DNA from: Mesorhizobium sp. B2-1-1
GTDB taxonomy: Bacteria > Pseudomonadota > Alphaproteobacteria > Rhizobiales > Rhizobiaceae
Assembly (NCBI RefSeq): GCF_006442975.2
Contig: NZ_CP083954.1
Span: 2,611,501 to 2,675,500, forward strand
Length of the DNA: 64,000 nt
Reading direction: 5' to 3'
Positions 1 through 64,000 of the stretch are shown in pieces (within the stretch, counting starts at the first letter, position 1; every line of letters starts with the position of its first letter). The notes under the pieces are model-generated. The model worked only from the letters and a program-made list of their open reading frames with translations, was not told the DNA's origin and made no database searches. The position numbers and the translations under genes are program-made.

Positions 1-93
1 GCAACATGGCAGGAAAAAGGAAAAACGGCACAAACGGGCCTGGGCATGGATAGCGCCTGCACCGGAACCATCACAACTTGCGTTTCCGTAAAT

Positions 94-126
94 TTGCATC
101 CGCCCTATTTACGACTAACATGTTAG
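94..126 (+). promoter_or_regulatory. Probable promoter with overlapping 12-bp palindromic operator
   Basis: A perfect 12-bp palindrome, CTAACATGTTAG, lies at 115-126, 44 bases upstream of the likely GTG start of the first gene. A sigma70-like pair can be drawn as TTGCAT (94-99), a 16-base spacer and TAACAT (116-121), so the palindrome would cover the -10 element. A GntR-family regulator is the second gene downstream, and GntR proteins commonly autoregulate through short palindromes. The assignment to that regulator is inference. Confidence 0.35.
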
Positions 127-169
127 CGTGATAGCACTACCTGCGCACTGCTCTTTGGGAGACTCGCTG

Positions 170-1054
170 GTGACATCGCGTTTTGGTCTTTCGGTTGCCC
201 TGGCCACGCCTTTCGATGCGTCGGGGCAAATCCTCATTCCACCCATGGTGACGTTGGCCCGGAGCTGCCTGGCACAGGGCTGCACCAGCGTGACGCTTTT
301 CGGCACCACCGGGGAGGGCGCTTCGGTCGGCACCGGGGAGCGGCGGGCCGTCACCGAGGCGATGCTGGCGGCCGGCATCGCGCCGCATCAGCTTGTCGCA
401 GGCGTGCTGGTCGATGCGGCCGAGGATGCAGCCGAGCAGGCTCGCCATGCCTTGCAGCGCGGCGCCCGCAACATCCTCCTTGCCCCTCCCAGCTATTTCA
501 AGAATATCGGCGACGATGGCCTTTTCGGCTGGTTTTCCGCTGTCTTTGCCGCTCTCGGTCCGCTGGCCCGCGGCGTGCTGCTCTACAACATCCCCTCGGT
601 CACCACGGTGCAGCTTTCGCTGGGGCTGATCGGCCGGCTGCGCCAGGCGTTTCCGGACGTGGTCGCCGGCGTCAAGGATTCCGGCGGCGACTGGGCCTAT
701 AGCGAGGCGCTGCTCGGCGCCCATGGCGATCTGGTGATCCTGATCGGCGACGAGCGGCATCTGGCGCGGGCGGTCAGGATCGGTGGCCAGGGCGCGATTT
801 CGGGCATGGCCAATTTCGCCGCTGGCGAGGTCCTCGCCATGGCCGAGAAAGGGCACGACGACGTGCGCGTCGAGCGTTTCGTGCTCGAGTTGCTCAAGCA
901 CCCGGTCCTTCCGGCGGTCAAGGTGATGGTGGCGCGCAAGACCGGCGACGAGCGCTGGCTGGCGGTGCGGCCGCCGCTCGAGCCGATCGCGGCGCCGGAG
1001 CGCCAGCAGCTTGGCGCTGCCTACGACACTCTTTTCGCGGCCGCGGCGGCCTGA
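170..1054 (+). CDS. Dihydrodipicolinate synthase / N-acetylneuraminate lyase family protein
   Basis: This is a class I aldolase of the DHDPS/NAL superfamily, 294 aa from GTG 170, the usual length. The start is chosen because GGGAGA sits about 8 bases upstream; an earlier in-frame start at 128 has no clear ribosome site. Family hallmarks are visible: a GTTGEG loop (about 45-50), the catalytic Tyr in LLYNIP (about 139) and the Schiff-base Lys in GVKDSGG (about 169). Such enzymes cleave or form pyruvate adducts of sugar acids or amino acids. The setting, with a GntR regulator and a sugar-type ABC importer, points to catabolism of an imported substrate rather than lysine synthesis. The substrate cannot be read from the sequence. 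Confidence 0.88.
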   Translation: MTSRFGLSVALATPFDASGQILIPPMVTLARSCLAQGCTSVTLFGTTGEGASVGTGERRAVTEAMLAAGIAPHQLVAGVLVDAAEDAAEQARHALQRGARNILLAPPSYFKNIGDDGLFGWFSAVFAALGPLARGVLLYNIPSVTTVQLSLGLIGRLRQAFPDVVAGVKDSGGDWAYSEALLGAHGDLVILIGDERHLARAVRIGGQGAISGMANFAAGEVLAMAEKGHDDVRVERFVLELLKHPVLPAVKVMVARKTGDERWLAVRPPLEPIAAPERQQLGAAYDTLFAAAAA

Positions 1055-1073
1055 CGGGGAAGGAAGCACTGAA

Positions 1074-1733
1074 ATGGCCAATGGCGGCGACCAGACAAAT
1101 CTGCGGGAGCAGGCCTATGCCAGCTTCACGCGGCATTTGCTGGCCCGCGACCTCAAGCCGGGCCAGTTCGTGTCGCAGCGCGAACTCGTCGCGTTCACCG
1201 GCCTGCCGCTCGGCGCCATCCGCGAGATCGTGCCGCGCCTGGAAGCCGAGGGGTTGTTGACGACGATCCCGCAGCGCGGCATGCAGATTGCGCATATCGA
1301 CATCAGCCTGATCCGCGAGGCCTTCCAGTTCCGCCTGTTCATGGAGCGCGAGGCGGTGGCGCTGTTCACCGTCAGCGCCTCCGACGACGAACTCGCGCGC
1401 TTGCGCCGCGAGCATGAGGACATGCTGGCGCAGGCGCTGGCGCAGACCCCGACGCCGGAGATGGAGGCCAGGGCTCAGACCATCGACTGGGCCATGCACG
1501 ATACTTTCATCGATGCGCTCGGCAACGAGATCATTGCCAAGGCCTATCTGGTCAATTCGGTGAAGATCCGCCTGATCCACCAGGAACGGTTCCGCATCGA
1601 CGGGCGCGTGGTGCCGGTGATGCGCGAGCATCTGAGCGTGATCGAAGCCCTCGAAAGCCGCAATCCACAAAAGGCGGTCGAGGCGATCAGCCAGCATATC
1701 GACAATGCGCGCCGGCTGGCGCTCCATATCTGA
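1074..1733 (+). CDS. GntR family transcriptional regulator (FadR-like, FCD domain)
   Basis: A 219-aa regulator with an N-terminal winged helix (about residues 10-75, including SQRELVAFTGLPLGAIRE) followed by an all-helical FCD-type ligand domain. The start at ATG 1074 has GGAAGGAAG just upstream; a longer frame would reach back into the preceding lyase gene. It lies between the lyase gene and the ABC transporter and probably represses the operon until the substrate is present. A palindrome at 115-126 is a candidate operator. The ligand is unknown. Confidence 0.88.
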   Translation: MANGGDQTNLREQAYASFTRHLLARDLKPGQFVSQRELVAFTGLPLGAIREIVPRLEAEGLLTTIPQRGMQIAHIDISLIREAFQFRLFMEREAVALFTVSASDDELARLRREHEDMLAQALAQTPTPEMEARAQTIDWAMHDTFIDALGNEIIAKAYLVNSVKIRLIHQERFRIDGRVVPVMREHLSVIEALESRNPQKAVEAISQHIDNARRLALHI

Positions 1734-1796
1734 GGAAGCAGGCCGCGCCGTGCCTGTCGCGGCGCAATCGACAACGACAGCAACCGGGAGGAAGAA

Positions 1797-3134
1797 ATGC
1801 CGTCCAATCCATTCAACCCAACCAGAAGGCAGCTCCTTGCGGGCGCCGCCATGCTCGCCGGCGCCGGCTTTGCCGGTATCCGCCCGAGCCTTGCCGCCGG
1901 CGTCGAGTGGAAGCGCTTCGCGGGCACGACGCTCGATGTCAATCTGGTGAAAAGCCCGCGCAGCGACACGCTGATCAAATATCTCGCCGAGTTCGAGGAT
2001 CTGACGGGCATCAAGGTCAATGCCGAGGCGACGCCCGAGCAGCAGCAGCGCCAGAAGACGGTGATCGAGCTCAGCTCCGGCAAACCCAGCTTCGACGTCG
2101 TGCATCTGAGCTACCATGTGCAGAAGCGGCAGTTCGAGAAGGGCGGCTGGCTGGCCGACATATCGGGCTACCTTGCCGACCCGACGCTGACCGATCCGAG
2201 CCTGGTCGAAAAGGACTTTGCCGATGCCGGCATGCTGTTCGCCAAGGACGGCCAGGGCGTGCTGCGCTCGCTGCCGTTCTCGGTCGACTACTGGATAATC
2301 TACTGGAACAAGGAGCTGTTCGAGGCCAAGGGCCTCAAATACCCCGAAACCTTCGATCAGCTCGTTTCAGCCGCGGAGGCTCTGACCGACCCGTCGACCA
2401 ACACCTACGGTTTCGTCGCGCGCGGCCTCAAGAACGCCAACACGCCGGTCTGGACCTCGCTGATGCTCGGCTACGACATGACGCCGCTCGACGACAAGGG
2501 CAAGCTGCGCACCACCGCGCCCGAGGCGGTGGAGGCGGCCGCCCTCTACCAGCGGCTGATGACCAAATCCGCGCCGCCCGGCGTCACCGGATTCAACTGG
2601 GCCGAAGCGCAATCCGCCTTCCTGCAAGGCAAGATCGGCATGTGGTTCGACGGCGTCGGTTTCGCGCCGCCGATGGAAAATCCGGAGAAGTCGAGGGTGG
2701 TCGGCAAGGTCGGCTACGGCGTCATGCCCAAGGGCCCCAAGGCGCATGCCTCGGGTACGTTCGGCGACGGGCTCGGCGTGACAACGGCCAGCGAGAAGAA
2801 GGAAGCCGCCTATCTCTTTTGCCAATGGGCGGTGTCGGCCGGCATGGGCGCGCGGCTGCTGCAGGCAGGTGCCGGCGTGCCGTTCCGCAAATCGGTGCTG
2901 GAAGACCCCAAGGTGCGCGAAGGCGTGACCATGCCGGCGAGTTGGCTCGATGCCGTGGTCGGCTCCGGCAATGTCAGCCGGCTGGCGCTGCCGGTCATCA
3001 TCCCGGTCACCGAATTCCGCGACATCTATGGCGTGGCGCTCAGCAACCTGCTCGCCGGGGCCGACCCGGCGGAGGAACTGAAGAAGGCGACGGAACAGTT
3101 CCAGCCGGTCCTCGACAGGAGCGAGCAAGGCTGA
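1797..3134 (+). CDS. ABC transporter extracellular solute-binding protein (sugar type, Tat-exported)
   Basis: A 445-aa periplasmic binding protein of the carbohydrate-uptake (CUT1-like) kind. The N-terminus carries a twin-arginine export signal (TRRQLLAG followed by a hydrophobic stretch ending near residue 35). The mature part shows features of extracellular solute-binding family 1 proteins, such as SFDVVHLSY and the LPFSVDYWIIYWNKELF stretch. Strong GGGAGGAAG ribosome site before ATG 1797. The stop overlaps the next start (TGATG), so it is translationally coupled to the first permease. It should deliver a sugar-like ligand to the permeases encoded downstream. Ligand unknown. Confidence 0.92.
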   Translation: MPSNPFNPTRRQLLAGAAMLAGAGFAGIRPSLAAGVEWKRFAGTTLDVNLVKSPRSDTLIKYLAEFEDLTGIKVNAEATPEQQQRQKTVIELSSGKPSFDVVHLSYHVQKRQFEKGGWLADISGYLADPTLTDPSLVEKDFADAGMLFAKDGQGVLRSLPFSVDYWIIYWNKELFEAKGLKYPETFDQLVSAAEALTDPSTNTYGFVARGLKNANTPVWTSLMLGYDMTPLDDKGKLRTTAPEAVEAAALYQRLMTKSAPPGVTGFNWAEAQSAFLQGKIGMWFDGVGFAPPMENPEKSRVVGKVGYGVMPKGPKAHASGTFGDGLGVTTASEKKEAAYLFCQWAVSAGMGARLLQAGAGVPFRKSVLEDPKVREGVTMPASWLDAVVGSGNVSRLALPVIIPVTEFRDIYGVALSNLLAGADPAEELKKATEQFQPVLDRSEQG

Positions 3135-4135
3135 TGTCCGCAACTGCCCCAGAGCGCGCCGAGGCGACGACGAGTCGCGCCGGGGCGACGACGGATCGCG
3201 CCGGGGCGACTACGGATCGTACCGGGGTGATGAAACAGGCAAGCGAAGGGGGCCGGCCCGTCAAGCTGGCTCCCAGCTACTGGCCCTTCGTCGTCCCCGC
3301 GCTGGTCGTCGTCGGCGCCGTCATCGTCTTTCCCTGGGCCTTCACGCTGTGGATGAGCGTCAACCGCTGGACGCTTGGCCAGTCGCGAAGCTTCGCGGGG
3401 ATGGAGAACTATCTGCGACTGGTCGGCGATGGGCGGTTCTGGGAATCGCTCGCGCACACTTTGTCCTACACTTTCCTCTCGGTGGCCGCGCCGATGCTGC
3501 TCGGCACGGTCGCGGCGCTGATCTTCGATGCCCGGTTCCCGCTGCGCGGCGTGCTGCGCGGCATTTTCGTGATGCCGATGATGGCCACGCCCGTCGCCGT
3601 GGCGCTGGTCTGGACGATGATGTTCCATCCGCAACTCGGCGTGCTCAACTACCTTCTGTCGCTGGTCGGCATTCCGGCGCAGGAATGGATATTCAATGCC
3701 AGGACGGTCATCCCCTCGCTGGTTGCGGTCGAGACCTGGCAGTGGACGCCGCTGGTGATGCTGATCGTGCTGGGCGGGCTGGCCTCGGTGCCGCGCGAAC
3801 CCTTCGAGAGCGCCGAGATCGACGGCGCCAATGCCTGGCAGCAGTTCCGTTACCTGACCCTGCCGATGATCGCGCCGTTCCTGATGATCGCGGTGATCAT
3901 CCGCACGATCGACGCACTGAAGAGCTTCGACATCATCTATGCGATGACGCAGGGTGGGCCGGGCACGGCCTCCGAGACCATCAACATCTATCTCTACAAC
4001 ATCGCCTTCTCTTATTACGACGTCGGCTACGGCTCGGCCATGGCGGTGGTGTTCTTCGTTCTTATCGTAGCGCTGTCCTTCGTCCTGCTGATGCTGCGCC
4101 AGCGCAGCCGCTGGACCGACGCGGAGGGCAAATAG
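3134..4135 (+). CDS. ABC transporter permease (sugar type, MalF/UgpA-like)
   Basis: A 333-aa inner-membrane permease with six predicted membrane segments and the EAA-loop signature (SAEIDGANAWQQFRYLTLPM, about residues 217-240) that contacts the ATPase. The ATG overlaps the stop of the binding-protein gene. The first ~35 residues are not membrane and are unusual: a seven-residue unit (A-[EG]-A-T-T-[SD]-R) is repeated three times, encoded by a 21-bp tandem repeat. The stop abuts the ATG of the second permease. It forms the membrane channel together with that second permease. Confidence 0.92.
   Translation: MSATAPERAEATTSRAGATTDRAGATTDRTGVMKQASEGGRPVKLAPSYWPFVVPALVVVGAVIVFPWAFTLWMSVNRWTLGQSRSFAGMENYLRLVGDGRFWESLAHTLSYTFLSVAAPMLLGTVAALIFDARFPLRGVLRGIFVMPMMATPVAVALVWTMMFHPQLGVLNYLLSLVGIPAQEWIFNARTVIPSLVAVETWQWTPLVMLIVLGGLASVPREPFESAEIDGANAWQQFRYLTLPMIAPFLMIAVIIRTIDALKSFDIIYAMTQGGPGTASETINIYLYNIAFSYYDVGYGSAMAVVFFVLIVALSFVLLMLRQRSRWTDAEGK
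3158..3227 (+). repeat. 21-bp tandem repeat inside the permease N-terminus
   Basis: Three in-frame copies (3158-3178, 3179-3199, 3200-3220) plus a 7-base partial copy. Copies two and three differ from each other at two positions, copy one from copy two at a few. The repeat encodes three heptapeptides in the cytoplasmic N-terminal tail, ahead of the first membrane segment. Confidence 0.9.
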
Positions 4136-4957
4136 ATGCGTTCGCGACTGCTCAACCGGATCGGCCTGTTCTTCGCCGCCCTGGTCTTCGTCTCGCCGGC
4201 GATCCTGTTCTTCCTCTGGATGCTCTCGCTGTCCCTGAAATTCGAGATCGACAACGGCGCCTCGCCGCCGGTCTTCATCCCCGAGCACGTGGCCTGGTCG
4301 AACTATGCCAAGGTGTTCGAGGAGAACAATTTCCTGCTCTACTTCTGGAACTCGGTGCTGGTGACCGGCACGGCGACGCTCTTGGCGCTGCTGATCGGCG
4401 TGCCTGCCGGCTACGGCATAGCGCGGCTCAAGGCCGAACGGTCGGCGGTCGTCATCATGATCGCGCGCATGACGCCGGGGCTGTCCTATCTCATCCCGCT
4501 GTTCCTGCTGTTCCAGTGGGCGGGCATATTGGGCACGCTGTGGCCGCAGATCATCATCCATCTCGTGGTCACGGTGCCGATCGTGGTCTGGGTGATGATC
4601 GGCTATTTCGAAACCACGCCGATGGAGCTGGAGGAGGCCGCCAGCATGGACGGCGCCTCCTCATGGCAGGTGTTCCGGCTGGTCGCGTTGCCCATCGCCA
4701 GGCCAGGCATCGTGGTGGCCTTCATCCTGTCCATCATCTTCTCCTGGAACAATTTCGTCTTTGGCGTGGTGCTGGCCAGCCGCGAGACGCGGACCTTGCC
4801 GGTCGCGGTCTACAACATGCTCTCCTACGAGCAGGTGAGCTGGGGGCCGCTGGCCGCCGCCGCACTGGTGGTGACGCTGCCGGTGCTGGTGCTGACCATG
4901 TTCGCGCAAAGGCAGATCGTCGCCGGGCTGACCGCCGGCGCGGTCAAGGGCGGCTGA
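4136..4957 (+). CDS. ABC transporter permease (sugar type, MalG/UgpE-like)
   Basis: A 273-aa carbohydrate ABC permease with about six membrane segments and the EAA loop (LEEAASMDGASSWQVFRLV, about residues 163-181). It starts immediately after the stop of the first permease, so the pair is co-translated. It is the second half of the heterodimeric channel for the importer encoded at 1797-6056. Length and signature are normal for the MalG-type family. Confidence 0.92.
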   Translation: MRSRLLNRIGLFFAALVFVSPAILFFLWMLSLSLKFEIDNGASPPVFIPEHVAWSNYAKVFEENNFLLYFWNSVLVTGTATLLALLIGVPAGYGIARLKAERSAVVIMIARMTPGLSYLIPLFLLFQWAGILGTLWPQIIIHLVVTVPIVVWVMIGYFETTPMELEEAASMDGASSWQVFRLVALPIARPGIVVAFILSIIFSWNNFVFGVVLASRETRTLPVAVYNMLSYEQVSWGPLAAAALVVTLPVLVLTMFAQRQIVAGLTAGAVKGG

Positions 4958-4991
4958 AGCCGACGACACTCTTTCCAGGTGAGGACATGAA

Positions 4992-6056
<1,065 letters not shown>

Positions 6057-6058
6057 CA

Positions 6059-6084
6059 ACAGCCCCGCGGGACGGGGCTGTCTT
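6059..6084 (+). terminator. Hairpin terminator of the ABC operon
   Basis: ACAGCCCCG (6059-6067) and CGGGGCTGT (6073-6081) form a perfect 9-bp stem with a 5-base loop, three bases after the ATPase stop. The T-run after it is short, so termination may be only partial. Confidence 0.7.
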
Positions 6085-6120
6085 CAGGGTGCGGGCTATA
6101 AAAGCCTGCTCTTTGCCGGT

Positions 6121-6426
6121 CTATTTGCTGCCGCCATTCGCCTTGACGCTGCTGCAGAACTCCGGATGGCTGTTGGCGGCGTTGGCGTCCTTGGCCTCGT
6201 CGTCGCAGGCCGTCATCATCATCTTCTGGTCTTCCGGAGTGAGCGCTTTCCATGCCTTCGTGAACTCGTCGCTGCTGCGCATCTTCTTCATGCTGGAGTC
6301 GGTGTAGAAGGGCTGCATCTTGGCCGGGTCGTCGAGTGCCGACGTGCCCTTGTTAGCGGCGGCGAGGGCCGAGCCCGCGAGCATCGAAAGCGTCATCGCG
6401 CCGACGCAGATCATCTTGATGTTCAT
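6121..6426 (-). CDS. Small secreted protein of unknown function
   Basis: A 101-aa protein starting MNIKMICVG with a signal peptide (cleavage probably after SALA, near residue 22). The mature part is about 80 residues, helical and charged, with two cysteines (about 74 and 91) that could form one disulfide in the periplasm. A strong AGGGAAGGA ribosome site precedes the ATG; the frame stays open further upstream, but that part looks non-coding. It stands alone between the ABC operon and the TetR gene. I do not recognise the family. Confidence 0.75.
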   Translation of the reverse strand: MNIKMICVGAMTLSMLAGSALAAANKGTSALDDPAKMQPFYTDSSMKKMRSSDEFTKAWKALTPEDQKMMMTACDDEAKDANAANSHPEFCSSVKANGGSK

Positions 6427-6646
6427 GATAGGATCCTTCCCTGTTGCTCTTCGACCGTCGAAGCAACGATCTTCAAAGAAACGGAAGGTTTGGAGGAAAG
6501 TTCCGGTTCGCCATGCCAGCTGAGGCCCGGTCTGAACAAATATATTGTTCAACGGCGGCGAAACTTTCCGCTTTTTTCTTCGTTTGGCTGCATCGTTAGA
6601 TTTGCAGCGGGGGCACATCGCACGGGATAGCGCCTTCCTCTTCACC

Positions 6647-7216
6647 CTAGCGCGGCTGGACCAGAGTCCGCGCCGCCTCCGCTCCCGCCGTCAGCATGCG
6701 ATCGGACAATTCGGTTCCCTCCACCGCGCGGGACAGTTGAAGGGCGCCGATGAGCGCCGCGAAAACGCGCAATGCAACGCCCTCCGGATCAGGGATTCCA
6801 GGCGGCAACTGCGCCGATAGCTGGCGCACCAGAGTCATTAATCGTTCGGTGTAGAGCGCGCGGGTCTCGGATGGCTGACGCGCGATTTCGGGCAACAGCG
6901 CCGCCGAAGCACAGCCGGTCTCCGGATGATCCCGGTGCTCGGGCGACAAATACATGGCGAGGGCCAGATCCAGCCCTCCCGAGGCCAACGCCTCCTGCAA
7001 TTGCTGCGACTGAGCCTCCAGTGCCGCGACCATGCTCTCGCGGACGAGTTCGGCCTTGGATTGAAAGTGTGGATAGAAGGCGCCGTTCGTCATGCCGGCG
7101 TCGCTCATGATGCTTGCCAGTCCGGACGCGGCGATGCCGTCACCGCGAAACCGTTCGGCGGCGACCTCCATGATCCGGCTGCGTGATGCGTCCTTCCGGC
7201 CTTTTTCGTAGCGCAT
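6647..7216 (-). CDS. TetR/AcrR family transcriptional regulator
   Basis: A 189-aa repressor. The N-terminal helix-turn-helix is clear (about residues 8-55, with RIMEVAAERF, GLASIMSDAGMTNGAFYPHF and SKAELV). The C-terminal ligand domain is unassigned. It is transcribed divergently from the SDR gene at 7321, with two dyads in the shared 104-bp region that look like its operators. It probably controls itself and the SDR and MDR oxidoreductases in response to a small electrophile or quinone-like ligand; the ligand is inference. Confidence 0.9.
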   Translation of the reverse strand: MRYEKGRKDASRSRIMEVAAERFRGDGIAASGLASIMSDAGMTNGAFYPHFQSKAELVRESMVAALEAQSQQLQEALASGGLDLALAMYLSPEHRDHPETGCASAALLPEIARQPSETRALYTERLMTLVRQLSAQLPPGIPDPEGVALRVFAALIGALQLSRAVEGTELSDRMLTAGAEAARTLVQPR

Positions 7217-7241
7217 GGCGCTCCTTCCGCTTCCCTATTGC

Positions 7242-7274
7242 ATTACACCCGTAATGTGATATTACGATCATAAT
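7242..7274. promoter_or_regulatory. Two tandem TetR-type operator dyads
   Basis: ATTAC-ACCC-GTAAT (7242-7255) is a perfect 5-4-5 dyad. ATTAC-GATC-ATAAT (7261-7274) is the same dyad with one mismatch. Their centres are 19 bp apart in the region between the divergent TetR and SDR genes. This arrangement is typical of cooperative binding by two TetR dimers; the assignment is inference from position. Confidence 0.65.
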
Positions 7275-7320
7275 TCAATCATCGCCGAGAGGCAAGACCT
7301 CTCGAGTTCGGAGTCACCAG

Positions 7321-8136
7321 ATGAACCGGAATTCAGGAAAGACGGCGATCGTGACCGGCGCCTCCTCCGGCATCGGCCGCGCCAGCGCGGAGGCTTTGGC
7401 GCGGGCGGGTTTCACCGTCTTCGGCACCAGCCGCAAAATATCAGGCCAGGGCTCGGACGGGATATCGATGCTGGTTTGTGACGTGACCGATGACGCGTCG
7501 GTCGCAGCTCTGGTTTCAGATGTCCTCGCCAGGACCGGCCGGATAGACCTTCTGATCAACAATGCCGGCGTCGGGCTGCTGGGAGGCGCGGAGGAATCCT
7601 CGGTTTCCCAGTCCAAGGCCCTGTTCGATGTCAATCTGTTCGGCGTCATGCGGATGATCAACGCGGTGCTGCCGTCGATGCGGCGGCGCGGCGAGGGGCG
7701 CATCGTCAATATCGGCTCGATCCTGGGATTGGTCCCCGCGCCGTACTCGGCCCACTATTCCGCCGTCAAGCACGCGCTCGAAGGCTATTCGGAATCGCTC
7801 GACCACGAGGTTCGCGCTTTCAACATCCGGGTTTCGGTCATCGAACCTGCCTTCGTGCGCACCGTGTTCGACCAGAACGGGCTCGAGCCCGATTCCGTCA
7901 TGAAGGAATACGATCAGGCCCGCGCCGGTATCGACGCATTGCTTCGCGACGTGATGCCGAAAGCAGACCCTCCGGAAGCGGTGGCGAATGTGGTACTCAG
8001 GGCCGCCACCGAGAAGCGTCAGCGCCGACGCTACACCGCCGGCAAGACAGCCCGCCTGGTCAGCACGCTGCGGCGGTTCGCGCCCGCCGCGACGTTCGAC
8101 AAGACCTTGCGCAAGCAGTTCCGCCTGCCTGCCTGA
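7321..8136 (+). CDS. Short-chain dehydrogenase/reductase (SDR) family oxidoreductase
   Basis: A 271-aa classical SDR. The cofactor loop TGASSGIG is at about 12-19, NNAG at about 80-83, the catalytic Ser in NIGSILG and the YSAVK pair (Tyr-x3-Lys) near residue 145. The C-terminal extension (about 235-271, rich in Arg) resembles retinol-dehydrogenase-like SDRs. It reduces or oxidises a carbonyl or alcohol with NAD(P)(H). It is the first gene downstream of the TetR operators and is followed by an MDR oxidoreductase, so both are likely under TetR control. Confidence 0.9.
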   Translation: MNRNSGKTAIVTGASSGIGRASAEALARAGFTVFGTSRKISGQGSDGISMLVCDVTDDASVAALVSDVLARTGRIDLLINNAGVGLLGGAEESSVSQSKALFDVNLFGVMRMINAVLPSMRRRGEGRIVNIGSILGLVPAPYSAHYSAVKHALEGYSESLDHEVRAFNIRVSVIEPAFVRTVFDQNGLEPDSVMKEYDQARAGIDALLRDVMPKADPPEAVANVVLRAATEKRQRRRYTAGKTARLVSTLRRFAPAATFDKTLRKQFRLPA

Positions 8137-8229
8137 ACGGAACGTGCCAAGTCGGTGCCCGCACAAGCAGTTTCGCTGCCCCGAAAGCCCGGCCTGTCCG
8201 ATATCGGGATTCATTTCAAGAAAGCGAAT

Positions 8230-9234
8230 ATGATGAAAGCCTTTGTCGTCGACAAATATCAGAAGAAGGGCGCCCTGCGGCTTGCAGAGATGCCTGAGCC
8301 GGAACCGCGCGACAACGACGTCTTGATCGAGGTCCACGCCGCTGGCGTAAACCTTCTCGATTCCAAACTCCGGGACGGCGAGTTCAAACTCATATTGCCT
8401 TACCGCCCGCCCTTCATCCTTGGCCACGACGTGGCCGGCATCGTCGTTAGCGTCGGGTCGAAAGTACGCAAATTCAAGATCGGCGACGAAGTCTATGCGC
8501 GGGCGCGCGACGGCCGGATCGGGACTTTCGCCGAGTTCATCGCCGTCGAAGAAGCCGACGTGGCCGTGAAGCCCGACAGTCTCAGCATGGAGGAGGCGGC
8601 CTCCATTCCGCTGGTCGGCCTGACGGCCTGGCAAGTGCTCGTCGACAGGGCAGGGCTGAAGAAAGGGCAGAGGGTGTTCATCCAGGCCGGCTCGGGCGGT
8701 GTGGGGACATTCGCCATCCAACTGGCAAAACATCTCGGCGCCACCGTGGCGACGACGGCCAGTGCCGCGAGCGCCGATCTGGTGAGACGTCTCGGAGCCG
8801 ATGTCGTCATCGACTACAAGAAGGAGGACTTCGAGAAGGTCCTGCACGGCTACGACGTCGTCCTGAACAGCCAGGACGCCAAGACGCTCGAGAAATCCCT
8901 GCATGTGCTGAAGCCGGGTGGAAAGCTCATCTCCATCTCCGGTCCACCGGATCCCGAATTCGCTAGGGACAAAGGCCTCAACATTGTCCTGAAACTGGTC
9001 CTGCGCCTGCTGAGCCGCGGCATACGCGGCAGGGCCAGACGCGCCGGGGTCGGATATTCGTTCCTGTTCATGTGGGCGCAGGGCGATCAGCTGAACAGGA
9101 TCACGTCACTTATCCAATCCGGCGTCATACACCCTGTCATGGATCAGGTATTCCCATTCGAAAAGACCAACGAGGCGCTGGCCTATGTCGAGACGGGGCG
9201 CGCCAAGGGCAAGGTGGTCGTGAAGGTGAGATAG
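8230..9234 (+). CDS. NADP-dependent oxidoreductase, MDR family (zinc-independent quinone reductase-like)
   Basis: A 334-aa medium-chain dehydrogenase/reductase. The GroES-like part holds AAGVNLLDSKLRDG, and the nucleotide-binding motif is AGSGGVGTFAIQLAKHLGA. The zinc-ligand Cys cluster of alcohol dehydrogenases is absent, so it belongs with quinone oxidoreductases/enoyl reductases. Two adjacent ATG codons (8230, 8233) are possible starts; an AAGAAAG lies just upstream. An extended upstream frame has no ribosome site. It lies 93 bp after the SDR gene on the same strand and probably forms a detoxification unit with it. Confidence 0.88.
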   Translation: MMKAFVVDKYQKKGALRLAEMPEPEPRDNDVLIEVHAAGVNLLDSKLRDGEFKLILPYRPPFILGHDVAGIVVSVGSKVRKFKIGDEVYARARDGRIGTFAEFIAVEEADVAVKPDSLSMEEAASIPLVGLTAWQVLVDRAGLKKGQRVFIQAGSGGVGTFAIQLAKHLGATVATTASAASADLVRRLGADVVIDYKKEDFEKVLHGYDVVLNSQDAKTLEKSLHVLKPGGKLISISGPPDPEFARDKGLNIVLKLVLRLLSRGIRGRARRAGVGYSFLFMWAQGDQLNRITSLIQSGVIHPVMDQVFPFEKTNEALAYVETGRAKGKVVVKVR

Positions 9235-9291
9235 AAGGCGCCGGCGCCGCTCGGCCTGTTATCAGTCTTGCGCCTTTTAGCCAGGGCGGTC

Positions 9292-9948
9292 TCAGCCGCT
9301 CTCGATCTCCTGGAGATAGAACGCCTTGCTAGGCTGCAAATGGTCGACGCAGAGCTGCGCCAGCACCCAATTGTCCCGGCGCTTCAGCGCCTCGATCATC
9401 ATCGCGTGGTGCTGGCGCGAGATGTCGAGCTTTTCCCTGTCGGCCAGCGAGTTAGCCCGCACCGGCAGGCTGAGGCGCATGTAATGCTCGATCGAGGCCA
9501 CCAGATAGGCATTGCCGCAGGCCGAGAACATGGTGAGATGGAAACGATCATTGGCCTCGTGGATGCCGCGCAGGTAGCCGCTCTCGACATGGTCGTTATA
9601 GATGCGGAGGATCTGCGTCAGCTCTTCGATCAGCGCATCGCTCGCCGGCAGGCGGATCATCAGCGCCGCCTGGCGCTGCAGCATCTCGCGCACCTCGTAG
9701 ATCTGCCGTACCTCGTCGGGCGACAGCCGCCGCACCATGGCGCCCTTGTTGCGCTCGCGCGTGACGACGCCTAGCCTTTCGAGCTGATAGAGCGCCTGTC
9801 GAATGGTATGGCGCGACACCGGGAAGCGGGCGAGCAGCACGTCCTCGATCAGGCGCGCGCCGGGCGCCAGCCTGCCGAAGATGATGTCTTCCTCCAGCGC
9901 GTGGACGATATCGGCTTCCTTGCCGCCATAATCGATCGTGTTGAGCAT
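9292..9948 (-). CDS. GntR family transcriptional regulator (FCD domain)
   Basis: A 218-aa regulator starting MLNTIDYGG, with a GGAG ribosome site. Winged helix at about 15-80 (LIEDVLLARFPVSRHTIRQALYQLERLG), then an FCD domain with the conserved metal/ligand-site pattern (HEANDRFHLTMFSACGN). The open frame extends upstream but without a plausible start. It lies next to, and on the same strand as, the D-2-hydroxyacid dehydrogenase gene, which it probably controls. It differs from the GntR protein at 1074. Confidence 0.87.
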   Translation of the reverse strand: MLNTIDYGGKEADIVHALEEDIIFGRLAPGARLIEDVLLARFPVSRHTIRQALYQLERLGVVTRERNKGAMVRRLSPDEVRQIYEVREMLQRQAALMIRLPASDALIEELTQILRIYNDHVESGYLRGIHEANDRFHLTMFSACGNAYLVASIEHYMRLSLPVRANSLADREKLDISRQHHAMMIEALKRRDNWVLAQLCVDHLQPSKAFYLQEIESG

Positions 9949-10180
9949 CGCGCTCCGTCGCGTTTTCGACAGTCTCATAGCGAGGGCCGCTCTTGCCGCC
10001 TTGCCATGGCGAAAAAAGAGAACCGGACCGCTTGGCCGGCCGGACCGATTGGCCTTGAGCCCGCCAGCTGCGCCATTACCGCCGACGGTCCCTGCCGCTT
10101 GCCGAGCCCCCAGATGGGCCGGGCGAGGGTCGTCGCTGGCCATGCTTTTGTCAAGCGACGCGAGGGACGTCGCCGCCCTG

Positions 10181-11212
10181 TCAGTTCCTGTCCACCGGCT
10201 TTGAGCGCATGCGCGAGACCGTTTCGCGCTCGGCGCGCTTGGAGCGCAGCGGCGGCAGGCCGCGGTCGATCAGGTCCATGTCCTCCAGCACCATGTCGCC
10301 CATGCGCTTGAAGGCGATGTCGAGCGCGCCGGCGCGGTGGGCCGAGCGCAGGAAGCCAGGCAAGGCGCGCACCGGGTGGTCCCGCGCCAGCGGCTCCTCG
10401 GGGAAGACGTCGCTGGCGGCGAGGATGTGGCCGCCCTTCACCGCCGCCATCAAAGCGGGAAAGTCGACCACGCCGGCGCGGCTGAGCAGGATGAAGGCCG
10501 CGCCTTTGCGCATCCTGGCAAAGGCGTCGGCGCCGAGGAAGCCCTGGTTCTCGCTGGTCACCGAGGCGACGACGAAGACGAAGTCGCTGACGGATAGCAC
10601 CTCGTCCATCGAGGCCGGCTCGACGCCATTGTCGATCAGGATCGACGGCGGCAGCCAGGGATCGAAGACTTTTGTCCTGGTGCGGAAACCCGACAGCAGC
10701 CGGTTCAGCGCGCGGCCGAGATCGCCGAAGCCGATGATGCCGACATCGGCGCCTGACAACAGCCGCGCCGTCCGGTTGCCGTCGCCGCCCCACAATTCCT
10801 CGCCCTTGCGGAAGGCAAGGTCGGCATCGACGATGCCGCGGGCGAGGTTGAGCGCCATGGCAAGGCCGAGCTCGGCCACCGGCTCGGCGAAGACCAGGCC
10901 CGTTGTGACGACATGGATGCCGCGCGCGAACAGCGTTTCATAGGGCATGTTGTCGATGAGGTTGCTCTCGACATTGAAGACGCAGCGCAGCGCCTTCATC
11001 TTCTCCAGCGTCTCGGCCGCGATCGGCGGCTGGCCGACGATGTAGCGGGCCTCGGCCAGCACATCGGCCGGCAGTTTCGCCACGCCGTCCGGCGTCGTCT
11101 CGACGATGCGATATTTCGCCTTGAAGCGCGCCAGCTGCGGCGGCGTGAAGATGAGGTCGAGCGTGCGCGGTTCGGGCGCGCTGATGACCAGCGGCAGGGC
11201 GCTGTCGGACAT
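10181..11212 (-). CDS. D-isomer-specific 2-hydroxyacid dehydrogenase family protein
   Basis: A 343-aa NAD-dependent dehydrogenase. The Rossmann motif GIIGFGDLGRALNRLL lies near residue 157. The catalytic Arg (LLSRAGVVD), Glu (VFPEEPL) and His (SAHRAGA) are all present. The family reduces or oxidises 2-hydroxy acids such as glyoxylate, hydroxypyruvate or phosphoglycerate. A GGGAGGAATTC ribosome site precedes the ATG. The 3'-neighbour is a GntR regulator. Together with the lyase and ABC operon a few kb away it could serve sugar-acid catabolism, but this link is only positional. Confidence 0.88.
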   Translation of the reverse strand: MSDSALPLVISAPEPRTLDLIFTPPQLARFKAKYRIVETTPDGVAKLPADVLAEARYIVGQPPIAAETLEKMKALRCVFNVESNLIDNMPYETLFARGIHVVTTGLVFAEPVAELGLAMALNLARGIVDADLAFRKGEELWGGDGNRTARLLSGADVGIIGFGDLGRALNRLLSGFRTRTKVFDPWLPPSILIDNGVEPASMDEVLSVSDFVFVVASVTSENQGFLGADAFARMRKGAAFILLSRAGVVDFPALMAAVKGGHILAASDVFPEEPLARDHPVRALPGFLRSAHRAGALDIAFKRMGDMVLEDMDLIDRGLPPLRSKRAERETVSRMRSKPVDRN

Positions 11213-11532
11213 GGCGAATTCCTCCCGGCGCGATCGTTTTGGCGCCCTTCTGGATCCAATCTATCCCGGATTAAACGACTTACAACATGCATACGGAGGA
11301 GGAAAATTTCGCGACAAGAAAGGCGGGATTGCGGCTGGGGCGAGGGGCCGTTCTTGCACAAGGGCCCAAAAAAGGGAAAGGGAATGCGCTTCTGGCGCCG
11401 CAACCAACCACCGCTCCATACGTTGATCCATGCCGGACCGATTCCGGCTTACTCCAGAGCCTCACCCCGCCGGCCATGACTGGCGGGGGCTTTTTGCCGG
11501 AGGGCCGTATCGACCTTATGCGCAGGCCGTCG
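11213..11532. other. Intergenic stretch with an orphan hairpin
   Basis: About 320 bases lie between two minus-strand genes. The part near 11212 is the leader of the dehydrogenase gene. It contains, on the minus strand, a CCTCCTCC run (near 11296-11303) that could pair with the gene's own GGGAGGA ribosome site. A plus-strand terminator-like hairpin lies at 11465-11495 with no plus-strand gene before it. I see no convincing protein-coding frame. Confidence 0.5.
11465..11495 (+). terminator. Orphan plus-strand terminator-like hairpin
   Basis: CCCCGCCGG (11465-11473) pairs, with one mismatch, with CTGGCGGGG (11480-11488), followed by GCTTTTT. The orientation of the T-run makes it a plus-strand terminator, yet both flanking genes are on the minus strand. 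It could end a small RNA transcribed from about 11280 onward, or be a relic. Confidence 0.45.
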
Positions 11533-13038
11533 TCAGCGCCCGCCGCTCGTTTGCTTCCAGCGCGGCGCGATCGCGGAACCGTCGATGAATTCAAGGCCGC
11601 CCGCCTCGTTGAGCGTGTGCAGCTTGCGCCCGCTCCATAACGCGCCAGGCGTCAAGATGGTCTCGACAACCTGGCTCATGCCGTCCAAGTCCAGGTGAAC
11701 AATGCGTGCGATGCCGAGCGCCGCGCCATAGCTCCTGCGGCAGTCCTGCACGGGGCGCAGCAATTGGCCCTCCCGTTCTACCATGCGGCCCGCCGGTCGC
11801 GCCGAGGCGATGTCGATCAGGACGGGGTTTTTGGGGTGCGGCGTCCACGGTCCGCGAAAGTCCGGCGCCGACCACAGATGCAGCGCGTCGGAAAAGGCGC
11901 CGCCGCCGTCCCTGACGGTGGCGAACAGCCACCATCGTCCGCCATGCTCGACCAAGGTGGCATCGCTGGCGACCATGTCTGACAGCAGCGTCGCTTCCTT
12001 GACCCAGCCGCCAGGGAAGGCGGTGGCGCGGTAGAGGTCGACCGTGCGGTTGGCGCAGCTCTCCGGCACCATCCAGACTTCGCCGTCGCGCTCGAAGACG
12101 AACGGATAGGACAGGTGATAGGGCAGGTCGAGCACCGGTTCCGGGCGGCCGATCGGCCCCGACGGGCCGAACGGCACGGCGGAGATGATGGCCCGGCCCA
12201 AACAGTGGATATAGTCCTCGACGAACAGGGTCACCTTGCCCTGATACAGGATCGGGAATGGGTCGGCGTAGAAGCGGCTGCCGTCGTCGGGAAGCACCTG
12301 CCAGCCCGTTGCCGGATGCGCCCGCAGGTCGAGCAGGTCCTGCCCCTGCGTTTGCCGCCAGCCGACCTTCCAGTGCGGGGCGTTGTAGCAGAGATGGTAG
12401 ATCTTCTGGACGACGCGCCGCGCCAGCGCCTTGCCGGCCCTGACGCCAAGCTTGGCGGCGGACGGCATGGCGGGCGCGGCATTGCCGTGCGCCGGCTCCG
12501 GCAGGACGGGGAGAGCGTGCCGCGCGGCGCCGGTCATCGCCGCCAGGATCAGGCTCGCGGTGCGCGCCAGCATATCCTGGAACGAGGCAAGCGCGATGCC
12601 GCCATATTCGGTGCCCAAGCGGCCTTCGGCGAGGTACGTACCGTTTTCCTCTATACGGCCAATCGGCGTTCGCCCATCGAGGATCAGCGCCAGCAGGGCT
12701 GCTTCGCCCGCGGCGCCATCATAGGTCACGCGCCAGACGCGGGTTCCTTCGCGCTGCACGTCGCCGCAGAGGTCGATCACCAGATCGGGCGCTGCCGGCG
12801 GCCGCGCTTGATAGGGTGCCAGCGCCGAAAGCGGCAGGCGTTTCGCCAGCCCGTTCGCGGACAGGCCATGGATGGCCGTCTCCAGCTGAAACAGCGCCGC
12901 GGCGCTGGGTGGTATGCCGCCCTCGGCCGGCCTGAGATCGACGGAGACCTCGACATGCGCCAGCGCCGCCAGGCGCTCCAGCAGCGTCAAGTGAAAGGCA
13001 CGCGGGCATTCCCTGTCCAGGCGCAGGCTCACCTGCAT
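11533..13038 (-). CDS. Glucosamine inositolphosphorylceramide transferase 1 (GINT1)-like protein
   Basis: A 501-aa protein whose C-terminal ~280 residues look like the GINT1 N-terminal / five-bladed propeller module seen in many polysaccharide clusters. Signs are a HWKVGWR motif, FYADPFPI, LFVEDY, HLSYPFVFERDG and WMVPES, with repeated aromatic-rich blades to the end. The N-terminal ~200 residues have a formyltransferase-like layout, weakly recognised. It stands at the edge of the surface-polysaccharide region and likely acts on an activated sugar or glycan. The exact reaction is not known to me. The start ATG at 13038 is followed by the mature-looking MQVSLRLD. Confidence 0.7.
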   Translation of the reverse strand: MQVSLRLDRECPRAFHLTLLERLAALAHVEVSVDLRPAEGGIPPSAAALFQLETAIHGLSANGLAKRLPLSALAPYQARPPAAPDLVIDLCGDVQREGTRVWRVTYDGAAGEAALLALILDGRTPIGRIEENGTYLAEGRLGTEYGGIALASFQDMLARTASLILAAMTGAARHALPVLPEPAHGNAAPAMPSAAKLGVRAGKALARRVVQKIYHLCYNAPHWKVGWRQTQGQDLLDLRAHPATGWQVLPDDGSRFYADPFPILYQGKVTLFVEDYIHCLGRAIISAVPFGPSGPIGRPEPVLDLPYHLSYPFVFERDGEVWMVPESCANRTVDLYRATAFPGGWVKEATLLSDMVASDATLVEHGGRWWLFATVRDGGGAFSDALHLWSAPDFRGPWTPHPKNPVLIDIASARPAGRMVEREGQLLRPVQDCRRSYGAALGIARIVHLDLDGMSQVVETILTPGALWSGRKLHTLNEAGGLEFIDGSAIAPRWKQTSGGR

Positions 13039-13269
13039 GTCGCATCCTCATCGTTGTGATGTTCGATATTGGGCAGTGTTTGGACGCGGGAAACGGCCGG
13101 ACGGATGAAGCTTTGCCCCATTCGATGTCGTTTCCCCGTTGCCCGCGCCGTTCCAACACCCGTGCCTCTTCTAGGCAAACTCCGTGCCAAAAATCACAAG
13201 AGCTCTCAATATAATTAACAGTGTTTTAACAGTTGGAAGCATAGCTAAGACAAAGCCGCAATTTTATCT

Positions 13270-15435
13270 TTGCAGGCGCATGGAGTGTTGTCGGAGCGAC
13301 CCTTGCAATCATCCCTGCTCTCGTTGCCGCAACAATACGCTCCGGAGGCGATGCAATACGCGCCCGAAGCGGTGCCGTCGGCGCCCTCCTACCCGGCCTC
13401 GACCGTCGAGCTGGGCGACGTGAAGCGCATACTGGTGCGCCGCCGTTTCCTCATCTTTGCCATCACCGCGCTGCTGACCCTCGGCGCATTGCTCTATGGG
13501 CTTATGACGCCGGCGCTCTACAGCTCGGCGGCGGAAATCATCATCGACCCGCAAGACCTGCAGGTGGTCAGCAACGACGTCAATCCGAGCCAGGTGCCGC
13601 CCGACGGCGGCATAACCCGTGTGGAAAGCCAGGTCAGCGTCGTCCAGTCGACGGGGGTGCTGCTCAGGGCCATCAAGGCGACCAACCTGACTGAGGATCC
13701 TGAATTCAACGGGCAGGGCATGCTGGGACGCTTACTCGGCGGATTGCTGGGTTCGGGGTCGGGCGAAGCCGACAAGACGGCCAAGACACTCGATGCGTTG
13801 CGCGCACGCCTGGCGGTGCGGCGAGCGGACAAAGTGCTGGTCATCGAGGTGATCATCACCACCAAGAACGCCGAGAAGTCGGCGATGCTGGCCAATGCGA
13901 TCGCGCAGGCCTATCTGGCGGATCAGGCGAGCTCACGCGCGCGGATGGCCAAGGACGCTTCGGACGCCATCGCCGCGCGACTGGATGAGCAGCGCAAGCG
14001 CGTCCAGCAGGCCGAGAATGCCGTCGAGGCCTACAGGTCCGCCAACAACATGGTGATGGCGGCAGGCAATCTGGTCAGCGACCAGGAACTGACCGAGCTG
14101 AATACGCAGCTTTCGGCAGCGCAAAGCCGTACCGCGGCGCTGAAGGCGCAGGTCGACCAGTTGCGCAGGTCGGGCGGGGCGCCGGACGCGACCTCGGAAG
14201 CGATGCGCTCCTCGGTGATTTCGAGCCTCAGGGCGCAGGAGGCGACGCTTGTCGACAAGGTATCGCAGTTCGGCACGGAACTTGGGCCACGCCATCCCTC
14301 GATGATCGCGGCGCAGCAGCAGCTGCGCGACACGCGTGCGCTGATCGGGCGAGAGCTCGGCCGCATCGGAGCGGCTGCCGAGACCGACTACGAGCGAGCG
14401 CTGGCCAACCAGCAGGCGCTGGAGGCCAAGGTCGCCGGCATGAAGACCAAGTCGCTCGATACGGACCAGGCTTCGGTCAAGCTGCGCGAGTTGCAGCGCG
14501 ATCTCGAGGCCGTTCGCTCCGTCTATGCCAACTATCTGCAGCGTGTGCAGGAGACGCGCGAGCAGATCAACGTCGACAGCACCAATGCGCGGATCATCTC
14601 CAGCGCCCTGCCGGCCCTGAAGAAGAGCTGGCCGCCGCTGTCGCTGCTTGTCCTGGGCGCGCTCTTCGGCGGCCTGGGGCTCGGCACCGGCCTGGCGCTG
14701 ATCGCGGAATATTCCTCGCCGACAGTGCTTTCCAGCGCGCAGATGCAATCGGCCATCGACGCGCCGGTGCTTGGCGTGGTGCCGGCAAAATCGGGCAACA
14801 CCCGCCGCTGGTGGCCTTTTGGCGGCGCGGCCGCCGCGGCGAGCCAGAAGACGGACGCGGTTGTGGGGCTGGCGCTGAGGCGCATGTTCTCGTCGGGCCG
14901 GCGCCCGCCGGACTGGCCGCTGGTGCCGTCCATACTGGTGACGTCGCCGCCCGAGGACGCCGCGCATCGCGGCAGGGTGGCGCGCTTGCTGGCCAATGCC
15001 GCGGCCGCCCGGGGCGGCCGTATCCTGTTCATCGATACCAATGCCGGCGGCGGCCAGAAAGATCAGCAGCCGGGCGTACTCGACGTGCTGCGCGGCGAAT
15101 ACGGCATCGAGGCGTTGAGCCAGTATACGCCCGGCAGCAATGTCGCGCTTTTGGGCAGGGGCCGGTCAAAGGCCGTCTTCCAGGAAGCGCAGGGCGTCTA
15201 TTTTGCCCAGCAGATGTTGGCCCAGGCGGGCCGCAACTTCGAACTCGTCGTCATCGATGGCGGCGCGCTGGCCGACAACCTCAATGCCTCGCCGCTGGTA
15301 GCGATGGCCGACGAAATCCTGCTCGTCGCCACGCTGAACTCGACGCCGATGCGCGATGTCGCGGCGGCCTCGCAGGCCATTTCCGTCATGGGGCGGTTGC
15401 CGACCGGCGCCTTGCTGGTCGACGAGGCGGCCTGA
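13270..15435 (+). CDS. Wzz/ExoP-type polysaccharide co-polymerase with degenerate BY-kinase domain
   Basis: About 721 aa if started at TTG 13270; TTG 13303 has the better ribosome site (GGAG, 7 bases upstream) and ATG 13351 is another candidate, so the start is open. A Wzz segment is flanked by membrane helices at about 55-77 and 455-483, with long coiled coils and a GNVR-like stretch between. The C-terminal ~190 residues have the MinD/BY-kinase fold: ILFIDTNA (Walker A'-like) and LVVIDGGA (Walker B). The P-loop is missing: where GxxxxGKS/T is expected the sequence reads TSPPEDAAHRGR. A C-terminal Tyr cluster is also absent. It controls chain length and export of a polysaccharide with the polymerase encoded one base downstream. 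Confidence 0.85.
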   Translation: MQAHGVLSERPLQSSLLSLPQQYAPEAMQYAPEAVPSAPSYPASTVELGDVKRILVRRRFLIFAITALLTLGALLYGLMTPALYSSAAEIIIDPQDLQVVSNDVNPSQVPPDGGITRVESQVSVVQSTGVLLRAIKATNLTEDPEFNGQGMLGRLLGGLLGSGSGEADKTAKTLDALRARLAVRRADKVLVIEVIITTKNAEKSAMLANAIAQAYLADQASSRARMAKDASDAIAARLDEQRKRVQQAENAVEAYRSANNMVMAAGNLVSDQELTELNTQLSAAQSRTAALKAQVDQLRRSGGAPDATSEAMRSSVISSLRAQEATLVDKVSQFGTELGPRHPSMIAAQQQLRDTRALIGRELGRIGAAAETDYERALANQQALEAKVAGMKTKSLDTDQASVKLRELQRDLEAVRSVYANYLQRVQETREQINVDSTNARIISSALPALKKSWPPLSLLVLGALFGGLGLGTGLALIAEYSSPTVLSSAQMQSAIDAPVLGVVPAKSGNTRRWWPFGGAAAAASQKTDAVVGLALRRMFSSGRRPPDWPLVPSILVTSPPEDAAHRGRVARLLANAAAARGGRILFIDTNAGGGQKDQQPGVLDVLRGEYGIEALSQYTPGSNVALLGRGRSKAVFQEAQGVYFAQQMLAQAGRNFELVVIDGGALADNLNASPLVAMADEILLVATLNSTPMRDVAAASQAISVMGRLPTGALLVDEAA
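13333..13374 (+). repeat. 21-bp direct duplication in the co-polymerase N-terminus
   Basis: Two adjacent units, 13333-13353 and 13354-13374, encode QYAPEAM and QYAPEAV. They differ only at silent or near-silent positions and lie in the disordered tail before the first membrane helix. Confidence 0.8.
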
Positions 15436-15436
15436 C

Positions 15437-16807
15437 ATGGCCGCCGTCCGGCCCGCCAGCCCGGCAGCCGGCTGGGCCGCGCCGGGTCAAGCCGCCGCCG
15501 CATCCCGCACCGGCAATTCCATCGACTGGGTGACCCGCTTCGGCCTGGTCGTCACGGTGGCGGTGCTGTTCGCCGTTTCCGGCGGCATGCTATGGCTGGT
15601 GGGCTACAATTACGACGGCCTGCTCGGCAGTCCGGCCACCAAGATCCATCCGTCGACCTATCTCCTGGTGCTGGTGTTTGCCTGGCGTTCATGCACGTTC
15701 GGCAATCCGGTCGGCTATATGGCTGCCGTTGCCGACCGGCGGCCGGCCAGCGCGCTGATGGCGGTCATCTCGGTCGTGCTCCTGGTGGTGGTCGTCGTCA
15801 GGCATCGCCCGGGCATGGCGGGCATGGTCGATACGTTCGTGACGGCGGCGCTGCTGGTGCTGATGCTGGCCGAGGACGACGACCGGACCTTCGCGCGGCT
15901 GCAGACGGTCGTTCACGCGGTGATGTCGGCGAATGCGGTGCTGGCGCTGTTCGAGTTCGCGACCAAGACGCTGGTGTTTCCCTACCGGCTCGACGGCGAG
16001 GTGTTCACGGACCTGCGCTCGACCGCGCTTCAGGGCCATCCGCTGGCCAATGCCACGATCACCGCGGTCTATGTGCTGGCGCTGCTCTCCGGCTCACGGT
16101 CGCTGTCGATGCCGCTGCGGCTTTCGCTGATCGGCCTGCAAACCGCGGCGCTGGTCGCCTTCGGCGGACGTTCGGCGATGGTGATCACGCTCGCGCTCGG
16201 CGGCATCTATCTGCTTTTCAGCGGCGTTGCCTATCTGCGGCATGGACGCGTCAGCCTGCTGGGCGCGGCCCTTGCGGTCCTGCTCGCCACGCTGCTGCCG
16301 GTGGCGGTCGCCCTTCTCTTTTCCTATGGCTTCTTCGACGCGCTGCTGGAGCGCTTCGTGTCCGACAGCGGCAGCGCCAATGCCCGCGTCGAAATGTTCG
16401 ACCTCTTCAAGAATCTAGGGCTGGGCGACCTGATCGTGGGGCCTGATATCGATCTGATCGAAAGCATGCGCCGCATCAACGGCTTGGAACAAGGCATCGA
16501 GAACCCGATCATACGCATGGTGCTCTATCAGGGCGCCTTCTTTACCCTGCTGATGCTGTTCGGCTTCGTGCTGTTCATGCACGAGGTGGCACGCCGCTGC
16601 CATCCCGGCATCTGGCTGCCCATGCTGGGCTGGCTGATCCTGCTCAACACCTCCGAGACCCTCGCCTCCAAGACGACGCTGTTGACCAAATTCGTAGTGC
16701 TGGCGCTGGTGCTGTACCGGCCGGCGCGGGCGGTGGCGCGGCAAAAGACGCAAGCAGCGCGCGTAACTGGAGACGACCCGCGAAGAGGGCTGCCTCTCCA
16801 CCGCTAG
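15437..16807 (+). CDS. VpsF/Wzy-like polysaccharide polymerase (membrane protein)
   Basis: A 456-aa polytopic protein with roughly ten hydrophobic segments and a large periplasmic loop near residues 300-370 (VSDSGSANARVEMFDLFK). This loop is typical of O-antigen polymerase/ligase (Wzy/VpsF/ExoQ) proteins, which join repeat units on the periplasmic face. It begins one base after the stop of the co-polymerase gene, so the two are co-translated and probably interact. The C-terminus is a basic cytoplasmic tail. Family-level call only; no residue proves which linkage is made. Confidence 0.78.
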   Translation: MAAVRPASPAAGWAAPGQAAAASRTGNSIDWVTRFGLVVTVAVLFAVSGGMLWLVGYNYDGLLGSPATKIHPSTYLLVLVFAWRSCTFGNPVGYMAAVADRRPASALMAVISVVLLVVVVVRHRPGMAGMVDTFVTAALLVLMLAEDDDRTFARLQTVVHAVMSANAVLALFEFATKTLVFPYRLDGEVFTDLRSTALQGHPLANATITAVYVLALLSGSRSLSMPLRLSLIGLQTAALVAFGGRSAMVITLALGGIYLLFSGVAYLRHGRVSLLGAALAVLLATLLPVAVALLFSYGFFDALLERFVSDSGSANARVEMFDLFKNLGLGDLIVGPDIDLIESMRRINGLEQGIENPIIRMVLYQGAFFTLLMLFGFVLFMHEVARRCHPGIWLPMLGWLILLNTSETLASKTTLLTKFVVLALVLYRPARAVARQKTQAARVTGDDPRRGLPLHR

Positions 16808-16918
16808 CGGCAGGTTCCCCCGCGTTTCGCCAAGACGCCGGCATGTGACATGGGGCTCAGCCAGGACGCCGGGAAAGCGCTTCTTAAGGCTTTCCACGCC
16901 CGAAAGCGGGTGCGGTCG

Positions 16919-17809
16919 TCACCTGCCAATATAGGCGGCCAGTTCATCGGGCGTGCCGTTTGGGAAGGCCTGTTTTAGAAAGTCCATGAACGCCGACACT
17001 CGCGCGCTGAGCAGCCGTCGAGAGGGGTAGAGCGTCCATAGAGCGATCTCGGGGCCGTCGATCTCCCCCCAACTTACCAGTGTGCCGTCAGCCAGGTCGT
17101 GGCTCACCAACGAAATGGGAAGACGTGCCGCACCGACGCCGGCCCGCACCGCGTCCCGGACCATGATGAGCGTCGACAAAGCGACGACCGGCTCGATCCT
17201 GATCGTTGACCGGCCGCCTTGTGTCTTCACGTGCAATGTCTGCAGATCGCCTGCCCCGCGCGCAACGCCAGGAGCGGCGAGTCCACCGGTCGGGCGAGGA
17301 AGGTCGGGGCGAGCCACCACGACCAGACGATCGCGCAGAAACGCCCGTCCGACCAGGCTTTCGTCGGGATCCGGATTGACCCGGATCACCAGGTCATAGC
17401 CTTCCTCGATCATGTCCACGGCCCGGTCCTCGGTCGTGACCTCCAGCCTCACCTCCGGATATTTGAGGGCAAACCCCGCGGCGATCCTTCCCATTGCGGT
17501 CTGAGAAAAATGCAAAGGCGCGCTGATCCGCAGCCTCCCCTTGGGTCTCTGACCGCCCGAGGCAATCGCCGAAGCGGTCTCGTCGAGTTCGGCGAGCAAC
17601 GCTCCCGTCCGCTCGAAGAGCGCCCGTCCTTCTTCGGTGAGCTTGAGGTTACGCGCACCCCGTTCAAACAGGCGCAGATCAAGACTGCTTTCCAGTTCGC
17701 CAACGCGCCGGGACAGGGTTGCCTTGGGCCGGCCGGTGGCCCTTGCCGCTTTGCCGAAGCCGCCATGACGGGCAACGAGATTGAAATCGGCGAGGGCAAG
17801 GAGGTCCAT
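16919..17809 (-). CDS. LysR family transcriptional regulator
   Basis: A 296-aa LysR protein: N-terminal winged helix (about 3-60, including GGFGKAARATGRPKATLSRRVGELE) and a substrate-binding-like effector domain starting with GRLRISAP. It is divergent from the NmrA-like gene at 17913 with a 103-bp shared promoter, the usual layout for a LysR regulator and its target. This pair interrupts the polysaccharide region and appears unrelated to it. Confidence 0.92.
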   Translation of the reverse strand: MDLLALADFNLVARHGGFGKAARATGRPKATLSRRVGELESSLDLRLFERGARNLKLTEEGRALFERTGALLAELDETASAIASGGQRPKGRLRISAPLHFSQTAMGRIAAGFALKYPEVRLEVTTEDRAVDMIEEGYDLVIRVNPDPDESLVGRAFLRDRLVVVARPDLPRPTGGLAAPGVARGAGDLQTLHVKTQGGRSTIRIEPVVALSTLIMVRDAVRAGVGAARLPISLVSHDLADGTLVSWGEIDGPEIALWTLYPSRRLLSARVSAFMDFLKQAFPNGTPDELAAYIGR

Positions 17810-17912
17810 GTGTGTTCCACCAGTGAGACGACGTGTCTAAAATTTCCGCCTGTTGGGCTGTTAGTGAGCCACACATATTGGAGCTGTCAAGCAATCCAAC
17901 AGGAGAAATTTC

Positions 17913-18782
17913 ATGACCATTCTCGTTACCGGCGCCACGGGCAACATTGGCCGCCAAGTCGTCGAACATCTCGTCAAGCGCGGCGCAGATGTGCGTGCTC
18001 TCGTCCGCGATCCGTCGAAAGCCAACTTCCCGGCAGGCGTCTCCGTCGTGCAAGGCGACTTTCTCGATGTCGATTCGCTGCGGAAAGCCATGTCCGGAGT
18101 CTCTACTCTGTTCCTCTTGAACGCCGTGGTACCGGACGAATTCACCCAAGCTTTGGTCGCGCTCAACGTCGCCCGATCTGCCGGCATCGAGCGGATCGTC
18201 TATCTGTCGGTGGTCCACGCTGACGTCTATGTGAACGTACCCCATTTCGCGGGCAAGTTCGGCGTCGAGCGCATGATCGAGGAGATGGACTTCAAGGCTA
18301 CGATCTTGCGCCCGGCCTACTTCATCCAGAACGATCTGATGATCGAAGACGTCATCACCGGCCACGGCACCTACCCAATGCCGATCGGCGCCAAGGGGCT
18401 CGCCATGATCGACGTGCGTGATATCGCCGAGATCGCCGCCCTCGAGTTGCTGCGCCGCGAACAGTCTTCCGAGCCGCTTGCGCTCGACCGAATCAACCTC
18501 GTCGGCCCGGAGACACTGACCGGGACGGATATCGCCGCAATCTGGTCAGAGGTGCTTGGCCGCCCGATCAACTACGGCGGCGACAATACCGAAGGCTTCG
18601 AGCAAAATCTCAAGCAGCTCTTGCCCGCCTGGATGGCCTACGACATGCGCCTGATGGGCGAGCGGTTCTTGACCAACGGGATGCTGCCTGAGGCCGGCGA
18701 CGTCGAGCGCCTGACCGCCTTGCTCGGACGCCCACTGCGCCCATATCGCGACTTCGCCTCGGCGATCGCTGCCTCCGCTTGA
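17913..18782 (+). CDS. NmrA/atypical SDR family NAD(P)-binding protein
   Basis: A 289-aa protein with the Rossmann motif GATGNIG (7-13) and a second basic patch (LVRDPSK) suited to NADP(H). Downstream blocks (IVYLSVVHAD, ILRPAYFIQNDL) match NmrA-like and quinone-reductase-like (QOR2) proteins. A CAGGAGAAATTTC ribosome site precedes the ATG. It is divergent from a LysR regulator that likely controls it. It may sense redox state or reduce quinones; the exact role is not evident. Confidence 0.88.
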   Translation: MTILVTGATGNIGRQVVEHLVKRGADVRALVRDPSKANFPAGVSVVQGDFLDVDSLRKAMSGVSTLFLLNAVVPDEFTQALVALNVARSAGIERIVYLSVVHADVYVNVPHFAGKFGVERMIEEMDFKATILRPAYFIQNDLMIEDVITGHGTYPMPIGAKGLAMIDVRDIAEIAALELLRREQSSEPLALDRINLVGPETLTGTDIAAIWSEVLGRPINYGGDNTEGFEQNLKQLLPAWMAYDMRLMGERFLTNGMLPEAGDVERLTALLGRPLRPYRDFASAIAASA

Positions 18783-18815
18783 CGGAAGCAAGGACAAGCA
18801 ACGGGGATAGGCCGT

Positions 18816-20075
18816 CTAGCCCGGCATCTCCAGCCCAAGCGCCTCGATCATCGCCGGGTCCAGGGCGCGCGTGGTGTCGTCCATCATGCCCATGCCGTCG
18901 AAGAGGGCCCAGAAGGCCCAGGCAAAGCCGAACGACTCTGCGCTTTGCCTGACGTCGGCGATGTAGCGGGCGCGGTCGGGATCGGGCGCGGCGACGTAGC
19001 GGGCGTCGGTGCGCAGCGCGCCGAACTCGCCCATGATGATGCGTTCGGGCGCGATGTCATGGCTATCCGCCCAATCGCGCGCCTGGCTAAGGTATCTGTC
19101 GATGAACCAGCGGCCGGGCTGGGCGTCAAAATAGACCTTCAGCACGCGCTCGGTTTCCGCGTAGGCGGCTTTCTTGTCCGCTTCGGAGGTTTCGGCGTCC
19201 TCGGCCATGCGCGCCCGCACCGAAGCTAGCGTCGCCTCGAGCGAACCGGCCGAGGCGGGCCACGGCACGTTGTTGAGCGAACGGTAGACGGGTTCGCTCA
19301 TCCACGGCGCGCCCTGGTGGCTGAACAGGTAGGGCTCATAGAAGTGGAAGGTGAACAGGATCGGTTCGAAGCGCGAGAGCGGCGCCGGATCGAGCGCGGT
19401 CAGCCCGCTCACCATGGAGCCGCAGCCACCGGTCACGACCAGCGGCAGGGTAACGGACGATGCCCTGGCTTCGGTCAGGAGCGCGAACTGGACCTGCGAC
19501 CAGACGTTGGACTCGCAGGATTGCTGCGGCTCGTTGACCGGCTCCAGCGCGACCTTGCCCGATGGAAACCGCGCCAGCCGGCCGGCAAGCTCGCCGATCA
19601 GCGTCCGATAGAGATCGAAGGCGGGCGCGGCAGTGCTGGAGACCATGCGGTCCGGATTCCAATAGTGGGTCGCGCTATTGGCCTGCACGTTGACGATGAT
19701 GCCGAGGTCGGCGTCGAGAGCGGCGGTGACCGCCCGATCGAGCATCGCCAGCAAACGGCCGCGCGTGCCGGCATCGCCGGCCAGGAACGGGCCGGGATCG
19801 ACCGGCAGGCGGATGAAATCGAGACCTGTCGCGCGCAGCCTGCGCAGATCGGCCGCCGTCGGCACCGGCCGCTGCTGGAATGGAGGCCAGTCGTAGTCGG
19901 TACGGGGTGCGGGGAATTCGCGCGTCAGCGAAAACCAGGGGAAGGCGTTGACGCCGCGCCGGAAGCGCCATTCGCCGGTGGCGGCCAGGCTGGACGACAC
20001 GGGAGAAAGCGGCGCGAACAACCCCGCCGTGGACAGCGCCGCTCCGAGAACCCGCCGGCGCGACCACGTCGTCAT
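18816..20075 (-). CDS. Glycoside hydrolase family 5 (cellulase-like) protein, Tat-exported
   Basis: A 419-aa hydrolase. The N-terminal signal has a twin-arginine motif (SRRRVLG, 5-11) and cleavage near residue 32. GH5 features are the acid/base Glu in EPVNEP (about 182), an aromatic HFYEP block (244-248) and the nucleophile Glu in IMGEFGA (about 350). It should act in the periplasm on a beta-linked glucan-type chain. Its start overlaps the stop of the glycosyltransferase gene at 20072, so the two are translated together. Such hydrolases often trim or release the polymer made by the same cluster. Confidence 0.87.
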   Translation of the reverse strand: MTTWSRRRVLGAALSTAGLFAPLSPVSSSLAATGEWRFRRGVNAFPWFSLTREFPAPRTDYDWPPFQQRPVPTAADLRRLRATGLDFIRLPVDPGPFLAGDAGTRGRLLAMLDRAVTAALDADLGIIVNVQANSATHYWNPDRMVSSTAAPAFDLYRTLIGELAGRLARFPSGKVALEPVNEPQQSCESNVWSQVQFALLTEARASSVTLPLVVTGGCGSMVSGLTALDPAPLSRFEPILFTFHFYEPYLFSHQGAPWMSEPVYRSLNNVPWPASAGSLEATLASVRARMAEDAETSEADKKAAYAETERVLKVYFDAQPGRWFIDRYLSQARDWADSHDIAPERIIMGEFGALRTDARYVAAPDPDRARYIADVRQSAESFGFAWAFWALFDGMGMMDDTTRALDPAMIEALGLEMPG

Positions 20076-21232
20076 GCGTGCGAGGGATGGTCGACCGGGA
20101 TGGCCTCGCCGGCGACGACGCCGAGCAGCCGGAAGGCTTCATTCTCGTAGGCCAGCAGCACGTCTTCCCAGCGGAAGGCTTCGCGGGCGCGCGCCCTGGC
20201 GGCCTCACCGCAACTCTCGACCAGGGCGTCGTCTTCGATGGCCCGATCGATCCGGCCGGCGCAAGTGCCGGTATCGGTGAAATAGAGGGCGGCGGCGCCC
20301 GCGGTCCACCTGTTGTAGGGATTGTCGTGGGCGATCACCATGTTGCCGGCCGCCAGCGCCTCGACCAATGACGGGTTGGTGCCGCCGACCGTGTGGCCAT
20401 GCATATAGGCGCGCGCGTGGTACCGCAGCGCCTTCACGGTCGCCTGGTCATAGATGGCCCCGGGCAGAACCACCGAGCCGTTCGCGGCCTTGCGGATGGC
20501 GGCGTGATAGGAGATTTCATCTGAGAGCGTTCCAAGCACCACCAGCTTCATGTCGCGCTTTTTGCTGCAAAAGGCTTCGACGATCGGCAGGATGTTGTTG
20601 TCGGGCTCGATGCGCGCGATCGAGATCAGGTACTTTCCAGGTTCGAGCCCGAGCGCCCTGACCGGTGCCTCCGGCGCCGTCGTCACCGGATCGCCGCCAT
20701 AGGGGATGGTGACGATCGCGCTGCGCGGCCGGCGTGTCGCCAAATGATCGGCGATGACAGGATGATCGGCGACGAGGCGATGCGAGGTCCAGGCGCCGAT
20801 CCATTCGTTGAGCCAGAACCAGCTTCGCGCCGCCAGGCCCCATTTGGGGCGGCGCCATTCGATGCCGTCCATGTTGGTCATGATCTTGCGCCGCATCAGC
20901 CTGAGCCAGGTCAGGAAAAGCGCGCCATTGTAACCCAGCACGAGGCACACGCCGGGCCGCCGCACGGCATCGCGCACGCATTGCCAGTCGAATTCCAGCG
21001 TCGCGCGCGGACCTTTCGAGGCGACCTGGATGTGGATGAGTTCGATGCCGCGCCAGGTTTCGCTGCGCGCCCTGTGCTCGACACGCTCGACTTCGTCCTG
21101 GCAGTAAACGCCGACCCTCCAGCCGCGTCCGGCGAGGAAAAGCGCCAGCTTCTCGGCGAAGGTTTCAAAACCGCCATGGGCCGCGGGTATGCCGCGCGTT
21201 CCCAGGATCAGGATGGAGGGCTTTGATGTCAT
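20072..21232 (-). CDS. Glycosyltransferase (GT4 type with DUF1972 N-terminus)
   Basis: A 386-aa GT-B glycosyltransferase. The N-terminal GTRGIPAAHGGFETFAEKLA block is the DUF1972 signature of rhamnosyl/galactosyl-type transferases. The C-terminal half contains LISIARIEPDNN and a GTNPSLVEALAAG stretch of the GT4 donor site. It transfers a sugar from a nucleotide donor onto a lipid-linked intermediate at the inner face of the membrane. It is coupled by a 4-base overlap to the GH5 gene. Acceptor and donor are unknown. Confidence 0.88.
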   Translation of the reverse strand: MTSKPSILILGTRGIPAAHGGFETFAEKLALFLAGRGWRVGVYCQDEVERVEHRARSETWRGIELIHIQVASKGPRATLEFDWQCVRDAVRRPGVCLVLGYNGALFLTWLRLMRRKIMTNMDGIEWRRPKWGLAARSWFWLNEWIGAWTSHRLVADHPVIADHLATRRPRSAIVTIPYGGDPVTTAPEAPVRALGLEPGKYLISIARIEPDNNILPIVEAFCSKKRDMKLVVLGTLSDEISYHAAIRKAANGSVVLPGAIYDQATVKALRYHARAYMHGHTVGGTNPSLVEALAAGNMVIAHDNPYNRWTAGAAALYFTDTGTCAGRIDRAIEDDALVESCGEAARARAREAFRWEDVLLAYENEAFRLLGVVAGEAIPVDHPSHA

Positions 21233-21526
21233 GGCCGACGGGACTTTCCGGAATGTTCATTGCACCAGAACCCACCCTGCGACTTCCAGCCGGGCAAGAG
21301 TGGGAGCAACTGTCGCAGAACGTCGTAAAAAATTCTTACCAAACGCCGGAGTTGTTTCATTATCGGTCAACTTTCCGGGCGTATCTGTATCGAAACGAGG
21401 CGTTGCCGGGGTTCCTCGGCCTAACCGTCTGGGAAAGCGGACCGGGCATGATCCTTGCTCCTGGACTTCGGCAGCCATCCGCCTCGCGCGATGCTGGATG
21501 GGGTATGAACCTGGCGGGATATTAAG

Positions 21527-22696
21527 ATGCGGATTGCCTGCGTTCATCAGGGCTACGAACTCTATGGCTCCGACCGAAGCTTCGCGGAAAGCGTCGCAGC
21601 CCTGCGCGCCGCGTTTCCGTCCGCCGACATCGAAGTCGTGCTGCCGCGCAGCGGGCCGATCGTGCAGATCCTCGAACCGCATGCCAGCCGGATCGTCTTC
21701 GAGCCGCTCTGGGTGTTGCGGCGCCAAGCCATCCTGCGCCTCGCGACCGTCGAGATGGCGCGCCTGCCGCTGGCCTTATGGCGGGCATGGCGACGTTTGA
21801 GGCAATGCGATCTGGTCTATGTCAACACCTCGATCGTGGCCGACTATGCGCTGGCCGCCCGCCTGCTGCCTCACAAGGCTGTCCTGCATATCCACGAGAT
21901 CCCCGAAGGTTTCATGCGCACGATCCTGGTCGCCTTGATGCGCTGGAGCCATGCCGACCTGATCTTCAATTCACGCGCCACGCGCGCCGCTTTCGGCATT
22001 GCCGGACGTTCACGCACGCATGTGGTCTATAATGGCGTTGCCGGCCCGCCTGCGGTCGAGCCGATGCACTATGACGGCAGCCGGCCGTTGCGGGTGCTGC
22101 TGCTCGGCCGCATCAACAGGATCAAGGGCCAGGAGGTGCTGCTCGAGGCGGTCGCCTCGATGCCGCCGGAATTGCGCTCGCGCATAGAAGTGCGGCTGGT
22201 GGGCGGCGCTTTCGAAAGCACCGAGCGCGAACTGGCCTTGGCCGAGCTGGTGAACACCATGGGATTGGCCGATCGCGTCAGCGTGCTGCCGTTCATATCG
22301 GACCCCTCGCAACACTACCGCTGGGCCGACATCGTCACCGTTCCGTCGCGGCGCCCGGAATCGCTGGGCCGCGTCGCCATCGAGGCGATGGCCTATGGTC
22401 GGCCGCCACTGGTATCGGCGATCGGCGGGCTGGTCGAGGTGGTCAGCGACGGGGAGACCGGCTGGCATGTTCCGCCGAACAACGCCGCCGCCCTTGCCGC
22501 GAAATTGCAGGCGATCATCCTGCGGCCCGAGGCCTGGCGCGGTTTTATTGCCGCCGGCCGTGCGCGCTACGAGACAGTCTTCAGCGAACCGGTCGCAGCG
22601 GCCGCGATCGCGGCGATCGCCGCCGACAAGCTGAAAGTGACGATGGCGAGGCCGGGCAGGCCGGCAACCGCCCGCCAGGCGGAGACCCGGCCGTGA
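21527..22696 (+). CDS. Glycosyltransferase family 4 protein
   Basis: A 389-aa GT-B glycosyltransferase. The N-terminal domain begins MRIACVHQGYELYGSDRS. The C-terminal domain holds LRVLLLGRINRIKGQEVLLEA and the donor-site region PSRRPESLGRVAIEAMAYGRP (conserved E-x7-E pattern). It is divergent from the other glycosyltransferase across a 294-bp gap, and its stop overlaps the GTG start of the flippase gene. It probably adds one sugar of the repeat unit exported by that flippase. Confidence 0.9.
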   Translation: MRIACVHQGYELYGSDRSFAESVAALRAAFPSADIEVVLPRSGPIVQILEPHASRIVFEPLWVLRRQAILRLATVEMARLPLALWRAWRRLRQCDLVYVNTSIVADYALAARLLPHKAVLHIHEIPEGFMRTILVALMRWSHADLIFNSRATRAAFGIAGRSRTHVVYNGVAGPPAVEPMHYDGSRPLRVLLLGRINRIKGQEVLLEAVASMPPELRSRIEVRLVGGAFESTERELALAELVNTMGLADRVSVLPFISDPSQHYRWADIVTVPSRRPESLGRVAIEAMAYGRPPLVSAIGGLVEVVSDGETGWHVPPNNAAALAAKLQAIILRPEAWRGFIAAGRARYETVFSEPVAAAAIAAIAADKLKVTMARPGRPATARQAETRP

Positions 22697-23994
22697 AATT
22701 CCCGGTCCATCTGCTGCGACGCCTCGTGCTGATGGTCGGCGGCGAGGCGATGCAGAGCGGCTTTCACTTTGCCCTCAACATCGCGCTGCTGCACATACTG
22801 TCGGCGCAAGGTTACGGTCTCTTCGCCATCGGCATGGTGATGGGCGGCGTCGGCCTGTCGTACATCCGCTCGCTCACTGCCGTCCCCGCCTCGATATGGA
22901 TGGGCAAGAGCACCAACAGTGCCGGCGTCGATGCCCATGACGTGGCCTTCGGAACAGCGGCTTTGGTAGTGTCGCTGCTGATGGCGGTCGGCACGGCGAT
23001 CCTGATGCATCTGCTGGGCGATCCGAGCGGCATCGCCGCGGGCTGCTTCGTCGGCGCATGGTCGCTGCGCAGCCACATGCGCACGGCATTGTTCGCTCGG
23101 CGCCAGCAGGTGATCGTCTCCATCAGCGACGCCGCTTTCACGATCACCGGCATCATCCTGACCGGACTGACCATGTGGTTGGCGAAGGACGCGCTGCAAA
23201 CCGTGTTCTATGCGCTTGCGGCCGCAAATCTACTCGGCATCGTCGTCCTGGTTCGGCTGGCGCGCCGCACACCTCGCATCAGCTTCCGCATGCCGACGCG
23301 CCGCCGCTATACAAGGCTCTGGCCGCAGCTGCGCTGGTCGGCGTTCAGCGCGACCACCACGAACATCCAGGGTCAATGCCTGGCCCTGCTGGTCGCGGGC
23401 ATTGCCGGACCCGCCGCTTACGCACCGCTGGCGGCGGTCCTCGTGCTGTTTGCCCCACTACGCATCATCAGCCTTGCTCTCTTCAACATGACGCAGCCGG
23501 AGCTGGCGAAGCTGATGCGTAACAACGAAACAAGCCGTGTCTGGGCGCAAGCGAAGATCTGGTCGCTGGTCATGGGGATCGGTGGCCTCGTCTATGGATG
23601 TGCCATCCTATTCGTCCTGCCGATGATAAAATCCCAGGCCCTCCAGGATGCCTCGGTCGGATTCATCGGACTTTTCGTGATCGCGAATTTCATCCCGGTC
23701 ATGCTTTATGTCATGCCTCGCATCATCCTTGAGGTCCTCGGTGATTTCCGGACCGTCGCGTTCATCACGACCGGTGGCGCAATAATCGGGCTGACGCTGA
23801 TCGCAATCCTGCTGGCAATCGCGCCTCCGCCGTGGTCGCTGTTGGGTTCCGCGGTCTCCGAAATCTTCGTCCTTGCGGCGTCATGGTATTTCGCACGTCA
23901 CCGCATATGGAACATCGAGCACCCGGACCAGCAGCGCGACAGCTGGTTGGGCGGGTGGCGGCGGTCGGTCCCGTTCGCCCCGGTAAAACGGTAG
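22693..23994 (+). CDS. Oligosaccharide flippase family protein (Wzx-like)
   Basis: A 433-aa membrane protein with about 12 hydrophobic segments, of MOP/Wzx type (early VLMVGGEAMQSGFHFALNI segment, later alternating helices and short basic loops). It starts at GTG 22693, overlapping the glycosyltransferase stop by four bases. It should flip the lipid-linked repeat unit to the periplasm for the Wzy-like polymerase at 15437. Family assignment is from topology and context. Confidence 0.82.
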   Translation: MKFPVHLLRRLVLMVGGEAMQSGFHFALNIALLHILSAQGYGLFAIGMVMGGVGLSYIRSLTAVPASIWMGKSTNSAGVDAHDVAFGTAALVVSLLMAVGTAILMHLLGDPSGIAAGCFVGAWSLRSHMRTALFARRQQVIVSISDAAFTITGIILTGLTMWLAKDALQTVFYALAAANLLGIVVLVRLARRTPRISFRMPTRRRYTRLWPQLRWSAFSATTTNIQGQCLALLVAGIAGPAAYAPLAAVLVLFAPLRIISLALFNMTQPELAKLMRNNETSRVWAQAKIWSLVMGIGGLVYGCAILFVLPMIKSQALQDASVGFIGLFVIANFIPVMLYVMPRIILEVLGDFRTVAFITTGGAIIGLTLIAILLAIAPPPWSLLGSAVSEIFVLAASWYFARHRIWNIEHPDQQRDSWLGGWRRSVPFAPVKR

Positions 23995-24474
23995 CAGAGA
24001 CCGGTGGCAGGCGAGGCAGTGAGGGTGTAACGGACGCACGCGGCGGGAAGGCCCCGTTTGTCGTCGGCGTGGTCTCACGAATGGCCCCGACGTGGCACGA
24101 CCGATCGGTGCAATTTCTGAGTGTCCATCAACGCACCGTTCATGCTTTGATGCTAGCGATCGACCTGAGCGCAAGTGCCCAACGTCTCACCGGGCCTCAT
24201 GGCAGGTCGACGAGCTGGGCACGCGGGCAAAGGTTCGACTAGTTCGGCCATCGGCCGGTAGGCGAAAGCAACGAACATAATGGCGCCAAAGGTCTGGTCC
24301 TGACCGAACTTTGCCGTGGTTTACGATGCGGGGGTATCGCAAGCGCTGCCATTGGTCCGCAACCATGGCTTTCGTGCGCTCCAACGCACGGCTGCCCGGA
24401 GCGGTCCTGAGTTGGCGGGGTTTACACTGCTTGCGTGGACGATGTTTATGGCCGGCCGGGAGGACAGGAGAAGC
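23995..24474. other. 480-bp gap without a supported gene
   Basis: Several short frames exist on both strands but none has codon usage, a ribosome site or a recognisable product. An imperfect inverted repeat is visible: GGCAAAGGTTCG near 24226 and CGAACTTTGCC near 24305. The last ~35 bases form the leader of the next gene, including AGGAGAAGC before its ATG. Confidence 0.5.
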
Positions 24475-25686
24475 ATGTGGCAAGCCACGGGAACGGCTCC
24501 CAAGACGGATCTATCCGATGGGTTATTGTCCCCGACTGCCGCCAGCGCCGGTACAGCCGCGCGCTTCAAAGCCCGGCTGCACACCAGCCTCGACACTGTA
24601 AAGCCGCTCTGGCTGCGATTTCAGGCCGATGGCGTGTGCACCGCGCATCAGCATTATGCGTGGGTCGAGGGGATCGCCAAACGGCTGATGCCCAAAGGCG
24701 CGGAACTGCTTGTCGTCGAGGTCAACGACGCCGCCACGGGCGCGCCGGTCATGCTTTTGCCGCTGATGCGGCGCCGGGCGCCGGGCCACTCCGTGATCGA
24801 ATGGTTGAGCTGCGGCGTCTGCGATTATTCGGCACCGCTGCTGGCGGATGATAGGGCATGGACCAGGCAAGGCGCCGACGCCGCATGGGCGGCAGTCCGC
24901 GCCGTGCTGCCACCGGCGGATCGCATCCATATCTTGGGAATCCCGCAACAGATCCAACGAGTCGCCAATCCTCTGGCGCTGCTTTCGGCGGCGCACGATT
25001 CCCTCCAGATCACCTCCGGCCTAATCCTGCACGGCGAACCGGAAACGCTTATCAAGCGCATCTGCAGGCCCTCCTTCGCCAAGAGCTTTCACAAGCATTG
25101 CCGCCGCCTCGAAAAGCGCGGCGGCCTGAGCCTGGTCGAGGCCGACACGCCGGCGCTGACGGAAACGCTCTTTGACACGCTCCTTGAACTGCGACTGAAG
25201 CGGTTTCGCGAGCTCGGCCGTTTCGACCTTTTGACGCAGGAGCCCGTCGTCGACTTCTACCGAGATGCCGCGCTGCATGGCCTTTCCGACGGCTCGGTGC
25301 GCATCTTCGGATTGCGCGGAGGGGAAGCCTGGCTCGCCGTCATCTATGTACTGGTCAGGAAAGGCACGCTCCATACCCTGTTGCTTGGGATCGACCAGAA
25401 TGCCATTGCCCCGCCGGGACTGACGACATTTGGCAAGCTGATGATGTGGGGGCGCGGGCACGGGTTCGACTATTTCGACCTTTCGGTCGGCAGCCAGGGC
25501 TATAAGGAGCACATCGGCGCCGCCAGTTCGGTGCTGGCGGAACTGTGCCAGTCGATGACACTGCGGGGATGGGGCGCCACCGCCTATATTTCGCTGCGCT
25601 GCCGGATCGAGCTTTTCATTCGCTCCAAACCGCGGCTGCTCAAGGCCGGCCAAGGCCTGGTGCGCGGCCTGCGCCGCTTGCGCTGA
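24475..25686 (+). CDS. GNAT family N-acetyltransferase, CelD/BcsL-like
   Basis: A 403-aa protein starting MWQATGT, chosen because AGGAGAAGC lies directly upstream; earlier in-frame Met codons lack this. It has the layout of CelD/FemAB-like acyltransferases: a first domain with YAWVEGIA and LLPLMRRR, and a second with LLELRLKRFRELGRFD and a GNAT-like core (GGEAWLAVIYVLV, YFDLSVGSQGYKEHIGA). Such proteins in polysaccharide clusters are thought to acylate or aminoacylate sugars. It lies downstream of the flippase on the same strand and just before a methyltransferase gene. Confidence 0.8.
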   Translation: MWQATGTAPKTDLSDGLLSPTAASAGTAARFKARLHTSLDTVKPLWLRFQADGVCTAHQHYAWVEGIAKRLMPKGAELLVVEVNDAATGAPVMLLPLMRRRAPGHSVIEWLSCGVCDYSAPLLADDRAWTRQGADAAWAAVRAVLPPADRIHILGIPQQIQRVANPLALLSAAHDSLQITSGLILHGEPETLIKRICRPSFAKSFHKHCRRLEKRGGLSLVEADTPALTETLFDTLLELRLKRFRELGRFDLLTQEPVVDFYRDAALHGLSDGSVRIFGLRGGEAWLAVIYVLVRKGTLHTLLLGIDQNAIAPPGLTTFGKLMMWGRGHGFDYFDLSVGSQGYKEHIGAASSVLAELCQSMTLRGWGATAYISLRCRIELFIRSKPRLLKAGQGLVRGLRRLR

Positions 25687-25708
25687 CAGGCAACCGAGCT
25701 GATCCGCA

Positions 25709-26527
25709 ATGAACCCTAAAACGTACAGCATCGATTTGCAGGACCGGTCGAGAGGACGCATCGCGAGGGCGCTGCGGTTCGTCCGGCAGCAAGGAATCCT
25801 CGAACCGTTCCGGCTCGTGCGACGGCATGGCCTTGGTGACAGCGGCCGCTTCGTCGCACGCAACATCCGCCATCTCGTTGCCGACCGGCTGGCGCGCCAG
25901 TGGGATCGCGACAATGGCGTCGACACGGCGGGTTCGATCCGGCTCGACGCGCTCGATGTCGTCGGACCGCACCGGGACCAGGGCAATGAATGCGTCTGCA
26001 CGTCGCCCAGATCCTTCGCCTTCATCATGGACAGGCTGACGGACGATCTTGCAGACTACACCTTCATCGATATCGGTTCGGGCAAGTCGCGCACGCTCCT
26101 GCTGGCCTCGCACTACCCGTTCGCCGCGATTGTCGGTGTGGAGTTCGCGCGGGAGCTCGTCGCAATCGCCCGGCGCAACATCGAGCGATACAAGAGCCCG
26201 GCCCAGAAATGCCGCCAGATTGCAGTTATCGAAGCGGATGCCGCGACGTATGAGTTCCCGCCGACGCCGCTGCTGGTCTATTTCTACAATCCCTTTTCCA
26301 GGGACGTGTTCGAAATCGTGCTGGGCAATCTCATGTCGTCGCTGGAACGGCACCCGCGGCCCTGCCTCGTCGTTTACGGCAGTTCGAGCCACAGGGCCAT
26401 CGAATGGGCGAAGCCCGCCATCCACGATGCCGGGTCTTTCCACCAACGCGTGACGCCGCCCATGCCGCGTTTCCTCGACGCGGTGCGGACCATCGATTAC
26501 GCGATCTTCGACTACCGGCCATCATAA
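25709..26527 (+). CDS. Class I SAM-dependent methyltransferase
   Basis: A 272-aa protein. The SAM-binding motif I reads TFIDIGSGKSRTLLLAS (about 113-129), followed by an acidic post-I residue (VGVEFARELV) and motif IV-like LLVYFYNPFS. The N-terminal ~100 residues are a helical, Arg-rich extension. It follows the CelD-like gene by 22 bp on the same strand and converges on the ATP-grasp gene. It likely methylates a sugar or lipid intermediate of the polysaccharide; the acceptor is unknown. Confidence 0.85.
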   Translation: MNPKTYSIDLQDRSRGRIARALRFVRQQGILEPFRLVRRHGLGDSGRFVARNIRHLVADRLARQWDRDNGVDTAGSIRLDALDVVGPHRDQGNECVCTSPRSFAFIMDRLTDDLADYTFIDIGSGKSRTLLLASHYPFAAIVGVEFARELVAIARRNIERYKSPAQKCRQIAVIEADAATYEFPPTPLLVYFYNPFSRDVFEIVLGNLMSSLERHPRPCLVVYGSSSHRAIEWAKPAIHDAGSFHQRVTPPMPRFLDAVRTIDYAIFDYRPS

Positions 26528-26539
26528 AGGGCGATTTTG

Positions 26540-27838
26540 TCAGGGCCGGCGGCCGGCCGGGTTCAGCAGCCGTTTCGTCAGCACCCGCCATGCCGTCAGC
26601 GGCAGTTCGATCAGCCCCGGCAGCAGATCGTTTGAGGCGAACGCCGCCCAGGATCGAACCGTCGCGAAGGAGTTGACATAGGCCGCGATGCCAAGCCTGC
26701 CGCCCAGCATCAGCGTCACGGATGAAACAGCGTCGCGGGCCAGATACATCCATGCCGTTCCCGGGCGAGCGGTAGCGGCTGCGGTGGCCCGGCCGTTCAC
26801 TGTCTCCCACAGCATCGCCCCCAGGTCGACGCCGGCAGGCGCGCAAAGTCCGAACCACGACCAGGGGCGCGGATTGACGTCGAGAAGCTTGAGCGTGCCG
26901 TCGCGACAATCGTGCTTGAATTCGACCTCGACCAGGCCGCTATGGCCGATCGACGACAGCAATGTGCGCGCGGCAGCGACGGCGCGGGGCTCGTCGACGA
27001 TCTCGACGAAGGTGCTGGTATAGCCGAAGTCGACCGGATACTGCCGCGAGCGGCGCGCGGTGAACTCCGCGATCGGCTTGCCCTCTTTCCAGAGCGCGGC
27101 GTAAGAGAATTGGCTTTCTCCCCCGCCCGGCACGCGCTCCTGCACGACGACGTTTTGGCCGCCGATCTGTTCGGCCGCGCCGCGATAGGCGGCGAGAAAC
27201 GAGGCCCTGTCGTCGGCCTGGACGACCTTGGCCCTGGCGATGCGGGTGTTGCCGCCGCCCATGTGAGGCTTGAGAACGACCGGAAAAACCATGTCCAGGG
27301 ATGAGGCCTGCGCCATGGATGCGATGTCATAGGTCCTTGGAATGGACAGCCGCAACTCGGTTGCCCGCCTGTAGAGGAACGGCTTGTCGCAGACCCACTG
27401 CAACGCATCCCAGGAAGGCAGCAAGATCTTATAGATCGCCGACAGGGCGGCGAGGTTTTCCGAGACCAGGCGAACCTCTGGATCGGCGGCCGGGATCAGG
27501 AGGCATCCCTCCAGCCGGTGTTTACGCGCCGCTTCCAGCAGAAACGGCAGTGCCCGCTCATCGTTTGGGCCGGGCCAGCGGATGGTGGCTCCGACAAATC
27601 GCGACCAGCCCGGCAGCGGCGAATCATTGGTGATGTAGGTGAGGGGCACTTTTTGCGCGCCGAGGCTGCGCGCCAGGGCAAGTGTGCCGTGCGCGCCCCC
27701 AAGAAACACTGCGCCTGACGTCGCCAAGCCTACATCCTCACATGCTGTCCGGCACGGCCGGTTGCCCAGCTCTTCCGCTTTGACAGGCGAGAGCCCCGCC
27801 TGATCGCGCTGATACATGGCGGGGCCGGCGACGCTCAA
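26540..27838 (-). CDS. ATP-grasp family protein
   Basis: A 432-aa ATP-grasp enzyme (carboxylate-amine/thiol ligase fold). The central domain has FPVVLKPHMGGGNTRIARAK and VVVQERVPGGGESQF. The metal-binding end has LVEVEFKHD and LKLLDVNPRPWSW. The C-terminal ~110 residues are partly hydrophobic and may associate with the membrane. It overlaps the flavoprotein gene upstream by four bases, so the two are co-expressed. In glycan clusters such enzymes may attach an amino acid to a carboxylated sugar; here this is inference. Confidence 0.85.
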   Translation of the reverse strand: MSVAGPAMYQRDQAGLSPVKAEELGNRPCRTACEDVGLATSGAVFLGGAHGTLALARSLGAQKVPLTYITNDSPLPGWSRFVGATIRWPGPNDERALPFLLEAARKHRLEGCLLIPAADPEVRLVSENLAALSAIYKILLPSWDALQWVCDKPFLYRRATELRLSIPRTYDIASMAQASSLDMVFPVVLKPHMGGGNTRIARAKVVQADDRASFLAAYRGAAEQIGGQNVVVQERVPGGGESQFSYAALWKEGKPIAEFTARRSRQYPVDFGYTSTFVEIVDEPRAVAAARTLLSSIGHSGLVEVEFKHDCRDGTLKLLDVNPRPWSWFGLCAPAGVDLGAMLWETVNGRATAAATARPGTAWMYLARDAVSSVTLMLGGRLGIAAYVNSFATVRSWAAFASNDLLPGLIELPLTAWRVLTKRLLNPAGRRP

Positions 27839-29100
27839 CGCGGCTTCGGGCCGGCGGGAACCGAGGCTTCGCCCAGTCTCATGGTGGAGCGCCGTGCGTT
27901 CTGCCCCTTGCTTCTGGCAGTGCGTATGAAACGGGTGACGGCCTGCGCCGCATACGGGGTGGCGGCGGTGAAACGCATTAACGGGCCAAAACTCGCGACC
28001 GCGCTGGCGCCGACAAAATGCAGGCCGGGAATGTTCGATTCCAGTCCCGTGGAAAGGACAGGCGATCCGTCACGGCAGGCTATCGCATCGAGGAAATCGG
28101 GGGCGAAGAGCCCGAGCTTGCCGATGTCTATGCGATAGCCGGTCGCAAGAAGGACGTGATCGTAAGCGGTCGAGCCGTTCTCGAACCGCAAGTCTATTCC
28201 GGAGTTGCTGGCGGAGGCGCCGACGATCACGCGGCCGGCCTTGACCTCGATGCCGCCGAAGTCCGGCAGCAGCCAGCCCGACGCGCCGGCCCTGAGGCCA
28301 CGCGCATTGACCCAGCGTCGTGCCGCCGCCGGCAAACCATGCACGAGACCCGGCGCCTCGATCAGCCAGGACAACGGGAAGGGGCCGACGCGCGAGGGCG
28401 ACGCCAGGAGTTCCTCGGCGGCGCCTAGCACATTGCGGCCCCGGCTGCTGGACGGCGCGCCCAGCCAATGGATGTCGCCTCGGCAGACGAGTTCGACATC
28501 GGCTCCCGCCTTTCTCAGCAGGACGGCGGATTCGCAGGCGCTTTGTCCGCGCCCGACGACGGCGACATGCTTGCCGGCAAAGGCTTCGAATCCGGTGTGC
28601 GCGCTGGTATGGCTGACCAATTCGGAGGGCAGGCCGGTGAAGGCGGCGGGCACCAGTTCCTGGTTCTTCAGGCCCATGGCGACGATGACGCGGCCGGCGC
28701 GCACCACATCGCCGTCGGCAAGGATCAGCCGGAATCCCGCATTGGTCCGTTCGACACGGCTCACCATGCGCGTGTCGAGATCCGGAACCGCCTGAGCCTG
28801 AACCCACATTCCATAGTCGACGAAATCTTGCCGCAGCAATGGCTCGCGCAATTGGACGCGCTGGCCGCTGGCGTAGGAATCGAGGGAGAGCGGGCCGTTC
28901 GGGTTGCCGATAAAGGTTGCGCGCCAGGGCGAGCGAAGCCGCATGCCCCGAGGCATGTTCTCGCGCCAAAAGCCCATCGGGCTGCCAAAGGCAAGCACGT
29001 CTACATCAGCTGCCCTGAGCGCCGTGGCGACGCCAAGTCCGAAAGGTCCGGCGCCGACAACAGCCACTTCACAGTCATTGCTTCGCACGGAAGCGGTCAT
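27835..29100 (-). CDS. FAD-NAD(P)-binding flavoprotein (lysine N6-hydroxylase / FMO-like)
   Basis: A 421-aa oxidoreductase starting MTASVRSND, with AGGAGAACAAGGCTC before the ATG. FAD motif VAVVGAGPFGLGVATAL is near residue 11-27, and the NADP motif HVAVVGRGQSACESAVLL near 180. A late LLATGYR motif is typical of N-hydroxylating and Baeyer-Villiger-type flavoprotein monooxygenases. It is translationally coupled to the ATP-grasp gene. The pair could build or modify an unusual N-containing substituent on the polysaccharide; this is inference from co-location only. Confidence 0.85.
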   Translation of the reverse strand: MTASVRSNDCEVAVVGAGPFGLGVATALRAADVDVLAFGSPMGFWRENMPRGMRLRSPWRATFIGNPNGPLSLDSYASGQRVQLREPLLRQDFVDYGMWVQAQAVPDLDTRMVSRVERTNAGFRLILADGDVVRAGRVIVAMGLKNQELVPAAFTGLPSELVSHTSAHTGFEAFAGKHVAVVGRGQSACESAVLLRKAGADVELVCRGDIHWLGAPSSSRGRNVLGAAEELLASPSRVGPFPLSWLIEAPGLVHGLPAAARRWVNARGLRAGASGWLLPDFGGIEVKAGRVIVGASASNSGIDLRFENGSTAYDHVLLATGYRIDIGKLGLFAPDFLDAIACRDGSPVLSTGLESNIPGLHFVGASAVASFGPLMRFTAATPYAAQAVTRFIRTARSKGQNARRSTMRLGEASVPAGPKPR

Positions 29101-29441
29101 GAGCCTTGTTCTCCTGGATGGCCGCGCCATCCCCGCGCCGCTCTGACGCATTGGCGCCGCGGCCGGAGCCCGCCTATTCCTAGGCGCGCCGAGGTTAACA
29201 ATGCGGAAAGCAGAAGCGCCGAGCCGCCTCGGCGCATATGCCAAACAAGATGTCATACTGTTCCAGCCCACAGGTTCGCGGACATAATCGAGCCGATGCC
29301 GTCGGCTATGCTTGCGTCTTGCAGGGAAGCCGCCGCGGCGAGGAAATTGACACCCGCGCCGCTCTCCGCCATCCTTGACGCCAGTCGCCGGACCGCGAAG
29401 CGCGGTCGAGTTCCGTGTCAGGGCGACCGAGGGCGAAGCGC
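29101..29441. other. 341-bp gap without a supported gene
   Basis: This is the shared upstream region of the flavoprotein gene (minus) and the small protein gene at 29442 (plus). Short overlapping frames exist, but none has a ribosome site or recognisable product. I see no strong repeat or hairpin. Confidence 0.5.
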
Positions 29442-29666
29442 ATGTCCAGTGCCGTGAACAGCCAGAACTCCAAGCGTGCCGCGGTGCGCAAGGCGCTCGA
29501 CCGCCACAAGGTCTACATCACCGCGCAGAGTTTTTCAGGCGGCACCTATAGGGCGCGCGTGCTGGTCGATGGCGAGGCCTACTGGGTCGACGAATTCCGC
29601 TTGAGCCAGCTGCGGCAGGGCCTGTCGCCCGCTGAGCTCGAACTGACGCCGGCGGCCGACGATTGA
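29442..29666 (+). CDS. Small hypothetical protein upstream of ligD
   Basis: A 74-aa protein starting MSSAVNSQN; a GTG start nine codons earlier is also possible. The first half is basic (KRAAVRKALDRHKVY), followed by a beta-rich stretch (SGGTYRARVLVDGEAYWVDEF) and an acidic end. It has no signal peptide or membrane segment. It lies 120 bp upstream of ligD on the same strand. I do not recognise the family. Confidence 0.6.
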   Translation: MSSAVNSQNSKRAAVRKALDRHKVYITAQSFSGGTYRARVLVDGEAYWVDEFRLSQLRQGLSPAELELTPAADD

Positions 29667-29786
29667 GCGTGGTGACTGGTTGGCAGCGACGTTTCGGCTA
29701 GTCACCCTGATACATGCCGCATCGGACCGTTCGAGCAGGCATGGCGCTCTGTTGTTGCAATTGGCTGGCTTGCGACGGTCGATGCC

Positions 29787-32273
29787 ATGACGACGCCCTC
29801 CAAGCTCAAACCTTACCGCGCCAAGCGCGAATTCTCGAAGACGCCGGAACCGGCGGGTGGGTTGATCGCCGAGGAGGGCAACCGCTTCGTCGTCCACAAG
29901 CACCATGCCACGGCGGATCACTACGACCTGCGCCTTGAGGTCGGCGGCGTGCTGAAGAGCTGGGCGGTGCCGCGCGGACCTTCGCTCAATCCGGCCGACA
30001 AAAGGCTGGCGGTCGAGACCGAGGACCATCCGCTCGAATATATCGACTTCGAGGGCGTCATTCCCGAAGGCGAGTATGGCGGCGGGCCGATGATCGTCTG
30101 GGACACGGGCAGCTGGGCGCCGATGGAGGATGTCGAGAAGAGCTTGCGCACCGGCGCCTTCAAGTTCCGGCTGGCCGGGAAAAAGCTCAATGGCGGCTGG
30201 ATGTTGACCAGGCTGAAGCCGAAGCCCGGCGAAGAGGAGGGCAAGAAGAATTGGCTTCTGTTCAAGGAGCGCGATCTCGCTTCCAATCCCACGCTCGACA
30301 TCCTCGAAGAGCGGCCGGAGAGCGTGAAATCCGGCCGCCGTATCGAGGAGCTGGTGGCGCCGCCGCCGGCCAAGGCTGCGCCAAGGCCCGGTACGCTGAA
30401 GCCCGGCGCCTTGCCCGGCGCGGTCAAGACCTCGCCCGCCGCCCGCATAGAGCCGCAACTGGCGACACAGGTGCCGAAACCGCCGGGCGGTGACGATCCT
30501 GGCGACCGCACCGGCGAGTCCTGGCTGCACGAGATCAAGTTCGACGGCTACCGCACCATGGCGCATCTGACAGGTGGCGAGGTCAGGCTGATCACCCGCG
30601 GCGGCATCGACTGGACCAAGCGTTATGGCGATCTGCCGCATGCCTTCGCCAAGCTGCCGTGCCGGGAGGCCATCATCGACGGCGAGATCGTCGTGCTCGA
30701 CGGCAAGGGCATTTCCCGCTTCGCGCTTCTGCAGGACGCGCTGGCGGAGGGCGCCGGCAGCAAGCTGCATTTCTACGCCTTCGATCTCCTGCATCTCGAC
30801 GGCTGGGATTTGCGCAAGGCGCCGCTGGAAAGGCGCAAGGCGCTGCTGGCCGAACTGCTCGCCGGCCTGCGCGCCAACTCCGCGATCCAGTACAGCGATC
30901 ACGTGGGCGGCGACGGGCAGGGGCTTTACGACCAGGCCTCGGAGCTTGGCCTGGAAGGCGTCGTCTCCAAGCGCGCAACCGCGACCTACCAGAGCGGCCG
31001 CACGAAGAGCTGGACCAAGACGAAGGCGCTGCAAACCGGCGATTTTGTCATCGCCGGCTACACCGTTTCGGATGCAGCCGAGGGGCTGGCGGCGCTTGGC
31101 CTTGCCGAATTCGAGGACGGCGAGCTTCACTATCGCGGCAAGGTCGGCACCGGCTTCGACGCCGAGACCGCGGCCGATCTTCTGGCCCGGCTGGAGCCGC
31201 TCACATCAGGCGCCATGGCGCCCGAAGGCGCGCCGCGCGAAATCATGCGCGAGATGCATTGGGTGAAGCCGCTGTTTTCAGCCCATATCCATTACGCCAA
31301 CCGCACGGCGGACAATGCTCTGCGCCATGCGGTGTTTCGCGGCCTCAGGGATGTCGGCCTCTCGACGCCGGTTTCGGCCAAGCGCAAGCGGCTGATCGCG
31401 GAGGCTGACCTCGCCACGATCTGGGTAACCAACCCGACCAGGCGCCTGTTCGGCAAGACCGGGCCGACCAAACTCGACATCGCCGTCTACTACGCGCTGG
31501 TCGGAGATTTCATGCTGCCGCATATTCTAGGGCGTCCAGTGTCGCTGGTGCGCTGCCCGACCGGCCTGCCGAAGGACTGCTTCTTCCAGCGCCATGCCTT
31601 CACCGGCATGCCGCCTTCGGTTGCCACCTTCGAGGCGACCAATTCCGAGGGTGAGACCAAATCCTACCTCTCGGTCGAGGGCGCAAAGGGCTATCTGGCG
31701 CTGGCGCAGTTCGGCGTGGTCGAGTTCCACACCTGGGGTACGCATCGCACCAGCCTCGACAGGCCCGACCAGATCGTCTTCGATCTCGATCCGGGCGAAG
31801 GGATCTCCTGGCGCGAAGTGGTGGAGGCCGCGGTGCACATCAAGGGCGAACTGGAGAGGCTGGGGCTGGTCCCCTTCGCCAAAACCTCGGGCGGCAAGGG
31901 CATCCATATCACCGTGCCGGTGACCGCCAGGCAGAACTGGAAGACGCTGCACCAGGCGACCAGCGCTATTTCCACGCATCTGGCGGCAAGCGCGCCTGAC
32001 ACCTTCACCACCACAATGGGCAAGGACAACCGCAAGAAGCGCATCTTCATCGACTATCACCGCAACGCGCGCGGCCACACCTCCGCCGCACCCTATTCGC
32101 TGCGCGCCCGCACCAACCTGCCGGCCTCGACGCCGGTGAGCTGGGCGGATCTGGAGACGATCGACGCGCCGCAGGACCTGAACTATGCGTCGCTGCCGGG
32201 ACTCTTGGAAACGTCGGGCGATCCGTGGGCTGAGATCGACGAGTTTGCTCGGGATTTGCCCACGTTCAAATAG
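29787..32273 (+). CDS. ligD: DNA ligase D (multifunctional NHEJ ligase)
   Basis: An 828-aa LigD with all three domains in the order phosphoesterase, ligase, polymerase. The 3'-phosphoesterase has HKHHATADHYDLRLE (about 36-50) and a later EGEYGGG. The ATP-dependent ligase has the nucleotidyl-Lys motif EIKFDGYR (Lys near 251). The primase-polymerase domain (from about 540) has FHTWGTHR and IVFDLDPGEG with metal-binding aspartates. It processes, fills and seals double-strand breaks with Ku, whose gene follows. A 37-nt hairpin lies directly after the stop. Confidence 0.96.
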   Translation: MTTPSKLKPYRAKREFSKTPEPAGGLIAEEGNRFVVHKHHATADHYDLRLEVGGVLKSWAVPRGPSLNPADKRLAVETEDHPLEYIDFEGVIPEGEYGGGPMIVWDTGSWAPMEDVEKSLRTGAFKFRLAGKKLNGGWMLTRLKPKPGEEEGKKNWLLFKERDLASNPTLDILEERPESVKSGRRIEELVAPPPAKAAPRPGTLKPGALPGAVKTSPAARIEPQLATQVPKPPGGDDPGDRTGESWLHEIKFDGYRTMAHLTGGEVRLITRGGIDWTKRYGDLPHAFAKLPCREAIIDGEIVVLDGKGISRFALLQDALAEGAGSKLHFYAFDLLHLDGWDLRKAPLERRKALLAELLAGLRANSAIQYSDHVGGDGQGLYDQASELGLEGVVSKRATATYQSGRTKSWTKTKALQTGDFVIAGYTVSDAAEGLAALGLAEFEDGELHYRGKVGTGFDAETAADLLARLEPLTSGAMAPEGAPREIMREMHWVKPLFSAHIHYANRTADNALRHAVFRGLRDVGLSTPVSAKRKRLIAEADLATIWVTNPTRRLFGKTGPTKLDIAVYYALVGDFMLPHILGRPVSLVRCPTGLPKDCFFQRHAFTGMPPSVATFEATNSEGETKSYLSVEGAKGYLALAQFGVVEFHTWGTHRTSLDRPDQIVFDLDPGEGISWREVVEAAVHIKGELERLGLVPFAKTSGGKGIHITVPVTARQNWKTLHQATSAISTHLAASAPDTFTTTMGKDNRKKRIFIDYHRNARGHTSAAPYSLRARTNLPASTPVSWADLETIDAPQDLNYASLPGLLETSGDPWAEIDEFARDLPTFK

Positions 32274-32276
32274 ATT

Positions 32277-32313
32277 GGTTTCCTCTCCCCCGCTTCGCGG
32301 GGGCGAGGAAACC
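32277..32313. terminator. Long hairpin after ligD
   Basis: GGTTTCCTC-T-CCCCCGC, loop TTC, GCGGGGG-C-GAGGAAACC: a 16-bp stem with one T-C mismatch, starting three bases after the ligD stop. There is no T-run, so it may be a Rho-linked or mRNA-stabilising structure rather than a classic terminator. Confidence 0.6.
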
Positions 32314-32427
32314 CAAGTCCATCGACGCTTTTGACAATTTGAATTATTCTCTACTCGCGGCCCTTCCGGCGTCCTAAAACATTTCGTCAGGATTTGCCGG
32401 TAAGGTGCGGGGTCGGTGTAGGATTTG

Positions 32428-32463
32428 CGCAGCCTTGTTCGTCCTTCGGACGAAAGCGCTGCG
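32428..32463 (+). promoter_or_regulatory. Hairpin in the ku leader
   Basis: TTCGTCC (32438-32444) and GGACGAA (32448-32454) form a 7-bp stem with a TTC loop. CGCAGC (32428-32433) and GCTGCG (32458-32463) pair around it. It lies 36-71 bases upstream of the ku start and may affect transcription or translation of ku. Confidence 0.4.
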
Positions 32464-32498
32464 AAAAGTTTCAGTGCATGGCCGCGTAGGAGTTCATC

Positions 32499-33407
32499 AT
32501 GGCGCCCAGGGCAAGTTGGAAAGGTTACCTCAAGCTCAGTCTGGTGAGCTGTCCGGTGCGGCTATACCCCGCCACCAGCGCCAGCGAGCGCATCTCGTTC
32601 AACCAGTTGCACAAGAAGACCCACAACCGCATCAACATGAAGCCGGTCGATCCGGAACTCGGACTGGTCGAGCGTTCGGACCTGGTCAAGGGCTACGAGT
32701 ACGAGGACAAGCAGTACATCATCATCGACGATAGCGACCTCGACGCGGTGCGCATCGAATCCAACCACACGATGAACATCGAGGCCTTCGTCGACGAGGA
32801 CGAGGTCGACGTCATCTACCAGGACGCGCCCTATTACATGGCGCCGGACGGCGCGATGGCGGAGGAGACTTTCGCCGTGCTGCGCGAAGCCATGCGCAAA
32901 TCCGGCAAGCTGGCGATCGCGCGGCTAGTCCTGTCCAGCCGCGAGCGCGTGGTGACGATCGGCGCGCGCGAAAACGGCATGTTCGTGTGCACGTTGAGGA
33001 ACCCGAACGAAGTGCGCGGCACGGCTGAATATTTCGGCAATATCCCTGCCGGCAACCCGGATCCTGAAATGCTGCAACTCGCCGAAGCGCTGATCAAGCA
33101 GAAGGAAACCACCTTCGATCCGAAGAACTACGAGGATCGCTACGAGATCGCGCTGATGGCGATGATCCGCGAGAAGCTGAAGGGCCACAAGCCTATCATC
33201 GCGGCGGCACCCGAGCGCGGCAACGTCATCAATTTGATGGATGCGCTGAAGGCGAGCCTGTCGCAGTCGCAGTCGAAGCCGCCGGCCAAGTCGAAGAGCA
33301 AGGCCGACGAGAAGCCCGCCGCCAAGGCCAAGACGGCCGCGGGCGGCGCTGCTGAAAATCCGCTGAAAGCCAACCTGCTGAAGGCGGTCGGCAAGAGCAA
33401 GAAGTGA
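32499..33407 (+). CDS. ku: Non-homologous end joining protein Ku
   Basis: A 302-aa bacterial Ku with the beta-barrel core at about 1-250. It begins MAPRASWKGYLKLSLVSCPVRLYP and includes NQLHKKTHNRI, GYEYEDKQYIIIDD and FYVLREAM-like segments. The C-terminus is Lys/Ala-rich (about 255-302), the usual DNA-binding tail. TAGGAGTTCATC precedes the ATG. The homodimer rings DNA ends and recruits LigD, encoded upstream on the same strand. The stop overlaps the GTG of the next gene, linking that TPR protein to NHEJ expression. Confidence 0.95.
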   Translation: MAPRASWKGYLKLSLVSCPVRLYPATSASERISFNQLHKKTHNRINMKPVDPELGLVERSDLVKGYEYEDKQYIIIDDSDLDAVRIESNHTMNIEAFVDEDEVDVIYQDAPYYMAPDGAMAEETFAVLREAMRKSGKLAIARLVLSSRERVVTIGARENGMFVCTLRNPNEVRGTAEYFGNIPAGNPDPEMLQLAEALIKQKETTFDPKNYEDRYEIALMAMIREKLKGHKPIIAAAPERGNVINLMDALKASLSQSQSKPPAKSKSKADEKPAAKAKTAAGGAAENPLKANLLKAVGKSKK

Positions 33408-34525
33408 CGGCACCAGCCGGCGCTATATTCGGCACGATCGGCGCGCTGGCGGCGTTTCCGCTCAGGCTGGCGGCGCGCGAGGTCGCGCGCCAGCATGGCG
33501 AACTCAGGCGCGGTGTCATCCGGCGCACCACGCATGTCGTGTTCGGTCGCGGTCTGCTGGTCAAGGCCGGGCTGGTCAAAGCCGGGCTCACGAAGACCGG
33601 CGATGTCGAGGTCGAACGCCGCGTCGCCGCCGAGCGCGGCGCCGGGCGCACATTGCTCAGCGAGAACGGTTTTCTGCGCCTGCTCGGACTGATGAAGGCG
33701 CCTGAGGCCTCCTCGCTGTCGCGGCAATCGCTGATCGATCAGTCGCAGCTATCCGGCGCCGACCTCGATCTCTTGTCGCTGTTCGATGCCTTCGAACATG
33801 ACTCGGAACCCTATTCCTTCCGCGACCTGATCCTGGCGCGCAAATATGCCGGGCTGGTCGCCGGCGGCGCGACATGGGGCGCGATCGCGCGCTCGGTGCA
33901 TCGTTCCGGCCCGGTGGCTTCGCTCACCGCCAAGTCGCTCGCGGTCGGCTCGGCATCCGGGCGGCCCGATGCGATCTATCTGGATGGCGGCGAGAGCGAG
34001 CTCGACGGGCAATTGCTGTTCGATCTCGGCGCCTCCGACGACGATCCGCTGGAAGAGCTGTTCGCCGAGGCCGAAGCGGCGGAGGAGGGCGGCGACCATG
34101 ATGGTGCCGCCGCGCTCTACCGGCGCTGCCTTGCAATCGATCCAGGCGACGCGATCGCCGCCTTCAACCGCGCCAACTGCCTGCGCGCCGGCGGCCACCC
34201 GGCGGAAGCGGCCCATGACTATGCGCGCGCGATCAAGCTCGATCCGGCTTTCGTCGAGGCCTGGTTCAATCTCGCCGGGCTGATGAGCGAGGAGGGCAAG
34301 ACGGCGTCGGCGCGAAGGCACTTGTGGAAGGCGATCGCGCTCGACGGCAATTACGCCGATCCGGTTTTCAATCTCGCCCGGCTCGAATTCGACGCCGGCA
34401 ATTTGCTGGAAGCGCGGCGGCTGTGGGCGCGGTATCTGGAGCTCGACGCGGAGTCGGAGTGGGCTGGAGTTGCGGCCAAGGGCGTGCAGTTCGTGGACAT
34501 GCAGCTGGCGAAATCGGCGGGGTAA
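33404..34525 (+). CDS. Tetratricopeptide repeat protein coupled to ku
   Basis: A 373-aa protein starting at GTG 33404, overlapping the ku stop. The C-terminal ~170 residues hold about four TPR units (for example AALYRRCLAIDPGDAIAAFN, EAAHDYARAIKLDPAFVEAW). A middle stretch (about 120-175, with SFRDLILARKYAGLVAGG) resembles a MerR-type DNA-binding domain, so it may be a regulator with a TPR effector region. The N-terminus is basic. Translational coupling suggests a role tied to NHEJ, but no function is established from the sequence. Confidence 0.75.
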   Translation: MTAPAGAIFGTIGALAAFPLRLAAREVARQHGELRRGVIRRTTHVVFGRGLLVKAGLVKAGLTKTGDVEVERRVAAERGAGRTLLSENGFLRLLGLMKAPEASSLSRQSLIDQSQLSGADLDLLSLFDAFEHDSEPYSFRDLILARKYAGLVAGGATWGAIARSVHRSGPVASLTAKSLAVGSASGRPDAIYLDGGESELDGQLLFDLGASDDDPLEELFAEAEAAEEGGDHDGAAALYRRCLAIDPGDAIAAFNRANCLRAGGHPAEAAHDYARAIKLDPAFVEAWFNLAGLMSEEGKTASARRHLWKAIALDGNYADPVFNLARLEFDAGNLLEARRLWARYLELDAESEWAGVAAKGVQFVDMQLAKSAG

Positions 34526-34738
34526 AGCTCTCCCGTTTTGGGAGAAGGTGGATCGGCGCGCAGCGCCGAGACGGTTGAGGGGTGCGTGTCGGAATGAGGC
34601 GTTTGCGTTTCCTGGAACACCCGTGATCCGGCCGAGCTTCGCGAGACCACCCCGGGGCGAGCCAACGGTCTCGCCCGCCCTTCGGGTCCCACAAGGGGAG
34701 AAGGGGTCACCAACGCCGAGCCACGGGAGCCCTATTCC
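34526..34738. repeat. Dispersed palindromic repeat region (RPE-like)
   Basis: After the stop, CTCTCCC/GGGAGA forms a hairpin, followed by GGCGCGCAGCGCCGAGACGG and TTGAGGGGTGCG. A second part (34650-34715) carries GGTCTCGCCCGCCCTTCGGG and AAGGGGAGAAGG. A related block occurs at 54775-54835. Mosaics of this kind are common in rhizobial intergenic regions. The AGGGAG-like site near 34728 serves the next gene. Confidence 0.6.
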
Positions 34739-35383
34739 ATGACCACCTTCCTCTTCGACGGCGACGACACAGCTCCCGTCACCATCCTGCTCGCGCATGG
34801 CGCTGGCGCGTCGATGGATTCTCCTTCGATGACCGCCACCGCCAAGGCGCTGGCGGCAGTAGGCTTTCAGGTCGCGCGGTTCGAGTTCCACTATATGGCG
34901 TCCCGCCGCTATGGCCACCGCAAGCCGCCGCCGCGCGCCGAGACAGTGAACCCGGAATACATCAAGGCGATCGCCGACCTCAGGGCGAGGGGCGTGACCG
35001 GGACGTTGATCATCGGCGGCAAATCGATGGGCGGTCGCGTCGCCTCGATGGTGGCGGACGAGATGTTTGCCAGGGGCGAAATCTCGGGCCTGCTTTGCCT
35101 CGGCTATCCCTTCCACCCGCCCGGCAAGCCCGAGCAGTTGCGGACCAAGCATCTGGCCGGGTTGACGATACCGACGCTGATCTTCCAGGGCACGCGCGAC
35201 GAGTTCGGCACGCCCGACGAGATTGCCGGCTATGGGCTCTCCGACAGCATCGAGGTCGTATGGTTGGAGGATGGCGATCACGATCTGAAGCCGCGCAAGA
35301 GCATCTCGGGGTTTTCGACCGCCGATCATCTGAAGACGCTGGCCGAAACGGTGAAGGCTTGGACGGGCAAGCTCGTCTCTTGA
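34739..35383 (+). CDS. Alpha/beta hydrolase family protein (Tex30/KANL3-like)
   Basis: A 214-aa serine hydrolase-fold protein. The nucleophile elbow is IGGKSMGGR (Ser near residue 98). An oxyanion-type loop is LLAHGAGASMDSP, and the catalytic His is likely in DGDHDLKPRKS near the end. It has no signal peptide. It belongs to the short Tex30/KANL3-like family whose substrates are unknown. It lies between the ku operon and the exonuclease gene, only 7 bp from the latter, on the same strand. Confidence 0.87.
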   Translation: MTTFLFDGDDTAPVTILLAHGAGASMDSPSMTATAKALAAVGFQVARFEFHYMASRRYGHRKPPPRAETVNPEYIKAIADLRARGVTGTLIIGGKSMGGRVASMVADEMFARGEISGLLCLGYPFHPPGKPEQLRTKHLAGLTIPTLIFQGTRDEFGTPDEIAGYGLSDSIEVVWLEDGDHDLKPRKSISGFSTADHLKTLAETVKAWTGKLVS

Positions 35384-35390
35384 CCCGCCG

Positions 35391-36161
35391 ATGAAAATCG
35401 CCTCCTTCAACATCAATAACGTCAACAGCCGACTGAAGAATCTGCTGACCTGGCTGGCGGCGGCAAGACCCGATGTCGTCTGCCTGCAGGAGTTGAAGGC
35501 GCGCGATATGCAGTTTCCGCGCACTGCCCTGGCCGATGCCGGCTACGGCGCGGTGTGGAAGGGGGAGCCGACCTGGAACGGCGTCGCCATACTGGCGCGG
35601 GGCGCCGAGCCGGTGCTGACGCGCGATGTGCTGCCCGGCGACGATGCCGACAGGCAGAGCCGCTACATCGAGGCGGCGGTGAACGGAATCGTCATCGGCT
35701 GCCTGTACGCGCCGAACGGCAACCCGCAGCCGGGGCCGAAATTTCAGTACAAACTCGCCTGGCACGCACGGTTGGCGGCGCATGCCGAACAGTTGCTCGA
35801 CACCGGTCTGCCGGTGGTGCTGGCGGGCGACTACAACATCGTGCCCGAGCCGCGCGATATCTATGCCACGCGCTCCTACGACGATAACGCGCTGGTACAG
35901 CCGGAAAGCCGGGCAGCCTTTGCGGCGCTCATCGAGCAAGGCTGGACGGACGCACTGCGCAAGGTGTACCCCAAAGAGACGCTCTACACCTTCTGGGATT
36001 ACCGGCGGAACCGCTGGCCGCGCGATGCGGGCTTGCGGCTCGACCATATCCTCCTGTCGAAGAAGCTCGCCCGCAAGCTCAAGGCTGCCGGCATCGACCG
36101 CGACGTGCGCGGTGAGGACGGCGCCAGCGACCACGCGCCGGTGTGGGTGGAGTTGCGGTGA
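35391..36161 (+). CDS. xth: Exodeoxyribonuclease III / AP endonuclease
   Basis: A 256-aa EEP-fold nuclease. Catalytic motifs are seen: SFNINNVNSR (Asn near 9), CLQELK (metal-binding Glu), PVVLAGDYNIVPEP (Asp/Asn pair near 150) and SDHAPVWVEL (catalytic Asp-His near the end). It removes nucleotides from 3' ends or cuts at abasic sites. Many rhizobia carry more than one such gene. Its place next to ligD/ku suggests end processing during repair. Length is normal. Confidence 0.92.
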   Translation: MKIASFNINNVNSRLKNLLTWLAAARPDVVCLQELKARDMQFPRTALADAGYGAVWKGEPTWNGVAILARGAEPVLTRDVLPGDDADRQSRYIEAAVNGIVIGCLYAPNGNPQPGPKFQYKLAWHARLAAHAEQLLDTGLPVVLAGDYNIVPEPRDIYATRSYDDNALVQPESRAAFAALIEQGWTDALRKVYPKETLYTFWDYRRNRWPRDAGLRLDHILLSKKLARKLKAAGIDRDVRGEDGASDHAPVWVELR

Positions 36162-36294
36162 GGGGCGGCGTTTGGCGAAGCAGAATGCCCGCTCTCTTTT
36201 TCTCCGCCCTTCGGCGACAGCGACCATACAGTATACGGCGCAGAGTAAAATACGGCTCCCTAGCAGTAGACAGTCATTCTGATGGAATTGCCGT

Positions 36295-36314
36295 GCTTTT
36301 GCGTCCGCAAAAGC
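36295..36314. promoter_or_regulatory. Perfect hairpin/palindrome upstream of the four-gene operon
   Basis: GCTTTTGC (36295-36302), loop GTCC, GCAAAAGC (36307-36314). It lies between the exonuclease gene and the membrane operon starting at 36405, in a comparatively AT-rich stretch. It could be an operator for a dimeric repressor or an RNA hairpin in the leader. Confidence 0.45.
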
Positions 36315-36404
36315 TCCACTTTCGATTGGGCGAAACTCGTTGAAGAATCCGGAGCTTACCGCTAGCCTCGATCCGGGTGGTCGGAAGAGTGTACGTGGGG
36401 TGGA

Positions 36405-37826
36405 ATGTTCGGGTCACTGGAAAAGCTCAAGCAACGGCTGTTGCGGCCGCCGCATGCCTATAGGCCGACGACAGAGTCATTCCCCGACATTGACGTCCAG
36501 CGCATTGCACCGGATATGCGGCTTGCGGAGAAAGGCGAGAAGCGGGGCAGGGAGAATCTGCCTCAAAGCGATGACCTACCTTACGATGCCGTTGAAAACG
36601 ATATCATCGAATTGGTCGGAGCCGCCCAGAAACAATCCCACGATCATCTGGAGAACCAACTTGCGGGGTTCAGGCAGCGTCTCATCGACCTCGACTTTGA
36701 ATCGCGCTTTGCCAATATAAAAGCGGCATCCACGGCTGGTCTCTCCGACTTGAAAGCCGAATTGCAGATGGGAATCGATGATCTGCATGGGCTGCGTCGC
36801 GATCTGAAGGAGGCAGAGTCCTGGCATCGTGATTTCAAGGATCAGAACGGGCTTCGCCGGCCCTGCAAGAAGACCACCGCCATCGGTACGACGTTGAAAT
36901 GGCTCTTTGTGGTGGCGCTGGTGATGGCAGAGCTCGTCATCAATGGCGAACTGCTTGCAAAGCGAAACGAGCTCGGGCTGGTCGGCGGCATCGTCGAGGC
37001 GCTGATCTTCGCGATTCTCAATGTCGGCGTCGCGCTGATGTTCGCCCTCTATGGCGTGCGCGAGATCGCGCATCGCTCGATTTTCCGTAAGTTTGTCGGC
37101 ATTCTCGCCATCGCGGCCTATATCGGCGCAGCGATTGCCATCAATCTTGGTCTGGCGCATTACCGCGAGGTTGCCGGAACGATCGCGACCAATGGCGACG
37201 AGGTGATGCGACGCTTGCTAAGCGCGCCATTCGCGCTGAACGAATTTCGCTCCTGGATACTCTTCTTCCTCGGTGTGATGTTTTCACTCTTTGCCCTGAT
37301 CGATGGGCTCAGCATGCGTGACACTTATCCAGGCTACGCCACGGTTGATCACCGGCTTGACGAGGCGCGGGCAAATTATCGAAACAAGCGGCAAGGCCTG
37401 ATCGGCGAGCTTTCCGATGTTCGCAGTGGTTATGAGGACGAACTCGCCGATGCGCGCGCCGACCTCAGCAAGCAGCGGACAGAACACGATGCGATCGTGG
37501 CCCATCGCTCTCGGTTGGTTGGGCTGTTCGACGCCCACCAAGCTCAGCTTGAACGTGCGGCAAACAGCCTGTTCCGAATCTACAGGGACGCCAATATCGC
37601 TGTACGCACGACACCCGCGCCGGAGCGCTTTTCGCGGCCATACCAACTCGGCCGCATCGGCGTCCAGTATTTCCGCGACGGGGAATGGAACAGCGACGAA
37701 TTGCAAGCTTCCATCAAGGATGCGCAAGGCGACCTCGACAAGATGCTGGTCGCCTTGGGTGAACAGTTCGAGGCTGCGTTGAAGCAGTATCGCGAACTGG
37801 ATGTGCTGGTGCCTGAAGCCCAATGA
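36405..37826 (+). CDS. Four-TM coiled-coil membrane protein, first gene of a motor-like operon
   Basis: A 473-aa protein of a family I do not recognise. Residues 1-155 are charged and helical (coiled-coil-prone from about 65). Four membrane segments follow (about 164-185, 192-218, 229-250, 282-303). Residues 315-395 form a strong coiled coil rich in Arg, Asp and Glu, and the C-terminus (400-473) is soluble. The stop overlaps the ATG of the next gene (ATGA), so all four genes are likely made together. Codon choice seems less GC-rich than in neighbours, which hints at transfer; this was judged by eye only. It could be a sensor or scaffold for the MotA/MotB-like pair encoded downstream. Confidence 0.75.
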   Translation: MFGSLEKLKQRLLRPPHAYRPTTESFPDIDVQRIAPDMRLAEKGEKRGRENLPQSDDLPYDAVENDIIELVGAAQKQSHDHLENQLAGFRQRLIDLDFESRFANIKAASTAGLSDLKAELQMGIDDLHGLRRDLKEAESWHRDFKDQNGLRRPCKKTTAIGTTLKWLFVVALVMAELVINGELLAKRNELGLVGGIVEALIFAILNVGVALMFALYGVREIAHRSIFRKFVGILAIAAYIGAAIAINLGLAHYREVAGTIATNGDEVMRRLLSAPFALNEFRSWILFFLGVMFSLFALIDGLSMRDTYPGYATVDHRLDEARANYRNKRQGLIGELSDVRSGYEDELADARADLSKQRTEHDAIVAHRSRLVGLFDAHQAQLERAANSLFRIYRDANIAVRTTPAPERFSRPYQLGRIGVQYFRDGEWNSDELQASIKDAQGDLDKMLVALGEQFEAALKQYRELDVLVPEAQ

Positions 37827-38644
37827 GCGGTCGACGGTCCCGGCGCTCGCCTTCCAACCTTGTCAACTGGGGCTGGATTATTCTATTCGCGCTCGGCCTC
37901 ATTGCCGCCGCGATAGGCTTTACCTACGTCTATGTCTCGGCGCGCTCGCAACTCGTCGAACTTGACGATCGGCTTTGCCCGGTCGTCGGAGCTGCGTCGC
38001 AAACCATCATCCTGATCGATACCACGGATGCAATCGCTGACGTCACCAAACTGAACATCCAGACCCTGCTGCGCGATACCGCCTCCGGCATCCAGCGCGG
38101 TGGCTTGCTCGAGATCAGGGCCCTTACATCAGCGGTACCCTATACGAAAGAACTCTTCTCGCTGTGCAACCCCGGCAATGGCGGCGACCTCAGTGCTTTC
38201 ACCGGCAATGCGGCGCTGGCGCGAGAGCGTTGGCAAGCGGGATTCGGCCAGCCGCTGCTGGTTGCGCTTGAAAAAGCGGTCGAGGCAAACAAGGCCGACA
38301 GCTCGCCGATCATGGCCGGCATTCAGTCGATAGCCGTCAGCCATCTGGTCGCCCAGAAAACGCGTGCGGTCCCCTCGCGGCTGATTGTCGTTTCGGACAT
38401 GTTCGAGAATACCGAATTCTTCTCTCACTACCGCGGCGCCACAGATTTCGATGCCTTCAAAAAGTCGCCCGCGGCAAACCGCTTCGCTACGGATCTCGCT
38501 GGCAGCGATGTGTCGATCTGGCTCATACGCCGGGCGAAGTCGCCCGTCGACAGCGTCGCGTTGATGGCATTCTGGCAGCAGTGGATTGATTACAATCACG
38601 GCGTTTTCAGCTCTGCCAAGTCGTTGCAAGGAGTTGAAGGGTGA
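37823..38644 (+). CDS. Membrane-anchored vWA-like protein
   Basis: A 273-aa protein with a basic N-terminus, one membrane helix (about 15-40) and a soluble domain of about 230 residues. The domain resembles a von Willebrand factor A fold. The first strand ends in ILIDTTDAI (residues 63-71), which replaces the usual MIDAS DxSxS with DTTD, and a later strand reads LIVVSDMFEN (Asp near 192). The final strand is DVSIWLI. The MIDAS is therefore partly conserved. Start and stop overlap both neighbours (ATGA and GTGA). Unrecognised family; the vWA reading is by eye and moderate. Confidence 0.65.
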   Translation: MSGRRSRRSPSNLVNWGWIILFALGLIAAAIGFTYVYVSARSQLVELDDRLCPVVGAASQTIILIDTTDAIADVTKLNIQTLLRDTASGIQRGGLLEIRALTSAVPYTKELFSLCNPGNGGDLSAFTGNAALARERWQAGFGQPLLVALEKAVEANKADSSPIMAGIQSIAVSHLVAQKTRAVPSRLIVVSDMFENTEFFSHYRGATDFDAFKKSPAANRFATDLAGSDVSIWLIRRAKSPVDSVALMAFWQQWIDYNHGVFSSAKSLQGVEG

Positions 38645-39672
38645 GGCGGCCGCGCGTGGCCAGCCGGCAGTTGGACGCTGCGGCGCCACTGGTCTTTATC
38701 GTTTTTACCGGCCTGGGCGCCGCCTACATAGTCGTGGCCAAATCGCTTTCCGTGTCGGCATTCGTCGTTACCTTCGTGCCGATCGCGCTGATGATGGGCT
38801 ACGCGGCGATGATCATGATCGCGCGCGGGCTCCGGCTGCGCGACGACCAAACCGGGGACAACTTCTACTATATGGGCTTCATCTTCACGCTCACCAGCCT
38901 CGCCGTTTCGCTTTACCAGTATGGAGGCGGTGGCGCAGTCGACGAGATCGTGCGCAATTTCGGCATCGCGGTTGCCTCCACCATCGCCGGCATTGCATTT
39001 CGCATCGTCTTCAATCAGCTCCGACGCGACCCCATGGAAGTGGAACGCGTGTCACGTCTCGAGCTCGCAGAAGCATCCCGCAAGGTGCGCCGGGAACTCG
39101 ATGGCATCCTGAGCGAGATGAACCATTTCCAACGCTCCAACCAGCAGATGCTGCAAGAGGGCTATCACGAGATACGAACGCAAGTGGAAACCTCGGCGAA
39201 ATCCCTGGTCCAGTCTCTGGACCTGCTCGCCAAGGAAGCTTCCGAGCACATCAGGGCATCCTCGCTGGCGATGCAGAGCGGAATAGACACCAAGGAGCTG
39301 CGGGGCGGCATCGACCAGACAGCCAAGGCAGTTCACGATATCAACGCCATCCTGACCAGCGCCAGCACGCAGATTGCGACCGCGACACAGATGATGGCCG
39401 ACAAGCTCGCTGGCATGTCGACACCCGACAAGGTCATCGAGGTTCGGCTGGAGCCGGTCGTGGCCGGTTTGCAGCGGGCGATCGAAACCGCCATGAGCGA
39501 TTTCTCTTCCCGTCTTGGCGATGTGGCGGAGCTTCGGCGCGGGCTGGAACAGTCCACGGCGGAAGCGCTTCGGGCCAGCGATGTGCTCGACAAACTTGCG
39601 GCGACATTTGAGGGTTATGATCGAGCGCCGACGCGGCAGGGTCTATTCAGACGGCTCTGGCGTGGCGGCTAA
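38641..39672 (+). CDS. MotA/TolQ-like membrane protein with long coiled-coil tail
   Basis: A 343-aa protein starting at GTG 38641. It has four membrane segments (about 15-34, 40-61, 77-92, 103-125). The third and fourth, GFIFTLTSLAVSLY and NFGIAVASTIAGIAF, have the small-residue pattern of MotA/TolQ/ExbB proton-channel helices. The rest (about 130-325) is a long helical tail rich in Gln, Ala and Glu, as in ZorA. It precedes an OmpA/MotB-like gene, the expected partner of such a channel. Similarity is weak and judged by eye. Confidence 0.65.
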   Translation: MRRPRVASRQLDAAAPLVFIVFTGLGAAYIVVAKSLSVSAFVVTFVPIALMMGYAAMIMIARGLRLRDDQTGDNFYYMGFIFTLTSLAVSLYQYGGGGAVDEIVRNFGIAVASTIAGIAFRIVFNQLRRDPMEVERVSRLELAEASRKVRRELDGILSEMNHFQRSNQQMLQEGYHEIRTQVETSAKSLVQSLDLLAKEASEHIRASSLAMQSGIDTKELRGGIDQTAKAVHDINAILTSASTQIATATQMMADKLAGMSTPDKVIEVRLEPVVAGLQRAIETAMSDFSSRLGDVAELRRGLEQSTAEALRASDVLDKLAATFEGYDRAPTRQGLFRRLWRGG

Positions 39673-39699
39673 AGCGCGTTGCATGGTCAGTGTGGGACG

Positions 39700-40668
39700 A
39701 TGTCGATGAAGATGCCTTCCTCGCTTATCGCCGAAGGGGAACGCGGCCATCGCCGAGGCGTGGTGCTTGGGCTCACAATGGCCGAGCTTCTCCTCCTTCT
39801 GCTTTTCTGCCTCCTTCTGGTCTCGGCCAGCATCGCACAGCGAAAAGATGAGAGGATCGCCGAGCTGCAGGCCTCCGCGAACCTGGACATCACGGTGGGC
39901 CAGCTTGCCGACATGCGTGCCGAACTGGCGCGCCTGCAGGCGCTGTTTCCAAAAGCGGCGCTTCCTTTGCCGCCAGCCAACTGGACCGAGCTCGTTGCGG
40001 CCAAAGCGGTGATCGACGGGCTTACGGAAAAGGGCATCGATGCCGCGCCGACGTCAGATCCGACGCTGCGGAAATTGCTGCTCGAAATCAGCGAAGCCAA
40101 AGCCGCCGACCCCCGTCTGCTGGACCGACTTGAAAAGACGCTCTCGGCCTCCAACGACAGGAGCGCGGACGCTGAATCGTCGATGCAGTGGCCGCCGATG
40201 ATAACGTTGAGCGACGACGGCTATACATTTGAACGTGGCAGCGCTGCTCTCACCGACGCGTTCCGGGCTCGTTTGCAGACCAAGGTCACGGACGACGTTC
40301 TGTCTTTGCTGACACGCTACAAAGTCGATGTCGTCGAGATCGTCGGTCACACGGATGAGCAGAAAATCAATCCGGCCAAGCCGTCCAACCTCGATGCGGT
40401 TGCGATCTCGGCGATGAACGGAGCCAGCGCTATCAGCGATTTGACCCCGGCCGACAATGCGGGGCTGGGGCTCTCGCGCGCTATCGCGGTAGCGAACGCG
40501 CTGATCCAGACGGGACGGCTGGGCAGTGTGAAGATCATTCCGTTGTCAGCGGCACAGCTCGTAATGCCGGGAGACATTATCGCCGATGGCAGCCACGTTG
40601 GCGATGTTCGGGAACGCCGGCGTATCGAGATTCGGGTACGACGGTCCTCGGACGGCGGCACCAATTAA
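39700..40668 (+). CDS. OmpA/MotB-like protein with one TM helix (ZorB-like)
   Basis: A 322-aa protein from ATG 39700 (other ATGs at 39706 and 39712 are possible). One membrane helix is at about 20-44 (GLTMAELLLLLLF), with a Glu at 29 where MotB/TolR/ZorB carry an acidic proton carrier. A helical linker follows. The C-terminal domain (from about 165) matches the OmpA peptidoglycan-binding fold: FERGSAALT, VEIVGHTDEQ (Asp near 219), LGLSRAIAVANAL (Arg near 260) and RRRIEIRV. It should anchor the complex to the cell wall. The gene lies 27 bp after the MotA-like gene. Confidence 0.8.
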   Translation: MSMKMPSSLIAEGERGHRRGVVLGLTMAELLLLLLFCLLLVSASIAQRKDERIAELQASANLDITVGQLADMRAELARLQALFPKAALPLPPANWTELVAAKAVIDGLTEKGIDAAPTSDPTLRKLLLEISEAKAADPRLLDRLEKTLSASNDRSADAESSMQWPPMITLSDDGYTFERGSAALTDAFRARLQTKVTDDVLSLLTRYKVDVVEIVGHTDEQKINPAKPSNLDAVAISAMNGASAISDLTPADNAGLGLSRAIAVANALIQTGRLGSVKIIPLSAAQLVMPGDIIADGSHVGDVRERRRIEIRVRRSSDGGTN

Positions 40669-40819
40669 CGCGGTGATCGCGCGATTCAGCCTGCTTGGCG
40701 GTATCGACAACGACGCCCTTGTTTTGACCGCAGCGCTTTTTCGCAATCGCGTGGCCTGGATCGCAAAGCCTTCGTCGCTTCGCTCCCGCTGCACCGAGGG
40801 ATCGACGAACGGCGCCCAA

Positions 40820-41560
40820 CTACCCCAGCCACCACCATAGCGCCGCGATCACCGCGATAACGGCCGCCACGCTTAGCGCCAGCATGATGTAGGAGCCCTT
40901 GATGATGTCGGCGATGATCTTCTTGATGGCCTCGCGGTCGTTGAGATTGGGGAAGGGCTCGTTCGGTTGCGCCACGTCGAGGAAGTGGCAGAGCGGGGCC
41001 CAGCCTTCGCTGACCTTGAACACCAGCAGCTTTTCCGGCGGCACCGCCGCCTTCACTTCCTCGACATATGCGTTGTAGCGCTCCACGGCCTTGGCGCGGT
41101 TGCCCATGACGCCGGCTAGCGTGCGGCCCCAGATCAGCCTGCGTGACATGTCGCCGAATTTCCGGCCGAACGGCGTCAGCCATTCCAGGATCTTGAACTG
41201 CCAGACATTCTCGGTGAAGTAGATCGTGTCGATGGTGCTCTCGTACCAGGCTTCCGCGCCGCGCGGGTGCAAGGTGAGCAGCACCTTGGCGTCGGGATAG
41301 GCGGCCATCAGTTCGCGCCACACGCAGCAGCCTGGATTGTCGACCGTCGCCTTGTAATTGCCGAATACCCGGCTCCAGTCCTGCTGCGTGCCGGGCGGGC
41401 TGTTGGCCACCTTGCGCCAGAAATCGAGATGGCCCTTGTTGGCCTTGTTCAGGATCACTTCCTGCATGTGGTAGCAGGGCAGGCCGAGCCTGTTCAGCGC
41501 GACGAAGGTCGACCATGTACCGGTGCGCCCGAAGCCGGCCCCGATCAGCGTGAGCGTCAT
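40820..41560 (-). CDS. Sulfotransferase-like protein with C-terminal membrane anchor
   Basis: A 246-aa protein starting MTLTLIGAG, with GGGGGAACAA before the ATG. The P-loop-like GAGFGRTGTWSTF (about 7-19) and the following layout match the sulfotransferase family of the NAD-dependent-epimerase-like or P-loop type (DUF-type, as in plant-fungal 'NAD dependent epimerase' misannotations). The last ~25 residues (YIMLALSVAAVIAVIAALWWWLG) form one membrane helix, so it is probably tail-anchored with the catalytic domain in the cytoplasm. It converges on the operon ending at 40668. Acceptor unknown. Confidence 0.75.
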   Translation of the reverse strand: MTLTLIGAGFGRTGTWSTFVALNRLGLPCYHMQEVILNKANKGHLDFWRKVANSPPGTQQDWSRVFGNYKATVDNPGCCVWRELMAAYPDAKVLLTLHPRGAEAWYESTIDTIYFTENVWQFKILEWLTPFGRKFGDMSRRLIWGRTLAGVMGNRAKAVERYNAYVEEVKAAVPPEKLLVFKVSEGWAPLCHFLDVAQPNEPFPNLNDREAIKKIIADIIKGSYIMLALSVAAVIAVIAALWWWLG

Positions 41561-41915
41561 TTGTTCCCCCGACCAAACCAAGGCCGCGTGCTCGCGCCCA
41601 AAAAGGACGCCGCGGCAACCCTAGGCATGCCCTGCGCGACAAGGACGCCGCGCTGCAGGATCGATTTGCTCGCTTGCATCGATCTGCTGGCAACACGTTG
41701 CGCCTCGGCCGGCATTTGCGCAACAGATTTCTATGGAGCCTGTGTGAGAGGACCGCTGTTGACGTCGGACGATGATAGAAGAAGACGCATTGCCGTCTTG
41801 AACGGCGCGGAGCGGATCAGCGTGATGTCCACGCCTCTAGGTGAGACGTTGCCGTTATCGACGCTTTCGCAAAATCAAACGGAGGGCGGGCAGCGCCGCT
41901 GCCCGCCCTCGCAGT
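41561..41915. other. 355-bp gap holding the yghU terminator
   Basis: The region lies between the yghU stop and the sulfotransferase start, both minus strand. Apart from the hairpin at 41882-41910 and a short direct repeat (GGACGCCGCG, twice near 41607 and 41643), I see nothing that looks like a gene. Confidence 0.5.
41882..41910 (-). terminator. Terminator of yghU
   Basis: GAGGGCGGGCAGC (41882-41894) and GCTGCCCGCCCTC (41898-41910) form a 13-bp perfect stem with a 3-base loop, followed on the minus strand by a T-rich stretch (GTTTGATTTT). It sits five bases after the stop. Confidence 0.8.
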
Positions 41916-42782
41916 TCACTCAGCCGCGAGCTTGTCCTGCGTGTTCGTGTCGAAATCGCTGGCGTCGTGGCGTTCGTGCAGCTGCATCGCGGGTTCGCCG
42001 AAGGCGCGGTTGACCATGCGTCCGCGCTTGACCGCGGGGCGCTCGTCGATCGCCTTCGCCCAGCGCTGCACGTTTTTATAGTCCTGCACCGAAAGGAACT
42101 CGCCGGAATCATTATACATGCGGCCGAGCGCCAGTCCGCCATACCAGGGCCAGACCGCCATGTCGGCGATCGAGTAGCCGGCGCCGGAAAGATATTCGGT
42201 CTCGGCCAGGCGGCGGTCGAGCACGTCGAGCTGGCGCTTGGTTTCCATGGCAAAGCGGTCGATGGCGTATTCGATCTTGGTCGGCGCGTACGCATAGAAA
42301 TGACCGAAGCCGCCGCCGAGATAAGGGGCAGAGCCCATCTGCCAGAACAGCCAGGACAGGGTCTCGGCGCGCGCCGGCTGGTCGGTCGGCAGGAACTCGC
42401 CGAACTTTTCGGCGAGATAGGTGAGGATCGAACCCGACTCGAAGACGCGGATGGGCGTGGCGCCGCTGCGGTCCATCAGTGCGGGGATCTTGGAGTTCGG
42501 ATTGACCTCGACGAAGCCGCTGCCGAACTGGTCGCCATCGTTGATCCTGATCAGCCAGGCGTCGTATTCGGCGCCCTTGTGGCCAAGCGCCAGCAGTTCC
42601 TCCAGCATGATCGTCACCTTGACGCCGTTCGGCGTCGCCAGCGAATAGAGCTGCAACGGGTGCTTGCCCACCGGCAGCACCTTGTCATGCGTCGGGCCGG
42701 CGATCGGGCGGTTGATGCTGGCGAAGGCGCCGCCGCTCGGCTTGTTCCAGGTCCATACTTTCGGCGGAGTGTATTCGGTCAT
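41916..42782 (-). CDS. yghU: Glutathione-dependent disulfide-bond oxidoreductase, YghU type
   Basis: A 288-aa member of the nu-class GST family starting MTEYTPPKVW. The family pattern is clear: an N-terminal extension ending near LPVGKHPLQLYSLATPNGVKV, the thioredoxin-like domain with NPNSKIPAL and FESGSILTYLAEKFG, and the helical domain with GGGFGHFYAYAP. It has disulfide reductase activity toward small thiols, with weak transferase activity, in characterised homologues. It is a single-gene unit with its own terminator. Confidence 0.93.
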   Translation of the reverse strand: MTEYTPPKVWTWNKPSGGAFASINRPIAGPTHDKVLPVGKHPLQLYSLATPNGVKVTIMLEELLALGHKGAEYDAWLIRINDGDQFGSGFVEVNPNSKIPALMDRSGATPIRVFESGSILTYLAEKFGEFLPTDQPARAETLSWLFWQMGSAPYLGGGFGHFYAYAPTKIEYAIDRFAMETKRQLDVLDRRLAETEYLSGAGYSIADMAVWPWYGGLALGRMYNDSGEFLSVQDYKNVQRWAKAIDERPAVKRGRMVNRAFGEPAMQLHERHDASDFDTNTQDKLAAE

Positions 42783-43019
42783 CGCGGGGCCTCGTATTGT
42801 GGGGGAGAGACAGGTTGGAAGCGGGACTGGCAGTTGCACCTACAGCTAGGGCTGCAAACGGGAAAGTTCAACTTGCGTTGAACTATTGTCAATGACCATG
42901 CCTCTCATCTTCCCTTTGGGCTTCGAAAGGATGGAGGGGATGCCCCCCAACCCCTTGCGCCTTGGTTCGCGTGCCATACCTATAGGAACGTGACCCCCAA
43001 GCCCGTCCAGGACAAGAGC

Positions 43020-43925
43020 ATGCCCATCAATCCCAACAGACGCTCCGTCGTGGCGGTGCGCGCCACCATTCCAGACGATGCCTTCACTGCCGGGGCATTG
43101 GGCACGCTGCGCGAAGGCAGCGGCGTCGTTATCCGCGACAATGGGTTGGTGCTGACCATCGGCTATCTCATTACCGAGGCGGAAGAGGTGTGGCTTACGA
43201 CCCATGACGGCCGCGTCGTGCCTGCGCATGCGCTGGCCTACGACCAGGAATCGGGCTTTGGCCTGGTTCAGGCGCTGGCGCCGCTTGGCCTGCCGGCGGT
43301 GGCGCTGGGCGACGCCGGCAGGGCCAGGATCGGGGATAGCGTGGTGCTCGCCGACGGCATCGGCCAGTCGGTTCAGGCCAGGATCGTCACCAAGCAGGAA
43401 TTCGCCGGCTATTGGGAATATCTGCTCGAGGAAGCGATCTTCATCGCGCCGGCGCATCCTTCCTGGGGCGGCGCGGCGCTGTTCGATGCAAAGGGCGCGC
43501 TGCTCGGCGTCGGGTCGCTGCGCCTGCAGATGAGCCGCAACGGCGAGGTCGCCGATATCAACATGGTGGTGCCGATCGACCTGTTGCCGCCGATCCTCGA
43601 CGATCTCCTGACGCGCGGCCAGGTGGCGCGGCCGCCACGGCCATGGCTCGGCGCCCTCTCGGCCGAAAGCGACGGCCGGGTGGTGGTGATGAGCGTGACC
43701 GAAGGCGGTCCGGCCGCCAAGGCGGGCCTGCGCGAGGGCGACGTCATCTCCGACATACGAGACGGCGCGGTCGACGGGCTGGCCGATTTCTATCGCAAGC
43801 TATGGGACAGCGGTTCGGCCGGCGCCGAGATCCCGATGCGGGTCCTGCGCGACGGCCGTGAAACCTGGCTGCGCGTCAAATCCGCCGATCGCGACAGTTT
43901 CCTGAAGAAGCCGCAGTTGCAGTGA
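43020..43925 (+). CDS. HtrA/DegP-like PDZ protein lacking the protease triad
   Basis: About 301 aa from ATG 43020 (AGGACAAGAGC upstream); GTG 42990 is an alternative that adds 10 residues. The chymotrypsin-like domain (about 5-175) keeps the fold markers GSGVVI and LGDAG, but the catalytic positions have changed. The His in NNHVV is replaced by Tyr (IGYLI), the Asp in SDIAL by Gly (SGFGL), and the Ser in GNSGGPL by Trp (PSWGGAAL). A PDZ domain follows (about 195-285, with PWLGAL and GPAAKAGLREGDVI). There is no signal peptide. It is likely a peptide-binding scaffold or chaperone rather than a protease. Confidence 0.85.
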   Translation: MPINPNRRSVVAVRATIPDDAFTAGALGTLREGSGVVIRDNGLVLTIGYLITEAEEVWLTTHDGRVVPAHALAYDQESGFGLVQALAPLGLPAVALGDAGRARIGDSVVLADGIGQSVQARIVTKQEFAGYWEYLLEEAIFIAPAHPSWGGAALFDAKGALLGVGSLRLQMSRNGEVADINMVVPIDLLPPILDDLLTRGQVARPPRPWLGALSAESDGRVVVMSVTEGGPAAKAGLREGDVISDIRDGAVDGLADFYRKLWDSGSAGAEIPMRVLRDGRETWLRVKSADRDSFLKKPQLQ

Positions 43926-43978
43926 GCGCGTTACCTTCTCGACAGCAGAGAAGGAAAGCTCACAGCCCAGTCTAAAAG

Positions 43979-44014
43979 AAAAAGCCGCCGTCGCTTGCGC
44001 GAGGGCGGCTTTTT
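43979..44014. terminator. Bidirectional terminator
   Basis: AAAAAGCCGCC...CGC, loop TTGC, GCG...GGCGGCTTTTT. The stem has one 2-base mismatch and is flanked by A-run and T-run, so it can stop both the PDZ gene (plus) and the His-rich gene (minus). Confidence 0.85.
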
Positions 44015-44091
44015 CCTGGAGGACGTCAGGAAGGTAAGCGGTCAAAGAGAATCAAGATGCGGCTCTATCTCGTTGTTCGGGCTTGAGAAGA

Positions 44092-44358
44092 TCAAGCCGC
44101 GGCCTTGTGCTTCCTGACGGCGTGCTTGTGGCTGTGCTTGCGTACAGGCTTCTTCACATGCCTGCTGGTGTGCTTGCGATGCTTGACATGCTTGTGCGCG
44201 GCTGCCTTGACCGGCTTCTTCACGGCAGCGGCAGCGAGCGGAGCCGCGGTCGAGGCTGCCGTGGTGGCGGCCGTGTTGACGGTGCTGGCGCCGAGAACCG
44301 GCATTGCGAGACCGAGTGCAATGGCCAGGCCGAGCGCGGAGAGGAGGGGCTTGTTCAT
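44092..44358 (-). CDS. Small secreted His/Lys/Ala-rich protein
   Basis: An 88-aa protein starting MNKPLLSALG with a signal peptide (cleavage near residue 24). The mature part begins with an Ala/Thr stretch and ends in about 45 residues dominated by Lys, His, Ala and Val, with nine His in motifs such as AHKHVKHRKH and KHSHKH. It may bind metal or polyanions in the periplasm. AAGGAAGCC precedes the ATG. It lies downstream of a frameshifted secreted gene on the same strand. The family is not recognised. Confidence 0.7.
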   Translation of the reverse strand: MNKPLLSALGLAIALGLAMPVLGASTVNTAATTAASTAAPLAAAAVKKPVKAAAHKHVKHRKHTSRHVKKPVRKHSHKHAVRKHKAAA

Positions 44359-44390
44359 GAAAGGCTTCCTTGTTTCAAAGATGGTGGACG

Positions 44391-44701
44391 TCACTGGTTC
44401 AGGTCGACCGGTGTCACGCCCAGAAGCTTCGAGGCCTTGGCGAAGGTACGGATGCCCTGCGCCTCCTTGCGTTCGGCACAAAAACGGCTGGCCTTGTTCT
44501 GGAGCGCGGTTGCCTCGGCCAGATGGATCGCACTGGCACCGATGTCGTTTTTCGTCTCGATGGCTCTGTCGAATTGAAGACCGAGCCGGCTGCAAGACTC
44601 GCTCCGGGTAACCGCGCTTCCGCACCCGACGGTGCGACCGCATTGATGGCAAACGAAATGCCAAGCAGGGCACCCATCCATCCGGTCGAACGTGGTTTCA
44701 T
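44391..44701 (-). pseudogene. Small secreted protein gene with a frameshift
   Basis: Read from ATG 44701, the frame gives a good signal peptide (MKPRSTGWMGALLGISFAIN... to about residue 30) and continues as EARLPGASLAAG. Then it becomes Arg/Pro/Ser-rich nonsense. Another frame, entered around 44575-44600, continues sensibly to a stop at 44391 with LQFDRAIETKND, IHLAEATAL, ASRFCAERKEAQG and FAKASKLLGV. A single -1 shift (or +2) joins both parts into a ~100-aa secreted protein. This is either a real inactivation or a sequencing error. Confidence 0.5.
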
Positions 44702-44966
44702 TTTCGGGACCATCCCTTTGCGTTGCGCCGCGACCGGTTCCGGCCGCCGCGGGGGTGGTTATCGCAGCACCGCTTTTCTCCAGTTTTTCCCGGACGTTGA
44801 ATCTTGTTTCTAAAGTGTGTCTGGAGGGCGCTTCTCCCTCCTCCGCTGTGGGAAAACGTAAGAGCGCTGCGCCCGCTGCGGCGCTTCTGCCTCTTTCCCC
44901 GCCGCTGTCATTCGCGTATGGGCCGGGGCAACTCCCGCACCCTCACATCAGCCTCCCGGACCACTC

Positions 44967-46589
44967 ATGATCAGACTTGAAAACATCGGCAAGCAGAACG
45001 GCCGTCAGCTTGTCTTCATCGAGGCGTCGGCCGCCTTGCAGAAAGGCGAAAAGGTCGGGCTCGTCGGCCCCAACGGCGCCGGCAAGACAACACTGTTTCG
45101 CATGATCACCGGGCAGGAACAGCCCGACGAGGGCCAGGTGCAGGTCGATCGCGGCGTCACGATCGGCTATTTCAGCCAGGATGTCGGCGATATGGACGGC
45201 CGTAGCGCGGTGGCCGAAGTGATGAACGGCGCCGGGCCGGTGAGCGAAGTGGCGGCCGAGATGGCGGCGCTGGAGGCGGCTATGGCTGATCCCGACCAGG
45301 CGGACCGGATGGACGAGATCATCGAACGCTATGGCGAGGCGCAGCACCGCTTCGAGGAACTCGACGGCTATGCGCTCGACGGCCGGGCGCGGGAAGTGCT
45401 CGACGGTCTCGGTTTCTCGCAGGAGATGATGGATGGTGACGTCGGAAAACTCTCCGGCGGCTGGAAGATGCGCGTGGCGCTGGCACGCATTCTGCTGATG
45501 CGGCCCGACGCCATGCTGCTCGACGAGCCGAGCAACCATCTCGACCTGGAAAGCCTGATCTGGCTCGAGCAGTTCCTGAAGAATTATGACGGCGCGCTCC
45601 TGATGACCTCGCACGACCGCGAGTTCATGAACCGCATCGTCAACAAGGTGGTGGAGATCGACGGCGGGTCGCTTACCGCCTATTCCGGCAATTACGAATT
45701 CTACCAGCAGCAGCGCGCGATCGCGGACAAGCAGCAGCAGGCGCAGTTCGAGCGCCAGCAGGCGATGCTGGCCAAGGAGATCGCCTTTATCGAACGGTTC
45801 AAGGCGCGCGCGTCGCATGCGGCCCAGGTGCAGAGCCGGGTGAAGAAGCTCGACAAGATCGATCGCGTCGAGCCGCCGAAGCGCCGCCAGACGGTGAATT
45901 TCGAGTTCCAGCCGGCGCCGCGCTGCGGCGAGGACGTCGTGACGTTGAAGAACGTCCACAAGGCCTATGGCAGCCGTTCGATCTATGAAGGGCTCGACTT
46001 CCAGGTGCGCCGGCGCGAGCGCTGGTGCATCATGGGCGTCAATGGCGCGGGCAAGTCGACGTTGTTGAAGTTGGTGGCCGGCGCGTCCGATCCCGACCAG
46101 GGTTCGGTGGCGCGCGGGCCTAGCGTGAAAATGGGCTATTTCGCCCAGCATGCCATGGAGCTGCTCGACGGCGAGCGCACCGTGTTCCAGACGCTGGAGG
46201 ACAATTTTCCGCAGGCCGGCCAGGCGCCGCTTCGGGCGCTTGCCGGCTGCTTCGGTTTTTCCGGCGACGAGATCGAGAAGAAGTGCCGGGTGCTTTCGGG
46301 CGGCGAAAAGGCGCGGCTGGTGATGGCGCTGATGCTGTTCGACCCGCCCAACCTCCTGGTGCTGGACGAGCCGACCAACCATCTCGACATCGTCACCAAG
46401 CAGATGCTGATCGAGGCGCTGTCGCAGTATGAGGGCACCATGTTGTTCGTCTCGCACGACCGCCATTTCCTCGCGGCGCTGTCCAATCGCGTGCTGGAAC
46501 TGACGCCGGATGGCATCCACACCTATGGCGGCGGCTACACCGAATATGTCGAGCGCACCGGGCAGGAGGCACCGGGGCTGAGGGGATAA
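44967..46589 (+). CDS. ABC-F family ATP-binding protein
   Basis: A 540-aa protein with two ABC domains and no membrane part. Walker A motifs are GPNGAGKTT (about 34-42) and GVNGAGKST (about 355-363). Signatures are LSGGWKMR and LSGGEKAR, and the Walker B regions read LLDEPSNHLD and VLDEPTNHLD. The linker (about 240-315) is long and charged (ADKQQQAQFERQQAML), the P-site tRNA interaction motif of ABC-F proteins. It resembles YbiT/Uup-type factors that act on ribosomes. Monocistronic by its surroundings; the leader is GC-rich with an imperfect hairpin near 44863-44885. Confidence 0.94.
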   Translation: MIRLENIGKQNGRQLVFIEASAALQKGEKVGLVGPNGAGKTTLFRMITGQEQPDEGQVQVDRGVTIGYFSQDVGDMDGRSAVAEVMNGAGPVSEVAAEMAALEAAMADPDQADRMDEIIERYGEAQHRFEELDGYALDGRAREVLDGLGFSQEMMDGDVGKLSGGWKMRVALARILLMRPDAMLLDEPSNHLDLESLIWLEQFLKNYDGALLMTSHDREFMNRIVNKVVEIDGGSLTAYSGNYEFYQQQRAIADKQQQAQFERQQAMLAKEIAFIERFKARASHAAQVQSRVKKLDKIDRVEPPKRRQTVNFEFQPAPRCGEDVVTLKNVHKAYGSRSIYEGLDFQVRRRERWCIMGVNGAGKSTLLKLVAGASDPDQGSVARGPSVKMGYFAQHAMELLDGERTVFQTLEDNFPQAGQAPLRALAGCFGFSGDEIEKKCRVLSGGEKARLVMALMLFDPPNLLVLDEPTNHLDIVTKQMLIEALSQYEGTMLFVSHDRHFLAALSNRVLELTPDGIHTYGGGYTEYVERTGQEAPGLRG

Positions 46590-46625
46590 GCACAGAGGCT
46601 ACTCTCCGGAAGCGGCCGTGGAACG

Positions 46626-47510
46626 CTACGCCGTCATTTCCGAAAAGAGCCAATCGCGAAAAGCCTTCACCTTGCGCCGTCGGACCGCGTCCGGAGGGTA
46701 GACCAGGTAGAAGCTGGAAACCGATTTCAGCGCGTGGCCGAAAGGGCGGACAAGCCTTCCGGTGGCGAGGTCGGCCGCCACGAGCATGGTCCGGCCAAGT
46801 ACCACGCCTTCACCTTGCACGGCCGATTCGACGGCGAAAGTGGCGGAATCGAAGGTAATCCCGCTCCGCGGATCCACGCCTTCCACTCCCGCGCTGGACA
46901 GCCAGGCCGCCCAGCCGATCGGGAAACCATCATGGATCAGCGTGTGGTGCCTGAGATCGTCGGGCTTCTCCAGCGGCCAGGCGCCCTGCATGAGCCTCGG
47001 GCTACACACTGGAAACACCTCCTCGCCAGTGAGGAATTCCGATGTGAGACCCGGATAGTTTCCGGCGCCATAGCGGATGGCGACGTCGATGCCGTCGCCA
47101 AGGAAATTGGTCAACCTGCCCGTCGTCGAAATCCTGACGTCGATGTCGCCATGCGCGCGATGAAAGCGATAGAGCCGCGGCACCAGCCATTTTCCCGCGA
47201 AGCCGTCGGAGGTGGAGACGTTCAATGTCGAGCCCGAATGGGCGGCCGTCGCCGATTGGGTGGCGGCCGCAAGCTGGTCGAGCATCTCGTGGACCGCCCT
47301 CGCATAGGGCTCGCCCACGGCGGTGAGGCGCACCGAGCGCGTCGCGCGCTCGAACAGAAGCACGCCGAGCTGTTCCTCAAGGTGCTTGATCGCCCGGCTG
47401 ACGGCGCCGTGCGTGACGTTGAGCTCGTCGGCTGCCCTGGAGAAATTCAAATGCCGCGCGGCGGCCTCGAAGGCCGGCAGCGCGTTGAGTGGGGGAAGTC
47501 TGCGGATCAT
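46626..47510 (-). CDS. LysR family transcriptional regulator (GcvA-like)
   Basis: A 294-aa LysR regulator starting MIRRLPPLNALPAFEAAARH, which is the GcvA-type N-terminus. The winged helix spans about 8-66 (LNFSRAADELNVTHGAVSRAIKHLEEQ), and the effector domain starts near STLNVSTSDGFAGKWL. It is divergent from the VOC-SDR gene at 47622. The 111-bp shared region contains a striking set of inverted repeats, likely its binding sites. It probably regulates that gene. Confidence 0.92.
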   Translation of the reverse strand: MIRRLPPLNALPAFEAAARHLNFSRAADELNVTHGAVSRAIKHLEEQLGVLLFERATRSVRLTAVGEPYARAVHEMLDQLAAATQSATAAHSGSTLNVSTSDGFAGKWLVPRLYRFHRAHGDIDVRISTTGRLTNFLGDGIDVAIRYGAGNYPGLTSEFLTGEEVFPVCSPRLMQGAWPLEKPDDLRHHTLIHDGFPIGWAAWLSSAGVEGVDPRSGITFDSATFAVESAVQGEGVVLGRTMLVAADLATGRLVRPFGHALKSVSSFYLVYPPDAVRRRKVKAFRDWLFSEMTA

Positions 47511-47524
47511 GGCCAATCTGTGAG

Positions 47525-47606
47525 ATTTGATCACAAATCCTTGCCAAAGTTTGGATTGTCTGTCCAGCGCATGCTGGACAGAATGCTCGCAGGATTTGTG
47601 ATCAAA
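47525..47606. promoter_or_regulatory. Large inverted-repeat operator between LysR and VOC-SDR genes
   Basis: TTTGATCACAAATCCT (47526-47541) and its exact reverse complement AGGATTTGTGATCAAA (47591-47606) flank a central perfect hairpin, CTGTCCAGC-GCAT-GCTGGACAG (47560-47581). Each outer arm also holds a smaller dyad (ATTTG-N4-CAAA[T/c]). The whole block fills the divergent promoter region and is well placed to bind LysR dimers. Confidence 0.7.
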
Positions 47607-47621
47607 CGTCACGAGAGCAGC

Positions 47622-48857
47622 ATGGCTACCGTTCACCCCTTCCTCTGGTTCAATCTCAACGCCGAAGAGGCGCGCGACTTCTATCTGTCTGTGTTCAAGA
47701 ATGGCCGGGCGCTTGAGGCGATCGAATTCACCGATTTCGTCGGCGGCACGAATAAAACGGTGCCGCACGCGATCTTCGACTTCGAGCTCGAGGGCCAGCG
47801 CTTCACCGCGCTCAATGCCGGCTCGATGCCGCCGTTCAATGAGCGGATCTCGCTCTACATCGAGACCAAGGACCAGGCCGAGACAGATTATTACTGGAAC
47901 GCGCTGACGGCGGGCGGCGGCGCTGAAAAGCCTTGCGGCTGGCTGAGGGACAAATTCGGCGTCTACTGGCAGGTGATCCCCGAAGCGGCGCTGCGCCTGA
48001 TGAACGACCCGGACCGCGACAAGGCGGGGCGGGCGCGGCAGGCGATGTACAAGATGAGCAAGATCATTGTCGGCCCACGCCGGCAAGGCGTAATCCAGCA
48101 GTCCATCCTGAAGACGGAGGTTCCCATGGCATCGCTCAAGGGCAAGAGAATTATTGTCGTCGGAGGCAGTTCCGGCATAGGGCTCGGCGTAGCGGCAGCC
48201 GCGCTGGAGCGCGGCGCGGAGCTGGTGATCGTCGGCCGCTCGGGCGAAAAGCTCAAGGCCGCGGAACGGACGCTCGGCCCAGGCGGTCGCGTGCGAAGCC
48301 TTTCGGCTGATATGACGAAGGAAGCGGACATTGCCCGGATGTTCGACGAAACCGGTGCCTTCGACCACCTCGTCTCGACGGCCGGCACGCCGCCGCCCAA
48401 CGACCCGATCGGCCAGACCGACATGGACTACGTGCGGCGCTTCGTCGACAACAAGCTGATCGGCGCCGTGATGCTCGCCAAACATGGCGTGCGCACGCTG
48501 AAAGCCGGAGGGTCGATGACCTTTACATCAGGCATCAACAAGGACCGCCCGCCGGTTCCCGGAGGCTCGGTTGTTTCCGCGATCGCCGGTTCATTCAGCT
48601 ATTTCGCCCGGGCGCTGGCGCTGGAGCTGGCCCCGACGCGCGTCAATATCGTGTCGCCGGGATGGGTCGACACGCCGATGTGGGACGAACTCGTCGGTGA
48701 GGCCAAATCCGGTTTTTTCGCCGGCATAGCCGCCCGCCTGCCCGCGAGAAAGGTCGCTACGCCCGCCGACGTCGCCCCTGCCTATCTCTACCTCATGGAA
48801 AGCGAATTCACGACCGGCGAGACGATCCGCATCGATGGCGGACAGAACCTGATCTAG
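47622..48857 (+). CDS. VOC (PhnB-like) domain fused in frame to an SDR domain
   Basis: One uninterrupted frame of 411 aa from ATG 47622 (GAGAGC upstream). Residues 1-~150 match the PhnB/3-dmu-9-3-mt group of VOC proteins: FLWFNLNAEEARDFY, FELEGQRFTALNAG, AEKPCGWLRDKFGVYWQVIP. A short linker (about 150-168) leads to a full SDR that also has its own internal ATG and Shine-Dalgarno site at 48126. PhnB-like proteins normally end near this linker, so a lost stop codon has probably joined two genes. The locus may give a fusion and a free SDR. It is divergent from a GcvA-like LysR gene. Confidence 0.7.
   Translation: MATVHPFLWFNLNAEEARDFYLSVFKNGRALEAIEFTDFVGGTNKTVPHAIFDFELEGQRFTALNAGSMPPFNERISLYIETKDQAETDYYWNALTAGGGAEKPCGWLRDKFGVYWQVIPEAALRLMNDPDRDKAGRARQAMYKMSKIIVGPRRQGVIQQSILKTEVPMASLKGKRIIVVGGSSGIGLGVAAAALERGAELVIVGRSGEKLKAAERTLGPGGRVRSLSADMTKEADIARMFDETGAFDHLVSTAGTPPPNDPIGQTDMDYVRRFVDNKLIGAVMLAKHGVRTLKAGGSMTFTSGINKDRPPVPGGSVVSAIAGSFSYFARALALELAPTRVNIVSPGWVDTPMWDELVGEAKSGFFAGIAARLPARKVATPADVAPAYLYLMESEFTTGETIRIDGGQNLI
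48126..48857 (+). CDS. SDR family oxidoreductase with internal start
   Basis: A 243-aa SDR from the internal ATG, preceded by ACGGAGGTTCCC (perfect GGAGG, 5-base spacing). The cofactor loop is VGGSSGIG (about 11-18). The canonical Tyr-x3-Lys is absent: the aligned stretch is VVSAIAG, so Tyr and Lys are replaced by Val and Ala, as in the PRK07041-like group. The C-terminal SPGWVDTPMWDELV and TGETIRIDGG are typical. It overlaps, in the same frame, the VOC-SDR fusion. It may reduce substrates by a non-classical route or only bind NAD(P). Confidence 0.75.
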   Translation: MASLKGKRIIVVGGSSGIGLGVAAAALERGAELVIVGRSGEKLKAAERTLGPGGRVRSLSADMTKEADIARMFDETGAFDHLVSTAGTPPPNDPIGQTDMDYVRRFVDNKLIGAVMLAKHGVRTLKAGGSMTFTSGINKDRPPVPGGSVVSAIAGSFSYFARALALELAPTRVNIVSPGWVDTPMWDELVGEAKSGFFAGIAARLPARKVATPADVAPAYLYLMESEFTTGETIRIDGGQNLI

Positions 48858-48881
48858 TTGGCACCGCAGGGTCGTCAAACA

Positions 48882-49412
48882 TCACGCTTCGATGCGGCGC
48901 CACCTGGGTTTGAACGATACCGTCCGCAGTCCGGCGTCGCGCACGCGATTGACGAATGTGTCGTTGACGAACACCGGGGACGCGCGCATCGGCAGCTTGA
49001 AAATTTCGGCGGTGCCGATCTTGTCCGCATCGAATTCGTATCGCTCGATCGCGAGAATGGCGCCGTCATCAAAATAGACGATTCCAGACCGCTCCTCGTC
49101 CAGCGCATCGATCACGGTGGTCGCGTTGAAAAGCCAGACCTCTTCCCCGCACAACGGGATCAGCTGGCCATAGGGCAGCAGATATGCCTTCAGCGCGTCG
49201 ACGGCAGGCTTGCGCAAAAGCGGCGCATGCTCGCCAAGCCAAGGGAAGTCCGAATAGAGGGGGTCGCCCTCCGACGCGCGGCGCATGACCGGTGGGTCCC
49301 AGTTCTCGAGGGTTGTTCCGTCAAGGGAGAAGAAGACCTCGTAGTAGGCCTCGTCGACCGGAAGCACCCATTCCTGGCCCTCGACAACCGCGAATTCGTA
49401 AATGGTCGTCAT
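48882..49412 (-). CDS. Imm11 (DUF1629)-like immunity-type protein
   Basis: A 176-aa protein starting MTTIYEFAVVEGQEW. The second half, YFDDGAILAIERYEFDADKIGTAEIFKLP and FVNDTFVNRVRDAGL, matches the Imm11/DUF1629 pattern of immunity proteins found beside polymorphic toxins. It has no signal peptide or TM segment. The neighbours are a lipoprotein gene on the same strand and a converging SDR gene; no toxin-like gene is nearby. It may be an orphan immunity gene protecting against a competitor's toxin, or a domesticated relative. Confidence 0.65.
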   Translation of the reverse strand: MTTIYEFAVVEGQEWVLPVDEAYYEVFFSLDGTTLENWDPPVMRRASEGDPLYSDFPWLGEHAPLLRKPAVDALKAYLLPYGQLIPLCGEEVWLFNATTVIDALDEERSGIVYFDDGAILAIERYEFDADKIGTAEIFKLPMRASPVFVNDTFVNRVRDAGLRTVSFKPRWRRIEA

Positions 49413-49499
49413 GGGCGGCGTTCCCAAGTTCAGTCCTGCTTCCGCTTCTGCGATCCCATCAAACGCTGGCCTGCCTTCAGAAGCATCAAAGCATATCAT

Positions 49500-49886
49500 C
49501 TATGGATATTTTGTCGTGGCCGGGGGGCTCGGCTCGCCCGCGAGTTCGTTCGGCAGCGGCAAACTCGAGCACTGCAAATGTATCCTGCGGGCGAATATCT
49601 TGCGCTCCTTTTGCTCGTGCTCCTTGATGGCTGCCGCGAGACCCAATCCGTAAGGGCCAAGGAAGACACCGGTCCCCCAACCGGGATGCTCTTTTTCACG
49701 CGCATCATAGTTCGAGGCCTCGACCCGGGCCTGTTGGCATTCCGGCGATATCCATTTCGGGTCTTGCGTCGAAAGCGAGGCCCCATAATCCACCGGAGAG
49801 CTCACACATCCAGTTGCCAACGTGGCTAGCACCACCAACACCACAAGTCTCATCCCGGGTCTTCTCCGCGGCATTTTCGAGAGCAC
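49500..49886 (-). CDS. Small lipoprotein of unknown function
   Basis: A 128-aa protein from GTG 49886, which has the strong AGGAGGGTCT ribosome site; internal ATGs at 49874 and 49853 would shorten the signal. The lipobox is LATGC (Cys near residue 27), so it should be a lipid-anchored envelope protein. The mature part has two more Cys (PECQQ, LQCSS), a GWGTGVFLGPYGLGLAAAI stretch and a Lys/Arg-rich helix. The gene lies 87 bp upstream of the Imm11-like gene on the same strand. Not a family I recognise. Confidence 0.75.
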   Translation of the reverse strand: MLSKMPRRRPGMRLVVLVVLATLATGCVSSPVDYGASLSTQDPKWISPECQQARVEASNYDAREKEHPGWGTGVFLGPYGLGLAAAIKEHEQKERKIFARRIHLQCSSLPLPNELAGEPSPPATTKYP

Positions 49887-49979
49887 AGACCCTCCTTGCT
49901 ACACGGGGAAGGCCGGCGCAAGGCGGTTGACCCGGCAGGCCATCCGGCCGATAGGTCCGCTAAAAACCTCGAGAACCCC

Positions 49980-51107
49980 ATGATCACACAGCTCCACGAT
50001 GCGACGACGGCCGAAGTTGAGCCCGTTTCCGATGCCGACGCCGCCTGGCAGGACGACATCCGCGCCGGCGTGCGCCATGTGCGCGATCTGGCCGTGCTGC
50101 CACTGTCGCCGGGCGAACGCGCGGCGGCCCAGGAAGCAGTCTCCCGCCACAAGGTGCGCATCCCCAAATCCTATCTCGACCTGATCGACTGGGAAGACCC
50201 CGCCGATCCTATCCGGGCGCAAGTCATCCCGTCTCCCGACGAGCTGGTGACCGGCGAAGGCGAGCTCGACGACCCGATCGGCGACCACGCCTTCAGTCCG
50301 GTGCCCAGGCTGACGCATCGCCATGCCGACCGGGTGCTGCTGTTTCCCACCTATCAATGCGCGGTCTATTGCCGCTTCTGCTTCCGCAAGGAGTCCCTGA
50401 CCTCGATCGGACGCGGCTATACGCGCGAAGCCCTGGAGCCGGCGCTCGCCTATATCGCTTCCCACCCCGAGATCCGCGAGGTGATCCTGACTGGCGGCGA
50501 CCCGCTCTCGCTGCCCGACAAGGCGCTCAGCGAAATCCGCGCCCGCATCGAGGCGATCGCGCATGTGCGGCTGATGCGCATCCACACCCGCGTACCGGTC
50601 GCGCTGCCTTCACGCATCACGCCAGGGCTGGTCGCTGCCTTGCAAGGCCGGCTGATGATCACGGTCGTCACTCATTTCAACCATCCGCGCGAGATCACCG
50701 ATGCGACCGAGGCGGCCTGCCGTGGCTTGCGGCAGGCGGGTTTCGTGCTGCTCAACCAGAGCGTCCTGCTCAAGGGCGTCAACGACACTGTCGAGGTGCA
50801 GGAAGAACTCTGCCGCGAGCTGATGTACCGCCTGGGGGTAAAGCCCTATTACCTCCACCATGGCGACCTCGCGCGCGGCATGGCGCACCGCCGCACCACG
50901 ATCGCCGAAGGCCAGGCGCTGGTGGCCGCGCTGCGCGCGCGCCTGTCCGGCATCTGCAATCCGGTCTACGTGCTCGACCTGCCCGACGGTGGCGGCAAGG
51001 TGCCGATCGGGCCGGGTTACGTGGAAGACCGCGACGGCGGCAACTGGCGCATTCGTGGGCAGGATGGAAAGGTGAGGGAATACACCGAAGTGGTGAGCCA
51101 GCTCTGA
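49980..51107 (+). CDS. KamA-family radical SAM protein (lysine 2,3-aminomutase-like)
   Basis: A 375-aa radical SAM enzyme from ATG 49980. The iron-sulfur motif is CAVYCRFC (C-x3-C-x2-C, about residues 124-131). PLP-site and lysine-site features of the family include ILTGGDPL, IHTRVPVALPSRIT and VLLKGVND. The length fits EF-P-type lysine aminomutases (EpmB/YjeK) and short KamA enzymes rather than clostridial KamA. No efp or epmA gene is adjacent, so the EF-P role is likely but unproven. It uses SAM and PLP to shift the alpha-amino group of lysine to the beta carbon. Confidence 0.88.
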   Translation: MITQLHDATTAEVEPVSDADAAWQDDIRAGVRHVRDLAVLPLSPGERAAAQEAVSRHKVRIPKSYLDLIDWEDPADPIRAQVIPSPDELVTGEGELDDPIGDHAFSPVPRLTHRHADRVLLFPTYQCAVYCRFCFRKESLTSIGRGYTREALEPALAYIASHPEIREVILTGGDPLSLPDKALSEIRARIEAIAHVRLMRIHTRVPVALPSRITPGLVAALQGRLMITVVTHFNHPREITDATEAACRGLRQAGFVLLNQSVLLKGVNDTVEVQEELCRELMYRLGVKPYYLHHGDLARGMAHRRTTIAEGQALVAALRARLSGICNPVYVLDLPDGGGKVPIGPGYVEDRDGGNWRIRGQDGKVREYTEVVSQL

Positions 51108-51204
51108 GCCGACATTCCCGGCGGGCGGCCGTGCAATCAGGCGTTGTCGCGCCCCCGGCATAAATGCATATTGTGAGCGGTTCGCGGTTGCGGAGCATGG
51201 GCGG

Positions 51205-52122
51205 GTGGCAGTGGCAGGCAGCAGTCAAGGCGTTGTGTCCCAACGGCAATTCGTCGACACCGGGGTTCAGCGCTGCGTGCTGGACACGGCAGGCCTGGCG
51301 CCTCGGCAAGCCCTTGCGTTGTGGCAGGAGAATATCGGCCTGCTCTACGACGTTCGCCTGCGCAATGCCGGCGATGACCGGTTTCATTTCCACGCCGATG
51401 CCTTTCACTTCGGCGAGATCGTTCTCACCTCGTATAGGTGCATCGCGCAAAGCTTCGACCGCTCGCGCGCCCGGATCGGCCGCGACGGCCTCGATCACAT
51501 CACTGTGCAGGTCTGCCTGCGCGGAAGCCATGGACGGCGCGATGGCGCATCGGATGAAAAGGCCTCGTCGGGGGACCTGATCGTGGCCGACCTGGCACAG
51601 GCCCAGTCGACGGGCACGTCCGATTTCGACAGCCTCAACCTGACCATGCCGCGCCGCCTGCTGGCGCCATTCCTAAAGGCGCCGGACGAGCACAATATGC
51701 GCGTCATTTCCGGCAACGCGCCGTTGGCGGCGCTGTTGGGTGGGCATCTTGTGGGCCTCTACGGGGCCGCGCCCGCAATGAGCCGTCAGGACGCCGAGGC
51801 GGTGATCGGGCCGACGCTGGAACTCGCCGCCGCAGCCGTGAATGCGCGCCTCTCGGCAGAGACGGCGGGCCGGGGGCTGGGGCTCAGCCCGCGCTACATC
51901 AGGCGCCTTTTCGCCGAAGAGGGGCAGGGGTTTTCCGACTATGTCATGCAAAGACGGCTGGAGCGGGTCCACCGGCAGCTCGCCAGCCCGCTTTTTTCAG
52001 CAAGGCCGATCGCCGACCTCGCTTTCGAGGCGGGGCTGGTCGAACCCTCGACCTTCTACCGGCAGTTCCGGTCCCGCTATGGCATGACCCCATCGGAGGT
52101 GCGCGCCGGCCGCGCGCCGTAA
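51205..52122 (+). CDS. AraC family transcriptional regulator
   Basis: A 305-aa regulator from GTG 51205. The N-terminal ~200 residues form an AraC-binding-like sensor (FGEIVLTSY, GLDHITVQVCLRG, GDLIVADLAQ). The C-terminal DNA-binding domain is complete, with two helix-turn-helix units (LSAETAGRGLGLSPRYIRRLFAEE and IADLAFEAGLVEPSTFYRQF) and the PSEVR ending. It is a single gene with no obvious target beside it. Confidence 0.9.
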   Translation: MAVAGSSQGVVSQRQFVDTGVQRCVLDTAGLAPRQALALWQENIGLLYDVRLRNAGDDRFHFHADAFHFGEIVLTSYRCIAQSFDRSRARIGRDGLDHITVQVCLRGSHGRRDGASDEKASSGDLIVADLAQAQSTGTSDFDSLNLTMPRRLLAPFLKAPDEHNMRVISGNAPLAALLGGHLVGLYGAAPAMSRQDAEAVIGPTLELAAAAVNARLSAETAGRGLGLSPRYIRRLFAEEGQGFSDYVMQRRLERVHRQLASPLFSARPIADLAFEAGLVEPSTFYRQFRSRYGMTPSEVRAGRAP

Positions 52123-52321
52123 GACGCATGCGGCCGCTCACGCATGGCAAACCCGGTCACCTGTTCCGTCAGTGCCACTTGCCTGTGCCGCCAGTGCGAT
52201 ACGCCTTTATCGCCGGTGCGGGCATGGTCGCGCCGGCGGACGCGGGTGCAACGGCATGCGCGGGAGCGGGGGCGAGCGGCCAGGCCTCCGTGACATCGGA
52301 AAGCTGGCCCTGGAGATAAAA

Positions 52322-52627
52322 ATGCGTGCGGCGAGAAGCTTGATACTGGGCATTACGGTTTTCTGCGCAATTCTTCCGACCGAGGTCTTCGCGGCCTACA
52401 AATGCATGAATCCGGCAATCTGCAGGGCGGTCTGCGGCAGCGAAACATGCGGCAAGATCGCCGCGCGCGATCCCGACATGAAGGCGCTGGACCTGTCCAA
52501 AGGCGCGTCCGGGCAGATCGCCGCTTCCAGCAGCGGGTCTTCGTCCGGGACCAGCTCGAGAAAAACCTACACCTGTTCGAACCCGGCGATCTGCATCGCG
52601 GTCTGCGGCAAGAAGACCTGTCCGTAA
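52322..52627 (+). CDS. Small secreted protein with duplicated four-cysteine motif
   Basis: A 101-aa protein from ATG 52322, with GGAGATAAAA directly upstream. A signal peptide ends near residue 24 (EVFA). The mature protein has the motif C-x5-C-x3-C-x4-C twice: CMNPAICRAVCGSETC right after the signal and CSNPAICIAVCGKKTC at the end. A Ser/Gly-rich linker (about 60-80) separates them. The cysteines could form disulfides or bind metal in the periplasm. A strong terminator follows. I do not recognise the family. Confidence 0.75.
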   Translation: MRAARSLILGITVFCAILPTEVFAAYKCMNPAICRAVCGSETCGKIAARDPDMKALDLSKGASGQIAASSSGSSSGTSSRKTYTCSNPAICIAVCGKKTCP

Positions 52628-52653
52628 CCAGAACGGACTCGGCGTATCATCAG

Positions 52654-52683
52654 AGGCGCCGGCGCGCTGCGCCGGCGCCTTTC
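52654..52683 (+). terminator. Strong terminator after the duplicated-Cys gene
   Basis: AGGCGCCGGCGC (52654-52665), loop GCT, GCGCCGGCGCCT (52669-52680), then TTCG. A perfect 12-bp stem 27 bases after the stop. Confidence 0.8.
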
Positions 52684-52910
52684 GTGCGTGCACGCGGTCG
52701 GCGTGCCGGAACGCGGCGGCATTCCCAGCCTGGTTCCTCTCGCTAATATTCGTGGGCGAGGACTTCAGTCCTGGCCGCCGAGCCCCTGATTTTTCTCCTT
52801 CAAAAGAAACTCATCGCGCCCGGGAATAAAGCGCGGGGCTGCAGGGTCTTCACTGTAGCGGGCCAATCTGACGGCCCGCGCCGAGGAAACGAAACAAGGA
52901 CCTAGCCAAA

Positions 52911-53156
52911 ATGACCAAGCTCGCTCTCAGCGTGGCTGCCATGATGCTTGCCTCGAGCGCTGCCTTCGCCGGCAGCGATCATGGCGCCAATAACGCCAAC
53001 CAGCCGGTCGCTCCGGTCGACACCAATGCCACCGGCTCGATCGCCTACACCGCACGCCCCAATGGCGCCGACACCAAGATAAAGACGGGGCCGAGCCAGG
53101 GGTCGGTGCAGGACATCATCACCAGACACAACAACGACAGCCTCTGGGGTCGCTGA
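52911..53156 (+). CDS. DUF680-type small secreted protein
   Basis: An 81-aa protein with a signal peptide ending AAFA (about residue 20), then GSDHGANNANQ and a C-terminal LWGR. It matches the DUF680 family of short secreted rhizobial proteins of unknown role. A paralogue lies at 56491-56742 with the same post-signal AGSDH and the same terminal WGR. It is 110 bp upstream of the Tat-exported MBL hydrolase on the same strand. Confidence 0.8.
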   Translation: MTKLALSVAAMMLASSAAFAGSDHGANNANQPVAPVDTNATGSIAYTARPNGADTKIKTGPSQGSVQDIITRHNNDSLWGR

Positions 53157-53265
53157 ATTCATGGGGCCGGGCCGGCTCCCGACGGGTACCGGCCTCTCCT
53201 CGTCATTCCTTCCAGGACTTTGGCCATTCGCGACTTTTAGCCACCACCTCGAACAGGAGATCACC

Positions 53266-54237
53266 ATGTTCACCATGACACGCCGCACAGTGCTTGGCAC
53301 CGCCGCCGCTGCTGCTGCCTTCGGCCTTGCCGGTAAGCTTGAATTCATCCGTCCGGCCTTCGCGCAAGCTCCGGTGGAGCCCACCGTCGGCTTCTACGGA
53401 TACAAAGTCGGCGATATCGAGATCACCGCCATCTATGACGGCATCTGGCGCAAGCCGCACGACCCGGCCTTCATCAAGGATGTCTCGGTCGAGGACACCA
53501 AGGCAGCACTCGCCAAAGCGGGGCTGACCACCGACTTCATGCCCATCCCGCTCACTGTCGTCGTGCTCAAGATGGGCGGCAAGCTGATCATGATGGATGC
53601 CGGCTCGGGCGTCGGCCAGTGGCAGGCCAATGCCACGCATCTGCCGGCCAACATGGCCGCGGCCGGCATCGACTACAACGCGATCGACACCGTCATGATC
53701 TCGCATTTCCACCCCGATCATGTCTGGGGCCTGATGGAAAAGGGCACCAACGCGCCGGTGTTCCCCAATGCCGAGCTCATCGTCAACGCCACCGAATACA
53801 AGTGGTGGACCGACCCAAGCCGGCTGGCCAAGCTGCCCGAGGGCCGCAAGCCGGCGGGCAAGCGCATCGCCGAGAACTTTCCGAAATGGAAGAACTGGAA
53901 GCTGGTCGAGGACGGCGCCGAGGTCACGCCCGGCATCCAGATCATCGCCGCGCCCGGCCACACACCAGGCCATTCTGTCTACCTGGCCAACTCCGGCAAG
54001 GAGCAGATCATGATCTCGGCCGACACTATGTATGTGCCGGCGCTGCTGGCGCCGCATCCGGAGTGGCAGGGCGCTTACGACCAGGACGGACCGACGGCAA
54101 TCGCCACGCGCCACAAGATCATCGACCGGGTGATATCGGACAATATCCGCATTTCCGGGTCGCACTTCCCGTTCCCGGGCACCGGCACCTTCGTCAAGGA
54201 CGGCAAGGCATACGGATTTACCCCGGTCCAGATCTGA
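53266..54237 (+). CDS. MBL-fold metallo-hydrolase, Tat-exported
   Basis: A 323-aa metallo-beta-lactamase-fold enzyme from ATG 53266 (AGGAGATCACC upstream). The N-terminus has a twin-arginine signal (TRRTVLG) with cleavage near FAQA (about 34). Zinc ligands are visible in SHFHPDH (HxHxDH, about 144-150), APGHTPGH (about 228-235), ISADT and SGSHFPFPG. The fold and length suit lactonases or arylsulfatase-like members; the substrate is unknown. It is followed by TPR and DoxX genes on the same strand. Confidence 0.9.
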   Translation: MFTMTRRTVLGTAAAAAAFGLAGKLEFIRPAFAQAPVEPTVGFYGYKVGDIEITAIYDGIWRKPHDPAFIKDVSVEDTKAALAKAGLTTDFMPIPLTVVVLKMGGKLIMMDAGSGVGQWQANATHLPANMAAAGIDYNAIDTVMISHFHPDHVWGLMEKGTNAPVFPNAELIVNATEYKWWTDPSRLAKLPEGRKPAGKRIAENFPKWKNWKLVEDGAEVTPGIQIIAAPGHTPGHSVYLANSGKEQIMISADTMYVPALLAPHPEWQGAYDQDGPTAIATRHKIIDRVISDNIRISGSHFPFPGTGTFVKDGKAYGFTPVQI

Positions 54238-54268
54238 GCACGAGCTTCCAACGCAAGCGAGAAAGACA

Positions 54269-54766
54269 ATGAAACGATCCCTTTTGAGCAGAAATGCCCT
54301 GTCGGGCAGACATGCCCTGTTCGGCCTGCTCGGCGCCATTGCCGTGCTGACCGTGCTTCCCGTTGCGACAATCATGCCGGCCCATGCGGTCGACGACATC
54401 GAAGGCGCCGACGCGCCGGATCTCACCGCCATCAAGGCCAAGATCGATGCCAAGGACTATTCCGGCGCATTGGCCGAGCTGCGCGATCTGGCGCAGGACA
54501 CGCAGCAGGCGGACGTCTACAACCTGCTCGGCTTCACCCTGCGCAAGACCGGCGACTACAAGACCGCGCTCACCTACTACACCAAGGCGCTGGAGCTGAA
54601 GCCCGACCACAGAGCCGCCCGCGAATATCTGGGCGAGCTCTATGTCGAGACCGGCGACATGGACAAGGCCAAGGAGCAGCTGGCCTCCCTGCAGCAGCTG
54701 TGCCCGGCCGGGTGCGACGAGCTTTCCGACCTGCGGCAGGCCATCGACACCAAGGTGACGAAGTAG
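54269..54766 (+). CDS. Secreted tetratricopeptide repeat protein
   Basis: A 165-aa protein with a long N-terminal export segment (about 1-42, with a hydrophobic core FGLLGAIAVLTVLP). About three TPR units follow: AKDYSGALAELRDLAQ, ADVYNLLGFTLRKTGDYKTALTYYTKALELKPDH and AREYLGELYVETGDMDKAKEQL. The end (CPAGCDELSDL) holds two Cys. It lies 31 bp after the MBL gene, so they are one operon. It likely serves as a periplasmic protein-binding scaffold. Confidence 0.85.
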   Translation: MKRSLLSRNALSGRHALFGLLGAIAVLTVLPVATIMPAHAVDDIEGADAPDLTAIKAKIDAKDYSGALAELRDLAQDTQQADVYNLLGFTLRKTGDYKTALTYYTKALELKPDHRAAREYLGELYVETGDMDKAKEQLASLQQLCPAGCDELSDLRQAIDTKVTK

Positions 54767-54774
54767 GACCTTTT

Positions 54775-54835
54775 CTCTTCCCCACAAATGGGGAGAGCTG
54801 GCTCGGCGTAGCCGAGACGGAGCAGGGGCGTTGGC
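54775..54835. repeat. Second copy of the RPE-like palindromic element
   Basis: TCCCC/GGGGA hairpin followed by GGCTCGGCGTAGCCGAGACGG and GCAGGGGCG. It has the same order of blocks as the element at 34526-34590 (short stem, then CGGCG...CGCCGAGACGG-type dyad, then an AGGGG tract). It lies between the TPR and DoxX genes. Confidence 0.55.
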
Positions 54836-54983
54836 ACCGAACTCGCCCCTTCGTCCACCACGGTTGGGCGCTCGTGGCTGGCGCGCTTTGCCGGAGCCGG
54901 CATCCTCTCCCTCGCGCCGGCTCCGGCCTTTTCAACATCAGGCGCTTGGCGCCTGCCCGTGCCAAAAAGATCGGAGGCTGACC

Positions 54984-55505
54984 ATGACATTGACCGAACG
55001 CTCCGCGAAGCTGCAGGGTCTTGCCGCTAAATACCACCTCGGGGACGTGGGCCTGCTTGCCGGCCGCCTGCTTCTGTCTCTCATCTTTTTGCATGAGGGC
55101 GCCACGCTGGCCGCCCATTTCAATGCCGCCGCCAAAGCCATGGCAGCGCTTGGTGTCAACCTGCCGCTGTTTGTCGCCACCGTAGCGTTGCAACTGGGGG
55201 CAGGGCTCTCCCTCGCGTCAGGCCTGCTGACGCGGCTTGGCGCCATCGCGCTCGGCCTGTTCTGTTTGGCAACGGCCATGCTGTTCCACACCAATTTCGG
55301 CAGCCAGAACGAACTGCTGCATTTCGAAAAGGACCTGGCGATATCGGGCGGCATGTTCGTGCTGGCCGTTGCCGGGGCCGGCAGGGTCTCGCTGGACCGG
55401 CTGTTGGCGCTCCATCTGCGGCAGCGCCAGCGCGGCGAGGACATGCCGGCCGCGTTGCCCACAGCGGAGACCCAATTGCCAGTGGACGTGAAGCAGCTGG
55501 TTTGA
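54984..55505 (+). CDS. DoxX family membrane protein
   Basis: A 173-aa protein from ATG 54984 (GGAGGCTGACC upstream) with four hydrophobic segments between about residues 20 and 140. It matches the DoxX group: an early LLAGRLLLSLIFLHEG, then LPLFVATVALQLGAGLSLASG and the long FEKDLAISGGMFVLAVAG. DoxX proteins act in the inner membrane, often with redox or thiol-stress partners. It lies downstream of the MBL and TPR genes, separated by a palindromic element. The C-terminal ~35 residues are a soluble tail. Confidence 0.87.
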   Translation: MTLTERSAKLQGLAAKYHLGDVGLLAGRLLLSLIFLHEGATLAAHFNAAAKAMAALGVNLPLFVATVALQLGAGLSLASGLLTRLGAIALGLFCLATAMLFHTNFGSQNELLHFEKDLAISGGMFVLAVAGAGRVSLDRLLALHLRQRQRGEDMPAALPTAETQLPVDVKQLV

Positions 55506-55616
55506 ACGGCGCCGCCTTCGCATTCGCCCAGCGGAGCGCCGCGCCTATTTCCCGCGCTTTGCTGGAACCAGCCTTGACCCCCCGCATTGCTTTAGCAGGG
55601 GCTCAAGGAGCGCGGC

Positions 55617-56213
55617 GTGAAAGCATTGTTGGGACTGGTCTGCGGTTTCGTTTTGACCCTTGCGGTGTTCGGTAGCGGTCTGGCCTTCGCCGTCTGGCTA
55701 ATCACCGCGAACCCACCGCGCCAGGCACCGGCCACCGTCAGTATGGCGGAGCTTTGGACCAAAACGGCGCGGCCGGTGGACAGAACGGCGCAGAATCTCG
55801 AGCGCCTGCCGGCCGAGCAGCCCGCGCCCGCCAATATCGAGCCCAAGCGCCAGGCCGGGGAGACCGATCCCACCGCCACCGGCGCCATCGCGCCCGCCAC
55901 GGCCGAACTGCCGCAGCCGCATGTCGCCTGGTGCGCGAGCCGCTACCGCTCCTACCGGCCGCAGGACAACAGCTACATGTCCTATAGCGGGCAGCAGCGC
56001 CCCTGCATCTCGCCCTATCTCGACGCCGACCGTGCCGCGCCGCCCGCCGCCGAGGCCAGCTACGTCGAGGACAACGGCACTGGGCCGGGCGCCTATGCGG
56101 CCGCTGGCGATGATGACCATGTCGCCTCCTGCTTCAGCCGCTACCGCTCCTACCGCCCGGAAGACAACAGCTACCAGCCCTATTCCGGCGGGCCGAGGCG
56201 GCAATGCCAATAG
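55617..56213 (+). CDS. Secreted protein with two BA14K-like motifs
   Basis: A 198-aa protein starting at GTG 55617, with a signal or anchor helix (about 3-28). After a Pro/Ala-rich stretch it carries the BA14K/lectin-like pattern twice: WCASRYRSYRPQDNSY...C near 102-130 and SCFSRYRSYRPEDNSY...C at the C-terminus. Each has two Cys and an RYRSYRP core. BA14K proteins are small envelope-associated proteins of Rhizobiales. Two copies in one protein are less usual. Confidence 0.78.
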   Translation: MKALLGLVCGFVLTLAVFGSGLAFAVWLITANPPRQAPATVSMAELWTKTARPVDRTAQNLERLPAEQPAPANIEPKRQAGETDPTATGAIAPATAELPQPHVAWCASRYRSYRPQDNSYMSYSGQQRPCISPYLDADRAAPPAAEASYVEDNGTGPGAYAAAGDDDHVASCFSRYRSYRPEDNSYQPYSGGPRRQCQ

Positions 56214-56490
56214 CGGGCGCTGCGCTTTCCGGCTGCATTCCACGCAAAATTCCACTCCGGCAAGGGTTTCTACCACGCTGCCTACCACGCCCACACAAAC
56301 ACCACGCCCTTATCAAGCCGCCAACAGCGCAACAACGGACCGAGACGGTCGTGCGCTGAACGACCTGTCACTGCAAGATCCAGTGGGATCGCGGTTGGCC
56401 GGTTTCGCCTGAAACAACAAACACGGTCCCATGAACGCGGGCGGGCGGCGCGTCGGGGCCAAATGTCAACTTCAAAAGATGGAAACCGAA

Positions 56491-56742
56491 ATGAAGAAGA
56501 TCGTATTGACCGTTGCCTCGTTGTTGTTCGCCTCCGGCATGGCTTTTGCCGGCAGCGACCACTTTGGCTCCGACTTCATCCCTGCCGCAAGCAGCTATCC
56601 AACCGCCCATGCCATGATGTCGGGCGGCGCCAAGGCGGTTGTCCCGAGCGTCACAAACAGCATCACTGACAGCGCAATGGGGGCAAACTCGAACTCCGAC
56701 ATGCCTGCACAGGGCTATGGTCAGGGCGTCTGGGGACGCTGA
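56491..56742 (+). CDS. DUF680-type small secreted protein (paralogue)
   Basis: An 83-aa protein starting MKKIVLTVAS with a signal peptide ending AFA (about 19). The mature part begins GSDHFGSDF and ends QGVWGR. Together with the protein at 52911-53156 it shows the DUF680 pattern: AGSDH right after the signal and WGR as the last three residues. Function unknown. Two strong hairpins follow. Confidence 0.78.
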   Translation: MKKIVLTVASLLFASGMAFAGSDHFGSDFIPAASSYPTAHAMMSGGAKAVVPSVTNSITDSAMGANSNSDMPAQGYGQGVWGR

Positions 56743-56749
56743 CAACAAA

Positions 56750-56800
56750 GCCGGCCGCCGCGGCCGGCATCCAGGCGGCGGGGGGACCCGCCGCCTGGAT
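56750..56800 (+). terminator. Double hairpin terminator after the DUF680 paralogue
   Basis: GCCGGCCGC / GCGGCCGGC (56750-56768) is followed at once by ATCCAGGCGGCGGG, loop GGGA, CCCGCCGCCTGGAT (56769-56800), a perfect 14-bp stem. T-rich CATTTCG follows. Confidence 0.75.
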
Positions 56801-56942
56801 CATTTCGCTCCATGACCGGGCTCTGCCCGGCGCGCCTCGTGTCATCCCAATCTCCAACGACCCGGCCCGGCGATCACGCAAATTCTTTGGATCGTTCGGA
56901 GGCGGGCGGCGTTCAGATGCTACCCAATGGAGGATTTGAGAA

Positions 56943-57275
56943 ATGGGCGACGACCAACGGCATGGGAAAATCCGGGAGCGCGCCTATCGGATCTGGGAGC
57001 GCGAAGGCGGCGGCGACCCCGAGCAGCACTGGCATCGCGCGGAGGCCGAGATCGACAGGGAGCTGTCGATGGCGGCGGGCAACGCGCCGCCGCGCGAGAT
57101 TGCCAGCACCGACGTGCTTACGGTCGAGGAGCTGGCCATGCGCACCGGCATATCAGGCAAGCAGGCACAGGACCTGATCGACAGGCTGGGCAACGACCGC
57201 GCCGCGATCGAACAGGCAGCACTCGGGCTGAAGGGCAAGCGGCGGCGAAATCCCGGTCAGGGAGAGGCCAAATGA
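56943..57275 (+). CDS. DUF2934 / DUF3606 domain protein
   Basis: A 110-aa soluble protein. The first part, KIRERAYRIWEREGGGDPEQHWHRAE (about 9-34), is the DUF2934 motif. The second part (about 58-95, LTVEELAMRTGISGKQAQDLIDRLGNDRAAIEQAA) matches DUF3606. Both are small, widespread rhizobial domains of unknown function, often linked to stress. The stop overlaps the start of the next gene by four bases. Confidence 0.8.
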   Translation: MGDDQRHGKIRERAYRIWEREGGGDPEQHWHRAEAEIDRELSMAAGNAPPREIASTDVLTVEELAMRTGISGKQAQDLIDRLGNDRAAIEQAALGLKGKRRRNPGQGEAK

Positions 57276-57421
57276 TCCGCAAACTCAAGGACGGAAAATA
57301 CCGGCTCTATTCGCGCAAGAAGGATGAGAAGACGGGCAAGCGACGGAACCTGGGGACTTTCGATAGCCGCGAGGCGGCGGAGAAGCATGAGCGCGAGGTG
57401 CAGTATTTCAAGCGCCATTGA
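57272..57421 (+). CDS. Very small conserved basic protein
   Basis: A 49-aa protein starting MIRKLKDGKYRLYSRKKD and ending QYFKRH, with the ATG overlapping the DUF2934 stop. It is rich in Lys and Arg (TGKRRNLGTF). The form resembles a short, conserved rhizobial protein of unknown function that is often overlooked because of its length. Coupling to DUF2934 suggests co-expression. Confidence 0.7.
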   Translation: MIRKLKDGKYRLYSRKKDEKTGKRRNLGTFDSREAAEKHEREVQYFKRH

Positions 57422-57787
57422 GGAAATCGACTCGTTGGTCCTTTATTCTCGGCGTTGTCCCTGCCGCTCACAAAATCCGACCCACCAATTGTAGGCTGCA
57501 TTGGATTTTGGAACACGAGGCAGATGCCAATCGTGATGCGAAGATGCGGCCCTTGCCCTCGCCACGAGGACATATAGGGCATATAGTTGAAGATCGCCGG
57601 CTCGGACCTGACAAGCTGGCGATTGAGAGCGGAGACGTCGCTTTAACTACGGCGCGCTTCTAACTCGGGTTGTTTCACACGCTCTCATAATTGCCCGCCG
57701 CGGCCGGCCTCTGCTTTGCGCGATCCCGGTCGCTATTGCATCTATCACTGAAGGAGAACTGAGCTTTTCACTGGAGGAGAAGTCGTC
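57422..57787. other. 366-bp gap without a supported gene
   Basis: An 8-bp inverted repeat, CAAAATCC (57471-57478) / GGATTTTG (57503-57510), is the only clear structure. The last ~40 bases hold two ribosome-site-like tracts (GAAGGAGAA, GGAGGAGAAG) before the next gene. A short frame at 57418-57663 has no recognisable product. Confidence 0.5.
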
Positions 57788-58945
57788 ATGCATTACCTTC
57801 CCAGACGTGAATTCATCGTTCAAGGCGGGGCAGCCCTCGCAGCGTTGGCGTCCTTTCAATCGCGGATTGCCTCTGCCTTTCCAAGCCGGGCCGGCGAGGA
57901 AGTCATCAAATGGTTGGATCAGCTGCCGCCGAACCCGGTTCCGGAAGTCATCAAAAATCAGCTGGTGTGGGAGGATCTCGATTCCTGGGTGACGCCCAAC
58001 GACAAGTTCTTTTCAATCGCGCATTTCGACCGGCCGGTGATCGACGAAAGCACCTGGAAACTCGAAATCGGCGGCTCCGTTAAAAAGCCGACAACCCTGA
58101 CGCTCGCCGACATCAAGGCTCGACCGCGCCAGGAAGTCACCTTCACGGTCGAATGTTCGGGCAATACCGGTCTGCCGTTTTTCAATGGCGGCATTGGCAA
58201 TGCGCGCTGGGCGGGCACGCCGCTCGCGCCGATCCTCACGGAGGCCGGAGTCCTCGACACTGGTATCGAGGTCGTCTTCTGGGGCACCGATAAAGGGGAA
58301 ATCAAGCGGGCCGACGACGTCAAGTTCACGCAGAATTTTGCGCGCAGCATGTCACTTCCCGACGCCATGGATCCCAAAAACATCCTTTGCTACGAGATGA
58401 ATGGGTCCCCCTTGCCTCCTGACAACGGCTTCCCGCTGCGGCTGATTGCGCCGGGATGGTACGGGATCGCGAACGTCAAATGGATCAAGCGCATAGACGT
58501 GAACGATCAGCGCTTCGAGAACCGGTTCATGGGACGCGATTATGTCACGCTGCGCGAGGAAGACCACAACGGCGAGACAGTATGGGTGGAAACTTCGGTC
58601 GGGCGGGCGAGGCTGAAATCGGCACCGGCCCGGGTCACTCATATCGGCGATGACTACCGGATCGTCGGGGCCGCCTGGGGCGCACCGGTCGACCGGGTCG
58701 AGGTGAAGATCGATGACGGGCCATGGATGCCGGCGGCCATCGACGAAACCGACAAGGCGGACTTTGCCTGGAAACTATGGTCCGTCGACTGGCCCAAGCC
58801 TTCCGCCGGAGAGCACGCCGTCACCTCGCGCGCGGTTGATACGGGAGGGCAGGTCCAACCCGCAATGGACGATCCCATCATTGCCAAGAAGCATACCTAT
58901 TGGGAAAGCAACGGTCAGGTGACGCGACGTATCAACATTCACTGA
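57788..58945 (+). CDS. Sulfite oxidase-like molybdopterin enzyme (SorA/YedY-type), Tat-exported
   Basis: A 385-aa molybdoenzyme from ATG 57788 (GGAGGAGAAGTCGTC upstream). The N-terminus has a twin-arginine signal (PRREFIVQGGAA). The Moco domain carries the Cys ligand in TVECSGN (near residue 122), LCYEMNGSPLPPDNGFPLRLIAPGWYGIANVKW and RIDV. The C-terminal dimerisation domain starts about residue 265 and includes GAAWGAPVDRVEV. It probably oxidises sulfite or a related oxo-substrate in the periplasm. No cytochrome partner gene is adjacent, which is unusual for SorA-type enzymes. Confidence 0.92.
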   Translation: MHYLPRREFIVQGGAALAALASFQSRIASAFPSRAGEEVIKWLDQLPPNPVPEVIKNQLVWEDLDSWVTPNDKFFSIAHFDRPVIDESTWKLEIGGSVKKPTTLTLADIKARPRQEVTFTVECSGNTGLPFFNGGIGNARWAGTPLAPILTEAGVLDTGIEVVFWGTDKGEIKRADDVKFTQNFARSMSLPDAMDPKNILCYEMNGSPLPPDNGFPLRLIAPGWYGIANVKWIKRIDVNDQRFENRFMGRDYVTLREEDHNGETVWVETSVGRARLKSAPARVTHIGDDYRIVGAAWGAPVDRVEVKIDDGPWMPAAIDETDKADFAWKLWSVDWPKPSAGEHAVTSRAVDTGGQVQPAMDDPIIAKKHTYWESNGQVTRRINIH

Positions 58946-59296
58946 CTGGCGGGCAGTCGTATCAAAGTGTCTGAGAGCGATGTGCCCCCATGTCTTTGGC
59001 ATGGGGTCACCCACATCCGACCAGGCGCCGGCCTGAAGCTGGCCAGAGACGATGCGATGACGACTCCATCGCAGCGCCAAGAGCGGTGTTTAGTGACCTG
59101 CGCGGACGCGGAGAAAACTTGAACGGCTGGCGTTCCTCGTCCTTCGCCGAGCCCGGTGGCCGTCACCGAGCTCGACTTTATGCGCGACGAGGACGGCGCC
59201 ACGCCGTGACCCAATGGACCAAGGACCAGCTGAAAGGAGTGCCGGAGCACCGAGACTGAAGGGCCCGACCGTGGCCCTTTTCGAAAGGAGAGTGAG
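58946..59296. other. Gap with two hairpins between the molybdoenzyme and YCII-like genes
   Basis: An 11-bp stem with one mismatch (58982-58992 / 59000-59010) lies shortly after the molybdoenzyme stop and may terminate it. A second hairpin, AAGGGCC / GGCCCTT then TTTT, is at 59259-59283. In one plus-strand frame WTKDQLKGVPEHRD ends at 59259, faintly like the tail of a PRC-barrel protein, but no complete gene can be read. Confidence 0.5.
59259..59283 (+). terminator. Rho-independent-type terminator
   Basis: AAGGGCC (59259-59265), 7-base loop, GGCCCTT (59273-59279), then a short T-run (TTTC). It is 14 bases upstream of a short frame with a strong ribosome site. Confidence 0.6.
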
Positions 59297-59380
59297 ATGA
59301 TCCGAAAGTGCCCGGACAAGGGCAATTCGCCGTGCCTGAGGGTGGTAGTGCTTAGTGACTTCGGCCAACCGAGAGTCTAG
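59297..59380 (+). CDS. Candidate 27-aa micropeptide with strong ribosome site
   Basis: ATG 59297 is preceded by AAGGAGAGTGAG, an excellent Shine-Dalgarno at good distance. The frame reads MIRKCPDKGNSPCLRVV and ends at TAG 59380. It has two Cys. It lies 35 bp upstream of the YCII-like gene and could be a leader peptide or chance. No family can be named. Confidence 0.3.
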   Translation: MIRKCPDKGNSPCLRVVVLSDFGQPRV

Positions 59381-59415
59381 GCTGGCATCGGTTCTGTCAG
59401 CGCGAAGACCGTCAC

Positions 59416-59763
59416 ATGCCCCGCTTTCTTGCCGTCTACACCATGAAGCCTGAAGACCTTGCCCGCTTTCGCAGCCTGCCCAAGCCCGAGCAAGATGCGA
59501 TTGATAGCGTCGGCCTACAGCAGTGGACGGACTGGGAGGAGAGAAATGCCGCATCTTTCCCCGATCGCGGCGGCATGGTCGGGAGGACGACGCGCGTTAC
59601 CAAGGATGGGGTCGCAGACGCCGTGAACCCTTTCTGCGGCTACATTGTCGTCGAGGCCGATACAATCGATGCCGCCGCCCGCCTGTTCGAAAGCCATCCG
59701 CATTTCACCGTCTTCCCGGGAGACGGCGTGGACATCATGCCTTTCGTCACTGACCCTCAATGA
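59416..59763 (+). CDS. YCII-like small protein
   Basis: A 115-aa protein starting MPRFLAVYTMKPEDLARF. The central part (NPFCGYIVVEADTIDAAARLFESHPHF) fits the YCII/DGPF fold, a ferredoxin-like domain often with a His in the pocket (HPHF). Members are of mostly unknown function, some linked to extracytoplasmic sigma factor genes. No such partner is seen here. A strong hairpin terminator and a micropeptide frame lie upstream. Confidence 0.7.
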   Translation: MPRFLAVYTMKPEDLARFRSLPKPEQDAIDSVGLQQWTDWEERNAASFPDRGGMVGRTTRVTKDGVADAVNPFCGYIVVEADTIDAAARLFESHPHFTVFPGDGVDIMPFVTDPQ

Positions 59764-59952
59764 CTTGAAACTCCGGCTGTCGCTTTCTGATGTCGAAGGC
59801 TGTCTGTCAGCTCTCGGGGAACTTTTCCCCCGCGGAACCGATCCTGGCGGTTCGCGTCAGATTCAGGTTGAGAGCACGCTGACTTCCTGAAGTCCCCAAA
59901 ACGTTTCCGGCCCCTTTGAGTTCTCGGGGAGGGATCGTTGGGGCGGCGCTGA

Positions 59953-62010
59953 TCAAGCCGGTCGCGCCTCTTCGACGTTGCGCGCGCTCCAATGGCGCCA
60001 GATGACGGGAATGGTCAGAACCAGGCCGAGTAGGGACGAATAGAGTTCGGGCGCCACCAGAAGCAGGGCGGCCAAGACCAGCAACACGTTTTCCCATGGC
60101 CGGGTGCGCACGAGCAGGTAGCGCGAGAGGGCGGCCCCCAGGCAGGTGATGCCGAGCACGCAGCCAAAGAAAGCCAGGAAGAAGTTCGGCCAGGTGAAAT
60201 CTTTCGTCACCAGCAGAAGCGACGGCGAGAAGACAAAGACAAAGGGCACCAGCGCCTTGCCGAGCCCGAGCCGAAAGGCAGTGTTGCCGGTCTTGAATGG
60301 ATCAGCTCCCGCCATGCCGGCGGCAGCGTAGGCAGCCAGCGCAACCGGCGGCGTGATGTCAGCCAGCAGGCCATAATAGAAAACGAAGAAGTGGGCGACG
60401 ATCGGCTCGGTGCCGAGCATCACCAGTGCCGGCGCGGCAATCGTCACCATGATGATGTAGTTCGCTGTCGTCGGGATGCCGCAACCCATCAGGATGCAGA
60501 CCACGCCGGTCATGATCAGCGTGAACAAAAGGGTCAGCCCGTGCGTCGAGAAGATCGCTTCGGGGATAAAGGTGCCGAACAGCAGCGACAGATGGCCTGC
60601 CGTCGAAGTGACGATGTAGGACAGCTTGAAGCCGACGCCGGTCAGGGTGACGACGCCGACGACGATGCCGACCGTGGCGGCGGCAGCGCCGACGGCGAGC
60701 GCATACTTGGCGCCGTCGCGCAGGCACACCACGATGTCGGCGACAGACATGCGCCGGCGCGGGTTAAACAGGCCGACCAGGATGCACAGGGTAATGCCCC
60801 AGAAGGCAGCCATGTAAGGCGTATAACCCGCAAGAAGCACGCCGATCAGGACGACGAGAGGGATGATGGTCGGCCAGTCCCGTTTCAATGCCTCGACCAC
60901 GTCGGGCATCTCGTCCGGCCGCAGGCCGCGCAAGCCGGTGCGCTTGGCCTCGAAATGCACCTGCATGAACACGCCGAAGAAGTGCATGAAGGCCGGCACT
61001 ATCGCTGCCAGGATGATGGTCGTGTAGGGCAGTTCGAGGAACTCGATCATCAGGAAGGCGGCGGCTCCCATGATCGGCGGCGTCACCTGCCCGCCGGTGG
61101 AGGAAGCCGCCTCCACCGCGGCGGCGAAATGCTTCTTGTAGCCGAGCCGGATCATCGCCGGGATGGTAAGCGAGCCGACGGTGACGGTGTTGGCGACCGA
61201 CGAGCCAGAGATCATGCCAAACAGGGCCGAGCCGAAGATCGATACCTTGGCCGGACCACCGGCGTAGCGGCCGGCGACCCATGCCGCGCAGTCGAGAAAG
61301 AGCTGGCCGAGACCGATGCGGGTGGCGAAGACGCCAAACAGGACGAAGTGGAAAACGTAGGTGGCGACGACGCCGAGCGCGATGCCGTAGATGCCTTGCG
61401 TCGTCAGGTAGAGGTGGTCGACGAGCTGGGAGACGGACGCGCCGGGATGCACCAGGATGCTCGGCATATAGGGGCCGAACAGCGCATAAGCCATGAAGAG
61501 GATGGCGATGATGGGCAGCGGGATGCCGACGGACCGGCGCGTCGCTTCCAGCAGGAGCAGAATGAGGGTCAGCCCGAGCACCACGTCCGTCGTCGTGGGG
61601 TTGCCGACGCGGAAGGCAAGATCGTCGAGCGGGATCATCGGCACGTGCAGGACCGCTATCACCGCGGCAAGCGCCAGCAGCCAGTCGAAAACCGGTATGC
61701 CGAGCGGCCGCAGAAAGCTGGATTGGGCGGGCTGGTCGTAGCCCTTCTTCACCAGAGGGAAGACGAGGAAGATCAGCGACAGCACCATCGACAGGTGGAT
61801 GCCCCGGTGCAGCATCTCCTGCAGCAAGCCGAATCCAGCCGTGTAATAGTGAAACAGCGACAAGGCCACCAGGAGGAAGCCGACCAGCCAGCCGGCGGCC
61901 CGGGTCAGCGGCCGGAACCGGATCTCGGAGTCGAATTTCTCCTCCAGTTCGCGAGCCTTTTCCTCGTCGAACTCCATGCCGGAAAGCCTGATTTTGTCGT
62001 CGTCGCTCAT
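59953..62010 (-). CDS. TRAP transporter permease, TAXI family (fused small and large subunits)
   Basis: A 685-aa integral membrane protein with about 18 hydrophobic segments. The N-terminal ~180 residues replace the separate small (DctQ-like) subunit. The rest is the DctM-like unit with the GIALGVVATYVFHFVLFG and GSALFGMISGSSVANTVTVGSLTIPAMIRLGY stretches, typical of TAXI-type fused permeases. It works with the periplasmic TAXI binding protein encoded 86 bp upstream on the same strand. It imports an organic acid or similar solute with Na+ or H+. Substrate unknown. Confidence 0.93.
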   Translation of the reverse strand: MSDDDKIRLSGMEFDEEKARELEEKFDSEIRFRPLTRAAGWLVGFLLVALSLFHYYTAGFGLLQEMLHRGIHLSMVLSLIFLVFPLVKKGYDQPAQSSFLRPLGIPVFDWLLALAAVIAVLHVPMIPLDDLAFRVGNPTTTDVVLGLTLILLLLEATRRSVGIPLPIIAILFMAYALFGPYMPSILVHPGASVSQLVDHLYLTTQGIYGIALGVVATYVFHFVLFGVFATRIGLGQLFLDCAAWVAGRYAGGPAKVSIFGSALFGMISGSSVANTVTVGSLTIPAMIRLGYKKHFAAAVEAASSTGGQVTPPIMGAAAFLMIEFLELPYTTIILAAIVPAFMHFFGVFMQVHFEAKRTGLRGLRPDEMPDVVEALKRDWPTIIPLVVLIGVLLAGYTPYMAAFWGITLCILVGLFNPRRRMSVADIVVCLRDGAKYALAVGAAAATVGIVVGVVTLTGVGFKLSYIVTSTAGHLSLLFGTFIPEAIFSTHGLTLLFTLIMTGVVCILMGCGIPTTANYIIMVTIAAPALVMLGTEPIVAHFFVFYYGLLADITPPVALAAYAAAGMAGADPFKTGNTAFRLGLGKALVPFVFVFSPSLLLVTKDFTWPNFFLAFFGCVLGITCLGAALSRYLLVRTRPWENVLLVLAALLLVAPELYSSLLGLVLTIPVIWRHWSARNVEEARPA

Positions 62011-62095
62011 AGTCGGTTCCGTATCCTGAATCCCCAGACAAACGAGGCGGAAAGCACGCCTTCCGCCTCGTTGTCGCCAGTCTGTTGATGGCCTC

Positions 62096-63085
62096 TTATT
62101 TCAGGGCGCCGACTTCCTTGTAGAATTTCTCCGCGCCCGGATGGAACGGAATGCCGGCGCTGGTGACCGCGTTCTGGAGCGTGATCAGCTTGCCCTTGGC
62201 ATGACCAGCCTGCAGCGCCTTCTGGGTCTCGTCGCTGTAGAGCGACTTGACGATCTTGTAGATGAGGTCATCGGTCTGCTTGGCGCTGGTCACCCATTGC
62301 GCGGCGACCGAAATGGTCTTGGTCTCGCCGACATTCTTGTAGGTGCCCGCGGGCACGATGTCGGTCGAGAAGAACTTCTGTTCGGACAGGAGCTTGTCGG
62401 CCTCGGGGCCGGTGATCGGCACCAGCGTGATGTTCTTGGTGCTGGCAAGCTCGACGATGGCGCCGGTCGGATAGCCGCCGACGAAGAAATAGGCGTCCAT
62501 GGCGCCGTCCTGCAGGCGCTCGCCGGCCGGGCCGGGCTTGAGATATTCGGGCTTTACGTCCTTCTCCGTTAGACCGTAGGCGCCGAGCACCAGGCGCGCA
62601 TCAACGATGGTGCCGGAACCCGGCTCGTCGAGGGAGACGCGCTTGCCCTTCAGATCCGCCACAGTCTTGATGCCGGCGTCGGCGCGCGCGACCAGATGGA
62701 TGGTTTCAGGATAGAGCGTCGCAATGAGGCGCAGATCCTCTACCTTGGGCTTGCCCTCGTAGAGGCCGGTGCCCGAATGCGCCCAGTAGGCGACATCGGA
62801 TTGCGTGAAGCCCGATTCGGAAGCGCCCGACTGGATGGCGCTGATGTTGGCCACCGAACCGTTGGAGGACGTGGCGCTGGCAACCAGGCCCTCGACGCCG
62901 GCCGGCCCCGTCGCCGAGATCGCGTTGGCGATCAGCCCGCCCACCGGATAGTAGGTGCCGGACGTGCCGCCGGTGCCGATACGGAAAAAAGCCTGCTGCG
63001 CGCGCGCCGGCGAAAACCCTGCCGCGGCCAGCGCCAAAGTGCCCGCGCCGACGGAAAAGACGCGACGGTTGATCGAAACAGTCAT
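62096..63085 (-). CDS. TAXI family TRAP transporter solute-binding protein
   Basis: A 329-aa periplasmic receptor. The signal peptide begins MTVSINRRVFSVGAG and ends near ARAQ (about 30). The TAXI hallmark is FRIGTGGTSGTYYPVGGLIANAIS, and downstream SLDEPGSGTIVDARLVLGAYGL also fits. A GGGAGGTAGT ribosome site precedes the ATG. It is the first gene of a two-gene transporter unit with the fused permease. Ligand unknown. Confidence 0.94.
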   Translation of the reverse strand: MTVSINRRVFSVGAGTLALAAAGFSPARAQQAFFRIGTGGTSGTYYPVGGLIANAISATGPAGVEGLVASATSSNGSVANISAIQSGASESGFTQSDVAYWAHSGTGLYEGKPKVEDLRLIATLYPETIHLVARADAGIKTVADLKGKRVSLDEPGSGTIVDARLVLGAYGLTEKDVKPEYLKPGPAGERLQDGAMDAYFFVGGYPTGAIVELASTKNITLVPITGPEADKLLSEQKFFSTDIVPAGTYKNVGETKTISVAAQWVTSAKQTDDLIYKIVKSLYSDETQKALQAGHAKGKLITLQNAVTSAGIPFHPGAEKFYKEVGALK

Positions 63086-63422
63086 ACTACCTCCCGGTCA
63101 AAGATCGGCAGGATGTTGCATCAACCCAAGGATTGTCAACCTGCGCGCGCCTTTCGGGAGGGGATCTGTCGTCGCTGGCGGTGCCCCCTCCCTGTTGCCG
63201 TCATGGCGCATTTTGAGATCTAGCTTGTCGATTGAACGGCGGTAATCCGCTTGCTGACGCGGCGCTATCAACACATTCCGCGTGTTGTCAGCCGGCATCC
63301 GCAACTGGCGGTTAGCCGACCCTCCAATTTCTGGCGGCTTCCAAGGTGCCAGCCGTCTTTATTAACCATTTGTTAACCATTCGGCCGGCACCCTTTAACC
63401 ATTGAGTAAGGATTCGCCAGCC
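63086..63422. other. Divergent region between the TAXI gene and minC
   Basis: Holds the leader of the TAXI gene (minus) and the promoter of minC (plus), with the CtrA-type box at 63362-63376, a third TTAACC near 63395 and a GANTC site at 63411-63415. Short hairpins (for example AACAC...GTGTT near 63270-63287) are present; no gene is supported. Confidence 0.6.
63362..63376 (+). promoter_or_regulatory. CtrA-type box upstream of minC
   Basis: TTAA-CCATTTG-TTAA fits the CtrA consensus TTAA-N7-TTAA exactly. It lies 47-61 bases upstream of the minC start. Another TTAACC follows at 63395, and GATTC (63411-63415) is a CcrM-type methylation site (GANTC) eight bases before the start. This fits cell-cycle control of the min genes. 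Confidence 0.65.
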
Positions 63423-64000
63423 GTGACCTTTGCCGCTCCCCTGGAGACCAAATCCATTCGCTTTCGCGCCCGTTCGTTCGTCGCTTTCACGCTGACGCCG
63501 GAGGCGCCGATCGGTGCTTGGCTGGAGGGGCTGGATCATTGGATCGGCAATTCGCCGGGCTATTTCTCAGGGCGGCCGGTGGTGCTCGATCTCAATGCGC
63601 TGAAGCCTGCGGCCGACGAGATCGCGGCGCTGGTCGCTTCGCTCGGCACGCGTGGCATCCGGGTCTATGCCATCGAGCTCGAAGGGGCCTCGCTCGGGCC
63701 CGAGCTGCCGCCGCTGCTGGCCGGCGCCAAGGAGGCCACTTCAGATGGCCTGCTGGCGCAGCCCGGCCGCAACGGCAAGGCAGGCCTGGCGGAAGAGGCC
63801 GGCAAGACGGAAGCGGTGTCTTCGGAACGCGGCAAGGAAACGGGCAAGCCCGACGAGGGCAGGGCCGAGGCTGGAAGGGTCAAGGCAGCCAAGACAGAAC
63901 AGCAAGCCGGCGCGGCGGAGCCGGCCCTGGCCGGAACGCTGATGGTCAAGTCGCCCCTTCGCTCGGGCCAGTCGATCTTTCATCCGCATGGCGATGTCAT
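63423..64000 (+). CDS. minC: Septum site-determining protein MinC (5' part)
   Basis: The gene runs off the end of the window; 192 residues are visible from GTG 63423 (AAGGATT upstream). The N-terminal domain begins TFAAPLETKSIRFRARSFVAFTLTP and includes VVLDLNAL and GIRVYAIEL. A long charged Gly/Ala/Glu/Lys linker (about 105-165) follows, then the start of the C-terminal domain, LMVKSPLRSGQSIFHPHGDV, with the RSGQ motif of MinC. It inhibits FtsZ polymerisation with MinD, which usually follows. Confidence 0.9.
   Translation, partial: MTFAAPLETKSIRFRARSFVAFTLTPEAPIGAWLEGLDHWIGNSPGYFSGRPVVLDLNALKPAADEIAALVASLGTRGIRVYAIELEGASLGPELPPLLAGAKEATSDGLLAQPGRNGKAGLAEEAGKTEAVSSERGKETGKPDEGRAEAGRVKAAKTEQQAGAAEPALAGTLMVKSPLRSGQSIFHPHGDV

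Follow-up and report, generated by a model that had tools for sequence, protein, structure and literature searches.

The 64,000-nucleotide stretch of Mesorhizobium sp. B2-1-1 DNA analyzed here (the window) carries four consecutive genes for membrane proteins, p1 to p4, and this locus raises the question of whether they form a unit of their own and what that unit would do. Zorya systems place a flagellar-type motor in the service of immunity, and an earlier note on this DNA had proposed that a ZorA/ZorB-like pair is joined here with a vWA-like and a coiled-coil membrane protein. The analysis supported that combination, and it turned up the best clue to function, one that the note had missed: a nuclease, apparently exported, that recurs next to the operon or as a fusion with p4. 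The window copy has no such gene beside it.

Results and Discussion

The open reading frames of p1 (36405-37826), p2 (37823-38644), p3 (38641-39672) and p4 (39679 from a TTG start, or 39700 from ATG, to 40668) all lie on the + strand and are joined by ATGA and GTGA overlaps, confirming the tight packing first described; the 27-base p3-p4 gap reported with it is that from the ATG start at 39700. Membrane segments were found in all four products, as claimed, by hydropathy and, for p3, in an AlphaFold2 model. The GC content of the operon is 59.8% against 64.2% for the remaining window, in line with the lower value judged by eye. When 12 chosen related loci were compared with the window by blastn, homology broke at 36152-36173 and returned at 40814-40824, which together with GC delimits a probable inserted segment (36167..40819, no strand assigned) whose sole evident cargo is p1-p4. 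On these grounds the operon block is likely a horizontal insert; the insertion slot differs among members of the genus. The locus does adjoin DNA-repair genes, as had been noted, but this nearness is incidental: a search of 99 genomes of the genus matched the exonuclease III gene in all of them (best E <1e-149 in 88), and the operon lay behind it in none of the 12 related loci compared, indicating that the DNA-repair neighbours are outside the unit.

Counting the window, 40 complete loci from 24 lineages have p1-p2-p3-p4 in identical order and on the same strand. Since order and strand are kept, the association goes beyond chance, and by this comparison the four-gene block is a real unit. Pairwise distances of the four proteins correlate with r = 0.925-0.962, a value reached in 0 of 999 permutations, so that the four genes do travel together. 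The operon is patchy within the genus (25 of 146 genomes), occurs on 24 plasmid records, and among 385 genomes of the class strong p3 matches lay solely beside p2. No curated model passed its cut-off for p1-p4 in Pfam, NCBIfam and PADLOC scans; the operon is not named in the PADLOC-DB of 2023, and the libraries searched hold no named system that it matches, in keeping with the novelty first suggested. Six loci (L037-L040, L275, L276) are partial relatives that lack p3-p4: five have p1-p2 and one has p2. In a further group (L264-L270) an OmpA lipoprotein accompanies a p2-like protein, a motor match being absent. The link of p2 to that p2-like protein is clear (hhalign 98.8%, E 4.5e-17). The equivalence of p1 with a p1-like protein of the same loci was considered as well and is unproven, the hhalign probability being just 8.9%.

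The p1 product (473 aa) has hydropathy-predicted TM segments at about 160-185, 196-214, 230-248 and 285-303, flanked by long, coiled-coil-like N- and C-terminal parts that are probably cytoplasmic. It has no known domain, and scans with Pfam, NCBIfam and PADLOC returned no hit above threshold; 109 homologues were found at E <= 1e-3 among 7996 candidates scored. The p2 product (273 aa) has a single N-terminal TM at residues 18-36 by hydropathy, WIILFALGLIAAAIGFTYV, which holds neither His nor an acidic residue, followed by a domain (residues about 55-273, nucleotides 37985-38641, +) that is predicted to be periplasmic. Its computed fold is of the vWA (Rossmann-like) type, bearing out the one-TM, vWA-like protein proposed earlier. 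The canonical vWA metal site is DxSxS, whereas p2 reads D-x-T/S-D; residues D66, D69, S161, P162 and D192 are invariant in 40/40 loci.

In the AlphaFold2 model of p3 (343 aa; mean pLDDT 81.1, pTM 0.46), membrane-length helices at 14-35, 40-60, 68-95 and 100-127, the last two of which form a core hairpin (residues 68-127, nucleotides 38842-39021, +), precede a tail (residues 131-343, nucleotides 39031-39669, +) that is helical over 131-327; three segments pass the hydropathy threshold. The four TM helices and long helical tail of the original description were thus recovered, while its MotA/TolQ-type fold drew a divided response. The best PDB profile match was ZorA 8vvn, and among the top 50 VIA rows 24 were ZorA, TolQ, ExbB or PomA chains. 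Foldseek against the PDB gave nothing at E <= 0.001 (ZorA 8vvi came third, E 0.52), a TM-only profile found no PDB chain up to E 10, hhalign matched none of p1, p2 and p3 to a TolQ/ExbB/MotA set, and Pfam MotA_ExbB does not match p3. Scores were 16.1 bits against ZorA2 and 13.4 bits against NF033914 (cut-off 190). A ZorA2 search of 142 genomes of the class gave matches in 38, many in the coiled-coil part, and was uninformative for p3. Our reading of p3, from the 8vvn profile and VIA, is a ZorA/TolQ/ExbB-like pore subunit.

The p4 product is 329 aa long from TTG 39679 and 322 aa from ATG 39700. Hydropathy places its TM at residues 28-46 (nucleotides 39760-39816, +), with Glu36 (TTG numbering). 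This residue is invariant in 40/40 loci, as are p3 T83 and S86, with S113 in 38 (Thr in two) and T114 in 39 (X in one), these counts being partly circular as the genes were found with profiles of those regions. Polar Ser/Thr in p3 and an acidic TM residue in p4 make up a motor-type pattern, which is present. The one-TM protein with acidic residue and OmpA domain described earlier was therefore found, with a weak OmpA match: the domain (residues 183-279, nucleotides 40225-40515, +) gave E 3.1e-5 and 24.7 bits to PF00691 in hmmscan, against a gathering score of 27.2, and 27.5 bits, neighbours included, in the genome search. That gathering score was reached by p4 of L273 and L274; in L031, L032 and L034 an apparently different domain stands where the OmpA-like one is expected. 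Against ZorB p4 scored 12.5 bits. ZorB2 matched p4 of L273 and L274 at about 1e-27, the former with 81.9 bits against an NCBIfam cut-off of 400. A wider p4 search gave 1253 homologues at E <= 1e-20. From its sequence features p4 is read as a MotB/ZorB-like stator subunit.

With Zorya the operon would share two motor subunits: one MotA/TolQ-like, with a long tail, and one MotB-like, whose TM holds an acidic residue and which carries an OmpA-like domain. It differs in that the TM residue is Asp there and Glu in p4, that p3 adds an N-terminal TM and lacks a cytoplasmic insert ahead of the core hairpin, that ZorA/ZorB models score p3/p4 far under cut-offs, and that p1 and p2 stand in for ZorC/D/E/F/G: ZorC/ZorD, ZorE, ZorF and ZorG models from PADLOC, Pfam and NCBIfam gave no match to p1 or p2 up to E 1. 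Type III Zorya, whose partners are ZorF (DUF3348) and ZorG (DUF2894) (PMC8565338), was ruled out, as p1 and p2 match neither domain. TolQR, ExbBD, MotAB and PomAB would share the modelled p3 fold and the polar and acidic pore residues of p3-p4, but p3 is unmatched by Pfam MotA_ExbB and hhalign, its TM2-TM3 loop is short and its tail long, and the operon has its own partners. Section 8 of PMC12204202 describes vWA proteins coupled to TolQ-type motors as putative force transducers; as in those, a TM-anchored, predicted periplasmic vWA protein is encoded here with a putative 5:2-type motor, but the p2 TM lacks the SHLS/His motif and acidic pore residue given there, and two further proteins are present here, p1 with its four TMs and p4 as a MotB-like subunit of its own.

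A staphylococcal-nuclease (SNase) gene lies within 3.3 kb of the operon in 29 of 40 loci (16 of 24 lineages), and no SNase was found in 25 control loci (342 kb). In four of these 29 loci, from four lineages, the SNase is fused to p4 past the OmpA-like domain, L030 being one example, and on L273 p4 an HNH-type domain takes its place; L154 and L223 are examples of operons with a linked SNase. Separate SNase genes on the same strand within 212 bp, or overlapping, occur in nine further lineages, giving 13 of 24 with the fusions by our own count; by their coordinates, those of L025 and L027 lie downstream and overlap the p4 end. In the largest lineage group the SNase lies solely at 0.8-3.2 kb in eight of ten members. 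The same linked and fused SNases supplied the profile used for the search; Pfam confirmed SNase in nine of ten proteins scanned (the tenth being a p4 without SNase) and in L274, L036 being left out, and in L023 the match barely clears the cut-off (22.7 bits against 21). The background was 53 matches in 21 genomes totalling about 113 Mb (our own sum); since binomial statistics ignore relatedness and rest on this summed density, locus and lineage counts alone were used. All 25 separate SNases have export-like N-termini, which would place the action of the nuclease in the periplasm, in contrast to Zorya effectors.

No SNase lies beside the operon in the window and in ten other complete loci, among them L273 with its HNH-type fusion; the window genome has two SNases, both away from the operon. 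Pfam scans of eight proteins from four SNase-less loci detected no other DNA nuclease save Cas10. Selective looks at loci of this kind, which do not amount to a test, showed Cas10 near L034, AbiEii adjacent to L028 and, close to L205, a RelA/SpoT-domain protein. An upstream ORF in L032 appears endonuclease/exonuclease/phosphatase-like by eye; no Pfam model matched it.

To compare neighbourhoods, 68 flanking proteins from seven of ten annotated plasmid loci (all but L155, L224 and L225) and 68 control proteins from six stretches of such plasmids were scanned with PADLOC, some CDS being omitted from both sets. Strong matches were GajB, PD-Lambda-1 and PDC-M48B in the flanks (weaker, for example, LmuA, PDC-S57, ZorB3 and RTasMBL) and SspA/DndA, SspB and mad3 in the controls (weaker mad8, AriA and an ATPase model). 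There was no clear excess of defence genes near the operon between these sets, its neighbours being mixed, and the closeness to defence islands raised earlier is at most suggestive. Metabolic genes often flank the operon, a SNIPE gene lies 1.2 kb from it in L152, and an annotated ComEC-like gene lies about 6 kb past it in L223; no further uptake genes were seen beside it in the ten annotated plasmid loci.

The reading that we prefer, at a little under an even chance, is an ion-driven motor akin to that of Zorya, which would detect a breach of the envelope and act against DNA inside the periplasm. Precedent comes from Zorya, in which a 5:2 motor is coupled with a nuclease, the partner in types I and II (PMC11890865); the nuclease of the present family is predicted to be periplasmic. 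The nuclease SNIPE (PD-Lambda-1) sits in the membrane and cleaves phage DNA as it is injected (PMC13190303); the notion of a nuclease at the envelope that attacks incoming DNA is shared, but SNIPE is a single protein with a cytoplasmic GIY-YIG nuclease and no motor. In the proposed mechanism, for which we infer 5:2 assembly, ion flow, sensing, nuclease control and a defence role, p3 would be the pore ring, with cytoplasmic tail, of an inner-membrane motor of the ZorAB/TolQR/ExbBD kind, and p4 its peptidoglycan-anchored partner, the TM glutamate carrying the ion. The four-TM coiled-coil p1 and the periplasmic vWA-fold p2 would be a dedicated pair joined to this motor. A cell-wall breach by a phage tail tip, conjugation or a DNA-uptake channel would be sensed by p4 and/or p2, and p3-p4 ion flow would drive a rearrangement, relayed via p1 and p2, that places or unleashes the nuclease on DNA crossing the periplasm. 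The output module at family level would be the exported DNA nuclease (SNase, once HNH-type), either separate or attached to p4 at its periplasmic end. For the window copy this would call for a nuclease supplied in trans, unless p1-p2 suffice by themselves.

Three other explanations were weighed. Rather unlikely is a force transducer of the Tol-Pal/Ton type that serves envelope maintenance or attachment to surfaces, in which the motor pulls or turns p2, p2 binds a wall or outer-membrane partner and the nucleases are add-ons (matrix DNA, nutrition). It would suit the putative vWA transducers of PMC12204202 (section 8), the motor-less pairing of p2-like protein and OmpA lipoprotein in L264-L270 and the often metabolic flanks, but a system for envelope maintenance would not usually be so patchy and mobile, neither the SHLS motif nor the pore aspartate that mark the two vWA families described in that section occurs in the p2 TM, and p4 fusions to nucleases of two folds are not predicted. 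It is less probable still that p1-p2 answer envelope damage alone, powered by p3-p4, with the window copy as minimal form and the nuclease travelling along as a passenger or forming a module of its own. The relatives that keep p1-p2 or p2 without p3-p4, the 0.8-3.2 kb spacing in the largest lineage group and the SNase-less window copy all fit such an arrangement; p4 fusion or a close same-strand SNase in 13 of 24 lineages speaks against it. We give very little credence to a DNA-uptake or DNA-scavenging machine, whose motor would help draw DNA through the wall while the periplasmic nuclease trims it: the joining of such a nuclease with a wall-anchored motor subunit and the ComEC-like gene of L223 agree with it, but the ten annotated plasmid loci showed no other uptake genes.

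Conclusions

The association of a nuclease with this motor operon is new here. Tentatively, and with less than even confidence, the preferred reading extends to an immune machine in which a wall-anchored, ion-driven 5:2 motor would sense envelope penetration and deploy a periplasmic SNase or HNH-type nuclease, sometimes fused to the wall-anchored subunit, to destroy crossing DNA before it reaches the cytoplasm, the vWA and four-TM pair being a sensor-coupler core reused motor-free in other bacteria. Because nucleases of two kinds occur fused to p4, the presumed wall-anchored subunit, on its predicted periplasmic side, coupling of ion flow to the nuclease can be tested in one protein. This operon family may form a barrier, so far undescribed, to phage genomes and other DNA entering the cell; if so, it would represent a periplasmic line of DNA-targeting immunity that plant symbionts (Rhizobium, Sinorhizobium, Mesorhizobium) carry on mobile elements.

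The four genes form one unit

The operon is encoded on the forward strand of the window by the open reading frames p1 (36405-37826, 473 aa), p2 (37823-38644, 273 aa), p3 (38641-39672, 343 aa) and p4 (39679 or 39700 to 40668, 329 or 322 aa according to the start), joined by ATGA, GTGA and one short gap. Hydropathy, the source of the p1 and p4 topology, together with AlphaFold2 models covering p2 and p3, revealed four transmembrane (TM) segments in p1, one in p2, four in p3 and one, holding an acidic residue, in p4, as the earlier note had described; p3 also has a mainly helical tail of about 210 residues. Judging from the charges that flank the TM segments, both p1 termini and the p3 tail probably face the cytoplasm, and the main p2 and p4 domains the periplasm. 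Databases label p3 'methyl-accepting chemotaxis protein' and p1 'DMT family transporter' (L153, 14245-15594; L156, 1541-2992 and 3728-5335), annotations for which the coiled coil and the TM segments are probably to blame. In loci L031, L032 and L034, p4 retains the TM glutamate with seemingly another, unnamed domain where OmpA is expected.

Besides the window, 54 loci were inspected: 13 found via p2 in the class, five via p3, 10 of the 24 plasmid records, 13 of the 24 other p1-matching genomes of the genus and 13 found with a p2 profile in the phylum. The order p1-p2-p3-p4 on a single strand was present in 39 of them, giving 40 complete loci with the window. The operon was truncated by a contig end in L024 and L035, five loci (L037, L038, L039, L275 and L276) carried p1-p2 only, L040 carried p2 only, and seven (L264-L270) represent a distant variant. 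L277, a 4.5-kb contig chosen for its p3-like gene, gave a weak p4 match, and neither p1 nor p2 was found on it.

Among 385 genomes of the class, p2 was found in 13 and p3 in 13; p2 adjoined p3 in all ten genomes with p3 at E < 1e-40, three genomes had p2 only, and another three yielded nothing beyond weaker p3-like matches. As the loci used to build the p3 profile had been reached via p2 or p3, the telling result is that no strong p3 without p2 occurred in these 385 genomes. Pairwise distances of the four proteins across the 40 loci gave correlations of 0.925-0.962, a level reached in 0 of 999 permutations. The four genes thus usually travel together, in one order, and are one unit.

Insertion in a variable slot and horizontal spread

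The GC content of the operon was 59.8%, against 64.2% in the remaining window, confirming a difference previously judged by eye. DNA similarity to 12 related loci of our choosing ended at 36152-36173, just past the exonuclease III gene, and restarted at 40814-40824, at a sulfotransferase-like gene; the operon was absent between these genes in 12 of 12. The operon is therefore evidently what this variable slot carries in the window, and the upstream DNA-repair genes, whose adjacency the earlier note pointed out, lie outside the unit. The slot measures 0.75 kb in L192 and is bigger, carrying other ORFs, in the other compared loci. Content between exonuclease III and the sulfotransferase-like gene (36161-40820) differs among Mesorhizobium genomes.

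The nearest p3 homologues, labelled Mesorhizobium, were 96-97% identical. A p1 match occurred in 25 of 146 genomes of the genus, own genome included; the best match in the others was 44% identical and one was partial. This patchiness and divergence are a strong sign of horizontal transfer. Plasmid records matched by p1 and by p3 numbered 24 each, with identical genus counts (Rhizobium 12, Paracoccus 6, Sinorhizobium 3, Microvirga 2, Tistrella 1), and 11 of the 24 were typed as conjugative.

Linked and fused nucleases

A staphylococcal nuclease (SNase) gene lay within 3.3 kb of the operon in 29 of the 40 complete loci, or 16 of 24 lineages as defined by clustering p1 at 60% identity. Pfam confirmed SNase in nine of ten proteins submitted, marginally in L023; the tenth was a p4 without SNase. 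The domain is fused to the p4 C-terminus, past the OmpA-like domain, in L030, L033, L036 and L274, and is a separate same-strand gene, overlapping or within 212 bp, in L023, L025, L027, L031, L153, L154, L156, L211, L223, L271 and L272; together these cover 13 of 24 lineages. In the other 14 SNase loci the nuclease was on the opposite strand or more distant. The p4 of L273, similar to that of L274, carries a GmrSD_C (HNH-type) domain (E 2.3e-11) at the SNase position of fused p4. PF00565 was annotated (precomputed) in 25 of the best 120 homologues of L030 p4, a share biased by the SNase within the query, and three of these 120 bear the source name 'endonuclease YncB/flagellar motor protein MotB'. 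SNase was absent from 25 control loci totalling 342 kb; relatives had 53 SNase matches in 21 genomes.

By hydropathy, a hydrophobic stretch precedes the first catalytic motif in each of the 25 separate SNases, and the five fused p4 proteins, counting the HNH-type one, each show a single TM at the N-terminus. From these export-like and membrane-anchored N-termini, the operon-linked nuclease is predicted to be periplasmic. One of the 11 complete loci lacking SNase, L273, carries the HNH-type fusion; no linked nuclease was recognised in the other ten, window included. The genome of the window encodes two SNases, both away from the operon, and the lack of an adjoining nuclease is where the case for the window copy is weakest.

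A proposed p1-p2 core

In L264-L270, from other classes of the phylum, an OmpA lipoprotein with a glycine zipper (family models checked in L266), a multi-TM protein and a p2-like vWA protein stand in a row. By hhalign the p2-like protein matched p2 (98.8%, E 4.5e-17), whereas the protein in the place of p1 did not match significantly (8.9%). No p3 or p4 matches were found in these loci, and PADLOC models (PADLOC-DB, 2023 version) matched neither of two L266 proteins scanned. Since p1-p2 pairs also occur without a motor, we infer that p1-p2 is the core and the motor one of its couplings.

In L152 (Sinorhizobium fredii pSfreNXT3b), a complete operon with SNase is preceded, about 8.7 kb upstream, by a second three-gene unit (1-3304); this unit encodes a multi-TM protein, a protein starting vWA-like and an OmpA-family protein matching ZorB3 at 1.3e-14, and is similar to the L264-L270 variant. 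In L038, a neighbour of the p1-p2 pair resembles a caspase-like peptidase by eye.

Possible function

No description of the p1-p4 set was recognised in the literature searched, which excluded bioRxiv, most subscription papers and supplementary tables, and no paper in it joined Zorya with a thermonuclease; a prior listing as a nameless candidate system is possible.

The main rival to a barrier against DNA is a force-transducing role in the envelope or in attachment. PMC12204202 (section 8) describes two families of vWA proteins coupled to TolQ-type motors as putative force transducers, but the TM motifs it gives for either family are missing from the p2 TM. The surroundings of the operon count against the DNA barrier, being mixed and, in a small comparison with control stretches, without clear excess of defence genes. 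Those seen near it include Cas10 of type III CRISPR (L034, 12939-15563), GajB of Gabija (L156, 13038-14471) and SNIPE/PD-Lambda-1 (L152, 17983-19458), with AbiEii beside it (L028, 6168-6965). The system shares a motor-nuclease logic with Zorya but differs in the predicted periplasmic side of its nuclease, a placement consistent with a barrier to DNA in transit.
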